Below, piece after piece: positions 1 to 64,000 of a stretch of 64,000 bases of DNA. The notes beneath the pieces were generated by a model. The model searched no databases, was not told the origin of the DNA, and saw only the letters and a list, made by a program, of their open reading frames with translations. The translations under genes were made by a program, and so were the position numbers. Origin of the DNA: Rhizomucor pusillus (Eukaryota > Mucoromycota > Mucoromycetes > Mucorales > Lichtheimiaceae); the NCBI GenBank assembly GCA_900175165.2, contig FWWN02000524.1, forward strand, positions 120,988-184,987, written 5' to 3'. Every line of letters begins with the position of its first letter. The first letter of the stretch is position 1.

Positions 1-284
1 TGTAAATCTATATTTCTTGAGCGGTTACTATCTGTACCTAGAAAGCCACAGCGCACAAGGGAGGATATAATCACTGGCTCGCTCTACCTTTCAACTAGTC
101 GTTGTCCTACCGCAAACCCCAGACTATCGAGCTTGTAAAACATGGCTTCGCTGTCGGCGGATTCAGCGGCCGTCGTCCGGCAAATGGTGTCCACCATCTC
201 TATAAGCAGTAAATCCATACATGTCTCGCTAACTTGAAGCTGCTGTGCCGGTGATGTTGCATTGTCTGCACCAAATGTTGACAT
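1..284 (-). CDS. TRS33: TRAPP subunit Trs33/TRAPPC6, N-terminal part
   Basis: This is the 5' part of a TRAPPC6-type subunit of the TRAPP complexes, which tether vesicles and act as Rab exchange factors at the Golgi. Exon 1 is 284..88 and starts at an ATG. It encodes about 65 residues ending in GFAVGQRLVER, the helix typical of this family (family pattern: LGFRVGQ.L.ERF). A GTAGAG donor follows at 87, and an intron ends at ATATAG (positions 9-8). The first bases of exon 2 (7..1) restore R-F-T, as expected. The rest lies beyond the left edge. Only the first third of the protein is visible, but the motif is clear. The next gene, EHD1, lies upstream on the same strand. Confidence 0.8.
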
Positions 285-499
285 TGTATGATGAACGACT
301 AGTATTTAAAACGCGAAGCTCAAGGCAGCAGGAAAAAGGAACGGACTTTGTCCGCAGATACTGTACGACTCTAGTTGGAAATGAACAGAACGTCCATTAC
401 GAGACTTAAAAAGGACCAAGAATATAAATAAATACTTTATCGTAAGATACAGTAGATAGAGATGCTGAATGGAGGACTATAGTCATTCTCTTTTAGAGA

Positions 500-2596
500 T
501 TAGATTTTTCTATTAGGGATCAGCGACGAAGGCAGCTTCTCTGGCAGATCGGCGCCGTGCTCGACGGCCTTGACAAGATGCATAGCAACGCTAAATTCGT
601 CGATATCCATGTAGCCATCTCCATCCCAGTCGGCTAAACGCCAGATCTGCGCCAACGTCTCGTTGGGCAATCCACTCTCCATCAGCACAGGCTTAATATT
701 GGCGCCAGGCACAAGTCCATCGCGAGGGTGGAGTGAATGGAACATGGGAGTGTAGCTTGCCTTGTCGACAGCAGAGAATGACCAAAAGTTGGGTGGCAAT
801 CCACCGTTTGTGTTTCCTTGAGGTTGCATGATATCGTCGAAGGGGTTGCGCTGGTTCTCGGCGAGTTCTGGGTTGCCCATTGGGAACCGAGACATGAGTT
901 TTGGTAGATCGACAGCAAGCGCCTAGAAACGATTGTTCTTTTCAGCAAAAAGATTATCATTAATTCTCGACTCAAATCTAAACGTACCTCGTCGACTTTT
1001 TCCAAAAGATCTTCCTTGAGAGACTTGAACTTGTCAATGTCATACAGCGAAAGATTCTGTCTAAACTTTTCAGGATTTGGAAAGTCGCCTGCAGGCAAAT
1101 GGTGGCGCTGCTGAATCTTCAAAAACTCTTGATCTAGGTTCTTTAACAATGCTTCTCTCTTTTTCTTCTTGCCAAACATGGAGGGCATTTCCTTCTTTAA
1201 ATGGCCAATGATCAGAGAATGTACCTATATATTCAACATAAAAACGCATGATTAGCAAATTTTTGCCTCCGTTGATGATTAACATCGATCTTACCCTCGC
1301 AAGACGAGCTCTCTTGACAATCTCGTTAATTTTACGGATAGCAGCGTTGCGGCGCAATTCTTTCAAGTCGCGCAAAAGATCCTTTGATTCTGCTTCGATC
1401 AGGTCTCTGCAATCTTCAAAGCAGTTTGGGGGTTTCTCGGTCCAGAATGAACTGAGATAGACACGCATTACTTCTGGCGTTTGGACAACTTTGCCTAGTG
1501 ACCACATCATAGCACCGTACCTAATGAATGTAAAGACGAGTCAACCACTTTTTCCCCGTTTCGAAGAGAACAAACTATTGATAGACATACACTCTCATGA
1601 GTTGCTGCTGACTGACCATATCACTCTTGTTCAATACAACTCGGATTTTCTCTTCTTGTCCGCGAAGACTGTGGATAGCCATCTTGAACTCGTTCGAAAT
1701 ATCCAGCTTGTGAGAATCAAATAACAGTAAAATGAGATCAGATCGCTGAGAGAACCACTCGATGACTTGGGTGAAGTCATAGCCACGCTCTATACGTTGC
1801 TTGTCGCCAGCTAGGATACCGGGTGTATCGATAATAGTCATGTTTTCGAGTACGGGCGATGGCGTTTGTGAGACCTAGAATCGATAATGTAAACAAGAGT
1901 TGTGCATAAAAGGTATTCGATTGATATGGCGGGGCGTTACCTGGAATCTCGACAAGAATGCTTGACCGAATCGATTCAAGCCACGGAACGGCAGGTCTTG
2001 ATTGACGGCTGCAGCATTGCCAGGTATGACCCGATCCTCGTTACCGTACATGACGGCAACAAATTTATCAGTGGTAGGTTCCACACCAATGTGTTCGCCA
2101 GGATAGCGTTTGTCAAGGAGGTACCGAATAAATGTTGTTTTACCCTGCGATTTTCGGATTATAAGCAACATTGTCTTTGCGTTCTCTCTCTCTCTCATAT
2201 CTCCTCCTTTGTTTCTCTGTTTTCTTCCCCGTCTCTCTATCCGCTCTCTCTCCATCTCTTTTAACAGGCATCCAATTTGACGTACCGTGGAATACTGTCC
2301 AATCAGTAAAACTATGGGCTTTGCTTCAATATCCGAGTCTGTGAGCGGCGCAGAGTGGAAGCCTAACCAGAGCATTAGATCGCTCTTTACATACATTGCC
2401 GCAATGGCACAACCTCACCTTCAAAATTGTAGGTCACTTCGAGCGGCTTGATTTTTGTCTTGTAAATCTTTTTGACACCCTCAATAATTTGCGCATACTC
2501 GTCCTCGCCCCAGTTCTGCGTTGATGAGTTGGCTGTGGGCCCTATAGGTCTACTGTCGCTAGGGCTACCGTTTCGTTTAGATAACTTTAGAGACAT
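500..2596 (-). CDS. EHD1: EHD1-type dynamin-like ATPase (EH domain protein)
   Basis: Predicted 542-aa C-terminal EH-domain ATPase that remodels tubular endosomal membranes during recycling. Seven exons: 2596..2419, 2362..2286, 2144..1941, 1874..1591, 1520..1295, 1224..988, 922..500; total length is divisible by three. The nucleotide-binding domain has the P-loop GQYSTGKTTF (about 81-90, split by intron 2), DTPG (169-172) and NKSD (235-238). A helical stretch follows. The EH domain (about 450-542) carries one good EF-hand loop, [12 protein letters not shown] (about 500-511), and an IWRLAD signature. Length matches the animal EHD1-4 family (about 535 aa). Intron 1 is 56 nt with an internal CTAAT branch site. 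The start is the first ATG in frame. An RFX-like X-box lies about 175 bp upstream. Confidence is high. Confidence 0.95.
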
Positions 2597-3328
2597 TGGA
2601 GGTTAGCCGCAGGAAAAAACACGCGAACCCGCATAAGGCAGCGGTGTGCAAGAACTTCCTGCAGTCTGGGCAGCTCCGCTCCGCCTTCTTTTTGTGCTTC
2701 AACCCCCAACCCCCCTGGTGCGTGCAAGGAGCCGGTTTGGGATAACCAACGATGGATGGTATGTTCTCTGTTGCCTAGCAACCGAATTTTGAGCCTAGTT
2801 GCTCAGTTACATATTCCCACTCTAGACAATGAATAATAACGAGGAACAACTTCTCTCTCTCCCTCTGATGCAACAGGGTTTCCATTAATGGTAAGTGCAA
2901 GCTTTCAAGATGCGTCACACATCCAAAAAAAGGATCTACCCGCTAGGTGATGACTAGCTGGCTTCGTGCCATCATTGAATTTCACGAAACTCAACTAACT
3001 CTCAGCTACACATCTAAACTTCTTTCACGCGATTTCCATTTATAATACAATTATACTTATTCACTCTAACTGCAGTAAACTTCTTGACTCGAGATATCAA
3101 TCAAGAACAAAGAATGGTCTCTATCTTGAAATTCGGGCTTTAACATACAGCTAGTATTAGGTATGACGCGGATGCATGCGTGTCTTCGCACGCGTTTGCG
3201 TGTTTATATATACACAGTGCGCGCCGCCCAGAAGGGCAGTATTAGGCATTGGGGACCACCGAGTAGCAGCAAATCGAATTACGAGCAGAAAAAAATATGA
3301 GGTTCGTGTAACGTCGCACAACGAAAGG
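2597..3328. other. Intergenic: EHD1 upstream region and lipase 3' flank
   Basis: 732 bp between the EHD1 start and the lipase stop. It holds the X-box listed separately. No convincing coding exon was found; the short open frames lack recognisable similarity. Confidence 0.6.
2770..2782. promoter_or_regulatory. Imperfect X-box (RFX-type) palindrome upstream of EHD1
   Basis: GTTGCC-T-AGCAAC is a near-palindrome resembling the RFX/Crt1 X-box (GTTGCCATGGCAAC). It lies about 175 bp upstream of the EHD1 ATG. The site is seen directly; binding is inferred. Confidence 0.4.
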
Positions 3329-4852
3329 TTAATGCCCTTGCTCGTACAAAAAGTTTGCAACTTCCAGATAGAACTCTACAGAGTCAAACTTGGTCTTGTC
3401 TGCACTCGTATACAATTCAAGCGCGGGTAGGTTAGCACGCCAGCGTGGCCTATATGTACATATTGCCATGTTAGTACACAGATGTTCATTGTTCCAAATT
3501 GTCTAAAACTTGCGGTATTTTGGATGTTAAAGAATGCGACTTGCTACAAGACGTAAAGTATATATATATATTCATAAAGGTGATATTCCCGCAAGTCTTC
3601 CCAGAGTTAGCAACTTACTTTTGTCCATTCAATTCCCAGTGATTGGCTTCGACTGTTTTTACATATTTGCCCCATTTGGCGCTTTCGACCGATACAATGC
3701 CGTCATTATCCCCTTCCTTTTCCTTGACAACTTGCCAGGGCAAACCCAGGACAGACCACAGTGGAATCTCTACAGACGCGCCGTAAGAGTAGTAAGCGAC
3801 GTTTGGGTCATCTCGAGTGTTTGGATTGAAATAGTTTTTACAATAGTCGGTAGTTAGGTTGGCGTAAGCGGGTGTATCGAGTAATCGGATGATCTTTTGA
3901 ACAATGGGATCCAGGAGATGTATGGGCAATTTGGCGAGATCTCTCAGGGGAGTGGAGGGAGGAGGGCTGCCAGTTGCAGCGGCTGCTGCCTGGGCCTTGT
4001 CGTGTGCTTGCTTTGCAGCGTCGTGAATAGCGTCTGCCATGCCAACACCAACGTGATCTCTGAACCAGTCCATGACCGGCGAGCCGCGGTGGGGGGTCGA
4101 GACGGTCGTGAGTGATTGAACGCGGTAAGGACGATCGTGAATGTGGGAAAGTAAATGTCGACAGTCAAGGCCACCCTGTTGACCGAAATTAGGCATATTT
4201 GTCTCACGTTCATTTTTCTGCACTTTACCATTGAATGTGCGACAAAATTGACATCCTTGCCAGCCAGAATGGATTTCGAAATAGCGTGGAGTTCCCGGGC
4301 ACGCTCCCAAACACTTCCAGTGCGCGGCACCCTGGTGACAATCACCTTGGCACCAAGCTTTGCCAGGGCGTCCTCGATACCGCCCCAGTAGTGTACCTGC
4401 AGCGCAGGGAAAGCCTCCGGGCCCCACTTGTCGAAACCATACAACCCATGGCAGAGAACGATGGGGGCACGTGGCGGTCTGTACTGTGGGGTGACGGGCA
4501 TGTCCAGTCCAGAAACGTCGATATTTTTCCGCTTGGCGGTGGTTGTCGCGGGTACATTGGAAGCAGCAGTGGCGGTAGCGTTAGCGTGAGAAAAGGAGGA
4601 TGGAGAAGAAGAAAAGTACTCGGCGACGGCCATTGTATCGAAAAGCGGGTCATTGTTACTGTTACGTCGCTGCAGCGTTCGTGGGTATAGGGCCCGGTGG
4701 TGCCTTCGTGGACCTTTCCCGCTAGAGGAGTGATCGCGGAGGAGTTTCCGGGGAGTTTGCAGGATGATAGCGGTTATGAAGGAGAGGCTGGTAGCTTGCG
4801 AAAACGATTGGCGTATGTGATTAATAAGTACAGATATCGAAACAGAAACCAT
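3329..4852 (-). CDS. Alpha/beta-hydrolase lipase, Tgl2-like triacylglycerol lipase
   Basis: Predicted 433-aa lipase in three exons: 4852..4229, 4175..3619, 3449..3329. The catalytic triad can be read: Ser207 in HSMGG (the codons for Ser and the GG pair are separated by intron 1), Asp366 in NDGIVS, and His387 in NHWE. A PIVLCHG segment upstream supplies the HG oxyanion-hole signature. The first 70 residues are rich in Arg and Ser with few acidic residues, compatible with a mitochondrial presequence as in yeast Tgl2; this is inference. The C-terminal exon restores an ordinary lipase end (DSVEFYLEVANFLYEQGH). A low-complexity Ala/Lys insert (about 258-285) sits in the lid region. Intron 2 is long (169 nt) and contains an AT repeat and a TACTAAC branch site. 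The first ATG in frame was used; a later Met is possible. Confidence 0.85.
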
Positions 4853-6315
4853 TTGCTGAGTGAAAGGAGAAGAAGAATGAAGAAGAAAAAGAACCGTCTG
4901 ATTTTAGCAGCATTAACTTGCTTGTAAGTCATTGTCCTACGATAGAAACTCCGACTGCATATGCCAAAAATCGTCTCTAGGAATTTGGGGACTGCCAGAG
5001 CATCCGCCTGGGGTCGTCGTGTTTCAACTTGGTTTCTGATTGGACTCTCAAAACGTCACCCGCAACGTGGTTCCAAGCAACTATGCCCAATGCTTGGCCC
5101 CATCCATCTCACTACCAGTCATGCTGCCACCTATATTCATGTAATACAAGTAATCTAAAATCGCTCGTCGCCCAAAGGAAAGCTTGATGGTTTGGCAAGC
5201 ATTGTTGTGAACATGTTAGCACGCACTTTGAAGGACGTTGATGGGTTTCCTGAAACAGTGTTGCCAAGGCAACCTACTACGGCGATCTAACTTCCTATTT
5301 CTTCTCTTAACTTACTATCTGCTTTTGTCTATGCTGCAAAAGATTCCGTCATGATCATCAAGCTGTTCTCTTCTTTTGTTATTTTCTGACGATCTCAAAC
5401 TAAAAGTATCAAGATCATATAACATCATGTCAGTGCACTTGTTAATCACGGGGTTGCATGAATTTGTCATACTAACCCAGCCAGCTCGTTGTCTTGCCAA
5501 CAATTATCCGTTACGTATGATACAAGTTTGGTTGAAAATATGACTTAGATTACAAGTTGTGTGAAAGATTATTTACGAGTTGATTTCCAACGTATACAGC
5601 TGCATATATCTTTTGACTAAATGCCTTGCTCTCACGTGCATTGCTATATCCTGCTATTGACCATTTGCGGATGTCTCCATCCAGTGCATATAAATATGCA
5701 ATCAGATCGTGGACCGTGCGAACTGTTGTTACCGTTACTACATGAGCTGACGGTGCGACTCATCAAATGCATTCGTGCAGAAACCCACTTGTCAGGAGAA
5801 ACAGGCAGCAACCTTATCCAGTCAATGATAGCATTTACTTACATTGGCTTGTCATTTCTCTAGGCTGTTCTTGATGATTAAGCATGCAATCATCGCAACG
5901 TAGGTCATAAATTAGTGGTAATCAAGGTACACAGCTGATTCAAATCTATTGTCAGCGAATATTTCCCGCAATCGAGCCTCCTCACTGCAATTCCGACATT
6001 TCGTATGCTGCCCCTACATATTGTATACTATACAGCAAACTGTTTGAAAACACACAGACAGAGAGAATAATATCAGGGACCTGAGTGTGACAAACTTTTT
6101 ATGAGCGATGGGATCTGACTGCTGCCTGCGGGCTCAGCTGGATTGGATAATTTAAAGGGTATAGGCACCAACAGATGATTTGTTTGCTATACCTTTTGAA
6201 GCGGAGCTGCATGCATGAGTTTTTCCACGATGGGGCTGTCTTGCCTTTCGAAAAAGCCACTATATATTGTTTCTTTTCCGTCCTCTCTTTTTCTTCTACT
6301 ATACTACTCGAATTT
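4853..6315. other. Intergenic: divergent region between lipase and amino-acid permease
   Basis: 1463 bp shared upstream region of two divergently transcribed genes. It contains a perfect X-box-like palindrome (listed separately). No supported gene, RNA or repeat was seen. Confidence 0.6.
5260..5273. promoter_or_regulatory. X-box-like palindrome GTTGCCAAGGCAAC
   Basis: A 14-bp inverted repeat (GTTGCC-AA-GGCAAC) matching the RFX-family X-box except for the central two bases. It lies 408 bp upstream of the lipase ATG and 1043 bp upstream of the permease ATG. The site is directly visible; occupancy by an RFX factor is inferred. Confidence 0.5.
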
Positions 6316-8484
6316 ATGAATCACGACGCTGACGATAAGATCGGCAAGACGGTGACCTTACCGATAACCGATCTAGAAGAGATTGAAGCGGTGTCGAAAA
6401 GCGAGGATCAGCATGTCGAGCAAGAAGTCCAAGACGATACACACCACTTAAAGCGAGGCTTGAAAGCACGCCATGTAGGAAAATACACACAATGTACGAT
6501 GTATTAAAGTCAGTTAATTAGCAGTTTTATAGTTGACAATGATCTCGCTGGGTGGAACCATCGGTACTGGTCTTTTCTTGGCAAGTGGTGCCAGTATTAG
6601 CACGGCTGGTCCCGGAGGTGAGAACCTGTTTATATACTTTTAGTGCGTCGTTTTCGTGGTCGTATTGATTCCGGATGCCATTAGGTGCACTTATCGCATA
6701 CTCGTTGATCGGTATCATGGTCTTCTTTATGATGGAATCCCTCGGAGAAATGGTAGGCGATCAAGCTGCTATGCTTGGCATGCGCATGTACTGATATGCT
6801 TGTAACTAGGCAACCTTTTTACCCATCTCTGGCAGTTTTAACAACTACGCTGGTCGTTTCATTGACCCTGCAATCGGTTTTGCACTTGGCTGGAACTACT
6901 GGTAAGTATATCCGCAACATCCATCTTGGGTTGTATACTTTTGCTGACACGAAGAAAAATATTCTGACAGGTATAACTGGGCTGTCACGTTAGCTGTCGA
7001 GTTGGTAAGTGTTTATGTGATGTTCCGCATTCGGTTACACAATATGTTGACACATGACGTTATATATGCACAGACTGCGAGTTCCATGGTCATGAGTTAC
7101 TGGTTACCCAATGTTCCCGGATACGTCTGGTCGATCGTCTTTTTGATCGTTGTATTGTGTCTCAATCTATTTTCCGTAAAAGGATACGGTGAAGCCGAGT
7201 ACTGGTTTGCACTTATCAAGGTGCTTACTGTGCTTGCGTTCGTCATCCTCGGTATTCTTGTCGACACCGCCGTGCTGGGCGGCAAGTATTATGGCGTTGA
7301 AGTATTCAATTACGGCGGTGTGCAAGGTCTCGGTGTACTCAGCACATTCTTGACCGCTGGTTTCTCTTTCCAAGGCACGGAACTTGTAAGTAGTCCTTGC
7401 TGTTTTGATATCTGTGGATAATCATCATTTACATTTTTTCTTTGCATCAGGTCGGTGTGGCTGCTGGTGAGAGCGAGAATCCGCACAAGACAGTTCCACG
7501 TGCAATCAAGCAGGTAAATAACCAAGTGTGGTGATAATGGAAGTAAGAAGCATCCGTGCTAATATCTAAGTAAATAGGTCTTTTGGCGTATCGTGCTATT
7601 CTACATTCTGTCCTTGCTCATGATCGGTCTTATTATTCCATACAATGACCCGCTTCTGCTCAAAAACGATGTTAGCGACATTTCAGTATCGCCATTCACT
7701 CTTGTTTTCCAGAAAGCAGGCATCACTCCTGCTGCGCACGTTATGAACGCTGTCATTCTCACCACGGTCTTGTCTGCAGCCAACTCGGGTCTGTATGCTT
7801 CCAGCCGAACATTGTATGACCTTGCAGTCGAAGGCAAGGCCCCGCGCGTATTCAAACGCATGACGCGACATGGCATTCCTATCTACTGCGTACTTATCAC
7901 CGCCGCCGTCGGTATGCTTGCATTCCTCACTTCCTTGTTCGGCAACGGTGTCGTGTACAATTGGTTGCTAAATATCTCTGGTGTCTCTGGTTTCATTGCG
8001 TAAGTTTTTTGGTGGATCATTTCTGACATGAAAAGCTAAATGTTTGTTGGGGGATAACAGATGGATTGGTATCTCTATTTCGCACTTCCGTTTCCGAAGA
8101 GCATTTGTTGCTCAAGGTTATTCGCTGGATCTACTGCCATTCAAAGCAAGACTTTTCCCTGTCGGTCCTATCTTTGCGTTCGCCATTTGTCTGTTCGTAT
8201 TGGTAGGCCAGGGCTACGACTCGTGGATGGCCGATCCTGTATCTCCATCCGATATTATTGCATGCTACATTGGTATACCCATTGTGATCATTTTCTATGC
8301 GGGTTACAAGATTGTGAAGCGATCCAAGGTGATACCCCTCATGGAAGTCGATTTGGACACCGGGCGTGAAGAGTTCGTTGTCGAAGACAGTGCATCTACC
8401 AGCATCAAGATGCACGACCCAAGGACTTGGGTCCAAATGAAATCCTTGCGTCAACGTCTTGGACGTAACAAGGATACGGCGTAG
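6316..8484 (+). CDS. Amino-acid permease, fungal AAT/YAT family
   Basis: Predicted 552-aa proton-coupled amino-acid permease of the plasma membrane (Gap1/Can1-like). Nine exons: 6316..6474, 6533..6617, 6685..6752, 6810..6901, 6971..7004, 7074..7385, 7451..7513, 7578..7999, 8061..8484. After an acidic cytosolic N-terminus comes the family hallmark [20 protein letters not shown] (TM1), then [15 protein letters not shown] (TM3 region), [15 protein letters not shown] (TM6) and the typical [19 protein letters not shown] block. About twelve hydrophobic segments can be counted. The sixth exon is the first large one; the five before it are 34-159 nt. Substrate cannot be told from sequence. Confidence in the family is high. 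Confidence 0.95.
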
Positions 8485-9077
8485 CACACTAGACAAGGCT
8501 GTATAATTTATAGTTTTATATATCTTGTCCCCTTTAATCCTTTCGCCCTCTCTTTTCTTCTTTATCACTGCATAACATCCCGAACTTTATATATTTCGCA
8601 TCTATATTGCATTTAATTCCTCCTCCACCTTCTATAAAGTAGTTGTCTTCTTTTTTTTTTGTCAAAGACAATCCTGCTATTGTTGTTCCATATGCACCGT
8701 TGCAGTTTGAAGGTCGTCGTAATCAATTTTAGCATGTTATTATTATTATTATTGAAGACTGATAAAGCTCCTCAGATAGATTTACAAAAACGTACAAGGC
8801 TATGGGCAAATGATCCTGATCTGTTCTCGACAAAACTTGGAAGATTTGCCCGGTTGAGAGCGCCTATTTCCGTCTAATCTGTCAGCTACCAACAAGTATT
8901 GGTATTATATCCACGTTGGTATCTCCCAATTATCTAGATCAGTTCCTGACTCGGCGATGAGACTTCAACGGGAGCTTGGCGGGCATAAGCGAATCCTTGG
9001 GGTCCATTCCAAACTCGATAGAACACTGCGGGTATAATGGAGGAAATATGCCGTGCGTACCCGATCCAAAATTGTAA
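8485..9077. other. Intergenic: convergent 3' flanks
   Basis: 593 bp between the permease stop and the stop of the minus-strand kinase. AT-rich, with a poly-T run near 8650 and a (TTA)n tract. No gene seen. Confidence 0.6.
8735..8754. repeat. (TTA)n microsatellite
   Basis: Six tandem TTA-type units in the shared 3' flank of two convergent genes. Confidence 0.8.
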
Positions 9078-10637
9078 CTATGACCATCGATGAGTCAAAA
9101 ACCGAGAAGCCTTTGCTTTCCATCGATTCGGATAGGTCACGATCGTATTGACAGGATTAGAGTTGCCATGATGTTGCGGTCCTCCTCGCTGTTGATCAAG
9201 AAGAGGATCCTCTTGCTCTGTCTTGCGTATACGTGGCAGCGTGGACTGGGATGATAAGAGAAGAATCATAAGATACCATGTAGGTTTACCCAAAATATTG
9301 TTAAGCAATTTGACTTACATTTTCGCGGATACGACGGAGCATCTGCTTTGAACTCCAGGTTACACGGTACACCTTGGCAAACTCTTCCGAAACGATAGGA
9401 AGTATGTTGGATGTCCCGTCTGCTTGGCCTGATTCTTTGAGCTGCCTCATCCTCGATAGCACATTCACCTTTTGGAACATCGCACGCTAAGTTATTTGCA
9501 AAGAACATGACGCATTGTTGTCAAAACTTACTATCGTCATGTGAAGAATAGCTAAGCTTCTATCAACGTTGGTATTGTCAATTTTCGGTATCTGGAAATA
9601 TTATGGTTATTAAAGGATACATATCTAAGAGCGGGATATTTGGTTACCTGACATTTGTCTGCCTGTCGGCAAAGGTGGTCTTGTATTAAGCGGATATTAT
9701 CAAAGTATCGGATATATTTGTTTGCTCTTGGAGCCAGAGTCATGTACTTTGCTCTAATTGCGAATCTTTCTGCATGTTTTTGCTGTATTTGCTGTTAGAG
9801 CTCCATATTACGAGATATTTATCTTTGATCATACCTCGTTGCTGATATATACAATGAGTGGTATGCAATTTGGATGCTTTTTCAGCAATGCTTTAATGTT
9901 TTCAATGGATAATCCGACACCCTAGCATATTTATCATGAATCTTCTTCCTGCATTGCCATTGTGCCCTGGAGAAAGAGAGCGAGATTATTACCTCGATGA
10001 CAAGGCTTTCACGACGATTCCGAAATCCTGTCAGCATTTTGTCCAGTGTATCGAGAATAAGCTGACTTTGTGCTTCGTAGCCTGCGACGGTGTCTTCCTC
10101 CTGCTCATTCCTGCGCTGCGGCAACGTCTCGCCCGCGTGATACGACGATGCCCACAGCAATGGATTCTCTGTATCGAAACTGCGCAAAAGGCTACGTATG
10201 TGGTCCGTCGACAAGACCGTCGTAATTCCTATCCTATGGGCGAGCAAACTCGCCAAGGTCGATTTACCGCAGCCGGATGTGCCTCCGAGGAGTATACACA
10301 CTGAATCTTGGCGCTGAACAATATCCCACGCCACTTTCAAGTCGGTCAACGAATTGGTGTAATGGAATGTGGCGAAATATGCTTTAAGCCTCGTCAAAAG
10401 TTGTTCGAGTTCGATAGATCGATCGTGCGCGGTGTCTAGCAACGGATCGTGCACTATGCGATCTAGATAATAACCGTCAGATCAGGAACCCACCCCGATT
10501 ATCCGACATAGAGAGTTACCAAGAATCTGCTGAATGTGTGCATGCTTGACGCCGACAAAGGAGAGAGCCAGTTGGATATGGAATAGTGTGCAAGATCTGA
10601 CGCTGCCGTCTGCCTGCTTTCGCACCAAAATACGCAT
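9078..10637 (-). CDS. P-loop kinase, 2-phosphoglycerate kinase/LPA1-like
   Basis: Predicted 401-aa protein resembling archaeal 2-phosphoglycerate kinase and the plant LOW PHYTIC ACID1 kinase domain. Exons: 10637..10520, 10462..9993, 9921..9835, 9782..9648, 9591..9532, 9486..9319, 9245..9078. It has a Walker A GGTSGCGKST (99-108), then TVLSTDHIRSLLR, LVIEGVGLS, and the block RAKYMTLAPRANKYIRYFDN...IQDHLCR.AD..QIPKIDNTNVDRS, which I recognise as the conserved core of this family. The start codon chosen is the ATG of MRILVRKQADGS; the ATP-cone-like N-terminal region begins there. The last about 70 residues are divergent and polar. The real substrate is unknown; in plants the family affects inositol phosphate levels. 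Family confidence is good, function low. Confidence 0.8.
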
Positions 10638-11867
10638 AAGGGAGGAGGAGGAGGTAGCGAATTCTGCCCGCCCCGCCGCCGGGAAACAAAATGGCAGCCA
10701 ACAATGAAATTTTCTGCGAAAAGACCTTTTTTGGGAGAATAAGAGAACGACAAGGAAACAATGGCCAACCCAAAGACTGGTCCTTTTCTACACACATGCT
10801 ACCGTCTCCTCCTTCCACTGTCAGATGACGTTAACACTGCATCCATTGCTTTGTTTACTTTCAGAAAAAATATTGGGACTCACGCAGTATCGCTGACGAG
10901 GTTATGATTTGAATATGCTTGGTACAGGAAGAGAACTGCGTCAAACATGAGCGTTTTTGGCCTTCAATAAGACATTTCCTACCACATCTCCATGGACTCA
11001 ATATCGCGAACGAGCGCGCGCAATCCGTTTTGCCGGGCGATATTCATCCTGTCAGAAAGCAAAGCCATCAAATGTTCTTATCCTGCAGTGATCAAAGTGA
11101 GCTGGTTCTCTGTAAAGGGTGGTAAAGGAGATCGATTCAGCTACCGTAGTATAGCACGACTTTTACTTTTCACGCCTGCCAACAATAATAATGCTTGTAT
11201 GTCGCCTCTGTGGCAATTTTGCATATGCACCTTTACATTGGAAAATCATACATCACAGTTGCTAAATGGGACAATGTCTATTCTCGTGCCATCTTTTCGC
11301 CATTTTGTTTGGTAATGATGTGAGATATATGTGTGTGTGCCGTGCACGCGCAAGGGGGACGGCAGTCGCGCAAAGAATTTAACCATATATGGTATTTTTT
11401 GTCATCTAGGTGGGTGTGATTCCAATGCCAAACGGGAGAATCTGTATAGATACTCATCGAGTGGTTATACGAAGAAGCAATCTAATTACTATGCCTTTTT
11501 ACCAAAGTTTTTAAGAAAAGGGACGCTATCTAGTCTGGATTGACGTCGATAATGCACTTACGGCATTGTGGGAAAACGGACAGCCAATGAAAAGTTGCCA
11601 TATTCATAATAAGGTTTTGCGTTATCGGCCATTCGAAAAAACCATACTATATTGAGAGCGCACGCACCCACAGCGAGTGGTCTACCTAGCGACATTCGAC
11701 AGCAGCCAGTCGAGCTGGCAACTTGCTTGAAACGAGAGAAAGAGCTGATCCCAAACCAAAGCAGCATCCTCCTTGACGACCCAAACAATCGAATACAAAG
11801 AAAAACGAAAGGAGACTCAAAATGAAACGCCGCACACCAATTCGTTGTTTGACAGGTGCGTTCTGTA

Positions 11868-11923
11868 CGAGAACTGCCTTATACTGATAGAACAGGGATG
11901 CGAGAACTGCCTTATACTGATAG
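11868..11923. repeat. 23-bp direct repeat
   Basis: The 23-bp unit beginning CGAGAACTGCCTTATACTGA occurs at 11868-11890 and again, identical, at 11901-11923, separated by 10 bp. It lies about 30 bp upstream of the E-box of the aminotransferase promoter. Confidence 0.85.
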
Positions 11924-11952
11924 TAGCATCATCGTTTAGATAGATGCTTTTC

Positions 11953-11974
11953 TCACGTGAGGACGGTATAAAAA
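11953..11974 (+). promoter_or_regulatory. E-box TCACGTGA plus TATA box of the GABA aminotransferase gene
   Basis: TCACGTGA (11953-11960) is a perfect 8-bp palindrome of the bHLH (Cbf1/USF-type) class. TATAAAAA (11967-11974) follows 6 bp later, 79 bp before the ATG. Spacing fits a core promoter; the regulator is not known. Confidence 0.55.
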
Positions 11975-12053
11975 CCATGGGGGTCAAGGAGGAATCCTTT
12001 TCTTCACCGCTTTTTCAAAGGAGACAAGACATTAATTGATCTCTTTCTTGCAA

Positions 12054-13779
12054 ATGATTCCCGCCACCCGACGATTCCTTGTTACACGTGCTACTACCAC
12101 TGCTACGCGTGCGCGCCCCGCGCTGCTTGTTCACACCGGCAGCAGCAGCCAATACCGTCGCCTCTACTGCACCACGGCCGCTACAAGCGATATTCCAGAG
12201 GAATTAACAGAGCTGCCATACTTCCCTGACGAGCCGCTCCGGCCAAGCATACGAACGCACGTACCTGGACCCGCATCCAAGGCCGTTGTCAAGAGACTCG
12301 GACAATACCAAGACACTCGATCCGTGTTCTTCGTTGCAGGTATAAATCGTTGTTTCATCAAGGAAAAGCCGGACTAACTTGAAACTTTAAAATGTAGACT
12401 TTGAAAAATCTCGTGGCAATTACATTGTGGACGCTGATGGCAATGTTATGCTTGATGTATTTGCACAAATAGCATCCATCCCTATTGGTTACAACAGTCC
12501 AGCCTTTCTGAATCTGGTCAATGATCCTGCGTTTCAAACAGCCCTTGCAAACAGGCAAGTATAATAGGTCACACGGGAAAGTTGCCTTCGTTTCTAATTG
12601 GGGAATCCCCAATGGCAGAGCTGCACTCGGTGTGAATCCAACCAAAGACTGGGTCGACTCTGTCGAGCAAGCATTCATGAAAGTCGCACCCAAGGGCATG
12701 TCCAACGTGTTCACCGTCATGTGCGGCTCGTGTGCAAACGAGAATGCGTTCAAAACTGCATTCATGTACAAGGCGGCTAAGCAACGTGGTGGTCAGAATG
12801 CAGACTTTTCACCCGAAGAGCTCTCGTCGTGCATGAAAAATCAAGCACCAGGATCGCCCGACATGGCCATCCTCAGTTTTACGCGCGGTTTCCATGGCCG
12901 CCTCTTTGGATCCCTCACAGCAACCGCCAGCAAGGCTATCCACAAGGTCGATATCCCTGCATTCGATTGGCCGAAGGCACCTTTCCCCCAGCTAAAGTAC
13001 CCGTTGGAGGAGAACGAGGCATACAATCGCGAGGTAGAGGCCGCGTCTCTCAAGGAGGTCGAAAAGATCATCCAAACCAACAAGAAACCAATCGCGGCTG
13101 TCGTCGTGGAGCCTATCCAGTCTGAAGGTGGCGATAACCATGGTAAGTTTCACGATAGTTCCCCAAACCACGTTTCCCCTTTTGGTAACCCCAAACCTCT
13201 CCTTATTTTGCAGCCTCACCTGCATTCTTCCGTGAGCTTCAAGCTATTTGTGAACGCAACGACGTGCTGTTCATAGTGGACGAAGTACAAACCGGCGTAG
13301 GTGCAACTGGCACCTTCTGGGCACATGAAGCCTGGGACCTGCCGCGTTCACCGGACATGGTCACCTTTTCCAAAAAGTTCCAAGCTGCTGGTTTCTACAC
13401 TAGTCCCCGCCTGCGACCTGGACAACCTTACCGCCTGTACAACACCTGGATGGGCGACCCGGTACGCGCCATGCAAGCCGCTGCTATCGTCCGTGAGATT
13501 GAAGATAAACAACTGCTCAAAAACGTACGGCAAGTCGGTGCATACCTCCAGGCACAGCTCAAGGATATAAATAAGATTCAAAATGTTCGCGGTCAAGGCA
13601 CATTTGTTGCTTTCGATTTGGAGACTCCTGCAAAGCGCGACCGATTCTTGAATGACATGCGCCAGTTGGGTGTCAACGTAGGCGGATGCGGTGACCAGAC
13701 TGTCCGCCTGCGACCGATGCTGGTGTTCCAGCGACGACATGCAGATATTCTGCTCGATACTATGCGCGCCGCTCTGTAA
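12054..13779 (+). CDS. UGA1: 4-aminobutyrate aminotransferase (GABA transaminase)
   Basis: Predicted 510-aa PLP-dependent class-III aminotransferase converting GABA and 2-oxoglutarate to succinate semialdehyde and glutamate. Exons: 12054..12339, 12398..12554, 12619..13142, 13214..13779. The N-terminus (Arg/Thr-rich, no early acidic residues) looks like a mitochondrial presequence, as in animals. Motifs: [72 protein letters not shown] (Asp345 would bind the pyridine nitrogen) and [12 protein letters not shown] with the Schiff-base lysine (376/377). Intron 2 (12555..12618) begins with GCAAGT, not GT. The first ATG in frame is 12054. Confidence is high. Confidence 0.95.
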
Positions 13780-14010
13780 AAAACAAGACAGGTTGGAAAG
13801 TATGAACTTGCAATAACCTCCTACCCCTTTTCGAGTATAACATAACTACCTTTACATACCTGGCAAATAAAAGAAAGATGTTTCATGTATGGTCCATCTC
13901 CAGATTTCATGCGTCCAGAAATTGTTTGACAGCTGAGGTGGACAAAAAAAGAAACGTGTGCATGTGCAAACATATTTCCTTCTTTTCTTCTTCTCGTTCG
14001 TATTAATTAA

Positions 14011-17000
14011 ATGGAATCATCGTCCGAAATACGGCAGCGAAGGAACACAAAGGAAAAGGTAGAAGAGGAGGAGCAGGAGCGAGACACGTCACCGGCACAG
14101 AAACAACCTACTATCAGTGCAGAGCAACAACAACGCGACCTGCTGCTCCTATCAGCGCAAACATACGACAGTCTATCCTTTGTCAAAGATGCTTTCATCA
14201 CGGTAGCGCTCATTGCACTCTCTGTGCCTGTACGGCTTAATGCACTCGACAATCCGTCTGAAGTTGTGTAAGAATGTCAACAATCCTGCATTTTGCGAGC
14301 CGCATTGTTGTTAATAGTCCAGAGATCAGATTCGATGAAGTCCATTTTGGGACGTTTGCCAACCAGTACATTCAACGCCGTTTCTTCTTTGACGTGCACC
14401 CGCCGGCAAGTGTTTAGAACGCGCGTGTTTACATTCGATTTGTATATATAACTGTTTCCTCTCAACAGCTGGCCAAAATGTTGATTGCATTGGCTGGGTG
14501 GATCGCAGGATACAAGGGAGATTTTGATTTTAGTGCGATTGGCAAGTATGTATACAGCAAGAAAAAAAAATCCAATGCAAATGATGCTTACGGCGCTGAT
14601 AGCAATTATCTGTCAAAAGATGTGCCGTACGTTGCGATGCGATCGCTCGGTGCATGTCTCGGGCTCGCAGTGGTGCCTATGGCCTACCTGACGCTCCGCT
14701 TTGGTGGCCACTCAATCGCTGCATCCATGTTTGCTGCATTGGTGGTGTGCTATGGTAATTATTTGCAAAAAAGAAAAAAAGTCCCATATCACTTAATAAT
14801 GATTGTAAAGAAAACAGTCTTGTCACAAACAACCGCTTCATTTTACTCGACGCATACTTGCTTTTCTTTACAGCACTTACAATCATGGCATGGAATGGTT
14901 TTCACCGAGAACGCTCAAGGTATACACCAAGGAAATGAATATAGAGGATGGAAAATGTTTGTTGACTCCACTGAGTAGGCCGTTTGGAGCTCGCTGGTGG
15001 TTCTGGCTAGCAATGACGGGCGTCGGTCTCGGTTTGACCGTGAGCTGCAAATGGGTCGGTCTATTCACGATTGCAACGATTGGATGTTCGACAGTTTTGG
15101 ATTTATGGAAGCTGCTCGGTAATCTACATGTATCTCAGGTAATTATATGCTCAATCACATATGAAAAGGAACGGGATTGGAGAAAAGAAACGAAGGAATA
15201 GCTAATGATTGCTTTTTGCTTGCTACTAGCACTCCTACGTAAAGCACATTGCTGCACGTGCCTTGTTTTTGATCTGTGTACCTATATCGATATACATTGC
15301 TGCATTCTATGCGCATTTTTTGCTGGTACCTTTGTCTGGGGACGGCGATGTCCACATGTCAGCGCAGTTCCAGCACTCGCTCGTCGGACGCAAGATTGAC
15401 GATAGCCCGGCCGATGTTGCGTATGGCTCACGTATTACAATTCGGCACGTCGCAACGAACGGAGGATATTTGCATTCTCATCTGTCTACTTACCCCGACG
15501 GCAGCAAACGTAAGTATGCATATGCCTTTCTGTGTGTCACAATGTCGATGAAGTTAGGGTGGCATGTTACGTTGGGGGGTTCGTCGGGAGAGAAAGAAAG
15601 AAAGAAAGAGGGAAAAGAGAAGAACCAAACATCGTTTCTGCATACACAGGAACGGGTTTGTTCGGGTATGGGTTGGACCTTACTTTATTCTAATATGTAT
15701 GCACCTTTTAGAGCAACAAATCACGCTATACCCATATATGGACGAAAACAACTGGTGGACGATACGCAAGATGAATAGCACACTTGATGCCGAGAACGAA
15801 CCTGCCGATAAACTCGGTTCTGACAACGAAACATGGTTAGAATGGGTGCGAAACGGTGACATTGTACGACTGGAACATGTTATGACTGCTCCGAGAAAAC
15901 TGCACAGTCATGATGAAAAGGCGCCCGTCACGGACGCCGAGTATCACAAAGAAGTGAGGTAAGCATTGCGATAAAGAGGAGATATTGACAAAGCACGAGG
16001 GATTTTTTTCCTTGGGGGGGAGTTGGTGGGGAAAGATATCGATCCTAAAAGATTAGACTTTTATGCACTGGACCATCTAAATCCTTTTTAGCGCGTATGG
16101 ATTCCCTGACTATGAAGGAGATGCAAACGATTACTGGAGAGTCGAGATTGAGCAAGATGGACGACAAGACAAGGAATCGAACGGCCGATTGCAAACACTA
16201 AAGAGTCGGTTCAAACTTGTGCATCTTTTACAGTCATGCGCCTTGTTTTCACACGAAGTCAAGTTACCAGAATGGGGGTACGGACAGCAGGAAGTCACAT
16301 GCATTCAGAGCGGGAAGAAGCCAAAAATCTTGTGGATGATTGAGCAATCAGAGAATGATTTATGTAAGTTGCCATTCCAAAAAGAGGAGGGGGGAGGGTT
16401 TGTCAACGTTTGGTGTGTGTATATGTACACATGTATAAATATAGAGTTATTCATGTAATCTATGGTAGTACCAGAAGGCAGCGATGTGGTGAACTATGAA
16501 CCAATGTCTTTTTGGGAGAAGTTTGTCGAGCTTCATAGAGTCATGTGGCGGGCAAACAAAGGACTCACGGACTCGCATCCGTTTGAATCGCGCCCTTCTT
16601 CGTGGCCAACATTGTTGCACGGAATCTCGCTGTGGGCAAACCACCTCAAGCGCGTTTTCCTTTTAGGCAATCCGGTCGTCTACTGGACAAGCACCGTCGC
16701 AGTATTTAACTATTTCATCATCTGGGCGTTCTTCCGCCTCCGAAGCAAGCGGGGTTACCGCGACCATTACAACGGTAAGATCACCCAGTGGATTCGGGTG
16801 GGGGTTTGGTTTGAGAAGGCAAAAATTAAGCTTATTCGTGCATATTTATCGTTGTACACTATAGGCCGCCGTGCATTCTTTGAATCGTCAGCCGGGTTCT
16901 ACGTGGTCGGCTGGTTACTGCATTATTTGCCGTTTTATCTGATGGACCGGCAACTGTTCTCCCATCACTATCTGCCGGCTTTGTACTTTAGCATTCTTGT

Positions 17001-17409
17001 CCTGTCCACAGGATTGGACCTGGTGTTTACAAGATTTTCTCCGAAATCACGGCTACTCTGCGTCGTTATCTTGGCGACACTCGTCATTTCCGCTTTCCGG
17101 ATTTATGCTCCCATCACGTATGGAACCCAATGGACGCGTGAGCAATGCCAAGACGCGCAGTGGTTGCCTACATGGACATTTGGATGCGAAACGTAATGTA
17201 CTCACTTTTAGGGAACATATATGTTGCATGTTAACAGTAGAATGAATATTCACACTAGGTATCCAAGCATAAAGGCAACGGAAGCGCCTGTGTCTTCTGA
17301 CGACAAGGTTAACAAACTCAAAACAGTCGTAGCTGCCCTGGATGATCTCCAGAATACTGTTACTGTTCAAACTCTCAACATGGAGACCCATATTTTCTCA
17401 AACAAGTAA
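14011..17409 (+). CDS. Dolichyl-phosphate-mannose protein O-mannosyltransferase, PMT1-like
   Basis: Predicted 804-aa ER membrane enzyme (GT39) transferring mannose from Dol-P-Man to Ser/Thr of secretory proteins. Twelve exons: 14011..14267, 14330..14405, 14469..14545, 14603..14754, 14811..14919, 14979..15138, 15230..15509, 15712..15958, 16092..16363, 16469..16774, 16865..17192, 17259..17409. The catalytic loop reads VVFDEVHFGTFANQYI and FFDVHPPLAKML. Luminal MIR repeats are visible (GSRITIRHVATNGGYLHSH, DENNWWTI, FKLVHLLQSCALFSH). Hydrophobic segments flank this loop. VFDEVHFG places it with PMT1/PMT4 rather than PMT2; length (yeast Pmt1 817 aa) and FQHSL favour PMT1. Intron 2 (14406..14468) is GC-AG. 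Intron 3 (14546..14602) is 57 nt without a stop, so retention would add 19 residues in frame. The small zinc protein follows 157 bp downstream. Confidence 0.93.
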
Positions 17410-17566
17410 GGCTGTACCTACCAATGGATGTAAATAAAAAGAAAAGAAGAGGAACCTTTCTTTCCCTCCTCGGTGGTGGCGGAGCTGCATTGTGCTTTGA
17501 GAAAAAAAAAAGTCGACCCAACACACCCCTCTTTTGTTTTTTCAGGAACGCCACACTTGAGCAACA

Positions 17567-17931
17567 ATGGGCAACGTAAGCTGATTGCTTTCTTCTTGTT
17601 GACATGACCGTTCGACTGATCTTGGCAATGCAATGCATTCAGGGACAAAAAGCGCAAATGAAGCGTGAGCGTAACGCAAAGCATCAGGCTAAAGCGCCCA
17701 ACTCACAACTCAAAGTGGTAGGTGCCCAAACGGGTTTGTCACAACCATGGCAGCAGAGTGACGGATTTCTTTCTGCTTCTTTAGAACGAAGCTGCCAAGA
17801 ATGTGATTTGTGGTGTATGCCGACAACCGTTTCTGTGCACTAGCCGTGAAAAGTTACTGACGGAGCATGCTCAGAACAAGCATAACAAGACGATCAAGGA
17901 GTGCTTCCCAAGCAAGTATCACAGCATATAA
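17567..17931 (+). CDS. Small At2g23090-like zinc-binding protein
   Basis: Predicted 76-aa basic protein in three exons: 17567..17575, 17643..17717, 17785..17931. The first coding exon is only nine bases (MGN). The first half is Lys/Gln-rich (GQKAQMKRERNAKHQAK), as in the 4F5/SERF-like group. The second half has one Cys-His finger, ICGVC...C...H...H, ending KECFPSKYHSI, which I recognise from the eukaryotic At2g23090-like (zf-met2) family. Molecular role is unknown. The nine-base first exon makes it easy to miss in automatic annotation. Confidence 0.85.
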
Positions 17932-18679
17932 ACTCGAAAGCAGTAGCAGCAGCAGATGTCATCGAGCAAAAAATGCTCGAATGGTACTAACCTTTGCCAT
18001 TATTGTTAGATTGGGTCGCTCCTCCAGCCAAGTAATAACCGCACCGCCGCCGGCCAGTTGTATACTCATGATATCATTTTTCTCTCTTTTAAGCAGATTC
18101 TTATTAAAATTACACTTTAGGCTTACAAGCTCCAGACCTGAAAGGGGAGAGGAAGGAAGGAAAGAGACAGAAGCAATCTTGTCTTCTCTTCATTCCCTCC
18201 CCTCCTCCTTATTTCCTTTTTCTTTCCCAATCTTCCAAACGATGGAGGATAGGGAAATGGTTGTTAATGGTTTAACTTGACTTGAGAGTAAGTTGAGAGG
18301 GTGACAGGCTGCTAATTGGATGATATAGTGGTTGAAGGAGGTGCACACCGCCGGCAAAATGCTGGCTTGGTTACCCACTGCCGCGCATTTACCTAAACTT
18401 TAGAGTCTATATCCACGTTCTTGGTAATGAAACAATTGTTATCTCCATCATTTGTTGCGCTGCCTTTGATTTTGCTCGAGAATGGGAGGAGGGAGGGAAG
18501 GAAAACACTTAATAAAAGCATTGATTCTGCAATAAGTAACATTACATGTTTTTGCCTGCGGATTTTTCTTTTCATAATACATTTGTGTGTCTTGTAAAAG
18601 TACAGTGTCACAATTGGAGACTATCATCGAAATTCTTTCTTCTTACTCTAACAACAATTTAACTTAAAGATACAATAGT
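17932..18679. other. Intergenic: convergent 3' flanks with purine-rich tracts
   Basis: 748 bp between the zinc protein and chitin deacetylase stops. It contains purine-rich tracts (18139-18170) and a CTCCC-rich stretch. No gene supported. Confidence 0.6.
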
Positions 18680-19807
18680 TTAAGCAACCGAGATTGCGGC
18701 GACTGCAGCGAGCAAAAGACCAAGTCCGGATGAAACGATAAAGCGTCCAGAGGCGGCATTCTCAGCGTTGGCGTTGGCAGCAGCGACGGATGCGCTAGAC
18801 GAGGCAGAAGACGAAGCAGAAGCAGCGGCAGGCGACGAGTTGGCGGGCTGGCTGGCACTAGGCGATGCTGTGGTCGTGTTTGCGGATGTGGATGCGTTGC
18901 CGTGGGGATCACAGTCGCGAACAAGCTTGAGCTGGAACTTTTCCTGGAGAATAGGGAAGATATCAATGGCGGCGTGGACGGTCTCGTTGTAAAGATCGTG
19001 TTGAAGGGACATGCCGCCCTGGGCAGTGTTGGCCCACTCGGAGACATTGCCGGAAATCCAGCTCTGTTGGAAGCCAGAGTTCTCGGTCAATCGCCAGTCA
19101 AACGTATCGTGGTCCCAGATAACAGCTATACAGATATCAATAGTTATTACTTCATGGCCTATATTGTTGGTCTCATTCAAGTAGAACTTACGGGTGAAGC
19201 CAAGAGCCTTGCAGATATCACGGACGCGATCGTCAATGTTTCCAAAAGGCGGTCTAAAGTACTTTGGCGAGTAACCGGTAGCTTCCTTGATAGCGAGCTC
19301 GTTCCATTTGAGCTCGGCAACGACCTGCTCGTTGGTCAGGGTGGTCATGTAGCTGTGCGACCAGCTGTGCATGGCAATTTCGTGGCCGGCTTCGTAGGCA
19401 CGCTTTGCAAGCTCAGGGTACTGCACGATCTGGGTGCCGACCATGAAGAACGTCACCTTTTGGTTGACCTTGTCGAGGTAATCATACAAGAGTGGGCTGA
19501 ACTCGGACGGGCCATCGTCGTATGTGACCGACCAGGTGCCCTTGGGGCAGGTATATACGTCTTCGGGACGCAAACATTCGGTGAATGTCCAAACGCAGTT
19601 CGGGTCGCCTTGGACGTTGGATGGCTGCACAGGGCCAACGCCAGGCTCGTTCTTGAGAACAGGGGCGTTGGAGATATTGGCATTCTTGATCAGTTCAAGC
19701 CATTCCGGTTTCGGCTCTGGCACCTTGTAGCCTTCGGGGAAGCCGGTAAGTGCAGCGTATGCAGGCAATGCAAAGAAAGCAGCAGCAGTAAGGGATTTGA
19801 CGAGCAT
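18680..19807 (-). CDS. CDA: GPI-anchored chitin deacetylase (polysaccharide deacetylase)
   Basis: Predicted 353-aa secreted enzyme converting cell-wall chitin to chitosan, the dominant wall polymer of Mucorales. Exons 19807..19192 and 19125..18680. The intron is 66 nt, in frame and stop-free; splicing it gives GFTPVIWDHDTFDW, the usual motif 4, so it should be removed. An N-terminal signal peptide ends near PAYA. NodB motifs: TYDDGPS (metal Asp97/98), HSWSH (147-151), RPPFGN (185-190), WDHDTFDW, and SLQHDLY. A Ser/Ala/Thr-rich stalk and a C-terminal hydrophobic tail after NAASG indicate a GPI anchor. A TATA-like TATTTATAA lies about 100 bp upstream of the ATG. Confidence is high. Confidence 0.95.
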   Translation of the reverse strand: MLVKSLTAAAFFALPAYAALTGFPEGYKVPEPKPEWLELIKNANISNAPVLKNEPGVGPVQPSNVQGDPNCVWTFTECLRPEDVYTCPKGTWSVTYDDGPSEFSPLLYDYLDKVNQKVTFFMVGTQIVQYPELAKRAYEAGHEIAMHSWSHSYMTTLTNEQVVAELKWNELAIKEATGYSPKYFRPPFGNIDDRVRDICKALGFTRKFYLNETNNIGHEVITIDICIAVIWDHDTFDWRLTENSGFQQSWISGNVSEWANTAQGGMSLQHDLYNETVHAAIDIFPILQEKFQLKLVRDCDPHGNASTSANTTTASPSASQPANSSPAAASASSSASSSASVAAANANAENAASGRFIVSSGLGLLLAAVAAISVA

Positions 19808-19903
19808 TGTGGTGAATTATTATGGAGAGAAGGGGTAATTGGGCGTAGTAGTAGTAGTAGTAAGGAGTGGTGATGTACTTTACAAGTGGATGATGGGTGT
19901 GCT

Positions 19904-19912
19904 TATAAATAA
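19904..19912 (-). promoter_or_regulatory. TATA-like element of the chitin deacetylase gene
   Basis: TATTTATAA on the minus strand about 100 bp before the ATG. Position and sequence fit a core promoter. Confidence 0.4.
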
Positions 19913-20217
19913 ACAAAGGGGATAGAATGAACGAGGCTTGACAAGAAAAAACGAGGTGCGAGCCACCAACTTGTTTCCCTTTTAACATGTCTCTGCCTCA
20001 GCGGCATTTTCTTCAATTACTTTTGCTGGTACGTGCAGAACGCGCCTCCTCGTGCAACTCTTGAATTCCAGGAAAAGAAAAAAACTATGTTTGGAGCGGC
20101 GTAGTACAGGCGCATTTGTTGCTATGCCTCCTCCTCCTCTTCAATTGCCTCGCTTGCATGCAAAAAAAGAGAGACCATTGACAAACACTGAATTACATAA
20201 AATCACCTCTTGCATAC

Positions 20218-20237
20218 GCTCTCTCTCTCTCTCTCTA
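20218..20237. repeat. (CT)n microsatellite
   Basis: About nine CT dinucleotides followed by AT-rich sequence. Confidence 0.85.
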
Positions 20238-20997
20238 TATTTCACGACAGGGAACCAGAAATGGAGTTGTTTTTACAAAAGGTTTAGGATATTGAAATGG
20301 CACGAATTGATAAGTAAAATTTACAGGCCGGCTTTGACAATGGAAAATCAAGATGTCCCTACTTTTCGAGCCTTCTGTCAAGAACCCGTTTCTGCATGGA
20401 AAAATTTCCTTTGACGGGCGAAGGTGGAGGTGGTGTAAAAATAGACAAAAAACAACCCGGCAAGGAGAAGATGATGAATTCATCAAGTAAATCGAAGTGC
20501 AGGAACTCAAGACCAGTGATGATGATGAGCCCTAATTTAGAGCTTGGAGAGAAAGAGGAAAGTGTTTTATCCTTTCCGCTCTTATCTCCTCCTTTCCCTT
20601 CTTTATTGTCTTGGTTCCAAATTACTCAACATGCTCTGGCATTGATGATGTTCCTGCCTGTTGCACTCAAGGTTTTCCTCTTATGTATGGGAGATCATCT
20701 TTGCCAAGAATAACAGTAAACTATATACACTGGTGATCGTGCATCAGCCATGTGCGCAGCAAGGTTTGTCAATAAAATTGGGATAGGAGATGACGCATGT
20801 AAAGAAAAACAAACGCACACCATCGGTCAGCAGAATGCTTCATCATCCATTGGAAAAAATAAACCAAAAATAAATGCAGGCTAGAAGCAAGAGAAAAATG
20901 AAGATAATCAGGAAACGCTCTTGTTTAATCAGTGCTCCTGCTGCTGAGCACCAGTCCTCCTGAACTTATCGAGTAAAACCATCAAGTGTTATGTCGG

Positions 20998-21130
20998 AAG
21001 AGAAGAAGGAGGGAGAGCGAGCAGGAGCAGGAGGAGGAGGTCGGCAGTAAAAAACAGTTATGTAACGTGGAACTGAGAAGGGGAGAGAGAGAGAGAGGGA
21101 AGAGAGAGAGAGAGAGAAAAAGAAAGAGAT
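20998..21130. repeat. Purine (GA/GGA)-rich low-complexity tract
   Basis: A long polypurine run on the plus strand with (GGA)n and two (GA)n blocks (about 21073-21117). It could form triplex or G-rich structures; it is not coding in any recognisable way. Confidence 0.8.
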
Positions 21131-21790
21131 GTATGGGGGGATGGATGGATGGTAGCCCGGCTAGTGGGAAAGGGAAAAAGCGGAATAAAAGAAGGAAGAT
21201 GCAAATGCAAAGGATCATCAGCAGGCTGCCGACGACGATAGTGATGAGACTAGTAGTAGTGGGCGGCGTAGGCGGGCGATCATCGTGGTCGTCATCATGT
21301 GAGTTGGCTGGCTGTCATCGTCGTGCCAAGCTTTTCTTGGTTCCCTTTAGACTGCTGCGTGTGTGTGTCAGGTGATGATGATGGTGAGGGCACCAGCAGC
21401 ACGCTTAATCATCGTGGGCAAAATCACCGCTGAGAAGAATATTTTACAGATTAATAGAAACTAAGACAGCCCTTTTTTTGGTTACCGCCACGCTTGCCTC
21501 CATTGGTAACTTTATGGAAAATGAGCAAGTGAGATTTTTTCTTTTTTTTTTGGGGGGGGGACAAGATGATCGGCCGAACGGAAAAAAGGTTTGCATTACC
21601 CTGCACATACAACATACATGAAATATTCGCTGTTACTTTTTGTTCTGGTATGGTATGTTATGTGTGCAACATTGAAATCTCACTCGTACATAACATATAG
21701 GAACGTGCTTACACAATGTCAGACGAGCCGACGCTTGCAATATTTGCATGCGCGGAGATGTGGTTCGTTTGAAACGAAAAAGAAGAGGTA

Positions 21791-22551
21791 CAGGGCTGGA
21801 AGTTGAATTTGGTCAGGCCCAGCGAAAATAGGCCATCCCTATGAAAATGGGCTACTTCGCCCAAATTGGATCAGCCAAACGAATTTGGCCCACTTGTCTT
21901 GAAAATGGATTGGCCACGAACTTGAGCCAGAAGACACCATTCTTGGAATCGTGCCAGCCAGTATTGTAGGGAAACAGATGGAAAAGCGTAAACAAGTCAA
22001 ATAAGTGGTACAAATTAAATAAAAGATAAACAGTAAACTCGGGAAACAGAGGAAAATACACATTAAAGGACTATGAAACATATAAGATCGATACGACGAT
22101 ATGCGCAACCGTCCACCATCATTGGATCACGCAGTGTTTTCTAAACGCTTTTATTGTTCAATGTTTACCCGGATTTATGTGCTGCCGTCCCTACATCTCT
22201 GTGCAAGTATGGGTGGGTGTACTGCACATTGTTCTCAGAGCGGATTTGGGCAAACAGAAGGCGAAGCTTGTCATTGGAACATTGGTCCTGCAACGATCCT
22301 TGACAGAGCCTGAATCAATCCAACAAGAGCGCAAATATTCTGCTGCAAATCAGAGCTGGAATACATCATTCCCATAAGTGAAGAGACATCCACCTTACGA
22401 GCATCTCTTCCCGATTTCAGTGGCTCATTGCATATACCAGCGAGTGTATTTACTCTGTGTGATACTCCACATTACGACGGCCCAGTAAATTTTGTCCTCA
22501 GATCAGTGGACCATTTTTGCTGGCCTTAACCAAATTCAACTTCCAGCCCTG
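21791..22551. mobile_element. Candidate non-autonomous DNA transposon with terminal inverted repeats
   Basis: Both ends begin CAGGGCTGGAAGTTGAATTT read inward. 23 bp are identical (21791-21813 and the complement of 22529-22551), and weaker matching extends to about 45 bp (GGCCCAGCGAAAATAGGCCA against GGCCAGCAAAAATGGTCCA). The interior is 715 bp, carries no ORF over about 100 codons and has repeated GGCCCA/AATTTGG motifs near both ends, as in hAT-like elements with subterminal repeats. The CAGGG terminus fits hAT-like elements. Flanks (AAGAGGTA and CATGTACA) share only GTA, so no clear target duplication is seen. Confidence 0.6.
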
Positions 22552-24318
22552 CATGTACACAGTGTCACACTGCCCCGTTTAGCAGCAACAACAAAAGTGA
22601 AATGAAGAAGAGCCTCCTCCTTTGTCGCCGCCCAGAAAAAAATAATAATTTACAGTTTGGACGGGTTCTCGTCAGCTGAATTTGGGGCCAGCCTTAGGCC
22701 GAAATAGAGACGTCGTTGGTTGGTGGTAGTTGATATGTACTACATACACATCTAGCAATCATCAGTCAGAGTGTCTATCCCTCTTTTTTCTGCATGCCGG
22801 TGTGGAAAGGAACGCCGATGAAACACCTGCATTTTTTTCCGCACTCGTCCCAACCCCCATCAAACAAAAAAGTACAGGTTGTTATTATGACGATTTTTTC
22901 GCAATCCTTGCTTGGTGCTTAAACAAACACCGCCCGGGCTTCCGGTCCTGCGGCCGCATCCATCGGCTGGGTCGCTGAAGATGATTCATGTGGACGGGTG
23001 AGTAATTATTTAGTTAGCGCGGGAGTGAGGATAGTAGGAATTCAAAAAAAGAAAGGGAAAAAAGAGAGAGACAGAGAGAGACAGATGTATATGCAGTCAG
23101 TTGGTTAGGGTTTTACAAGGTACACAGATAGATAGATTGAGTTTCATGCAATTAGCGGAGCAGCAGGCAGGCAGACAGGCAGCAGGGAACGAGACCTTTT
23201 TTGTTACATGCGTCTGTATGACTGATTTGCATAAGACATGAATGAAATAAATGATGCGTATGTAAGCCAGCAGGTATTGCAACAACCATAACAACAAAAC
23301 AACACATGATGATGGCAAGGGCCCCTTCTTGCCTACGCCTCAAGCAAGCAGATATGCACACACGTATGTACATTGTTATTATTTTTTACATGACAGTTTT
23401 TTAATAATCATCAAAAGCATGGGCAAGCCCCGAGCGAAGAAAAAAAAGGGTGGGTGGGTCGCAGCAGCAGCAGCAGGAGACACAACAGCAATGTGTGTGT
23501 GAAGAAGCTACGGAAAGGGCTGCATGATCATCATCACGACGCCCGACAAGTAGTGGGTTGTTGTTGGTGTTGCTCGATCAGGAGGAAGCGTAAGAGGAGG
23601 AGAGGGCGAACTTGTACGACGACGGTCTTAATGATGCTACACACAAAACTTGTACCTGGCCGCTGCTGAGCAAAGCAAGAAGAAACAGAAACTTGCGGGC
23701 GGCGGTACGCTGCTCCGCTTTGGGCAGCATGACACAAAGTCATCATCATCATCTATATCTATCTATTTTCCGCTGCTCATGAAATTCCCTTTTGGGGAAC
23801 GGAGTTTCCCACAGCCACAAGTGTAACCAGCCCAAAAACAACGAATAGAGAAGAAGGAACCTGTCTGTGGGTCGCTCTTTTTCAGGGCACGTGAGACAGG
23901 TCCACACATGCTTGTTCATGTCGATCCAAAAACGTTTCACTGCATCCCCCAAGTAGAACCTTTCGAGAATTCGGGCCCGCTTATACATTGGTCCGCATGA
24001 TCACGCTAATGACAGCTACTACTATTTTTTTATGTACAACGAAAGGCGATAGCGTGTGTGTATCCATTTATTGCTATGTACAGGAAAGCCGCAAATACTT
24101 TGGGGATGGGGAGACTATAATTTGCAAGTGTACTACTATTGAGCAGAGCCATGTGTGTTCGTGAGTGTGTGTTAAGTGTGTTGACATGTGCTTTGAGGAT
24201 GAATGGATAATGTGTGTGTGTGCAGGTGTAGTTGCGGGTGCAGGTGCGGGCGTGTATGTTCGAGTAGGTGGTGGATTACAGCTCTTTTGTTGTTTTCTTT
24301 GTTCCCGGTCCTTGTTGT

Positions 24319-25541
24319 TTATTCGATACGTAGGCATTGGACACGGTGCGTCAACAAGGACGTAGGGTAACCGGAGTTGATGGAAGCAGCGGCGGCAGCG
24401 GCAGCGGCGGCGGCCGTAGCGACCGAAGAAGCGGCAGAATAGACCGCAGTGGTCGGCGCTGTTACGTGGCGCGAAGAGGCTAGCGCCGACGAGGATGATG
24501 ACCAGCTGAGAACCGGTCGGCAGGAATAATCAGGCTGAATTGGGGGTGTATTGTAAAGAGGAGTCCGCGAACAGGAGTTGTTAACGGGAACGATCACAGG
24601 GCGCTGATGAGGGAAATGCTTCTGATGGTATGCAATAAATTCACTGTTGCTGGGAGGTGTGTAAAGTCGCTTGAAAGATCGCTGGAGCGGGGATGGAAAT
24701 GCCTCATCGTGCGATACTCGTTTTACGGCGTGGATCGCAGCTGATGCGTTGATGCTACTGGCAGTGGTAGTGGTAGTGGTAGTGATTGGGTTGTTATTGT
24801 TATTGTTACGGTTCAAGTTGTGAGGCATTGATGGGGATGTTGCCAGTGGCGGCAGCGATGTGCTCGATGGAAACAGTTTGATTCCTAAACGCGCTGGAGT
24901 CAAGACGGGACGCATGATTCTTGCAAGAGGCAGCCAGTTTTGAAGTTGAGCAACCCAGGCAAAGTAGCACTGGTCGTTGACGGCAATGTTGTGGTTGAGA
25001 GCGGTCAGGAATTCTCTTTCCATGATATTAAGTTCCTTTACTGGAATGTTGGAAACGTCAGACCATGTCTAAATACACAAAGAAGTGCACGGTGAGTACA
25101 AACATTATCATTATCACCATTATTATTATTACATCAGGGACCAACATGTCCATTCTCAAGTCCCAGACATACCTTATTTGTAAATGTATTATCGTCCAGG
25201 AACTTGTTGGCTAGAATCAACGCTGTCGTAAACAGACGCACTTCGCTGCCCATGTTGGCCTGAATGTTCGGGTATGCCGCGCGTAGCTGGAAAATGTAGT
25301 ATAACGCAAGCAGCACGCAAGCGCTCGAAATCTGTGTTGTTTTGATTACTCTTTGACAGAACGAAAAGAATGTTGCATGCCGCTGAGGATCAGCTGAAGA
25401 GTACGATTGCTGGACTGATCCTGTCCAAATGTTAGGTACGGCGAGAGCGCAAATGTTGGCGAGCTGGAACGGGTTCGTGAGCGTCAGAAGAACGAGCGAT
25501 GGCGGGTACGCTGCTGCTGCTCCGGAAGCGCCTCGCGACAT
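24319..25541 (-). CDS. Cyclin of the PHO80/PCL (Clg1-like) type
   Basis: Predicted 372-aa cyclin that would activate a Pho85/Cdk5-type kinase. Exons 25541..25173 and 25068..24319; intron 104 nt. The cyclin box spans about residues 40-175: YYIFQLRAAYP, then [24 protein letters not shown] with the family-typical KFLDD, and ELNIMEREFLTALNHNI. The remaining half is low complexity: an Asn run, an eight-Thr run, an Ala run and Ser/Pro-rich stretches, with a PLQRSFKRLYTPP element that could be a kinase site. Cyclins of this class in fungi link nutrient or polarity signals to the cell cycle; which role applies here is not known. It is divergent from the FERRY3 homologue. Confidence 0.88.
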
Positions 25542-26899
25542 GGTTTTTTAATGTGTATATGTTATGTATAAATATGAAACGTGGTTTTTTTTTGGTTGAG
25601 TAACGCTTTGGTCAGCACGCAGCGGTTTTTCTTTTTGTTGCTGTTGCTGTTGTTGTTTTTGTCCTTTATGCGCTGAGAGAAAGGATTAATAAGAAAAAAG
25701 AAGAGAAAGAGAGAGAGAGTAAAGCGGAGTGATGATGGGGGAGGAAGGTACTTTATATTTCAAAGGTGCCAAAAACGCAAATTGTGATCGGAGCGTTTTG
25801 GGCCATTGTTCTCTCTCTAAAAGCCAAATGTATCCGACATCGGATCCAGCTGTGGTTGCACCCCCTTCCCACATTTTTTGGATTCAAAACCGCGGTTCTT
25901 TGTGTCCCTTCCCCCCATCATCATCCTTCCTTCCATATCTCCCCCCAAACACACCCAATCAACTGCACATCTGCTCCCCCCAAATGCACTCATTTCCAAA
26001 CACAGCGACAACCATCCCTTCTGTGACAACACAGGCAGGCTTGGCTGCTGGCTGCTGCTGTGCTGCTGCCGTCGTTCGTTTGGCCCCAGTCCGGGAGTGC
26101 GGCCATGATTTCATTTGTGCGGGCTCCGGTCTCTTTTTGCCCGCCTGCAAAAAGTCTCAATCTTCTTTTTTTGGGCTCGGGAAAATTTTTTTGGTTTCTT
26201 TCCTTCCTTCTTTCTTGCTTTGCTTTGCTTTCTCTTTTCTTTGAGATCGGCTGCCTCTTCTTATCCCCCCAACATGGGCTCCCCCCCAAAAGCAGGACCC
26301 TTTGGCGTGCGTAGTGTCCGTCGGCTGCACAACCAAATCTTTCGTGTGTATGTGATTGATGGATTCCCTTCTTTTTCCTTTTTCTCTTACTCACACTTTC
26401 TTCAAAGATCCGTCTCTGCTGGGGGTCCGTAATGAAATTGAAGGGGAGCCCTGTCTGAAACCGACCATCCCCATTCCCTGCTGCGCGTGTGTGTGCAGCA
26501 GCTCAAAAACTGATACATGCTTTATGGGTTTATCTTTGCCATTTTGCATTTATTCTCTTCTTGTTTCTTTTCTTTCCTGCCTACCTGCCTGCTTGCCCTT
26601 GCACTAGGCAGGGGAGCACACCAGTTGCTTCGTGATCGGGGTTCTGGTAGGAGTAGTGTGCCGGAAGATCTCTCAACCCTTCTCTTGTCTCTTTTACCAC
26701 TAAAGTGATTTTCTTTTCGTCTCCTCTGCTTACCCAAACGCTTGCTGTTCTTGACATGCTTTAAACTCCGAATGTGAGCCCACCTGGCATCTGCTTAGCT
26801 TTGGCCGATCCTTCCTCCTTCACCCTTTACCTCCCGCTACAGCAGGACTACTATCACTACTACTTTTAACTGTATCCATAATTTCTTTTTGGTTTCCTT
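25542..26899. other. Divergent promoter region, cyclin / FERRY3 homologue
   Basis: 1358 bp between two divergent start codons. On the plus strand it is strongly pyrimidine-rich (CCCC and CTTT tracts, about 25860-26620) with a TTG/CTG triplet repeat at 25632-25660. Overlapping open frames on both strands are consequences of low stop density in this composition. No gene supported. Confidence 0.6.
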
Positions 26900-29698
26900 A
26901 TGTATTCACCTGTGCAAGCGGAGGCCACGGTGCACTTGGCTGACCATACTCCTCCGCTGCACGTTCAAGTGCCTCAGGGCCAGCACTTGGACCACGTCGT
27001 CGCCAATCTCGTGCAGCAGCGTGCCATTCCTCCATACTTGGCCTCCAACGTCGAATCCGCGCTCGCCGTTGCCCTTTCTGAAAAATGCCGACTCGCCCTA
27101 CACGGCAATTCGCTGAGTAGCTCTGACAATCGTCGTCGTCAGCTCTTGAACCAATACCGCCAACATATACGGCAATACCATATAAAGCCAGAGGAGGTTA
27201 GAGCTTCAAGAAAACAAAAAGGCGAATAAAATAGAGCGTGGGGTGGGGAAAGGAAGACGTACATTCGTCATCAAAGATAATTGTGTATGTGAGAGAAGAA
27301 GAATGGCAATGGTTGACGCATTGCTTTCTTTTTTATTTACAGGATATCTTTCCGCGTGCGTACCACACACTCGTGCATTGTCCGATAGAAGACATCTTTG
27401 ATACCCTGCTTGGACTCGAACAAGATTACGCTTCGCTGATTCAAGAACGTTACGCCCAATGTGAGCATGAACTAGAGGAAATCCAAGCGCGGTAATAATA
27501 ATATACGCTGTCTATATACACCTGAATTGTCCGAAACCTAAACATCATCTATCATCAGGCACAATCGAGAAATAGAGTCATCGCCTGGCTCTCCACAAAT
27601 GAACATGACGCATTTGTTTGCCCGTCACGTAGAAGAAATGGAAGTGTTCCAGGCGACGTGGGCCTCCGATATCTTGCAAATCCAGCAGACCCAACGACGC
27701 GAGTACCGATTATTCGTCGTCGAACTGTACCGCGAATACCAGGCGCGACTTGCTGCGTTGATGGACGATGGAACGGGAGGAGGAGGAAGTCTCAGTCTGA
27801 ACGAAGCCGAACGTAAACTCGATGGAAAGGATATGATCAAAGTTGCAGCTGAAAGAGTGCGGAAAGCTTCTCCATCGTCGCCGGGAGACGCAGACGGTGG
27901 CGATAACAACAGTGGCAGCCACGATAATAGTTTATCGAAAAGCAGGGACCGTCAGAACTCTTCGGCAAGTCTCGGCACTGCATCCTTGCTGTCATCCTCT
28001 TCGTCCTTACCGAACGATCTTCAAGCGTCGTCATCCATGACCCGTTCCTTGTCGAAATCAGACGCTGCAGATAAAAAACAACAGTGTTCACCGGTGATCC
28101 GAGATATTCAGGAAATGGGGTTCACAGCCGAGCAGGCGGAAACTGCGCTCCTGCTCTCGAATAACAACATGGAACAGGCTGTCATGCTGCTTATCGAGGA
28201 TATCAGCAAAGTCAATAATGCAGTAGAAAGCAGCAGTAACAGTAGACGTCATTCAAACAGCAGCGGTGCACCTTTCCGTCGATCGTCCTCTGTCGGACAA
28301 CAACAACAACAGCAACAAAAAGGTTCTCCGGCGCATTCTCGAACAGGTTCGTTTCATGAACTGTACAGCAGCAGTGGCGGCAGCGGGTCGCGGCGTCAGT
28401 CGCTCCAACGAAACTCGCTTCCATCTAACCGCTCCACCAAAGGATGGAGCCCAATTTCGTTCTTGCAGCAGCAGAAACAAGTGATGGAGAACACTAACCT
28501 TAGTTCTGTGCGGAAACTGGGTGGATGGCTCGGACGTGCCATGGAAAATCTAGGCATCGAACATGATGAGAGGTAGATAAAACCAACGAGCATATATTTT
28601 TTCTTTGCATCATCTGATCAAAAGGATTTAAAAAAAAGCCTTGGACCTTCATCCACTGCAACGGCGGCATTCTCACATTCGAACGCACAGCAGCAACCGG
28701 TAGAATCCTTCACTATCACGCTTGGCACAGCCCAGGTCAAATCAACGCACAACCTGCGCCTAGTTGTTGTTGATTCAGCCACGGATATCTTCAATCCTCC
28801 GTACGACCCCAGCCGCGAGATGGCGTACAAGGCTCAGACTGCCACCAAATTGTACACGAGCCACCTTAGTGCAATGGTGGTGCTTGTCGATCAAAAGGAG
28901 CTCCAGAGAAGCCAGGATTTCGGCTGGCGGCAGTACAGATCCGGCAAGGGGAGCAACAAGGCCCTGTTTGAACGGTGCCAGCACTCGACAGAGTTCCACT
29001 TTCCAGATATCGAGTCACAGCTCACATTGATTGAACAAGACTTTGCATCGCGCAGCGACGGGTTGCAAGAAGGCAGTTTCTTTGTAACGAGACACTCAAA
29101 TCTACCCCTGACGCAGGTCGTCTTTCATCTTATCATTGACAGCGAAGGTATGTGTATAAATATATATATATAGTTAGTAGGCATCGTGCTCTAACAAATT
29201 TAAAACGTAGCCGTAGCATCAGGTGTCGAGCTGTCAAATCGACATCCTCTCATCATCGGTCTTCGCAATATTCTCGGACTCGTTGCTCGCTACGATATCT
29301 CATCACTCTCGATACCTTTGCTCTTACTACCAGATCCATATCTTGATCAGCCTGTGTATTCAGACCAGCAGCAGCTGGCGTGGCTGCAAAAGAGAGGCGA
29401 AGTTGTCATGAAGTGCGTCAAGGGATTTTTGAGTTCACGAAGCGGCAAAAGACTGCACGCGGAAGCCGGAGATCGCGCAGAAGCTGTGCTGGGAGCTGGT
29501 GGAGGATTGCGCACAGTCGAGTTTTTGTTGCCGAACAAGAGCACCGTGTACGGCAGCGGTAGCAGCGTCGCTGCAGTCACCACCAACGTGATAGAATCAT
29601 CCTTGTCATCTTCTAGTAGTTCTATGCAGCAACAGCAAATCGTAGAAAATGCATTTCAACAGTTCCGTACATTGCTTGTCAATATTTGGCCAGGATAA
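26900..29698 (+). CDS. FERRY3: FERRY3/C12orf4 homologue with inserted UBA domain
   Basis: Predicted 818-aa protein. Exons: 26900..27196, 27343..27491, 27559..28572, 28639..29147, 29211..29698. The N-terminal core (about 1-245) and C-terminal core (508-818) match human C12orf4, subunit 3 of the Rab5-effector FERRY complex that carries mRNAs on early endosomes. Matching blocks include AYHTLVHCP, VESFTITLGTAQVKSTHNLRL, TEFHFPDIESQL, FFVTRHSNLP, PLIIGLRNIL and VVMKCVKGF. Between them is an insert of about 260 residues, Ser-rich and low complexity, that includes a UBA-like three-helix segment (about 328-364, IQEMGFTAEQAETALLLSNN). The human protein is about 550 aa and has no such insert. The acceptor at 28638 (AAAAAAAG) is unusual but is the only one preserving the frame. 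Confidence is good for family, moderate for UBA function. Confidence 0.85.
28094..28206 (+). other. UBA-like domain inside the FERRY3 homologue
   Basis: Residues about 328-364 read I-R-D-I-Q-E-MGF-T-x-E-Q-A-ETALLLSNNNMEQAVMLLIED. This has the UBA hallmarks: MGF loop, Glu/Gln-Ala helix 2, a loop where NN replaces the common GN, and a hydrophobic helix 3. It suggests ubiquitin binding, as known for UBA domains; binding by this copy is inference. Confidence 0.75.
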
Positions 29699-29730
29699 TT
29701 TTTTTTGAAAGAAAAAGAAAATAGAGATCT

Positions 29731-30850
29731 TTAAAGATTGTTGTTATCACTAAACAACATTTCTATCGCTGCATTCACGTTGCCGCCCGTAGCCTGCAAT
29801 GCACGAATGTTCTTTGCCGCGTCCCAAAATCCCATCTCGTTCAGCTGCTGCAACTGTACTTGGTATCGTTCTTCAGGCGGTCGGTTATCGACGGGCGCAG
29901 CGGCGGCGCCTGGCATGCCAAACAGTGCGGCCATACGTTGTTGCAATTGAGGATCCATGGGAGGCACATTGCCAAATGCGGCGAATGGATTTGCTGCTGG
30001 CTGTTGTTGCTGTGGTTGTTGATGCTGCTGTTGTGTATTTTGAGGCGATGGCATGCCACCACCCATCATGCCCATACCTTGCATAGCCGAGGCCATGGTC
30101 GCCATTTGCCGAATGACGTCTGGGTTCGAGAGCATTTGCCGAAACTCGGGCGACTGCATCATGTTTCTAATTTCAGGGCCCATAGATGACAAGTGTGGAT
30201 TATTGTTGATAATGGAATCGAGCACCGCTGGATTCTGCAGAACGCTCGACATGTACTGTGCAAACATTGGGTTCTGTAGCATTTGGTTCATAAGTGTAGG
30301 ATCAGGCGCGCCAAAACTGTTGCCCATGGCACCTGCGCCGAAACCAGTGCCAAACATGCCAAACGGATTCGCTGCCGTGCCATCGTTTCCTGCTCCAAAG
30401 GCTGCAAATGGATTGAATGCCGGTTGTTGTTGTTGCTGCTGCTGTGGTGCTGTTGTTTGAGGCGACGAAGCTGCTGCTGGCTGTTGTTGTTGCTGTTGAG
30501 GTTGGGACGACGCGGATGAACCTGTTGCATTATGCATATTAGATTCCCTATTATTCTTTGTTCCCTTCCTTTCTCGTATCGTTCTTCCTCCTACCTGCTG
30601 ATTTGTTGCCGCCGGGCGCTGAACCTTTGACCATGTGTACAGTGCTCTCATTGGATATCTTACAGTCTGCAATGGTATCGTGATCTTTGAGAACACGTCC
30701 AGAGTAGATCAGACGTTGCCGCTCTGCTGGCACATCTGTTTGCTCTGCAATCGCGTTTTTGAGATCCAGGACAGTCTTGGACGTCTCCAGCGTTACAGAG
30801 AATTTCTTGTCACTGGAAGGTTTAATGTTGATTGTGATGCTGCTGGACAT
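29731..30850 (-). CDS. DSK2: Ubiquilin/Dsk2 (UBL-UBA proteasome shuttle)
   Basis: Predicted 348-aa shuttle factor that brings ubiquitylated proteins to the proteasome. Exons 30850..30595 and 30521..29731; the 73-nt intron has a CTAAT branch site. Domain order: N-terminal UBL (about 5-76, LKDHDTIADCKISNESTVHMVKG), Gln/Ala-rich linker, an STI1-like region (NPMFAQYMSSVLQNPAVLDSI, about 165-215), Met/Gln-rich linker, and a C-terminal UBA (about 305-345, LNEMGFWDAAKNIRALQATG). This is the ubiquilin layout at about the length of yeast Dsk2 (373 aa). Its stop lies 32 bp from the stop of the convergent FERRY3 homologue, so the two transcripts very probably overlap. Confidence 0.95.
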
Positions 30851-31151
30851 TGTGGAAACGCACGGAAGGAGGAAGAAACCCTGTACGGGGTAGCAGCAGC
30901 CAATTTTGAGTTTAAGGGCAGCAGCAGGCAGCCCCACTGATGATGCGCGCTGACGACGTTGCCCTGTTATGGCAAACGCGTGTCGGAGGAAGGAAGAGAA
31001 AACAAGTATATTGACTATGCAATAGAAAAGACATAAATGGGTGCGAGGGAAAATGTATAGATAAATGTGTGTGAGCGTGTGTATATATGTTGCACTTGCA
31101 TGCATGTGGGTGTGCGAGAGAGAGAGAGAGAAAAATATAATGGCAGTAACT
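30851..31151. other. Intergenic: Dsk2 upstream region
   Basis: 301 bp between RPA34 and Dsk2 on the minus strand, with a GA run near 31119. Nothing else seen. Confidence 0.5.
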
Positions 31152-32132
31152 CTAATCTTTGCTTTCCTTCTTCTTCTTTTTCTTGGAAGTCTTGTCTCCA
31201 TCATCGCTTTCTTTCCGTCTCTTTTTGCTCTTTTTCTCGCCATCTTCTTGCTTCACGGCTTTGGTGGCAGTTTCTTGCGGCTTTTGTTCTTCTTGCTTGG
31301 GAGCACCTATGATCCACAGGTGAGTTTTCCTCCATTTGCTACAAATTTCTTATTCTCGATCTTTACGTGTATCAAAACCATAAGGCTTGAATCTCATCTT
31401 GAGTCCTTCAGGCTGTTGCCGCTTCTCCAAAGGTCTGTCGCGGATTTCCTTTGCAATCTCGGTCGAGTCGGGAATGTCAACGACCTGGTTGACGATCAAT
31501 CGATGTGCAAACTCCTTGGTTGCTATATCGTGTGTGTAAGCAACAAACAAAAAGGTATACTAGGAGCGCGCGATCCATCAGCTTTTTACCTTGTCCGAGC
31601 TTTCCATCCTTTTGAGGTAACAGACATGTCAGACCCGCCATTTCATGCCCACTCACTCCTGCATCGTCGCCGTCGTCGTTGTTATTGTCGTTACCGCCTT
31701 TGTTCTCCGGCACGCGGAAGAACTCATACTTGTCCTTGCCGACATTGATCTTTCCAAGCGCTTTCTTGCCAGAATCTGCTGAAGGAACTTGAAGTTTGGC
31801 GTCTGCGAGCTTGTCGACAGGGAACTAATATATATCCACAGTTTATACATTTAATATCTCAGCCGTTCCCTCAGTCGACAATATGCTTACGTTGTCAGGT
31901 ACTCGAATAAGCCAAAGTTCCTTGTCGTCGTCGTTCTTTAGGCTGTCCAGGTCGAGCGGGGACTTGCCATTTGGCGAGAAGGCTTCAAAAGTTTCTGGTA
32001 TCCTAAAATCTCATTCAAATCAATGAACAATGTCCCTAGTCATGCTCCGGAATGGATCGCCCAATTCCGTGTGCACTTGTACACATACAGTGACAGATCA
32101 ATGTATCTTTGCGTTGTAGCCTCGGCGCTCAT
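31152..32132 (-). CDS. RPA34: RNA polymerase I subunit RPA34 (A34.5/PAF49)
   Basis: Predicted 233-aa subunit of RNA polymerase I that pairs with A49 and aids elongation of rRNA transcripts. Exons: 32132..32089, 32002..31891, 31824..31590, 31522..31367, 31306..31152. Diagnostic pieces are LIPETFEAFSP, KELWLIRVPDNFPVDKL (compare VWLIKFPSNVDISKL in yeast), the dimerisation strands, then QPEGLKMRFKPYGFD (yeast VEGLKLEHFATGYD) and a Lys-rich tail (KKKKKKESKD). Length equals yeast Rpa34 (233 aa). The short first exon (MSAEATTQRYIDLSL) was chosen because its phase fits and is less certain; the rest is solid. Confidence 0.82.
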
Positions 32133-33503
32133 TGCGTGCGCTATGCGTATATATCGTGCCAGAAAAAATATGTTGCTGCTGCTCCAAACTGAGATTTTTG
32201 ACAGCAGCCGGAAAGTCCGAGTCACACCCAAAAGAAAAAGACTTCCTTGACCTGCTAGAAAAGGTGGGCATTTTTTTGTTGATCGCTCAAGCTATTATAG
32301 CATCCTCGTCTCTGTGCCAACAACCTCTGGCAGCAGCAATAGCAATTGTTCTATTAGAAAAAAAGTACATGCTAGCTTGTAAATGGTTCCTGTAAGGTCA
32401 GTGACAAGTGGTGGTTGCTACCGAACTCGGTGGTATTTAGATCCTGTTAGTACAGGGCCAGACGAAGACTGCTCGCTGTTTAATTTAGCAATGTATTCAG
32501 GAGCAATCTGTGGACTGCAAGCATAACTCTAATTTGCAAGATGAATCACATTGATGGTTCCTGGTCGTCTGGGTAGGGTGACAGAACACGTTGTGGCAAC
32601 AAAGCTGCAATGTATGTATTCACATTTTCGTACCAACCCGGTGGTCACACGCACTGTTGCTAATGGTATATGTTTGTTACATCTTGCTGGCAGCAGCAGC
32701 AGCAGAGGCATCGGCTGCTGTCGCTGTGCAACAATCCCCCCAAAAAACCTTTTTTTTTCCCTCTCTCTCTCCTCCTCCTTCTTGTTGTTGTGTAAAAAGG
32801 TACCATTTTGGGCCACCTGTCCGTAAAACGATGACGGCCCCCCATCCGGGGTCACACGATGATGTATCGTCATACTACACTGCTCGCTGCGACTTCGATG
32901 TTTCAAGTACACGCCCGGTCTTGCTACATCGAGATTTCTTTTCCTTTTTTCTATTTTCTGGTTGCATATTTGACAGATGCGGGACAAAATGCCAACTTGA
33001 GCAATTTCCACCACCGCCGACGCTACTTCCTATCTATGCTTTTGCCCATTTAGATAATTTGTGATCACATCAACGTATTCTGTGTTTCCATGTCGGTGTA
33101 GATTACGGATTGATGAGCACCACCCAGCCCACGGACATGACCACAATATGGTATAAATTGAGCGTTTTTTCCCGCTTTGTTCTCTGTGCTCAAAGGTGAT
33201 TCAATTGTGTTTGTCTCCTTGGACCGGTGTTCTTTTCGAGTACCTCCAAGTGGAAAATCCTCTGGAGCAAGTGCGCGATCCGACAAGAATCCAGCGGGCT
33301 CTCCTAACCGCGGACGCTGACGTACTAATATATTCGTATTCTACAATGCAGCTCACTCCCTGACAGCCAGGTATTCCGAATTAATAACTCAAAGTAACAG
33401 AAAACAGGATCAAGGGAAAATGGGATAAAAAAAGAAAAGAGAAAAAAGAACAGTATTATTACATTTTGTTTTGTTGCTAGCTTTGAAACAAGAGAGAGGA
33501 TTT
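32133..33503. other. Intergenic: RPA34 upstream to SH3 protein 3' flank
   Basis: 1371 bp with a (GCA)n run at 32689-32706 and poly-C/poly-T tracts near 32730-32760. Overlapping open frames on both strands resemble nothing known. Confidence 0.55.
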
Positions 33504-35254
33504 TCAATGCAGTTCAATCTCATCCTGAAGTTGATGCTGTTTCCGCTGTTCCAGGTTTCTAGGAGATCGCACTACAGCGCTTGATAAAGGCGTGACGTCA
33601 AAGAATGGTGTATTTAAGGTAGGCGATGTAGGACTGTCAGCTTCATGATATCCATACGTCGTCCTTATGCTTGCTGTCCGTTTGGGTATGCTGCTGTGAT
33701 GTGTCAGGGCGGTTGATTTATGCTGCGGCAATGTCACAGACCGTCTTAAACTTTCACGGATATGGTCCAGGTTCAACCGTGGCGGTGTCGGTGCGCGCGA
33801 TCCATGGTAGCTTGGCGTTTCAGCAGGAGCATGCCACGCTGCTGCTGCACCACCGTTTTGCTGTTGGTCCTGCTCTTGCTCTTCCTCAACCAGTGTTTTC
33901 GAAGATCCATCTGCCAACATGCCTTCCAACACGTCCTGCGGCACGGGTGCTACACAAACCGTAGGAAACGCTCCCTTGTGTCCAGTCATCACATTGAAGC
34001 CCAACGCCCAACCGTCGTCAAACTGTACTGCTAAGCAGATAATATCGCCAACATGCAGTGCGAGCTCATCTCCCATCTGCGGCGGATAAGGATGAATGGC
34101 CATGTACAGGTCTTCAGGTTTTGGTTGCAAGGACTCGGGAATATCAGGTTCTTGTCTAATTGAGGTATCTTGGTCGTGTACCGGAGTAGCATCGTTGAGT
34201 GAAGTTGTCACAATTGGCGGAGGTGGAGGTGGCGGTAGAGTGGATTGTTGTGGAGGGTTAGTGGTGCTCGTGCTAAGATTGCGCTGATGATTGGAAACCA
34301 ATGATCCTCTACTGCTATTTGCTGCTCGATTAAAGAGTCCGTTCGTCTGATAGTAATCGTCTCTTGGTGGAACATAGGTTGTAAATTTAAAGTTATCGTT
34401 CCGTACTCGTTTCCGTCGTGCGCAAAAGAAAAATGCTGCTAATGCAATCAACGCTGCTCCAATTAAGCATCCAATGACGATTCCTGCTATTGCCGAGCCT
34501 GACAGTTGATGGCAAGAGACATTGCTGCAGCACGAATCTGTTCCGTTACTGCTACAGTATTTGCATGCCATTTCAAGATCGTCCTGAAACCCTTCACAAC
34601 TTTATCTTTAGCATGCTTCGGGATTAAAGGAATCAAAACAGGGTGAACCATACCACAATTGTCTGGCTCGTTGGCCATTCCTTGTATGCAGCCTTCGCTC
34701 GCAGTCCCGTTATATCCTTGCCAATTGGCACACTGCGTCGCCAAGTTCGCCATCCCATTGTCGCGCTGTGAGGAGTTCGGGCACTTTGACGAGTCGCTGG
34801 TGATCTGGGTGACACTGACAAGCCAGTCGTTGCAAGTAGTCTGGCAGAGGGGGGCTGGAGCTATATTGTTTTGGTAATTGCACGGTAATGAACTGGCTGT
34901 ATCTTGCACAAGGCCAGCGCATAACCGGCTCAGCGAATAACGTGCGTAAGGCGTACTGGAATCGTTTGAATAGCCTGTGCAGCCGAGCGCGTCCAAGTAA
35001 TCGCTTGACGAGAACGCGTATGCTTTGAGGCTTGAGTCGAATGAAGAAATGTCGGTAACATTAGCGAGGTACGGGTATCGAGTTGCTAATCCAGCCAGAC
35101 CAATGTAGTAGTTCTGGAAAGCTGGACATGCTGTTGAAGATTCAAGAGAAAGGCAGTCAACTTGCTGAGCTCGGGATGGCCGAGCATTCGAGGATGCAAG
35201 TATAGCCAAGGTAACAAGCGTGGCTGTGGAGGGAATGACCTTGCTTTTCGGCAT
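33504..35254 (-). CDS. Single-pass membrane protein with Cys-rich ectodomain and cytosolic SH3 domain
   Basis: Predicted 562-aa type-I membrane protein. Exons 35254..34654 and 34591..33504. An N-terminal signal peptide (through about residue 29) precedes a Cys-rich, N-glycosylation-rich ectodomain (30-225, with CPAFQNYYIGLA, the pair NCGFQDD and a CCSNVSC end). A transmembrane helix (about 231-255, IAGIVIGCLIGAALIALAAFFF) is followed by a basic stop-transfer, a linker with a seven-residue Pro run, and one SH3 domain (about 360-415: MAIHPYPPQMGDELALHVGD...GWALGFNVMTGHKGAFP). The C-terminus is Ser/Thr/Arg-rich. The layout recalls fungal surface sensors such as Sho1 or Wsc proteins, but the ectodomain differs. 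Role in wall or stress signalling is inference. Confidence 0.85.
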
Positions 35255-37232
35255 AGTATTGTAGAGAGGGTTGTGGTGTGCGATGATATATATATGTACG
35301 AGTATGGCAAGTTTGAGATGTGTTGGTTTAGTTCTTGATCATTGTTGTGTGGGGAAGGAAGAAAGAAGAGCGGAAACTACCGAGCTTTTTTCGGGGAAAC
35401 GGGCGGTTTGGCTTAGAAACTGGAGTTAAACAAAGTAAAGGTGATAATCGCTTTGAACTGGAGCCAAGACTCTTTCTTGTTATTCTGTAAGCCACTTTAG
35501 ATTCAAGAGCAAAGAAAGCGATATCCTTTGTCACGTTTGACGATACTGTGACACTAAAGATCTCAAGAAAGAGACCCAGAGTTCCCTTTCTTTCCATTTG
35601 AGGCATGTCGAGCCATACCGCTTCCAAAAAGGTGGACAAGTGCGGTAGGAGAATGGGGCTTTGTCTTCCGTTGCGATTTCCTTGCCTCTGCTATCTTTCG
35701 GGCTTTTACTCGTGCGACTAGTGCGCAATCTACAAGGATGATAAGATTTTTAAGCATCATGTGCTGTTGAGAAGTAATCGAGATGCATGCGAGGGGTTGG
35801 GGGCCAGGGCGGGATCTGAGGTCCCCGTTCCCTTTCAGTGGTGCCCTGAATTATTAATCGAATCAGAAATCCCTAAAAAGATATATAGACATATAATATT
35901 GGTACTGTCCTTGTGGATGCAATATGTAGCCTCAGTTACTGCATCAAGTAAGGTTGCATTGCTTTTGGAGAATTATACTCCAGACGTCGATCATCTACAC
36001 TTAGCTTGTTATCCTTTGCTCAGCATTCCGAGGGATCTCGACATTGACGCACAGTCATTGTTACATTTTTGGCAACAAGGCAGATATCTGACAAAGGAGA
36101 AATCCGATAGGATCGCCCCAACTTGAGTTCAATCGCTGTGCGGTTCAAGAGGTATTGTAGTTGTTGACAAGATTAATTTACCTGAGTAGCGCTACAGCTC
36201 CGGACTTGCATAGTTCGACGCAGCAGCGTCGGATCTAGTCTAAATATGAACAGTCTGTCTTGGATTCCCAAATTGCAGGCATACTAACGATGTCTTATCG
36301 AATTACAAGCCAGCTAATGTATACACCTTCTTTCCTCGCGAGATAAAAACGAATTCTGTAAAGTTGTCTGGAATGTTCTGTAGCAATCGCGCCAAGCATC
36401 TGTGATGCATCGACTAGCTGCCATACAAGGTTTTTGTTTCTGGCCAAACCCGAGACAGAAGAAAGCCAAGAAAAAGAGTAAGAAGGAAAAGAAAAATAGA
36501 CCACGAACGGACTTTGTATATCTATTTTCCCCTCCTGCAGACGTGAAACTTCATGTAATCAAGAAGAGTGATTTTTCCTCGTGACCTCATTTAGGAATCA
36601 TTATTATGCTTTCCCATTCAAGCTTTCCCGTCTGGTCTTGGAGCCTAACGCAGAGGCAGAAAAGGCGACTTTCGTGATGCCTATCCATCCATTGCTTGTA
36701 TCACCTACGAGGTCCGGAGCAAAAACGATGCATGATACTTCTAAGACAAGACGCGCTTGAAGAATAAGGATGCATCTCTGAACATGTAAAATGTCAAGCG
36801 ATAGAGTGGGAATCATGACTCCTCTGTCGACGATCGAGTGTAGCCCACTACACGCGGGCGCTGTACACGATTTAAATGGAAAGTTGTTGCAAACATAGCA
36901 ACTTGTTCCAGGCGGTGGTCTTGGCAACAACAGAAGAGTGGGATGATTTACAGCCGACGAGCTGAATTTAGGGTTTGCTCTCAGGTCTTGATGAAAAACG
37001 GAAAAAGGAAAACATTTTCTCTCTCAGATCCATCGATACGCTCTTTGTAACACTGCTGTCAATATGCTATGACGGTCCAGAATATTGGCGAGAAAGAACA
37101 AGTAGCAGGAAAAAAGGAATAAAACGATTGATGAATGAATGAATGAATGAATGAAATGAGTGGATGAAAATTTGATGGTCTAGATTTGTTATTGATCAAT
37201 GTGGTACAGGATCGACGACGAGGGGGACGCGA
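35255..37232. other. Intergenic region
   Basis: 1978 bp without a supported gene. A 26-bp (ATGA)n tract lies at 37130-37155. Frames at 35761-36126 (+) and 36604-36930 (-) lack similarity and good starts. Confidence 0.55.
37130..37155. repeat. (ATGA)n microsatellite
   Basis: About six tandem ATGA units just beyond the 3' end of the Cys-rich secreted protein gene. Confidence 0.85.
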
Positions 37233-37829
37233 TTAGAACATTTGGAATCCAAAGATACCAACCAAACCAAGAACGAAGAGGGCGATGGAGGAAGGTGTGG
37301 TGCGGATACCGGACGAAGGCTGGTTGCTGCTCTGACCGTCCTGGCCTGAAGCTGTGGCTGTAGCGGCAGCGGTTTGGCTGCTGGCAGCTCCTCCAGAAGC
37401 GGGAAGAGAAGTCAAGGCGACGGATGCTGATGCGGATCCACCAGAGTAAGTGCCATAGCAGTAGTGGTTGTATCCATCGACGCAAAGGACGGTGTTATCA
37501 TTGCACAAGCAGGAAGCGGTTCCGTTGAACTGGGAGCTGCAAGACTCAGGCACGCTAGGGCATCCAGAGGTCTTGTTGAGAGTCATGGAGCCCCAGCAGT
37601 ACTGGCCGCTGTTGTTCTCGCACACGGTCAGTAAGCTGCTGCAACGGCAATTGACGGGTTCTGCAATGTTTGAGCAAGCGCTGGGAGCAGTGCAGTTTGC
37701 GTTGGGAAGGGTGTCGTAAGGAAGTTTGCTGTCACGTTTGAAGAGCAAGTGGAGCTCTTCTTCGACTGAGGAAGCGTTCGAGAAAACGAGAAGGATCGCA
37801 AAAACGAGTGTGATGGCGAGCCGACGCAT
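37233..37829 (-). CDS. Secreted Cys-rich, GPI-type surface protein
   Basis: Predicted 198-aa intronless protein. An N-terminal signal peptide (MRRLAITLVFAILLVFSNAS) is followed by a domain with about 14 cysteines in paired spacing (CxC, NCRCSSL, SCLCND) and several N-glycosylation sites. A Ser/Ala/Gly/Gln-rich stalk and a C-terminal hydrophobic tail (SSIALFVLGLVGIFGFQMF) indicate GPI anchoring. I do not recognise a named family; it resembles small wall or surface proteins of Mucorales. The first ATG used is 37829; the frame is open further upstream but lacks another good start. Confidence 0.75.
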   Translation of the reverse strand: MRRLAITLVFAILLVFSNASSVEEELHLLFKRDSKLPYDTLPNANCTAPSACSNIAEPVNCRCSSLLTVCENNSGQYCWGSMTLNKTSGCPSVPESCSSQFNGTASCLCNDNTVLCVDGYNHYCYGTYSGGSASASVALTSLPASGGAASSQTAAATATASGQDGQSSNQPSSGIRTTPSSIALFVLGLVGIFGFQMF

Positions 37830-38276
37830 CTGCTGTTTAGTAGTGCAATTTAAAGAAGAAGAAAAAAGAAGTAAAAGAAAGATATGATTGATTTCTACTT
37901 CATTTACGAACAAGCTGCCCTTTCAACTCCGTAATGCAAGCTTAATTAGGCAGGTTCGCTCGTGGGCGGGACTTCTCTCACATTCAGTCCTGGAGCGGTA
38001 ACACAAACGGATCCAAACTTACTGCAGTCCATGTAAGAGCCCGCTCTCCAATTCATACTACCTTCTTTTTTCCCCTCTTTCTCTTTCCGTTTCTTCATGA
38101 CTCATTTGAGGTAAACTGATTGGAAAAGAAAAGCTTGGCAATCGATGTGAAAAATATTGGATTCTAAAATCATGTAAACTCGCCCAGTGATTTCTCATAT
38201 CTTGGTAAACCCTCGATACCCTATTTTTAAAACCACCACCCTGAAAAAGGCTTAACCCTTGAATCAATTATTAGAG
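37830..38276. other. Intergenic, probably including the unfound first exon of the next gene
   Basis: 447 bp upstream of the polytopic membrane protein. An ATG at 38097 (MTHLR then GTAAAC) is a candidate first exon, but its phase does not fit the acceptor near 38274-38276. Confidence 0.4.
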
Positions 38277-40164
38277 CGCGCCGTTCTCGATGTATACATA
38301 TCAGTGTACCTATTATACAGCATTTACAAGAACGACAAATTCAGATGCCTGCGCCCATCCAAAGTATTTGCAGGAGAGCTGCGAAGTATCATTACGTATA
38401 TCATGATTACAATGATGACAACGCAAGCAATATGGGGTACGTTGAGACCAACCGGTACCATCCGCTCCGGCGTCCTATTGTTCCATACAGGCCACTTTAT
38501 TGTTTTGTACTGATGATGGACTGCAACAACAATAACAGACTACTTTGGGGTGTATATAAAATACACTGAAGGTTTCATGGTGCTACCGAATGGACACATC
38601 ATCACCAAGCCGTATGCTTACTGGTCCCCAGAAAACCAAAAGCCTGTTCAGGTATGCGAATGAAAGCCAAGTAGCAAAAAATCACCAATGATTCAGTTGA
38701 GTTAATTACATTGTCGCACAAAAGCCCATGGATTATCTCCAGTGTGTCACCTTTGCGATGCAGACTGGCGTCTTTTGCCTTATGCAATGCTTCTGGAACT
38801 ATCTCTCCAACTCGGTCGCAAAGAAAAGTTTCATGGGCTCGTTAGAGTTCAAGTTTTACATTTTTTGGTAAGAGCGGGAATGGAGGCTACACCCAGCCCC
38901 TGGTTGCCCTGGAATCAGCTCCGCTCACGCAGGTTATTCATCGAAACAATAATAATAATAATATGTAGGGCCCTCGGTTCGGTCGCCATGTTTGTCGTCC
39001 TGCAGTGGCATTTTATAAGCAAGGGCGACGAGCTCATGTCTGAGATTGCGCCCCAGCTAGCTTACGGTTGCGAAGGTAAAGCGTCATGCATGAGATATTT
39101 CAATTTTACGATGCTAATTTTTTCTTCTTCTGTTTTAGTGTTGCTGACAGCAATCTTGGGGATTCGCTCGGACTTTCGGTTCAAGCGTATCATCGCCCAC
39201 TCGCAGCGCATCAAGGACAGCGCCAACAGATCCATTGTCAGCCGGCTCAGCTACTTTAAGCAGATGAATGTCATGCTGACGACCGTCCTTTTCCTTCATG
39301 GCGCGTCGTTTGTCATCCTGTGCGTCGATGGCTTCACAGACAGTATGACTATCAACACGAACAAGTTTGCATGTGACCTACTCATCGCCAACATCAATAT
39401 GTGTGTTGTTTGCCTTTGGTTACTCTTTGTAAGTCGTACGAGAAGGACAGCCGAGACCCCACCCCCTTTTTTAACACATTTGCGATTATCAGATTTCTAT
39501 TTTCCATCCTCGTCGCAACTACGCTGGACCCGCCCAGACATCCCTTGCATCACAGACGGGTCAGGATACCGAATATATTTCGAAGAACGATGTGGAGATG
39601 AGCCAGCGAAACAGCCGACCGATTAGCGAACGCATCGCTAATTTTATGCATCAGGGTGGAGGAGAGAAGCACCAGCAGCAGCCGCAGTACCAATCGCCTG
39701 TTTCTTCACCGCATGGTATTGACGAGCGACCACAAAACAGCGTGTTTATGCGCCCAATGTCGCCTGTGAATGTTGACTATCCACCTTCGTACGTCACCGA
39801 TACCGCGCCGCTAACTACATCGGCGGCAGCGTCACCCGCGGGTGGCCTCGGAAGAAACGTGTCTGTAGAGGACCCTTATAGCAGCCAATCCGTCCTATTT
39901 TCCATGGTCGAACCTAAACACTCTCGGTATCCAACACCGGATAATTCATCCTCCTTCAGCCATCATCATCAGCTTCAGCCATCATCAGCAGCCGGCTATG
40001 ACCAGCAAAGTGAATACGGCGTGGATGTAAGCCAGTATCACGATGATACCTCTTCTGGATACAATGACAGACCGCTTTCGCCTCCATATGCTCAAGCACC
40101 CGCGGGTGCTGGTCGCGATCGCATGGTGACTGACTGGTTGAAACAGTCGCCCGGTCGCAAGTAA
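38277..40164 (+). CDS. Polytopic membrane protein with long cytosolic tail (5' end unresolved)
   Basis: At least 494 aa over exons 38277..38436, 38539..38651, 38725..38867, 38969..39075, 39139..39428, 39493..40164. About six or seven hydrophobic helices are visible (VLDVYISVYLLYSIY, SIITYIMITMMTTQAIW, FAMQTGVFCLMQCFW, FYIFWALGSVAMFVVLQW, VLLTAILGI, MLTTVLFLHGASFVILCV, MCVVCLWLLFISIF). A polar tail of about 200 residues follows, rich in Ser, Pro, Gln and His. The layout is reminiscent of a seven-helix receptor, but no receptor motif was recognised. I believe relatives exist in other Mucoromycota but cannot name a family. The initiating exon was not found: an in-frame stop (38253) lies just upstream of exon 1 as given. 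Confidence 0.7.
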
Positions 40165-40355
40165 TGAACAAATTTTTCCTTAATCCCATCTTTCTTCTTT
40201 CTGTATCTATTCATGTATATCGTGTTTTTTCTTTATATTTTTCGGAGTAGCTTGATGTGCTTGCTCGTTTTTCTTTTTTTAGCTAATTTTTGTATTTGCG
40301 CCACATATACTCGATTATATAAGACTATATACTTTACAGTAATAAAATACATTCC

Positions 40356-41692
40356 TTATTGTTGCAAAGGCTCAAGAACCAGCTCTCCCAGCATATCCCG
40401 CATCTTTTCCAGGTCGGGTTTAAGTATCTCCTCTGCTCGCTCGATATCGTCAGCGGAAACCTACAGTGTTAGACGAGTTAATGTATCGTGTATCAGATGC
40501 AGTGAAGATTACTTCTTACGATAATGTTTGCTGATTTAAATGTGCTCAAATACAATAAATTAATATGTGCTTCGTTGGCCAGCGGGTGCGCGATAGATCG
40601 TACAATGCCGCACCGGTCGATGTTGGTACCTGCCAAGTTGACCTGGATGACGCGAAGAGGCACGGTATCCTGCTCTTGGAACAGTGCTTCTTCTTCGAAT
40701 AAATGAAGGATATGTTGATCAGCAATCAGTGATACACCTTCGCTGGTCGCGGTGTAGGAAAAAAATCTTGTCTGATCCGCTCTGTAAATCACGTGTGCGG
40801 TGATTGTTAGCTCAGAAAAAAAGATTAATTCTTTTTTCTTCTTATCCACCTGTATTCATCAATGAGTTCAGGGTAAGACAGGATTTTTAGAACAGTCATG
40901 GCCCAGCTCGACCGGCAATGTGGATTCAAGCCTGCACATCGTAGCTCATTCGCCAGCACGCTGCTTTCGATACCGTCCTGCGGATCCATGTTCTGGACAG
41001 ACCCGCTGTCCATTGAAGAAGCTAAGGACTCGCTCGACATGTTTGCGTGTTGCACGGCCAGCGTGGTGGTGGGTTCTTGCGATAAGGATTCATTCATATA
41101 CATATCCACTGAGTCTTGATCAAACTCGAATCCGTTCTCTTGCAGCACGTCTATTGCTTGCCGTAACCTGCGTTCCTTGATCTAAACGGCAGAGAGAGTA
41201 AGATTATTACTGATGCATCAATCTTGATGCATGTAAAAAGAACCTTACCAGCACAAAATCAGTTTGATAAGTTGACATGTAAAAGATTGAAAACTTGTGC
41301 CGAGCCAGCGGTTCTGATAGATCGCTGATACGCGTCCCACTGGCATCCTGTCCACCCTCATCGTCGACCTGAAGTACTCGAAGAATATCAGGAGATGTGC
41401 CCATATCACTACAGTTGACCGCCACCAGCGAAGGCAGGAAATCATTGTCAATGATTTCCTTGTTTGCAACAATCGATATCTCGTAGGCATTTTCTGTAAA
41501 AGAGAAAAAATAGTTCGAACTGCAGGTATGTTAGACAGCGCAAAGAAAAGAAAAGGCTGTGTAGTATGTTATGCTTTCATACTCTTTTATATCCTGGAAA
41601 AAGCATGCTTTAACTATGGCGTGGGTTACTTGTGCCAGCTGTGCTCTCGGGAAATGGAGCAATTTCAAACGCGCTGGGAGAATGGTGATCAT
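40356..41692 (-). CDS. CASTOR/GATS-like ACT-domain protein
   Basis: Predicted 359-aa protein with the tandem-ACT layout of animal CASTOR1/2, the arginine sensors that inhibit GATOR2 upstream of TORC1. Exons: 41692..41583, 41519..41249, 41181..40850, 40781..40520, 40460..40356. The first ACT pair begins MITILPARLKLLHF, then NYFFSFTENAYEISIV and SIFYMSTYQTDFVL (114-127). The second pair has RFFSYTATSEGVSLIAD and CGIVRSIAHPL...LLYLSTFKSANII (295-325). Ser114 and Tyr121-Gln122-Asp124 align with human Ser111 and Tyr118-Gln119-Asp121. Human Glu277 and Asp304, of the arginine pocket, align with Arg294 and Ala322. Human numbering is from memory. The linker (about 140-210) is Ser-rich and longer than in CASTOR1 (329 aa). 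Ligand and partner are unknown. Confidence 0.82.
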
Positions 41693-42885
41693 GGCGCGGC
41701 ATGCAAGATCGTGAGGTTGCTGAAGGAAAAGTAAAAGAAAAAAAAGAGAGCAAGAGTGAGGAGCTCGGGAACGGGTCGTCGTCGTTCTTCTGTCAACCAC
41801 TTTTCCAGGTTCAAGCAGAGAGACTGAGTTTTGATTCTGTGCTTTTGCGTTGGTTGAAAAGGCAAAGATAAGATTAAACGAGGTCTTTCTCCCCGCGCGC
41901 CGATAAGATACTACTAGGCTTTAGATTTTGATATCTCGTTGCCACTGTTACTGCTGTTGATCGTGCTCGTTATTGATATAGCCAATGTTATTGCAACTTA
42001 CTCATCGTACCAGCCACCCTTTCCCCTGCCAAATACTTCTAGGCTTTTTTCCTGCCTTTTTGTTTCCAGCGCCCTGTGCAACAATCAATTTCAGAATTTG
42101 CGGCGTGTGTTTTCTGTGTTCTTGGATCAACCGCCTGGTTTTGCGGCTGAGTTGCCTTATTCTTACTTTGCTAGGAACCTGTAATAAATAAAGTGAATAA
42201 TAAGGAGATGAAGGCTCTTGTAATGTGTTAAACATTGGTACAGAAACAAACTAGGAGGGGCTGTGCGAACCTTCAGTAAAAATATCCCCATTGGGAGAAG
42301 CAAACATTGCTGTGCAACCGTATCAGGACATGCGTGTTAGGTGCAATGCACTTTTCCGTATACGTTCCTAACTTGATCTCCATGCGGACCCGTACACAAG
42401 TCAAAGTAAAGAGAGTTTCCAGGGTTTCTGCTTTTTTTCCCTTATATTACACATCAGATCCTCACATGTGGCACCACTTGCATTTCCATTATTGTAAATT
42501 CCATTTGTTATTGCATCTCCACGTCGAAGTGTCGATCAACAACCTTGTTCACGCGGCTTGGTGTCTCAATCAACATTAAATTATTCCTTGAAAACACACA
42601 CGATTTAAGGAACTCCCACTTTTTTCATTTATCTATTTTATGGTCTATCGGAAAAGCTCGAGAAATGGCAATAAATAACCTTAGATAGAATATTTTTGAC
42701 TACATAGCGTTGACCACACTTGTCCAAACGCCGAAAGAGCAAATCTGCTACTCGGCAAGAACGAATCAAGAATAAAATTGTACCGATTGTAGGAATACTA
42801 TCATACATATCCAACGTGCCAGGCTTTCCATACATACTTTGTCTCTCTTCAATCCATCATTCTTCATTCTGCTGACAGGCTTACG
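41693..42885. other. Divergent upstream region, CASTOR-like / first multicopper oxidase
   Basis: 1193 bp. A hydrophobic 81-codon frame at 41939-42184 has no ATG start and no similarity. No gene supported. Confidence 0.55.
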
Positions 42886-44844
42886 ATGATTGTATTCAAA
42901 TCAACCGCCTTCTTCGCAACTTTGTGGTTACTACTGCAGTTGCAGAATCAAGGAGTAGCAACAACAGCCGTGACACGCAGGTTCGAGCTCAACATTACCA
43001 AGGCAATGGTCAATCCAGACTGCTACAACCAATCGTACTCGTATCCTGTCGTCAACGGGCAGTTTCCAGGTCCAACTATCCGCGTCATCCAAGGCGATTA
43101 CGTCGAAGTTCTTGTGAGGAACCAAATGGTCGATGCATCAACCTCCATACACTTCCACGGCATCAGACAGTACGGCACAGTAGAATCAGACGGTGTCCCT
43201 TACTTGACACAGGCGCCCATTGCTCCTGGCGAGACCTTTCTCCACAGATTCCAAGTCATTAACCAGTCAGGCACATACTTTTATCACGCTCATATTGGTA
43301 TGCAAGATGATTCGGTGCATGGAGCATTCATTGTGCACGAGGACGAGAGATCGATACCATGTGTGCAGCAGAAGGCACATCAAAGAGATAATGTAAATCT
43401 AAGCAGACGACCTCCTTACTCTGAGCAGCAGCAGCAATTAGCATTGCAGGATGGACCTTATATCTACCACGATGAGCGGACAGTGCAGCTTAGTGAATGG
43501 TGGCATACACCCCTGAAGGAGCGAGAAGAGTACTTTATGGGACCCTCCTATGTCTTTGACCCTGGATCTGCAAGCATCCTTATGAATGGGCGCACCGTCT
43601 TTGCTAGCAGCAATACCACTGCAGGCATCATTCCACAAAACAACGATACCAAATGTCCCGGGTTTACGACGTTGCAAGTGGAAAGGAACAAGACTTATCG
43701 GTTCAGAATCATTGGTGCTAATACTTTCCGCACCCTTGGTTTCAGCATTGCGAACCATATCCTGACTATCATAGAAGTGGATGGCGAGCTGGTCAAGCCC
43801 GTACAAACTGATCTTCTTGAAGTTGCTGCAGGCCAACGATTCTCCGTCCTAGTAACCACCTCGGGGAAAACCTCCAGCTATGTCATGGCAACCTCGTATC
43901 GGTTCAGAAATCGTGCTTCAGGATACACCGAGAATGGATATAGCTACTTGAAATATGTGGATGATAACGATCAGAACCAGTGTACTGGAGCTCCTCAACG
44001 TCAGACTTACACACGTGACCTCGTCCGAAAGGATCTATTGACACCCATCCCTGCCGATTCGGAAAAGACTGATTGGATATGGCCTCAACTGTCATCTCTA
44101 AAACCCCACGACAAATATGTCTTGAATGCACCTGCAGACAGGACAATCAAGTTACGAATTCAAACGCTCAAGAATGCCGATAACACGACGCGATACTACG
44201 TTAACGGGCGTCCACCTGTTAATTGGGAATCTCAGGGCGTCGTTTTGCACGATGTCTTGCAGCAGCAGCAATATCATCACCATGATTTCCATTCATATGT
44301 AATCTCTTCAAGGAGAGACTATCAGCAATTGACTGAGGGAGCAGATCATGCTGCTAGCTACAATGAGAAGCATCAGACATACCCTATAAAATATGGAGAA
44401 ATTGTTGATCTTGTATTTCAAAATACATTACGTACTCCTACAGAATGCTTAACACATCCATGGCATACGCATGGACACTCACATTACTTGCTTGCAACGG
44501 GTCCAGGCGAGTATGTCCACGAGAAACACGGAAATATACGCAACATGCCCCAGCCAGTCTACAAGGACGTTTCAATGGCGTATCCAGCCATTCCTCAGGA
44601 TCCCTCGCTCGGAGGAGAAGATGGTCTAGGTTGCGGGTGGGCTAAAGTACGGATATTGGCTGTAAGTAGCAGTAGTAACAGAATTTAGGGACTGATGTAC
44701 ATGTATTGACCAACTTGTTCTCAGGATAACCCTGGTGTTTGGGCTGTACATTGCCATATAACAGCACACATGATGATGGGGAAGATAATCGCTCTAGAAG
44801 AAGCCCCGGAACTTATACGGAGTCATCGTCTCCGTAGCAAGTAA
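42886..44844 (+). CDS. Multicopper oxidase, laccase/ferroxidase-like, copy 1
   Basis: Predicted 631-aa secreted multicopper oxidase. Exons 42886..44661 and 44725..44844. A signal peptide (about 1-25) is followed by cupredoxin domain 1 with IHFHG (88-92, L1) and YFYHAHIGMQ (131-140, L2); domain 3 ends with HPWHTHGHSH (524-533, L3) and VHCHITAHMMMGK (600-612, L4). All ten type-1/2/3 copper-ligand His/Cys appear present. Ten residues after the L4 Cys, where laccases carry Leu, Phe or Met as the axial residue, there is Lys612. The single intron splits L4 from the rest. Substrate (phenols, iron, ascorbate) cannot be assigned. About 65-70% identity in the N-terminal 150 residues links it to the next gene, so the pair is a tandem duplication. 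Confidence 0.92.
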
Positions 44845-45361
44845 CAGTAGTATTGCTATGTATATCATATAAAGTTTGCACGTTCCCTCTCTCTGTGCTG
44901 AGCATTATGTACATATTCAAAGGGGTTTCAGCATTGCTTCGAGAAAACCTTGCTCCTGCATTCAAAAAGGAACAGACGTTCACTCTCCACTATGCTGTGG
45001 GGGACACAAGTATGTATCTAGTTTCTCCAACACAAAATCAACAAGCCAGCGTTGATAACTTGAGTTTTTAATCAATATCGAGCTACCAAGAAAACCGAAA
45101 CTTGTCTGGAAATTGCCTAAAAATACGCGCAAAGCACTGTTCAGTTTTGTTGGTGCACATTCCTGGTTAAAAGCTGGCACTTTTCCGGTTTACACGCAGC
45201 CAAATGTTGTCATGCATATTTTATGAGTAGCACGCAGTCAAGGGCCTTGGTACAGGACGTTTAACAGAAATAAAAAGGCTACACCCTCTACCGGATCATT
45301 TCACAACCCCTCCTCACTCTATCTCCAGTTACAGCATATCCCTGTACACTCCTGCTGCCTA
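44845..45361. other. Intergenic: spacer of the tandem oxidases
   Basis: 517 bp with an ATAAAAA element about 90 bp before the second ATG. Nothing else supported. Confidence 0.5.
45270..45276 (+). promoter_or_regulatory. TATA-like element of multicopper oxidase copy 2
   Basis: ATAAAAA 86 bp before the last base preceding the ATG at 45362, followed by a pyrimidine-rich leader. Confidence 0.35.
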
Positions 45362-47294
45362 ATGGTGCTATTCTCAAGGGCATCCTGGCTGACCATCGCT
45401 TTTACGTTGCTGGCAATTTGTTATCATGGCATATCGGCTGCGACGCGCAGATTTGAACTCGATATTACCATGCAAATGCTAAATCCGGATTGTTTTAATA
45501 AGTCGTATGCGACGCCTGTCGTCAATGGCCAGTTTCCAGGTCCAACTATCCGTGTAGTCCAAGGTGATTACGTCGAGGTGCTCGTGAGGAACCAAATGAC
45601 CGATAGACCTACGACGGTTCACTTTCATGGTATCAGACAGTACGGCTCAGTCAATGCGGACGGCGTACCTTATGTGACCCAAGCACCCATTCCCCCTGGT
45701 GAATCATATTTGCATCGCTTCCGAGTTATCAACCAGTCGGGCACGTACTTTTATCATGCACATGTTGGTATGCAAGCTGATACCTTGCATGGTGCTTTTA
45801 TCGTACACGAGGATGAAGACTCCATACCACTCGATGATGGTTCCCTTCAGCAGAGACATGGTTATCCACACAAACATCATCATCATCATCTTCTTCACTA
45901 TCACTATCCGTTTGATCATCTTCGGAAACTTCGCGACGGGCCTTATATCTACGATGAAGAGCGGACAATACAACTGACTGAATGGTGGCACTATTCCTTG
46001 GATCAGCGGGAAGAATTACTGCTAGGTCCACAATCAGCAAGCATCCTTTTCAACGGCCATACTGTGTTTAATGCAAATAGCAGCAATCAGAACGATTTGA
46101 CCTGCCCCGGATTCACAACATTTCAAGTGGAAGAAGACAAGACATATCGATTCAGAATCATTGGTGGCAATACTTTTCTCATACTGGGTCTCAGCTTCAT
46201 GGACCATCCAATGACTATCATTGAAGTCGACGGCGAGCTTGTGGAACCATATCAAGTCGATACTCTCGAAGTCGCTCCCGCTCAACGCTTCTCTGTGCTC
46301 ATACACACCAAGAAACGATTGCGACAGTCTTCTGAAAACCCCAGATTTGTCATTGCAACGACATACCGCTGGCGAACCGTAGGTGAGGGATACACCGATA
46401 ACGGTTATGGTTACTTGCAGTATGTAGACAAAAGCGAAAGAAGACAACGCACATCCGACGCAGAGTACTTTACTCGAGCACCCATTGCTAAGAATCAGTT
46501 GGCGCCTCTCCCTGCGAACACCGATGTAGTCGACTGGATCTGGCCAGAACTTGCACCTGTGCGGCCCCACGAATACCATCACGTTTTGCACAGACAAGCC
46601 GACAGAACGATCAAGATACGTCCTCTGGAAGTCGTTGGACAGAACGGCACGACGGGCGATGTATACTATATCAATGGCCGGCCACCGTTAGATATAGCAC
46701 CTTCGGTTCTATTACACGAATATGAGCAATCTCCTGTCGACTTTGTGGCTGATACTAGGCAAATGGAGCCAGACGGATTCAACCCTGTACATCAGACGTT
46801 CCCCATCCAGTACGGAGATATCGTTGATATCGTGCTCCAGAATACCATGGTCGCCGCTGCGAATAACTGCTTCCCGCATCCTTGGCATACACATGGCCAT
46901 TCTCACTACATGATTGCAACTGGTTCGGGCGAGTACAATCATCAAGTGCACCAGGATATCCGTAACATTCCTCGACCGGTTTACAAGGATGTGTCCACGG
47001 TGTATCCGTCCACTCCTGAAGATCCAGCCTTGCGAGGCGCTGATGGTATGGGCTGTGGCTGGATCAAGATACGGCTGGTAGCTGTAAGTTATTTACGCAT
47101 GCAATCGTCATTTTGTACAGCCGTAGCTAACTTGTTTACATAAATGCTAGGACAATCCGGGCTTCTGGTTAGTGCACTGTCATATAGTTCTGCACATGAT
47201 AGAAGGCAAAATGTTTGTGTTGGAGGAGGCGCCAGAGCATATAGAAGGTCATAGTTTGTATCGTCAGAGGCAACAACAAAATGCACTGCCCTAA
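45362..47294 (+). CDS. Multicopper oxidase, laccase/ferroxidase-like, copy 2, with His-rich loop
   Basis: Predicted 621-aa secreted multicopper oxidase. Exons 45362..47083 and 47151..47294, with the intron at the same place as copy 1. Signal peptide about 1-26. L1 VHFHG (86-90), L2 YFYHAHVGMQ (129-138), L3 HPWHTHGHSH (506-515), L4 VHCHIVLHMIEGK (582-594). The axial position again carries Lys (594). Between L2 and domain 2, where copy 1 is Gln-rich, this copy has ten histidines in residues 166-186, including five in a row. This could bind metal; that is inference. The C-terminus is Gln-rich. High confidence in the family. Confidence 0.92.
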
Positions 47295-47460
47295 TTCTCT
47301 GCAAGAGTAAAAAAAGAAGATGAAGGAGAACAGAGAGAAATGCGGGGGTGGATCGTCCCAGAAAAAACGAACGTCATTGCCTTTTTCGGCTTTTTCATGC
47401 GCTTGAGGGAACCGCCGAACATATACACAGCACAACTTCATGGCCCCCGTCGATTATTAA

Positions 47461-49333
47461 ATGACTTTGCCTAAAGCAACAGAATTTTATCTGTCAGAGA
47501 CGCCTCACGAGCGAGAGCGCCGCATACGTGAACTTTTCGATACCCTTGATCGCAGCAAGACCGGGCATTTAGACAGCGATGCTATTCGAAAAGGTTTCAC
47601 GCAAATGACACACCTGCCTGCACGTGTAAAGTATGTCCATGAGCTGCTAGAAAGGTGTGATACTAGCAAGGACGGACTGGTCGACTATGAAGAGTTTCGG
47701 TCCTACGTAAACGATAAGGAGCGTGAGCTGTGGCAGCTGTTCAAGGGACTTGACCGCAGCGGCGACGGCAGGCTCTCACCGGACGACCTTGAAGTAGCGT
47801 TGAAGAAATCCGGCATAGAGATCACAAAGGACGAGTTTACGGATTTCATGCAGCTTATGGATCTAGGTATATTGGCATTTATCCACGGATGTGGCAATTA
47901 GCCGGGCGCTGATATGCCCATTCTCACTAGACGGCAACGGGGTTATTGACTTTACCGAATTTAAAAACTTTTTGCTGGCAAGTCCAAGTTCGTTGACTAT
48001 CTTTACACGTAATATATTTACCGAGAGATATCCATCTGTTTACAGCTGCTTCCGCAAACCAACATGAGCGAAGTATATCGATATTACCAGACATCAACGC
48101 AGTTAACGCAGGATGCGGAGGTGATCATACCGCCGACGGACGAAACTGCAAGCCATGCTCTAGGATACCTGCTGGCAGGTGGTTTAGCTGGGGCGTGTTC
48201 GCGCACTTGCACTGCACCTTTTGATCGTCTTAAAGTCTATCTTATCACTCGCGGAGGTGAAAAGCCCATGACTCTCAAGGATGCTGTCAAGGAGATATAC
48301 AGACAAGGCGGATGGAGAGGATTCTTTGTTGGCAACGGGCTCAACGTCATGAAAATTGTGCCAGAATCTGCCATCAAATTTTACTCGTACGAGACCTGCA
48401 AAAGCATCGTTGCAGCGGCTCTCCAATGTGAAGACAAGGATTCCATACCGACGAGCGCGCGGTTTCTCTCAGGAGGCATAGCGGGCATGTGCGCGCAGTT
48501 TTCCATTTATCCTGTAGAGACACTCAAAACAAGAGTCATGTCTATCCAGCGTCAGCAGCAGCAGCAGCAAGGAAGCCGCGCAGGATCCATCATCATAGAC
48601 ACTGCAAAAGCTATGTACATGCGTGCCGGTATCCGCGCATTCTGGCCCGGTTTGGTATGTGAAGTACCTTTTATTTCCCGCAACGCAACTGCTGACAGAG
48701 TATGAACCTTTCTTATTTATATCGCAAAATAACAGGCACTTGGGTTGATTGGCGTATTCCCTTATCAAGCAACTGATCTCGGTATCTACGAGACACTCAA
48801 GTTTGCATATTTAAATTACATAGAAGATCACGGCAACGGAAAGCATCAACCGAGCGTCTTTATCTTGTGGGGATGTGGTATGCTAAGTGGGTCTATTGGA
48901 GCCACAAGCGTGTATCCATTGAATGTAAGCCATCCAAGGTGGTGTCCGTAAGCTTCATTATTGCATGACTAACACAGCTTGATATTTAGGTTATCAGGAC
49001 GAGGTAGTTTGATAAATCGACTGTGCTGGAAGCAAATGCAAGTCATAACCTCCTTCTTGTTTTATAGACTCCAAGCTCAGGGCACTGAAGCACATCCAGC
49101 ATACTACAAGAGCCCTTGGGACGCTGTAAGCGTAACCTACCAGACAAGCGGATGGCGAGGATTTTACAAAGGGCTTGGTCCAACATTGCTAAAGGTAACA
49201 GAGATTTAAAAGCGTGCGTCGTAAGAATACAATGCAGCAGATAACTTACGTTTTCCTTGTCAAGGTCGTTCCGGCTGTCAGTATCAGTTATGTAACATAC
49301 GAATGGACAAAGCAGCAGCTGGGCATTGCATAG
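47461..49333 (+). CDS. Calcium-regulated mitochondrial carrier (SCaMC/Sal1-like ATP-Mg/Pi carrier)
   Basis: Predicted 486-aa inner-membrane carrier with four N-terminal EF-hands. Exons: 47461..47866, 47931..47977, 48046..48654, 48736..48924, 48990..49003, 49068..49194, 49265..49333. EF-hand loops: DRSKTGHLDSDA, DTSKDGLVDYEE, DRSGDGRLSPDD and DLDGNGVIDFTE. The carrier part has three repeats with PFDRLK, PVETLK and PLNVIRTR signatures and the GGxAG motifs. Animal SCaMCs and yeast Sal1 exchange ATP-Mg for phosphate under Ca2+ control. Intron 2 (47978..48045) is GC-AG, and exon 5 is a 14-nt microexon that completes VIRTR. A Gln run (about 363-368) interrupts repeat 2. Confidence is high. Confidence 0.93.
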
Positions 49334-50021
49334 AGTTTACTCCTCCATTTTCTTTTGTAATCGCTAATCTTATCTTATGTTTGTCTCATTTACACGTTGT
49401 CCTTTGTATACATGTTCATCATTTCACTCGTATGGAATATTGCATAGTCGTGTATTGTAGTGATTGGGATGTGTTTTGTGATATCACCGCACTCTGAGCA
49501 CCATCATATTATTTTCAGGCGCTTATTTGAAGATATTTCTATCGCGAATCTCATGTACTGAAATATGCTTCCTGATAAAGTTACCAAAGTTCAATGCAGG
49601 CCTAGTACGTTTTAAAATACTTTGTAGTTCTTCGTTCTGCCCAAACTTATAGCAACTTGAACTTGTCAATCAAAATCGTCATGGAAAACAACGTCGTTGC
49701 AAGTATAGATTACACTGACTGGTTGCAATAGTCTGTGACAGGAATGCGCTCGTACACTTTGATGTTTGTAGTGAAAACACCCAATGTAAAAGGTAAAATA
49801 CTGTGTGCTTCTATTCCATTGAACGTAATTGCACATGAATTTTGGTGCTCTTAGACTTTAGGGTATAATACATCGAAATCTGGAACAATCGTTGCTACTT
49901 TGATGCAGTATCTTTACTTTTACCGCATGATGTGCAATCAGAAGGAACTTCCCATGCGATGATTTCTAACAATCGACAATAAGCACTGAGTGATCAACAC
50001 CAGCAAATTTTGTATTCATCT
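49334..50021. other. Intergenic: convergent 3' flanks
   Basis: 688 bp, AT-rich, no gene or repeat supported. Confidence 0.6.
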
Positions 50022-50803
50022 TCACGCACCTCGAAAAGTGAAAGATACCCTTCGATCTCTTTCAATCGTTTCACCATTCGGTAAAGTTTCGACCAGATCT
50101 TTGGATATGGAATGTTTATACTTGTATCTGCAATCTTCGCTCATTACTAGCATCGATCGACGAGCTAATATGCAACCATGTGAGAACATGTGCGGGTATG
50201 TTGGATTAAGCAACTTACGTAAGCAAATGTCACTGCTTTCTTCTGTTTCTACATGCGTAAATTTCATGATGCATGGAGACAGAAGAGATAGCGAGAGGAT
50301 GACTGGTCCAAACAGAGCTGGCGCATCTTGAATACATAAAGGTGAATACACATTGTAGTAGATGAAACTATCAGATTGATATTTGTGTTACCAGTGTGAG
50401 GCATGATGCCTTGACCAGCATTGTACTCATTGACCAAGAGATGATTCGGGGTGTTTGGCATTAAATGCATATCCATGATACGATCTACCAGCGGGTTCGC
50501 AAACTCTGGAAAAGGACCGAGATCTTCCAGCACTTTTCTGCATTTATCCATTTGCGTTATTTCTGATACCATTCGTTTTGCAAAATATGTATATGTGGGA
50601 TTGAAATCAAACCTGTAGCGGTAACTAAACAAATGCCCGTATTGTTGCGTACGACGCTTGAGCTCAGGGTTGGGAGGGATACCGAGACCGGCCCACTGCT
50701 TCTGGTCAACCGCTTCAACGAGACTCGCTTCCTCTTCAGGGGTAACGAATTCTTCTATCAAGGTCAAACCAGGAATTTGGTCGTTGTAGTTGATTATTTG
50801 CAT
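50022..50803 (-). CDS. AlkB-family dioxygenase, ALKBH8-type domain only
   Basis: Predicted 220-aa Fe(II)/2-oxoglutarate dioxygenase. Exons 50803..50392, 50326..50219, 50164..50022. Signatures: [33 protein letters not shown] (HxD iron ligands), CLPRRSMLVMSEDCRYKYKHSI (distal His) and RDRRVSFTFR (2-oxoglutarate-binding RxxxxxR). LPRRS-LVM and SFTFR are closest to the AlkB domain of ALKBH8, which hydroxylates wobble uridines of tRNA in animals. The RRM and methyltransferase domains of animal ALKBH8 are absent. The final exon could continue past a GTGCGT donor instead of stopping at RGA. It is divergent from VPS11 with only 123 bp between the ATGs. Confidence 0.82.
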
Positions 50804-50926
50804 TTGGGATGAAGGTGGAAAAGAGCGAAAAAAATAATCTGCCGCCCGAAATTTGCCTTCTTTTTTCGTGGCCGCACAACACTTGCCCCGCTGCGGATTT
50901 CATGCTCGATCTTCGAACAAGCAGAC
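50804..50926. promoter_or_regulatory. Compact bidirectional promoter, AlkB protein / VPS11
   Basis: Only 123 bp separate the two divergent start codons, so the core promoters must overlap. Purine-rich near the AlkB start; no clear TATA. Confidence 0.6.
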
Positions 50927-53900
50927 ATGTCGCTCGCTCAATGGAGACAATTTAACTTTTTCGATAAGCACCAAGCGCTCGACCCCGAGGACAAGAATAA
51001 ATCCCCGGCAGTCTTTGACGTACGTCTTGCATTCTGTACCCTGATTACCATTGCAGTACCTGATGTCTAGCTACCTCCTAGAAACAAGATATTTCAGTGT
51101 ACGCGAGCGGACGTGGCCACATTGTGCTGGCAGATATCCTTTTCTTTTTACTTTAGAGATCGATGAAAAATAATTTGTATCAGCTCAACATCTATACCCT
51201 TGACGGTTTCATGTTTACATCTTACAGGGCATGTATATATTTGCGACAGAAGCTTCAAGACGAGATCATTTCTTGCCTATGAGGGCGGACGCGTAACGCA
51301 CATCAAGCAATTGCGACAAAGGAACGTCCTGATTACAGTGGGGGTACGTGCTAAGCGGTGCAATGTGATATGGACCTTAATCGCTCATCACACACACGTA
51401 ATTTGATTTAGGAAGAAGATGGTGGAGTTCCTACCGTGAAATTCTGGGATTTGGACACAGCAGAGCAGCGAAACAAACTAGGAGGAGACGACCAGCACGA
51501 CCAACAACAGCAGACGATATCACCGACATGTACACGTACTATCAAAATCCAGCACGGTGGAAAACCATACCCAGTCTCAACATTTGCCGTGCTGGAAAAT
51601 ATGTCACAACTTGCTATCGGTCTAGCAAATGGTGTCGTTATATTGATACGGGGAGATCTCTTCAAGGATCGCACAACAAAGCAGAAAGTCATTTACGAAG
51701 GACAGGAGCCCATCACAGGCATGTTTAAATTTTGCAGATAATCGCTTGGAGAAAATTCTGGCTAACACTGCATTTTGAGAGCAGGACTCGGATTTCGAGA
51801 GCAGACTAAATCGACTATCTTGTTTATTGTTACTACGAGTAGCATCATGTCTTATAATACCACGGCCAGCAAACCCACAGTGGTAAGTTATCGGATACCT
51901 CTATCGTAACTGGATCTAGAAACATTTCATCGCCAACATGGAACACGATAGACGACTCTGGATGAGCAAGGGTGTGGCCTCGGATGTGCTGTAATGAATG
52001 ATACCCAAGAAATGATTATCGGCAGAGATGAGGTAAAGATTTGTACATAGGTACTTTATGCCACTAGTTTTGCTTATATTTATTTTTCATAGGCAATGTA
52101 TTTTTATGATTCGACAGGACGGGGGCAGTGCTTTGCATACGATACACCGAAATCATCTTTGACATGGTTCAAATCGAATTATTTGGTTATCGTTTCGCCA
52201 CCAGTTATCACTTCCACCAACTTGTCGTCTGCAGCAAGGTCATCCCTTTCATTCGGATCACGACGAGGCGGCATGAGTGAACTGACCAAAGTCACTATAT
52301 TTGATACTGTCAACAAATTTGTAGCCTATGTTGGAACGTTTGTTGGTGGTGTTCGAGGTGTATTTTGCGAATGGAACTCAGTGTGGATCGCTGGCATGGA
52401 CGGCAAGGTAAATATGTTATCATAGAAAGAGAAAGGACATATTGCTCACCAGTAAAACTCCAATTCAGCTGTATCATTTGGATGAAAAAGATACACCTAC
52501 AAAGCTGGAAATATTGTTCAAGCTCAACTTATATATGCTTGCTATCAACTTGGCACACATGCAAAAATACGATGATGCGAGTATTGCCGAAATATTTAAG
52601 AAATATGGCGACCATCTTTACTCGTAAGTACAGAAAAAGAGAATAGGCGAGATATATTTCTTTACTTAAGTTGCCAATAGAAAGGGCGATTACGACGGGG
52701 CCATGGACCAATACATACGCACTATTGGTCAATTAGAGCCTTCCTATGTTATCAGAAAGGTAAAGCAACTATGCAGTGTTGACCTTGTGTATTTCATATG
52801 CTAATTAATTGCAAAAAGTACTTGGATGCACAAAGAATATACAACTTGACCAACTACTTGCAAGAACTCCATTCAAAGGGTCTAGCTAATGCAGATCATA
52901 CAACCCTTTTACTTAATTGCTATACCAAGCTCAAGGACGTTTCACGCCTTGACCATTTCATCAAGGTTGGCAAGCTTGAAATATCATAACATGCCCTACG
53001 GTGTCTTTCTAACAATGATATAGACGGACGCCGACTTGAATTTTGATTTGGAAACTGCAATAAGTGTTTGTCGTCAAGCAGGCTACTACGAGCATGCAGT
53101 TTACCTGGCCGAAAATTTCAAAGAACATGATCTGTATGTTTCCTGAAATGCAGCCAAGGATATGCTGACTGAATTGGACCGAACATAGGTATCTGGATAT
53201 AGTTATCGAAGATATGCGAGAATATCAAAAAGCATTGAACTACATACGAAAGCTGACACCAAACGAGGTAAATCAATAGAGAAATGCCATGCCAAAATAA
53301 ACTCAAGTGTACTCACACCGTGCAGGCGGACAAGAATTTGCAAAAATATAGCAAGACTTTGCTGACACATTTACCGGAGCAAACGACGCAGCTGCTTATC
53401 GATTTGTGCACTGGCGCCCTTGTTTCAAAGTCGCCGGCACCAGAGCAGGCATCATCTCCAACGCCTTCCGCTAAGAATAGAACATATGCTCTGCAATCCT
53501 TGTCAGCACTACCCTTTGCAAGCACGCCTGGCAACTCATCACCTGTGTCGGAAATAAGTGGCCGGTTGCAAGATACCACATTGAGCGACCGCCATGCAAA
53601 GACTACGAGTAGCGACGGTCTGCCATATACTCTTCCTTCAGCTCGGACGTTCATGCCATCATTTGTTGATCGACCAGACTGTCTAGTACAACTTCTCGAG
53701 CGTGTCTACGAGAAACGATGGGCATCACCTTCACCAAGCGAAAAAGCTGTAAGCGACGCAGCATCCGTTCGTAGTTACGGCACACGAGACGAACGAAACA
53801 ACCATCAAGCTGCAAGCGAAGGTCCGACCTTATCACCACAAGAGCGTGAAGAGCGTAAAGCTATATGGAACACGCTTCTGGAACTGTACTTGATGGATGA

Positions 53901-54972
53901 ACAATCTCTTGCAGCTGGCTCACCTGCCTCCCGTGCAGACCCGATGAACGACCGAGAGCGTCAGAAGCGCCGCAAGAATTTCCGTGTCAAGGCTCTTTCG
54001 CTGCTCAAGGACGATGCTGTTCAGTATGACAGTAACCAGGCCTTGATGCTTTGTCAACTTAAGCAATTTGACGAAGGCATTGTGTATTTGTATGAAAAGA
54101 AGGGCATGTACAACGACATATTACGATTCTGGATGGACAAGGAAGAAACAGATCGAGTGATTGAGGCTGTGCGCAAATATGGGCCAAAAGATCCATCGCT
54201 GTATCCTATGGTTCTGACCTACTTCTCGTCAAGCCCTGATATTCTATCTAAATCCACCCCAGAACTCCTATCAGTACTAAATCACATTGACTCTGAAGAT
54301 CTTCTTCCCCCTATTCAAGTCGTACAGGCTCTTTCGCGAAGTAACGTCGCTACAATCGGATTGATCAAAAGATATATTGGCAATAAGATAGAGCAAGAAA
54401 ATCAGGAACTGAAACAGGTAAGTATATTATATTGGCAATATCTAGAATAGTTACTAACTTGATCCGCTAGAACGAAGAATTAATTGAGAGCTACCGAGAT
54501 GAAACACGGAGACGGCGCAACGAAATTGAAGAATTGCAAACAAGGTTGGTGTCTTGCCTTTCAAATTATGTTTGTAATCAATGCTGATATTGATATCTTG
54601 TCATCAATAGTGCTCGTATATTCCAAGTCCAGAAATGTAGTGGCTGCGATGGCATGCTGGATCTTCCAGCAGTGCATTTCTTATGCCGTCACTCGTATCA
54701 TCAACGATGTCTCGGTGAAAATGACTGGGAATGCCCTCAGTGCGCTGTGCAGCATAGGATGATCTCAGAGATTCGGCGCACGCAAGAAGCAAACGCTGAT
54801 CGTCACGATCTTTTCTTGGAACAGGTGAGAGGATATTACGGAATTTTCATCACTTGTATTTTGCTAACTAGAAAACTTCTGCACAAAGCTCGAGAGCGAA
54901 GAAGATGGATTTTCTGTCATTGCAGATTACTTTTCAAAGAATACCATGACGTTTGCAAAGATTATCGAATAA
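50927..54972 (+). CDS. VPS11: VPS11 (Pep5), HOPS/CORVET tethering subunit with RING finger
   Basis: Predicted 1034-aa core subunit shared by the HOPS and CORVET vacuole/endosome tethers. Sixteen exons: 50927..51019, 51082..51133, 51219..51343, 51412..51718, 51785..51882, 51952..52032, 52093..52407, 52469..52623, 52681..52759, 52819..52965, 53024..53133, 53189..53267, 53326..54417, 54471..54544, 54611..54824, 54889..54972. An N-terminal beta-propeller (LAQWRQFNFFDK...) is followed by an alpha-solenoid with conserved YGDHLYSKGDYDGAMDQYIRTIG, LANADHTTLLLNCYTKLKD and HLPEQTTQLL, then a coiled coil and a RING-H2 finger (CSGC...HFLCRHSYHQRC...CPQC). Intron 2 is AT-AC and intron 4 is GC-AG. Exon 13 carries a Ser/Pro-rich insert of about 100 residues absent from human VPS11. 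Confidence is very high. Confidence 0.97.
51134..51218 (+). other. AT-AC intron of U12 type (VPS11 intron 2)
   Basis: 85-nt intron starting ATATCCTTTT, a perfect minor-spliceosome 5' site, and ending TTTAC. A branch-site match CCCTTGAC lies at 51197-51204 with its A (51203) 15 nt from the intron end, as typical for U12 introns. Removal joins GCA-G to AT-CTT and yields VLADLTGHVYICDRS, which matches the VPS11 family (GDMEGQIW in human). No GT-AG or GC-AG alternative I tried restores this frame. Confidence 0.85.
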
Positions 54973-55088
54973 TAAACCACCTATTTAGCCTTGCATCGAT
55001 TTCGTCCGTACCTGAAAAATGCCGAAATGGAGTCTCTGACTTTTGATTTGTGGCACATCAAACATTTTTTCTTTTCCTTCGCCTTACA

Positions 55089-55719
55089 ATGAGCATGTCA
55101 GACAGTTCTTCCGATTCCGAGCGATCAGTACCTGCCATGGAACGTGATCTCCCCAACATTCTCGTAACAGGCACACCTGGTACTGGCAAGACCACAACAA
55201 GTGAAATGATCGCTAGTGTAACCGGTCTTGATCACATTAACGTTGGCGATCTTGTTCGCACCAAGCAGCTTCACGAAGGTTACCTCCAAGAGTTCGATAC
55301 CCATATTTTAGACGAAGACAAGCTCTTGGATGAGATGGAGGATATGGTGAAAGACGGCGGCAAAGTTGTTGATTTCCATACATGCGAGATTTTTCCAGAG
55401 CGGTGGTTCGATCTCGTATTGGTGTTGCGGGCCAACACTGAGCCGCTCTATGACCGTATGGTAAAGAGGTAAGAAAGGAATGGAGGAAAGAGAGGAGAGA
55501 GAATTCTGACAGATTTGCGACAGAGGATACAATCAACGAAAAATTCAAGAGAACATTGAGTGCGAAATCATGCAAGTGGTTCTGGAAACAGCCCGGGAGT
55601 CGTACGCCCAAGAGATCGTTATCGAGTTACCGAGCAACACTGTAGAAGATATGGAAAGCAACGTCGATCGTGTACGGCAATGGCTTGAGGCATGGAAAGC
55701 ACAGAACGGAAAGCAGTAA
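55089..55719 (+). CDS. FAP7: FAP7/AK6 adenylate kinase-like ATPase
   Basis: Predicted 191-aa nuclear P-loop ATPase (adenylate kinase isoenzyme 6, hCINAP) needed for 18S rRNA maturation of the small ribosomal subunit. Exons 55089..55468 and 55524..55719. Motifs: Walker A GTPGTGKTT (about 29-37), HINVGDLVR, LDEDKLLDEMED, VVDFHTCEIFPERWFDLVLVLR and RGYNQRKIQENIECEIMQV. The Ser/Asp-rich first 20 residues are unusual for the family; a second in-frame Met (MERD) could be the real start. It lies 116 bp after VPS11 on the same strand. Confidence is high. Confidence 0.95.
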
Positions 55720-55817
55720 ATCAAATTTTGTTGTAACAATAAAGCATCGTTTGCCCCATTTTTGTGTCTGTCTGTTCCTGAAAACTTTGCTGCCCTTTTT
55801 CCACCCTCTCTTTTTTC

Positions 55818-57554
55818 ATGCGACGTCTGAGCACGTCAAGGTCTGCAGGACCAGACCTGATACCACAGCGGCGAGTCCACTACAAACACAAACGACAACG
55901 TTCAAGCAGTAGTCGAACAGCAGCCTATACTCTCGCTCCGTCGTGGACGATAATAGTGATCGGCATCTTGGTCTTTGCGTGCTTGTGGTTCGCGATCCCG
56001 AGTGAGCCAAAGATCAGACGAGTGCAGCTACGTGATCAACCGGCATACGATGGTCTCGCTAGACAGTGTCAAGCGAGACTGTGCAACGCAGCAGGCGAAT
56101 GCTCGGGATGGAGCGTGCATCACGAACATGACAGCAGCTCGTTGCTCAGATCGAAAGGGCTGTATCAAAACCTCGCGGCAATCGATGTCGATTTGGGCTG
56201 TCAAGTGCTCCTTAAGACTAGCCAGGGCGAATGGATGACGATATCACAGGGCCATACAGATTGCAGACAACAGCAATGCCAGGATATTACAGAGATAGAT
56301 TTGCACGGTAAAATATATAAGCATACAGAACGACGACGAAGCTAAAGCGCATGTTGACATGTCTTCCCGGAACAGGCGATTTATACATTCTAGCTAGTCA
56401 ATTGAAAAATCTCGTGGATGGCAAGTAAAAAGTATGTAATCAATCAATAACCTATAAGCTCACGTTGTGTTTGATGATACAGATCCCTCGTTTGCTAATC
56501 GTGAAGTGATGGTCGCCTTTCCGAGCAGCCTTGAAGTGGAAACAGATACGTTCGATATCACACTTATATCACAATTCTCTGTCAATAGATTGGATACATT
56601 TGCTCAGGTTATCAACACCTGGGAGGGACCGATATCTATTGCCATGTGAGTAAATGAAAATTTGTGATATGCGTATCGAAACTGATCGCACGGCGCACGC
56701 AAAGGTATTTAACGCAAATAGAAGATATCTACAAACTAAGAAGCTATTTTGCGAATCCTGCCAACCTACTTTTATATCAACGTGCCAGCGTCGTCGTCCT
56801 GAAACCAGATTACAGCAATCCTGATCGATTAAAATACCCAATCAATCACCTTCGCAACCTCGCCACATCGCTCTCTACAACATCGCACATATTTGTCATG
56901 GATGCCGACTTTATGCCTTCTGCAGGCATGTACAAGCATGCCAAAGCGCATTTATTGCAGCTAGCAGATTCTCAGACGGCCGTTGTTATCCCATGCTTTG
57001 CTATCCGTGAATCTCACGCGAATGAACCGCTGCCAAATACGGTCGCAGAACTGAAACAGCTTTTACGAGCTAATATCGCATACATTACTGACCCGGGAGC
57101 CGGCCACGGCCCAACGCTGGCCGCATCCATGATGGGTTCTAAGAACAACGACGACGACGATTCAAGTGACTTGACGTACGAAGTCTGCTACGAGTCTCAG
57201 TGGGAACCTTACTACATTCTATCACGGCAACATGCGCCATTCTACGATGCGAGGTTCAAGAACCAAGGTGGCGACAAGCAGTCGCATGCACTCCAGTTGA
57301 ACGCGATGGGGTACCGGTTTCTAGTCAGTCTACAAACTTTTATTGTGCACAAGGATCATTCAAAAATGGTGTGGCCGGGCGGCGGATTCAGCGAGTCGCA
57401 GAAAGCCGCGACGAGCTGGAGTTACTTTGAAGAGTTTATGCGGGAAATGGAGGCGTTGTATGGTTCGAATGTGCGCTGGCCGCGAGGTTGCCGTGCAAAT
57501 GCGATTGGATGGCAAATTCAACAGCGCGCTTTGCTGGGTATCGTTGCTGTTTAG
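55818..57554 (+). CDS. Type-II membrane glycosyltransferase, GT49 (LARGE/B4GAT1-like)
   Basis: Predicted 515-aa Golgi enzyme. Exons 55818..56307, 56376..56420, 56483..56645, 56705..57554. A basic cytosolic tail of about 40 residues precedes one signal-anchor helix (WTIIVIGILVFACLWFAI). The catalytic domain has TLISQFSVNRLDTFAQVINTW, HIFVMDADFM (DxD metal site), VIPCFAIRE, CYESQWEPYYILSR and FIVHKDHSKMVWPGGG, which together identify the Glyco_transf_49 family of LARGE and B4GAT1. Intron 2 (56421..56482) is GC-AG. The acceptor in fungi is unknown. The stop codon overlaps that of the next gene by opposite transcription (57551-57554). Confidence 0.87.
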
Positions 57555-58786
57555 AATTCAAAAGATGTGGCGTTCTGGTCGAAACCTCCCAGACTGCCGA
57601 GATCCCACTAAAACTCATGTTGTTAATTCTCTGCTCTTCCCACCGCAGAATCCAACTTACATTATCTTCTATGGTTCGCAACAATGAATAATGATTGTAA
57701 TACTTGTCATTTTCGCGTGCAGTAGATGACCACTTGATATCAGGTCCAAATACGACCGTGTATACGCGATTTTGGTCGGTGTTGCTGTCATCTTCGTCAA
57801 ATGTAACGACGAACAGTGTGTTCTTTGTAAAAGCTGGGCTGGACATCCGTAAATCCAAGAACCGTCTCAGCCATTGCGACGCATAAGAGACGTCTGTGTC
57901 ATGTCCGTCATTCTTGATCTACGGTTTTTTTTTATCGGTTGATAATGTCGATGTGAAAAGAGAGATAAATGTCTTCTTGTTCTTCTTACGTCAGGTGTAT
58001 AAAATACATATTGAGGAACCATGTCGGACACAATGTCTCTGTCGAGCTGGATGCTGTTGACGATCTTGCTGCAACGTCGCCAATCATTCTGGATGTTTCT
58101 AAACGAAATAAATGGGTTGTGCTTGCGAACGTAACCGCTGATGCGCATCTTTCTATTGCATCCACCTGCGTTTATGCAAGTTGTGAGTACTAGTCAGCCA
58201 CCAAACAGGTTCATGCAACTTACCGGTATATTGCTCTTGATATGATTTCCATGTGATGCCCTTGGCTTCCAAGAGATCAATTACATTCTTGCGATCAATG
58301 TTGGATTCAGCGTCCTCGTCGGCTCCATCAGTGGAGCCGCTTATCATTGCAATCTGATTTAATAATTGTTCAGAAAAATATTGCAAAGACGAAAAAATTA
58401 TGTGATCTGCCTGGCAACTTACATAGTTTGGCTGAGAGGGATGCGTCACTCCGTGATAGTTGGTGAGCACACGGCCTTGATAATTCCAAGGCTATCGGTT
58501 AGTATAAATGTATCCAGATATCTATTCTCCTTTACATTTCTTTACCATTATACATGGTTGCCAATGAGCTGAAGATTTTGTCGCGAACAACTTGTTCGTA
58601 ATCCTTATTTTCAAAGACGACGGTGACGATGCGATCAAAGTGCTTGCCCTTGACAAACTGAGGAATCGGTAGTCTTGCAGCGGTCTGATGACTTGTTTCT
58701 ATTGCCGCTGCTGTGGCCGTTTGTTGAGTGAAGAGAATTAGCGTTGAAACGACCAACAGAGTGACAAGAGAGTAGCAAAGTGACAT
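57551..58786 (-). CDS. Secreted phosphoesterase/acid phosphatase (PF04185-type)
   Basis: Predicted 304-aa secreted enzyme. Exons 58786..58546, 58475..58423, 58353..58224, 58165..57990, 57918..57661, 57607..57551. The signal peptide ends near TATAAA. Family motifs: DRIVTVVFENKDYEQVV, LTNYHGVTHPSQPNYIAMISGSTDG, WKSYQEQY, HNPFISFRNI, PQYVFYTPDIKNDGHDT, TLFVVTFDEDD and NHYSLLRTIEDNWDLGSLG. These are typical of fungal acid phosphatases of the phosphoesterase superfamily. The last exon (19 codons) was placed by the family pattern EDN-W-LGSLG. It converges on the GT49 gene with a 4-nt overlap of coding sequence. Confidence 0.9.
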
Positions 58787-59755
58787 GGATTCAAGTTGTG
58801 TCAACGGTTGCGATGTGAACCTGAAGATGACATCTTTATATATTTAGCGGCTGCTATATGGAGTGATCGAAAGTTTGCAACAACGCTCTATTGATCTTCT
58901 TTGTTGGTTGCATTAGGAAATTAACCTAGCACATTTGAAATACATATGTAGCTAGGCATTAGGCTGCACGGGCGCTGCTCCAGGATCTTTGGTAACCTGA
59001 ATAAGACAAGAGCAAGGGACGAAGGGGAGGGAAGCAGGAGTGTAACGGAGACAGAGCGGCAACTTTGCTATCTCTTTTGAGTCTGTAAATGCAGCAGCAA
59101 ATGTAATCACTCAGACTTCATTTATATTGTACCAACAATTTTGGAACCAATGTCTTTTTTCTCATTCATAGAACTCTGTGGCGATCGACAGAAGAAGAAA
59201 CCGTGGGCAAACAGCCTTGAACGTTGGCATTTAGGAACTGGATTTTGCCGATGCCGCGTTGCTTCTTGCGATCTGTCTAGAATTCGACCAGCGGGCATTC
59301 CCCATATTATAACACTCAGTTCATCAATGACGGGACTACTAAATTTGTTGCAAGATGTACAGCGTATTCTGAATACTAAGAACGATCTACTAGGTATAAA
59401 GTACAAGTTTAGAGCAATTGCACGATTAAAAAATGCAATCAAACAAAAAATCGCTTACAGGTACATCCAAAGTCGGTGGTGGATTGGGCTGTCTACCTCC
59501 CAGAATAAGCTCTCTCTGAATAACAAACAGTGGAACCTGTCGTAATTGAAACTGGGACGGCATCGAGATTATCAAGATCGAGCGCACCCACGTGACCTAA
59601 CGTGCTTGTTCAGTTATTGCGAACATGCAAAATGCGGGGTTAACAGATGAGAGAACGGATGTACGGATGGCATTGTAAAGTATGTAGATGACAATAAAAA
59701 AGTTGATAATCAATCCGATATACATATTCATTAAAAACGGTATGGATACAACGGC
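58787..59755. other. Intergenic, with one weak small-gene candidate
   Basis: 969 bp. A CACGTG lies at 59589-59594, and a possible 50-aa minus-strand gene is listed separately. Otherwise nothing supported. Confidence 0.5.
59339..59563 (-). CDS. Possible small protein (50 aa), unverified
   Basis: An ATG at 59563 opens 35 codons (MPSQFQLRQVPLFVIQRELI...) ending at a consensus GTAAGC donor at phase 0. After an acceptor (59388-59387, GTAG) 15 more codons (IVLSIQNTLYILQQI) lead to a stop. Splice signals and phase agree, and a CACGTG lies just upstream, but I recognise no family, so it may be chance. Confidence 0.25.
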
Positions 59756-60421
59756 TTATTGCAAAAGACGATACAAAGTGGAACCGGTCATACCGAGAAG
59801 GCCCAACATGGCAATGTAAGCAAACACACCACGCATGCGCTTGGAAGGATCGCCGGTTAAGTATCCAGATGAGAAAAAGAAGCGGCCGAGGATCCAGACA
59901 CCACCAGAAACACTGGCTGCGATTGGGTGGCGGATACCGCCGATCAAAAGGAACGTGCTGTAGACAGGGAAGATCTCGAGCGTGTTCTGCGTAACCATGC
60001 TGTCAGTCAGTCGTCGCTGTGCTAAAAATGGAAACTCTCCCCCCGCGCCTCCCTAAGGAGCTGTCAAAGTTTAATTTATTCTCTTGTACCTGGTGGACAC
60101 GCTGAGCACAATTGAAAAGGTTCTTGTTTGCATCCTTTTCGGCCTCGGCCTTGTCAGCGTAGGCTTGTTTGTATGCATTTAGTCAGAACCCAAAAGTTTG
60201 TCTTCTACTTGTCCGCCTTCTTCTTACCGTAGGGATACGGCACACCGGCAGCGCGCCGGTACTTGCCCGTCTGTGCTCCCAAGCCGAACACAAAGAGCGC
60301 GCTTGCGGCGAGCGTTGTAAGGACCTATGCACATCATCGTTTGTTAACTCTTGTGAAAATTAAAACTACTTTGTAGCAACCGTACGTAGCCGTATTCTGA
60401 TGGAATAGTAATGGCGACCAT
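59756..60421 (-). CDS. MGST3: Microsomal glutathione S-transferase 3 (MAPEG family)
   Basis: Predicted 145-aa membrane protein with four helices. Exons 60421..60386, 60324..60228, 60163..60090, 59986..59756. The start MVAITIPSEYGYVLTT matches the EYGFVLLT start of animal MGST3. Then come the core FNCAQRVHQNTLEIFPVY (FNCxQRxHQNTLE is diagnostic) and GRFFFSSGYLTGDPSKRMRG (the YxTGxPxKR motif). Members conjugate or reduce lipid hydroperoxides with glutathione in ER or mitochondrial membranes. The first coding exon is only 12 codons. Confidence is high. Confidence 0.93.
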
Positions 60422-61819
60422 ATTCAACAACAAGATTTTTGAAAGCAGTACTTAATTTTGGAAGGCTGGCAGTTTTTATTGTTCTAGTCAAACATACTGC
60501 TTGCGTAAGCCTTCGTCGACTTTTCAAATTCAGATAATGCGAGTACACCGTTGCTGGCGTCATTCTGTGTACTTTATGGGTAGTAAACGTAAGCACTAGG
60601 GAGCGAAAAGGACATGAAATTCCCTTTGCGGTGCTTTTTCCTCTCTAATTGACTGCGTATATGTCATTTTCATTAAAAATTTCGAGAATTCTTCCCTGAG
60701 TCCGCAATTCAACTTTGGCCGTGAATGGCAACAGCCCAGCCCTCAAAAAGTCACACTATGGCTACAGCACACACGCATACCCAGTATGTATTTTTGCTGC
60801 TACACAAATGGTCACGACGACGTGGTGTGCTCACCGTGACAGAAGCTCTAAAGATACAATTCTTCCTGAATGCGAATATGATACTTTAACCTCTCCAGGG
60901 AGTATACGACCTTGTCTGAAACGAGATATTCCAGAACTATTTTCTCAGATTTCTGAAGATTATGTTTCCCTTAGTTGTGCATATGTATACTACATACTTT
61001 GGTGTCGACGATGCCGCCAAGATATCAGAATCTCGGTCATCATCGCGACGAGTGGAAGAAATAGCTCATCCACAGCATCAGCAGAGCATGCATGTATGTG
61101 TCTTTATATTCTATGCGTCATACAGTATATGAAGGGCAATATTTGTAAACACTGTCTGCATACGCACTGGGATGATCTGTGCCCGCATATGTTTACGCAT
61201 CTACATATACTCGGACACATAATGCACACTGCTGCTGTTACAGGAGGTAAACTTGAAAGTGCACCGTACAAACCTTATCACGGAAGCACCATGCCGGCCT
61301 GCGACCGCACCCGGACTTGTCTTTTTTTGGTGCGTCAAGTACGTTAAACACAGCTGCATGTCTCGAAACAGCACAAGTTCGCAGCGTGGCAAAGGACAAA
61401 AAAAGATTAAATGTATGTATGCTGATTGATGATTAGATCTTGAAAGCCGCGGAGGAGTGGCTATATTATCTCCCAGAATGAAGACACGGGAGCTTATGTA
61501 AGTGTGAATAAAAGCAGCAGCTACATTGGGTGCCAAGTTGGTTAGGGTGCATCTAATATATATGTTTATGTGCAAAGTGGGTCACCAAGTAACTTTGAAA
61601 ATCACGGAAGAAAATGAATTGTCGGATGCGGATTGGACCCCTTGTGGCAGCAGCAGATCATCATTACGATTGAAAGACCGTCGTCCTTGGTTACTCAACT
61701 GACACTGGTGCTCTCTCGTTTCCTTTATCTCCCCTTCTTTTCCTGCGTAAGTTCCCCGCCGCTCTTCTCCCACCTTCTTCTTCTTCTTCCTCCTCCTCCC
61801 CACTCTATTTCTTCTTTCA
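60422..61819. other. Intergenic: divergent region, MGST3 / SulP transporter
   Basis: 1398 bp. A 210-codon frame (60715-61347, +) lacks an ATG at its start and any similarity, and is near the length expected by chance in a window of this size. The CTTCTT/CCTCC tract at 61770-61800 precedes the transporter ATG. Confidence 0.5.
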
Positions 61820-63979
61820 ATGGCTATAGCAAAGCCGTACGAACGAACGTTTTCGACTGATACAAGCAAGTAGTCCTGCATAAAACGGGCATTCTATAGT
61901 TATTCCGCTATCTGACACTCAGTGGGAGTATAGGCACTCGCTCATTCCATCTTGAAGACAGCGCTGACGATGAATCGCTGCCTCCAAACGCATCAGAGAC
62001 ACGAGTGCTCATTAACCACGATGATCACGTTCCCCGCTACCTAGCAGCGTCACCTCGCAAGTAGATAAATTGACAGACAGACAGGCTCAGAAAAGAGCGC
62101 CGATTTCTTTTTATTTTTCTAACTATCCTACCAACTTATCACTGCAGTGCCCTCCGTTTCAGTGTACAACAATACCCCAAAGGACAAGTGGGCAATCATC
62201 AAAACCCGGTCAAAGTACTACCTGCCCATACTGCAATGGCTGCCGCATTACAATTTTAATTTGTTTCTGGGTGATTTCCTGGCGGCCCTGACGTGCTCGT
62301 GTCTGCTTATTCCACAGGGTTTGTCGTACGCCACCGCGCTTTGCAAGTTGGAGGCTATCCACGGATTAACGGGAATTGCGTTTCCGGCTATTACTTATGC
62401 TATTTTCGGCATGTCAAGGTAAATCAAAATAATAAGATTTTTGTTTTGGTTGCATCTGCTAGTTGGGAAGCCGTGTATTTATATTTATCACGCTGCTGGT
62501 GATCACTAGGCAAATGTCAGTCGGACCCGAGGCGCCCTTGGCGTTGCTAGTCGGATCATCCATAGCGCAGCAGCAACATCTGCACACTGACAAGCCGATA
62601 GACCCGCTTGCGTGGGCGAGTCTCATGACGACATTTGTTGGTGTCTTTACCTTGGTCCTCGGAATCCTGCGACTCGGGTTCCTGGACAGTCTAATGAGCC
62701 GCGCACTCCTGAGAGGTTTTATCACAGGCGTCGCACTCGTCGTCATGGTGCAGCAGAGCATCATCTTGCTTGGCCTGGTTGACCTCAGCAAAGAATGGGT
62801 AAATATGGGCATAATATTCTAGGGTTGTGATATCCTCCCGTCTTTTGTTTTCTGACAAAATCTCCTTTTAAGGGTATCACGGAAGCATCCTCGAGCATCG
62901 AGCGAATCATTTTTCTGTGCCAGAACATTCAGCATTCTCAGGGCCTGACTTCTTGTGTCTCTGCTGTGGCCGTTTGCACCCTGCTTGGCATGCGCGTTGT
63001 CAAGGCCAAGCAATCGGAGAAACGTTGGGTGCAGCTTTTCCCTGAGGCGCTCTTGGTGGTCATTGTATCTATCCTGCTAACCGATTACTTTGATTGGGAA
63101 AAGGAAGGTCTCGATATTTTAGGTGAGACGGACGCTTCAGGTATCCCGATCCCATCCATTCCGGCGTTTCCAGGGCATAAACATATGAAGGACATGCTCG
63201 TCACTGCTGCCATGATTGCTGTTATCGGTTTTGTCGAGTCTGTTGCAATTGCAAAAACGTACTCTAGCCGCCACAACTACACCGTCAGCCCTAACCGGGA
63301 ACTGGTCGCGCTGGGTCTAGCAAATATTGTCAGCGGATTGATGCAAGGTATCCCAGCATACGGATCTGTAAGTAAATTGTTATAGCGAGACAGCGGGTGG
63401 AGGAGGTAACTGACGTTAGCGCAATGTATAGATTTCTAGAAGCAAAATCAACGACAGAGCAGGCGCGAGAAGTCAAATGGCAGGTTTGCTCAGTGGTTGC
63501 ATCGCATTAATGGCAATCTTGTTTTTATTGCCACTTTTCTATTATCTTCCGAAAGCCGTGCTGTCATCCATCATCTTTGTAGCTGTTCTCTCGCTGTTGG
63601 CTGAACTGCCAGAGGATCTACACTTTATGATCAAGATAGGAGCGTGGAGGGACTTGGGATTGCTGTTGATTACCTTCTCTGCTACCATGGTGATCTCGCT
63701 CGAATTTGGCACCTTGATTGCTGTGACCCTATCGTTGCTCCTTACCATCAAGGAAACCAGCTACCCGCGTATTTCAATCATGGTATGCATTCTATGGTAG
63801 TAGATCTGTAAGGTTTTACTCACAGCTGACTCCTTTCTGCTGATGAATTGCAGGGTCGCGTCAAGGGCACATCCAACAAGTTCAAGCCTATCCAGGAGAA
63901 CCCGGATGGAATTGAGCATCTCGAAGATGTGCTTATTGTCCGCATTGAAGAGCCGCTGTTCTTTGCTAATACAGGCAAG
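61820..63979 (+). CDS. SulP-family sulfate/anion transporter (3' end beyond window)
   Basis: N-terminal part (about 570 residues) of a SLC26/SulP permease. Exons: 61820..61869, 61923..62056, 62148..62418, 62510..62798, 62873..63367, 63432..63782, 63854..about 63974. The N-terminus is acidic and cytosolic. Diagnostic blocks: YYLPILQWLP, GDFLAALTCSCLLIPQGLSYA, MSVGPEAPLALLVG, GFVESVAIAKTYSSRHNY, NRELVALGLANIVSG and SISRSKINDRAGARSQMAG. The STAS domain begins around HLEDVLIVRIEEPLFFANTG. Introns 1 and 2 were set by phase; intron 2 (62057..62147) must be GC-AG. The last donor is either GCAAGT (63975) or GTAGAT (63980). Sulfate is the usual fungal substrate, but VCX1-like or dicarboxylate roles cannot be ruled out. 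Confidence 0.9.
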
Positions 63980-64000
63980 TAGATCACTCGGATAGCAAAA

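What the first reader, a model, noticed from the sequence alone, without database searches (positions are those of the whole stretch)
26900..29698. FERRY3 (C12orf4) homologue carrying an inserted UBA domain
The N- and C-terminal halves match human C12orf4, a subunit of the Rab5-effector FERRY complex for endosomal mRNA transport. About 260 residues are inserted between them, with Ser-rich sequence and a UBA-like segment (about 328-364). The human subunit has no UBA as far as I recall. This would join ubiquitin recognition to an endosomal mRNA carrier in one polypeptide.
Basis: partly seen in the sequence, partly recalled or inferred. Interest (0 to 1): 0.75.

Follow-up and report, generated by a model that had tools for sequence, protein, structure and literature searches.

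The report
Fungal FERRY3 with built-in ubiquitin-binding domain
In early-branching fungi, a protein that in animals belongs to a complex tethering messenger RNA to endosomes carries an extra, well-conserved domain of the kind that usually grips ubiquitin; the animal relatives examined lack it, and what it does has not been tested.

Summary
The gene at 26900-29698 (five exons, 818 residues) is a FERRY3/C12orf4 homologue (Pfam Fy-3, E 1.8e-70). Its insert, about 260 residues longer than in animals, contains a UBA domain (329-362) above Pfam's cut-offs. It is no one-off: of 149 family proteins held, 134 have it, being 134 of 135 fungal ones (Mucorales, Umbelopsis, Calcarisporiella, Mortierellomycota, Glomeromycota, chytrids) and 0 of 14 holozoan ones. 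The UBA stays conserved while flanking linkers diverge; AlphaFold2 gives a confident UBA fold between disordered linkers.

The same genome encodes TBCK and a short PPP1R21 that keeps the C-terminal coil which, in humans, is needed to bind TBCK, FERRY3 and Rab5. No clear GATD1 was found, CRYZL1 was not tested, the PPP1R21 helical domain was not detected. A Rab5-linked TBCK-PPP1R21-FERRY3 module is a supported hypothesis; 'mRNA carrier' is not shown. UniRef already auto-names relatives 'UBA domain-containing protein'; I found no paper on the fusion in the library searched. Ubiquitin binding is inferred. Verdict: a real, ancient, conserved domain variant of FERRY3 in early-diverging fungi.

The parts
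26900..29698 (+). FERRY3 (Fy-3/C12orf4) homologue with UBA, five exons, 818 aa
   Evidence: in-frame joined model, GT-AG introns; Pfam Fy-3 E 1.8e-70
26900..27196 (+). exon 1, N-terminal Fy-3 region
27343..27491 (+). exon 2, N-terminal Fy-3 region (conserved FPRAYHTLVH block lies near the start)
27559..28572 (+). exon 3: end of the long coil, linker, UBA, linker, fungal conserved helix block
28088..28210 (+). UBA domain, residues 326-366 (Pfam-matched core 329-362); MGF loop at 335-337, LL at 359-360
   Evidence: Pfam; conservation; AlphaFold2 pLDDT block means 96-97 over residues 330-369; Foldseek matches to solved UBAs
28424..28570 (+). second fungal-conserved block, residues 438-486 (KGWSPISFLQQQK ... 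SSVRKLGGWLGRAMENLG)
   Evidence: occupancy 0.98-0.99, mean pairwise identity 0.41-0.47 in 61 fungal sequences
28639..29147 (+). exon 4, start of the Macro-like C-terminal domain
   Evidence: fold shown on the relative P0001
29211..29698 (+). exon 5, end of the Macro-like C-terminal domain
   Evidence: fold shown on the relative P0001

Best explanation
This is the FERRY3 subunit of a Rab5-linked TBCK-PPP1R21-FERRY3 module, in the form typical of early-diverging fungi, where a ubiquitin-receptor UBA domain sits on two disordered tethers between the N-terminal helical half and the C-terminal Macro-like domain. Proposed mechanism: the C-terminal coiled coil of PPP1R21 holds TBCK and FERRY3 and docks them on Rab5-GTP at early endosomes (reported for humans, inferred here). 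The UBA, free on its linkers, then catches ubiquitin on nearby membrane proteins or trafficking factors through its MGF loop and alpha-3 leucine patch (inferred). The module would thus respond to Rab5 and ubiquitin together. Shown here: domain make-up, conservation, predicted fold, and co-presence of TBCK and PPP1R21 in the genome. Inferred: complex formation, endosomal location, ubiquitin binding, cargo.
For: UBA above the curated cut-offs. Present in 134 of 135 fungal family members held, with G 61/61, F 60/61, M 55/61 and L360 61/61 in 61 representatives; conservation score 0.47 in the UBA against 0.13 and 0.18 in the flanking linkers. Confident helices between linkers of pLDDT mostly under 50. 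In the PDB the first 24 of the 50 rows shown are UBA or UBA-like domains or proteins holding one, among them the Ede1 UBA-ubiquitin complex (rmsd 0.7 over 39 columns) and the Cbl-b UBA-ubiquitin complex (0.6 over 38); no match reaches E 0.001, the best being 0.48, as the domain is small. TBCK: TBC E 2e-38, kinase 3.1e-25, rhodanese 5.1e-6. PPP1R21: KLRAQ 2e-18, PPP1R21_C 1.1e-9; its only PDB match at E 0.001 is human PPP1R21 7nd2_A, with the C-terminal piece aligning to human 665-759. Human Fy1 and Fy3 are modelled on Fy2 640-780 (PMC12154601, figure-legend passage; section 10 read). A PPP1R21 shortened by 84 residues is reported to lose the TBCK and FERRY3 site and Rab5 binding (PMC11928052, passages). 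Drosophila Rab5 columns bind Ccdc128, C12orf4 and TBCK (PMC4232348, passages; Ccdc128 = PPP1R21 is recalled).
Against: No binding data. Some UBAs with an MGF loop may bind partners other than ubiquitin (recalled). Pfam UBA scores are modest: 9 of 61 members of alignment A1 give no PF00627 hit at E 0.01; 5 of these are the holozoan members (no UBA), so 4 of 56 fungal members miss, as do 4 of 18 chytrid-type members. One fungus (Spinellus, P0008) seems to have lost the UBA core, so it can be dispensed with. PPP1R21 here lacks a detectable helical domain and no GATD1 was found, so the complex may differ from human FERRY. In the vertebrate brain co-fractionation study a direct Rab5A-FERRY interaction was not strongly supported by its scores (PMC12154601, section 10).
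Confidence: 0.55

Rival explanations
1. The UBA is a docking module for another protein or another part of the same complex and does not bind ubiquitin; conservation reflects a fixed partner.
For: UBA-fold domains with non-ubiquitin partners exist: among the fold matches are hHR23A with HIV-1 Vpr (6xqi) and nascent-chain complex subunits on ribosomes (low-ranked rows). The best PDB sequence match is the TNRC6C UBA, 2dkl, E 0.001, whose ubiquitin binding I did not check.
Against: The residues used for ubiquitin contact in classical UBAs (MGF loop, alpha-3 leucine; contact role recalled) are among the most conserved ones: G 61/61, F 60/61, L360 61/61.
Confidence: 0.25
2. The UBA regulates FERRY3 itself (coupled monoubiquitination or proteasome delivery, as for shuttle receptors such as Rad23/Dsk2) rather than cargo selection.
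For: The UBA resembles shuttle-receptor UBAs in fold (hHR23A ranks first).
Against: Pfam finds no ubiquitin-like domain in the protein at E up to 0.1, unlike Rad23 and Dsk2 (recalled; the neighbouring ubiquilin has one).
Confidence: 0.12
3. The UBA is a gene-model or local-duplication artefact, for example copied from the Dsk2/ubiquilin gene that lies 32 bases downstream on the other strand, or spliced out.
For: A UBA-bearing ubiquilin-type gene does end at 29731, tail to tail.
Against: The window UBA is 28/43 identical to that of Dichotomocladium FERRY3 and 15/35 to a chytrid's (P0115), against 11/35 to the neighbouring ubiquilin; it is present in 134 of 135 fungal relatives held.
Confidence: 0.02
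4. Fungal FERRY3 is a full endosomal mRNA carrier subunit with ubiquitin recognition added.
For: TBCK and PPP1R21 are in the genome.
Against: No GATD1 identified, CRYZL1 untested, PPP1R21 helical domain undetected. A review states that the Rrm4-type endosomal mRNA machinery appears widespread, down to Chytridiomycota and Mucoromycota (PMC12852828, passages), which could do that job; I did not look for Rrm4 in this genome.
Confidence: 0.2

Closest known systems
Human/animal FERRY3 (C12orf4, Pfam PF10154 Fy-3)
   Same: Same family over the N-terminal helical half and the C-terminal half
   Different: 7 animal proteins aligned have 37-46 residues where 61 fungal ones have 189-412, and no UBA was found in 12 holozoan members scanned with Pfam at E up to 1. 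The human sequence itself was not scanned.
UBA domains of endocytic and shuttle receptors (Ede1, hHR23A, Cbl-b)
   Same: UBA fold in the model and MGF loop, alpha-3 leucine
   Different: Those proteins have other domains (EH, UBL, RING; recalled); here the UBA is tethered between a helical half and a Macro-like domain
Human FERRY complex (TBCK, PPP1R21, FERRY3, CRYZL1, GATD1)
   Same: TBCK, PPP1R21 and FERRY3 homologues in one genome; PPP1R21 C-terminal hub kept
   Different: FERRY3 has a UBA; PPP1R21 is shorter without a detected helical domain; GATD1 not found, CRYZL1 not tested
Macro domains (PARP14 macro 2, Oceanobacillus macrodomain)
   Different: Low identity (about 15%); ADP-ribose binding untested

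Membership tests
FERRY3 / Fy-3 (PF10154) | Fy-3 profile above curated cut-off | tested here: met
   238.8 bits against 25.8
FERRY3 / Fy-3 (PF10154) | Macro-like C-terminal fold | tested here: met
FERRY3 / Fy-3 (PF10154) | Physical binding to TBCK/PPP1R21 | not testable with these tools
   Both partners are encoded in the genome; binding needs an experiment
UBA domain (PF00627/PF22562) | Profile score above curated cut-off | tested here: met
   25.4 bits (cut-off 22.4) and 27.4 (cut-off 27)
UBA domain (PF00627/PF22562) | Three-helix bundle fold | tested here: met
   Predicted helices with pLDDT block means 96-97 over residues 330-369 in the window's own exon 3; first 24 of 50 rows are solved UBA-type domains, best E 0.48 for so small a domain
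UBA domain (PF00627/PF22562) | MGF/MGY loop and alpha-3 leucines conserved | tested here: met
   M 55/61, G 61/61, F 60/61, L359 53/61, L360 61/61
UBA domain (PF00627/PF22562) | Ubiquitin binding | not testable with these tools
   Inferred from residues only
FERRY complex | TBCK encoded | tested here: met
   kinase, TBC and rhodanese domains in hand-joined frames of one locus at C196 about 80.9-84.3 kb
FERRY complex | PPP1R21 encoded, with C-terminal hub | tested here: met
   C334:21240-18746(-), KLRAQ 2e-18, PPP1R21_C 1.1e-9, 7nd2_A E 5.4e-24
FERRY complex | PPP1R21 helical domain | tested here: inconclusive
   No hit in the genome (where no control rang either) or in the hand-joined protein at E up to 1; model and profile could both miss a diverged form
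FERRY complex | GATD1 encoded | tested here: inconclusive
FERRY complex | CRYZL1 encoded | not tested
   No specific query at hand
FERRY complex | Rab5 and mRNA binding | not testable with these tools
   Needs experiment

The most novel reading that the evidence does not exclude
In early-diverging fungi the TBCK-PPP1R21-FERRY3 module is a ubiquitin-reading Rab5 effector: one FERRY3 chain joins a ubiquitin receptor (UBA) to a Macro-like, possibly ADP-ribose-reading, domain. This architecture would be as old as the common ancestor of chytrids and Mucoromycota, while animals show the UBA-less form.
Probability: 0.4. Interest if true: 0.68.

Novelty: new variant of a known kind. Interest (0 to 1): 0.5.

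Why it matters
[quoted passage not shown] A version that has kept a ubiquitin-receptor domain from chytrids to Mucorales suggests that the Rab5 module once acted, or still acts, on ubiquitinated endosomal proteins. That gives a direct, testable function for the module outside animals. It would also show that a TBCK-PPP1R21-FERRY3 core exists beyond animals, and that the mRNA role may be a later or separate addition.

Tried and rejected
Local duplication of the neighbouring ubiquilin UBA: rejected by identity. SPX-domain similarity of FERRY3 suggested by Foldseek (Vtc4 and osSPX2 chains): rejected, since the aligned part of those chains (173-369, 208-391) matches the Macro-like domain (model ranges 483-819 and 507-817), so by inference it is a fused carrier part of the crystallised chain. 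UBA in holozoan FERRY3: none in 12 members at E up to 1. Whether the UBA was gained in fungi or lost in holozoans: not settled; three protein searches (capped lists) brought no protein named as amoebozoan or other outgroup, and the two unicellular holozoans (P0133, P0138; identity recalled from the style of their EukProt ids) have no UBA. TBCK by TBC-rhodanese coordinates gave no adjacent pair; by TBC-kinase coordinates (123 of 397 candidates scored, list cut) gave one same-strand pair 3.4 kb apart on C220, judged too far and not followed. Solved by reading TBC loci for a TBCK-like motif (the motif is recalled). PF10205 in the raw genome gave nothing although the joined protein scores 2e-18, because the domain is split over small exons; so empty raw-genome answers, including, are weak.

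Papers: 'C12orf4' with 'FERRY' 6, 5 listed; two of 'FERRY complex', 'Rab5', 'Fy-3' 14, 13 listed; 'C12orf4' with 'UBA domain' 1, an autophagy and epilepsy review, listing only; 'FERRY3' with 'ubiquitin' 2, unrelated by title, listing only; 'DUF2362' 1; 'TBCK', 'PPP1R21', 'fungi' 0; 'FERRY complex' with 'ubiquitin' 7, 6 listed, of which I saw passages of 3 (PMC12852828, PMC9249222, PMC12154601), not for ubiquitin; 'C12orf4' with 'fungi' 8, of which I opened 2. The word 'UBA' was searched only in PMC6500376 and PMC12852828, 0 in each main text. Schuhmacher 2023 and Quentin 2023 are not held, so absence from print is limited to these searches of this library.

Full report
Gene and domains. The coordinates given are exactly the coding span. 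Five exons with GT-AG introns join in frame to 818 residues. Pfam finds Fy-3 (E 1.8e-70) and, at residues 329-362, UBA_7 (3.2e-6) and UBA (1.3e-5), all above their curated cut-offs, UBA_7 by only 0.4 bits. The window lies in a 24.45 Mb assembly of 353 contigs, at C196:120988-184987. The nearest family members are Mucorales (Dichotomocladium, Lichtheimia, Radiomyces, Apophysomyces, 53-57% identical), so the organism is very probably a Mucorales fungus; its name is not given.

Distribution of the UBA. Three protein searches left 148 family proteins in hand; one search found 138 and listed the best 120, and each search scored only about 8000 candidates, so some relatives are not in hand. An HMM grown from the window UBA finds the domain in 134 of 149 proteins including the window; the lowest accepted score is 37.5 bits. 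This HMM was trained on the same set, so I checked it with Pfam. PF00627 matches 52 of 61 members of alignment A1, which includes 5 holozoan members, and 14 of 18 chytrid-type members of A3, at E up to 0.01. No UBA family appears for any of 12 holozoan members of A2, even at E up to 1. Of the 15 proteins without it, 14 are holozoan: 3 named arthropods, 2 EukProt records taken from recalled id style to be unicellular holozoans, and 9 unnamed records judged animal by similarity. The other is the fungus Spinellus fusiger, P0008. In P0008 the edges of the domain remain but the MGF stretch is missing and helix residues are changed; this could be real decay or a gene-model fault. The fungal holders span Mucorales, Umbelopsis, Calcarisporiella, Mortierellomycota, Glomeromycota and chytrids, including Hyaloraphidium (names; grouping by recalled taxonomy; some fungal records are unnamed and placed by similarity). 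UniRef names of at least 20 rows already read 'UBA domain-containing protein'.

Conservation. In 61 fungal representatives including the window, the UBA columns (326-366) have mean occupancy 1.00 and an occupancy-weighted pairwise identity of 0.47; the linkers on either side score 0.13 (251-325) and 0.18 (367-437). Residue counts are G336 61/61, F337 60/61 (W in one), M335 55/61, L360 61/61, L359 53/61. A second fungal block at 438-486 scores 0.40-0.46. Five gene models (P0102, P0101, P0105, P0112, P0129; a chytrid, three Mortierellomycota and a glomeromycete, by recalled taxonomy) have an odd stretch beginning with valine right after the same 'NxxM' of the UBA. I read this as an intron retained or mis-spliced at one shared position, which would mean that the UBA codons and their intron predate the split of these phyla. 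That is an inference from proteins only; a sixth model, P0095, has a single extra residue there that does not begin with valine.

Partners in the same genome. A TBC locus with a TBCK-type signature lies on the same contig, about 63 kb upstream of the FERRY3 gene. Its hand-joined frames give RabGAP-TBC 2e-38, Pkinase 3.1e-25 and Rhodanese 5.1e-6. PPP1R21 lies at C334:21240-18746(-), 14 hand-joined exons, 580 codons including the stop, KLRAQ 2e-18 and PPP1R21_C 1.1e-9. Its only PDB match at E 0.001 is human PPP1R21 in the FERRY structure 7nd2; the two significant pieces align to human 7-246 and 665-759, and a middle piece to 521-628 scored 1.3 bits, no support. In humans a PPP1R21 shortened by 84 residues is reported to lose the TBCK and FERRY3 site and Rab5 binding but not mRNA binding (PMC11928052, passages). 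An AlphaFold3 model places Fy1 and Fy3 on Fy2 640-780, though the same study's co-fractionation did not strongly support a direct Rab5A-FERRY contact (PMC12154601, passages; section 10 read). Drosophila Rab5 affinity columns recovered Ccdc128, C12orf4 and TBCK (PMC4232348, passages). So what this genome keeps is the end of the complex that faces Rab5. For the rest I found no GATD1-like gene and did not test CRYZL1.

Reading. The best account is a Rab5 module with a ubiquitin receptor built into FERRY3, conserved across the early-diverging fungi sampled and not seen in holozoans. Ubiquitin binding, complex formation and endosomal location are inferred. The polarity (gain in fungi or loss in holozoans) is open because no outgroup was in hand. 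The domain fusion is visible in automatic database names, and my paper searches in this library brought up no paper on it that I recognised from listings and the passages seen; the two primary FERRY papers are not held.

Noticed in passing
window 29731-about 31000 (-): A ubiquilin/Dsk2-type gene (ubiquitin-like N-terminus E 1.1e-23, C-terminal UBA E 1.5e-8) ends tail to tail with FERRY3, 32 bases apart; two UBA genes side by side, not recent copies of each other.
   Followed up: partly
P0008 (Spinellus fusiger), residues about 355-390: The UBA seems decayed: edges kept, MGF stretch missing, prolines and threonines in the helices. Could be real loss or a gene-model fault.
   Followed up: partly
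P0101, P0102, P0105, P0112, P0129, inside the UBA: Gene models go wrong at one shared point after 'NxxM', with a valine first, suggesting an old intron inside the UBA codons that the window gene lacks.
   Followed up: partly
window 28424-28570 and proteins P0133, P0138: A conserved helix SVRKLGGWLGRAM precedes the Macro-like domain in fungi; by eye similar SVFKIGRNMGKAL and SVAGGWLLGKFM occur in two unicellular holozoans but not obviously in the animal proteins printed. Function unknown; possibly a docking or membrane helix.
   Followed up: partly
G000:C196 about 80.9-84.3 kb and 147.9-150.7 kb: TBCK and FERRY3 genes lie on the same contig about 63 kb apart; whether this linkage is shared by other fungi was not checked.
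   Followed up: no
L034 (G000:C334:16500-24500), gene on - strand: Fungal PPP1R21 is 580 codons with KLRAQ and C-terminal coil but no detected helical domain.
   Followed up: partly
P0068, P0071, P0126, P0143: Family members in databases fused to unrelated domains (Pfam PF00171, acireductone dioxygenase by name, Spt4, FSH1/STIMATE), probably gene-model fusions of neighbours.
   Followed up: no
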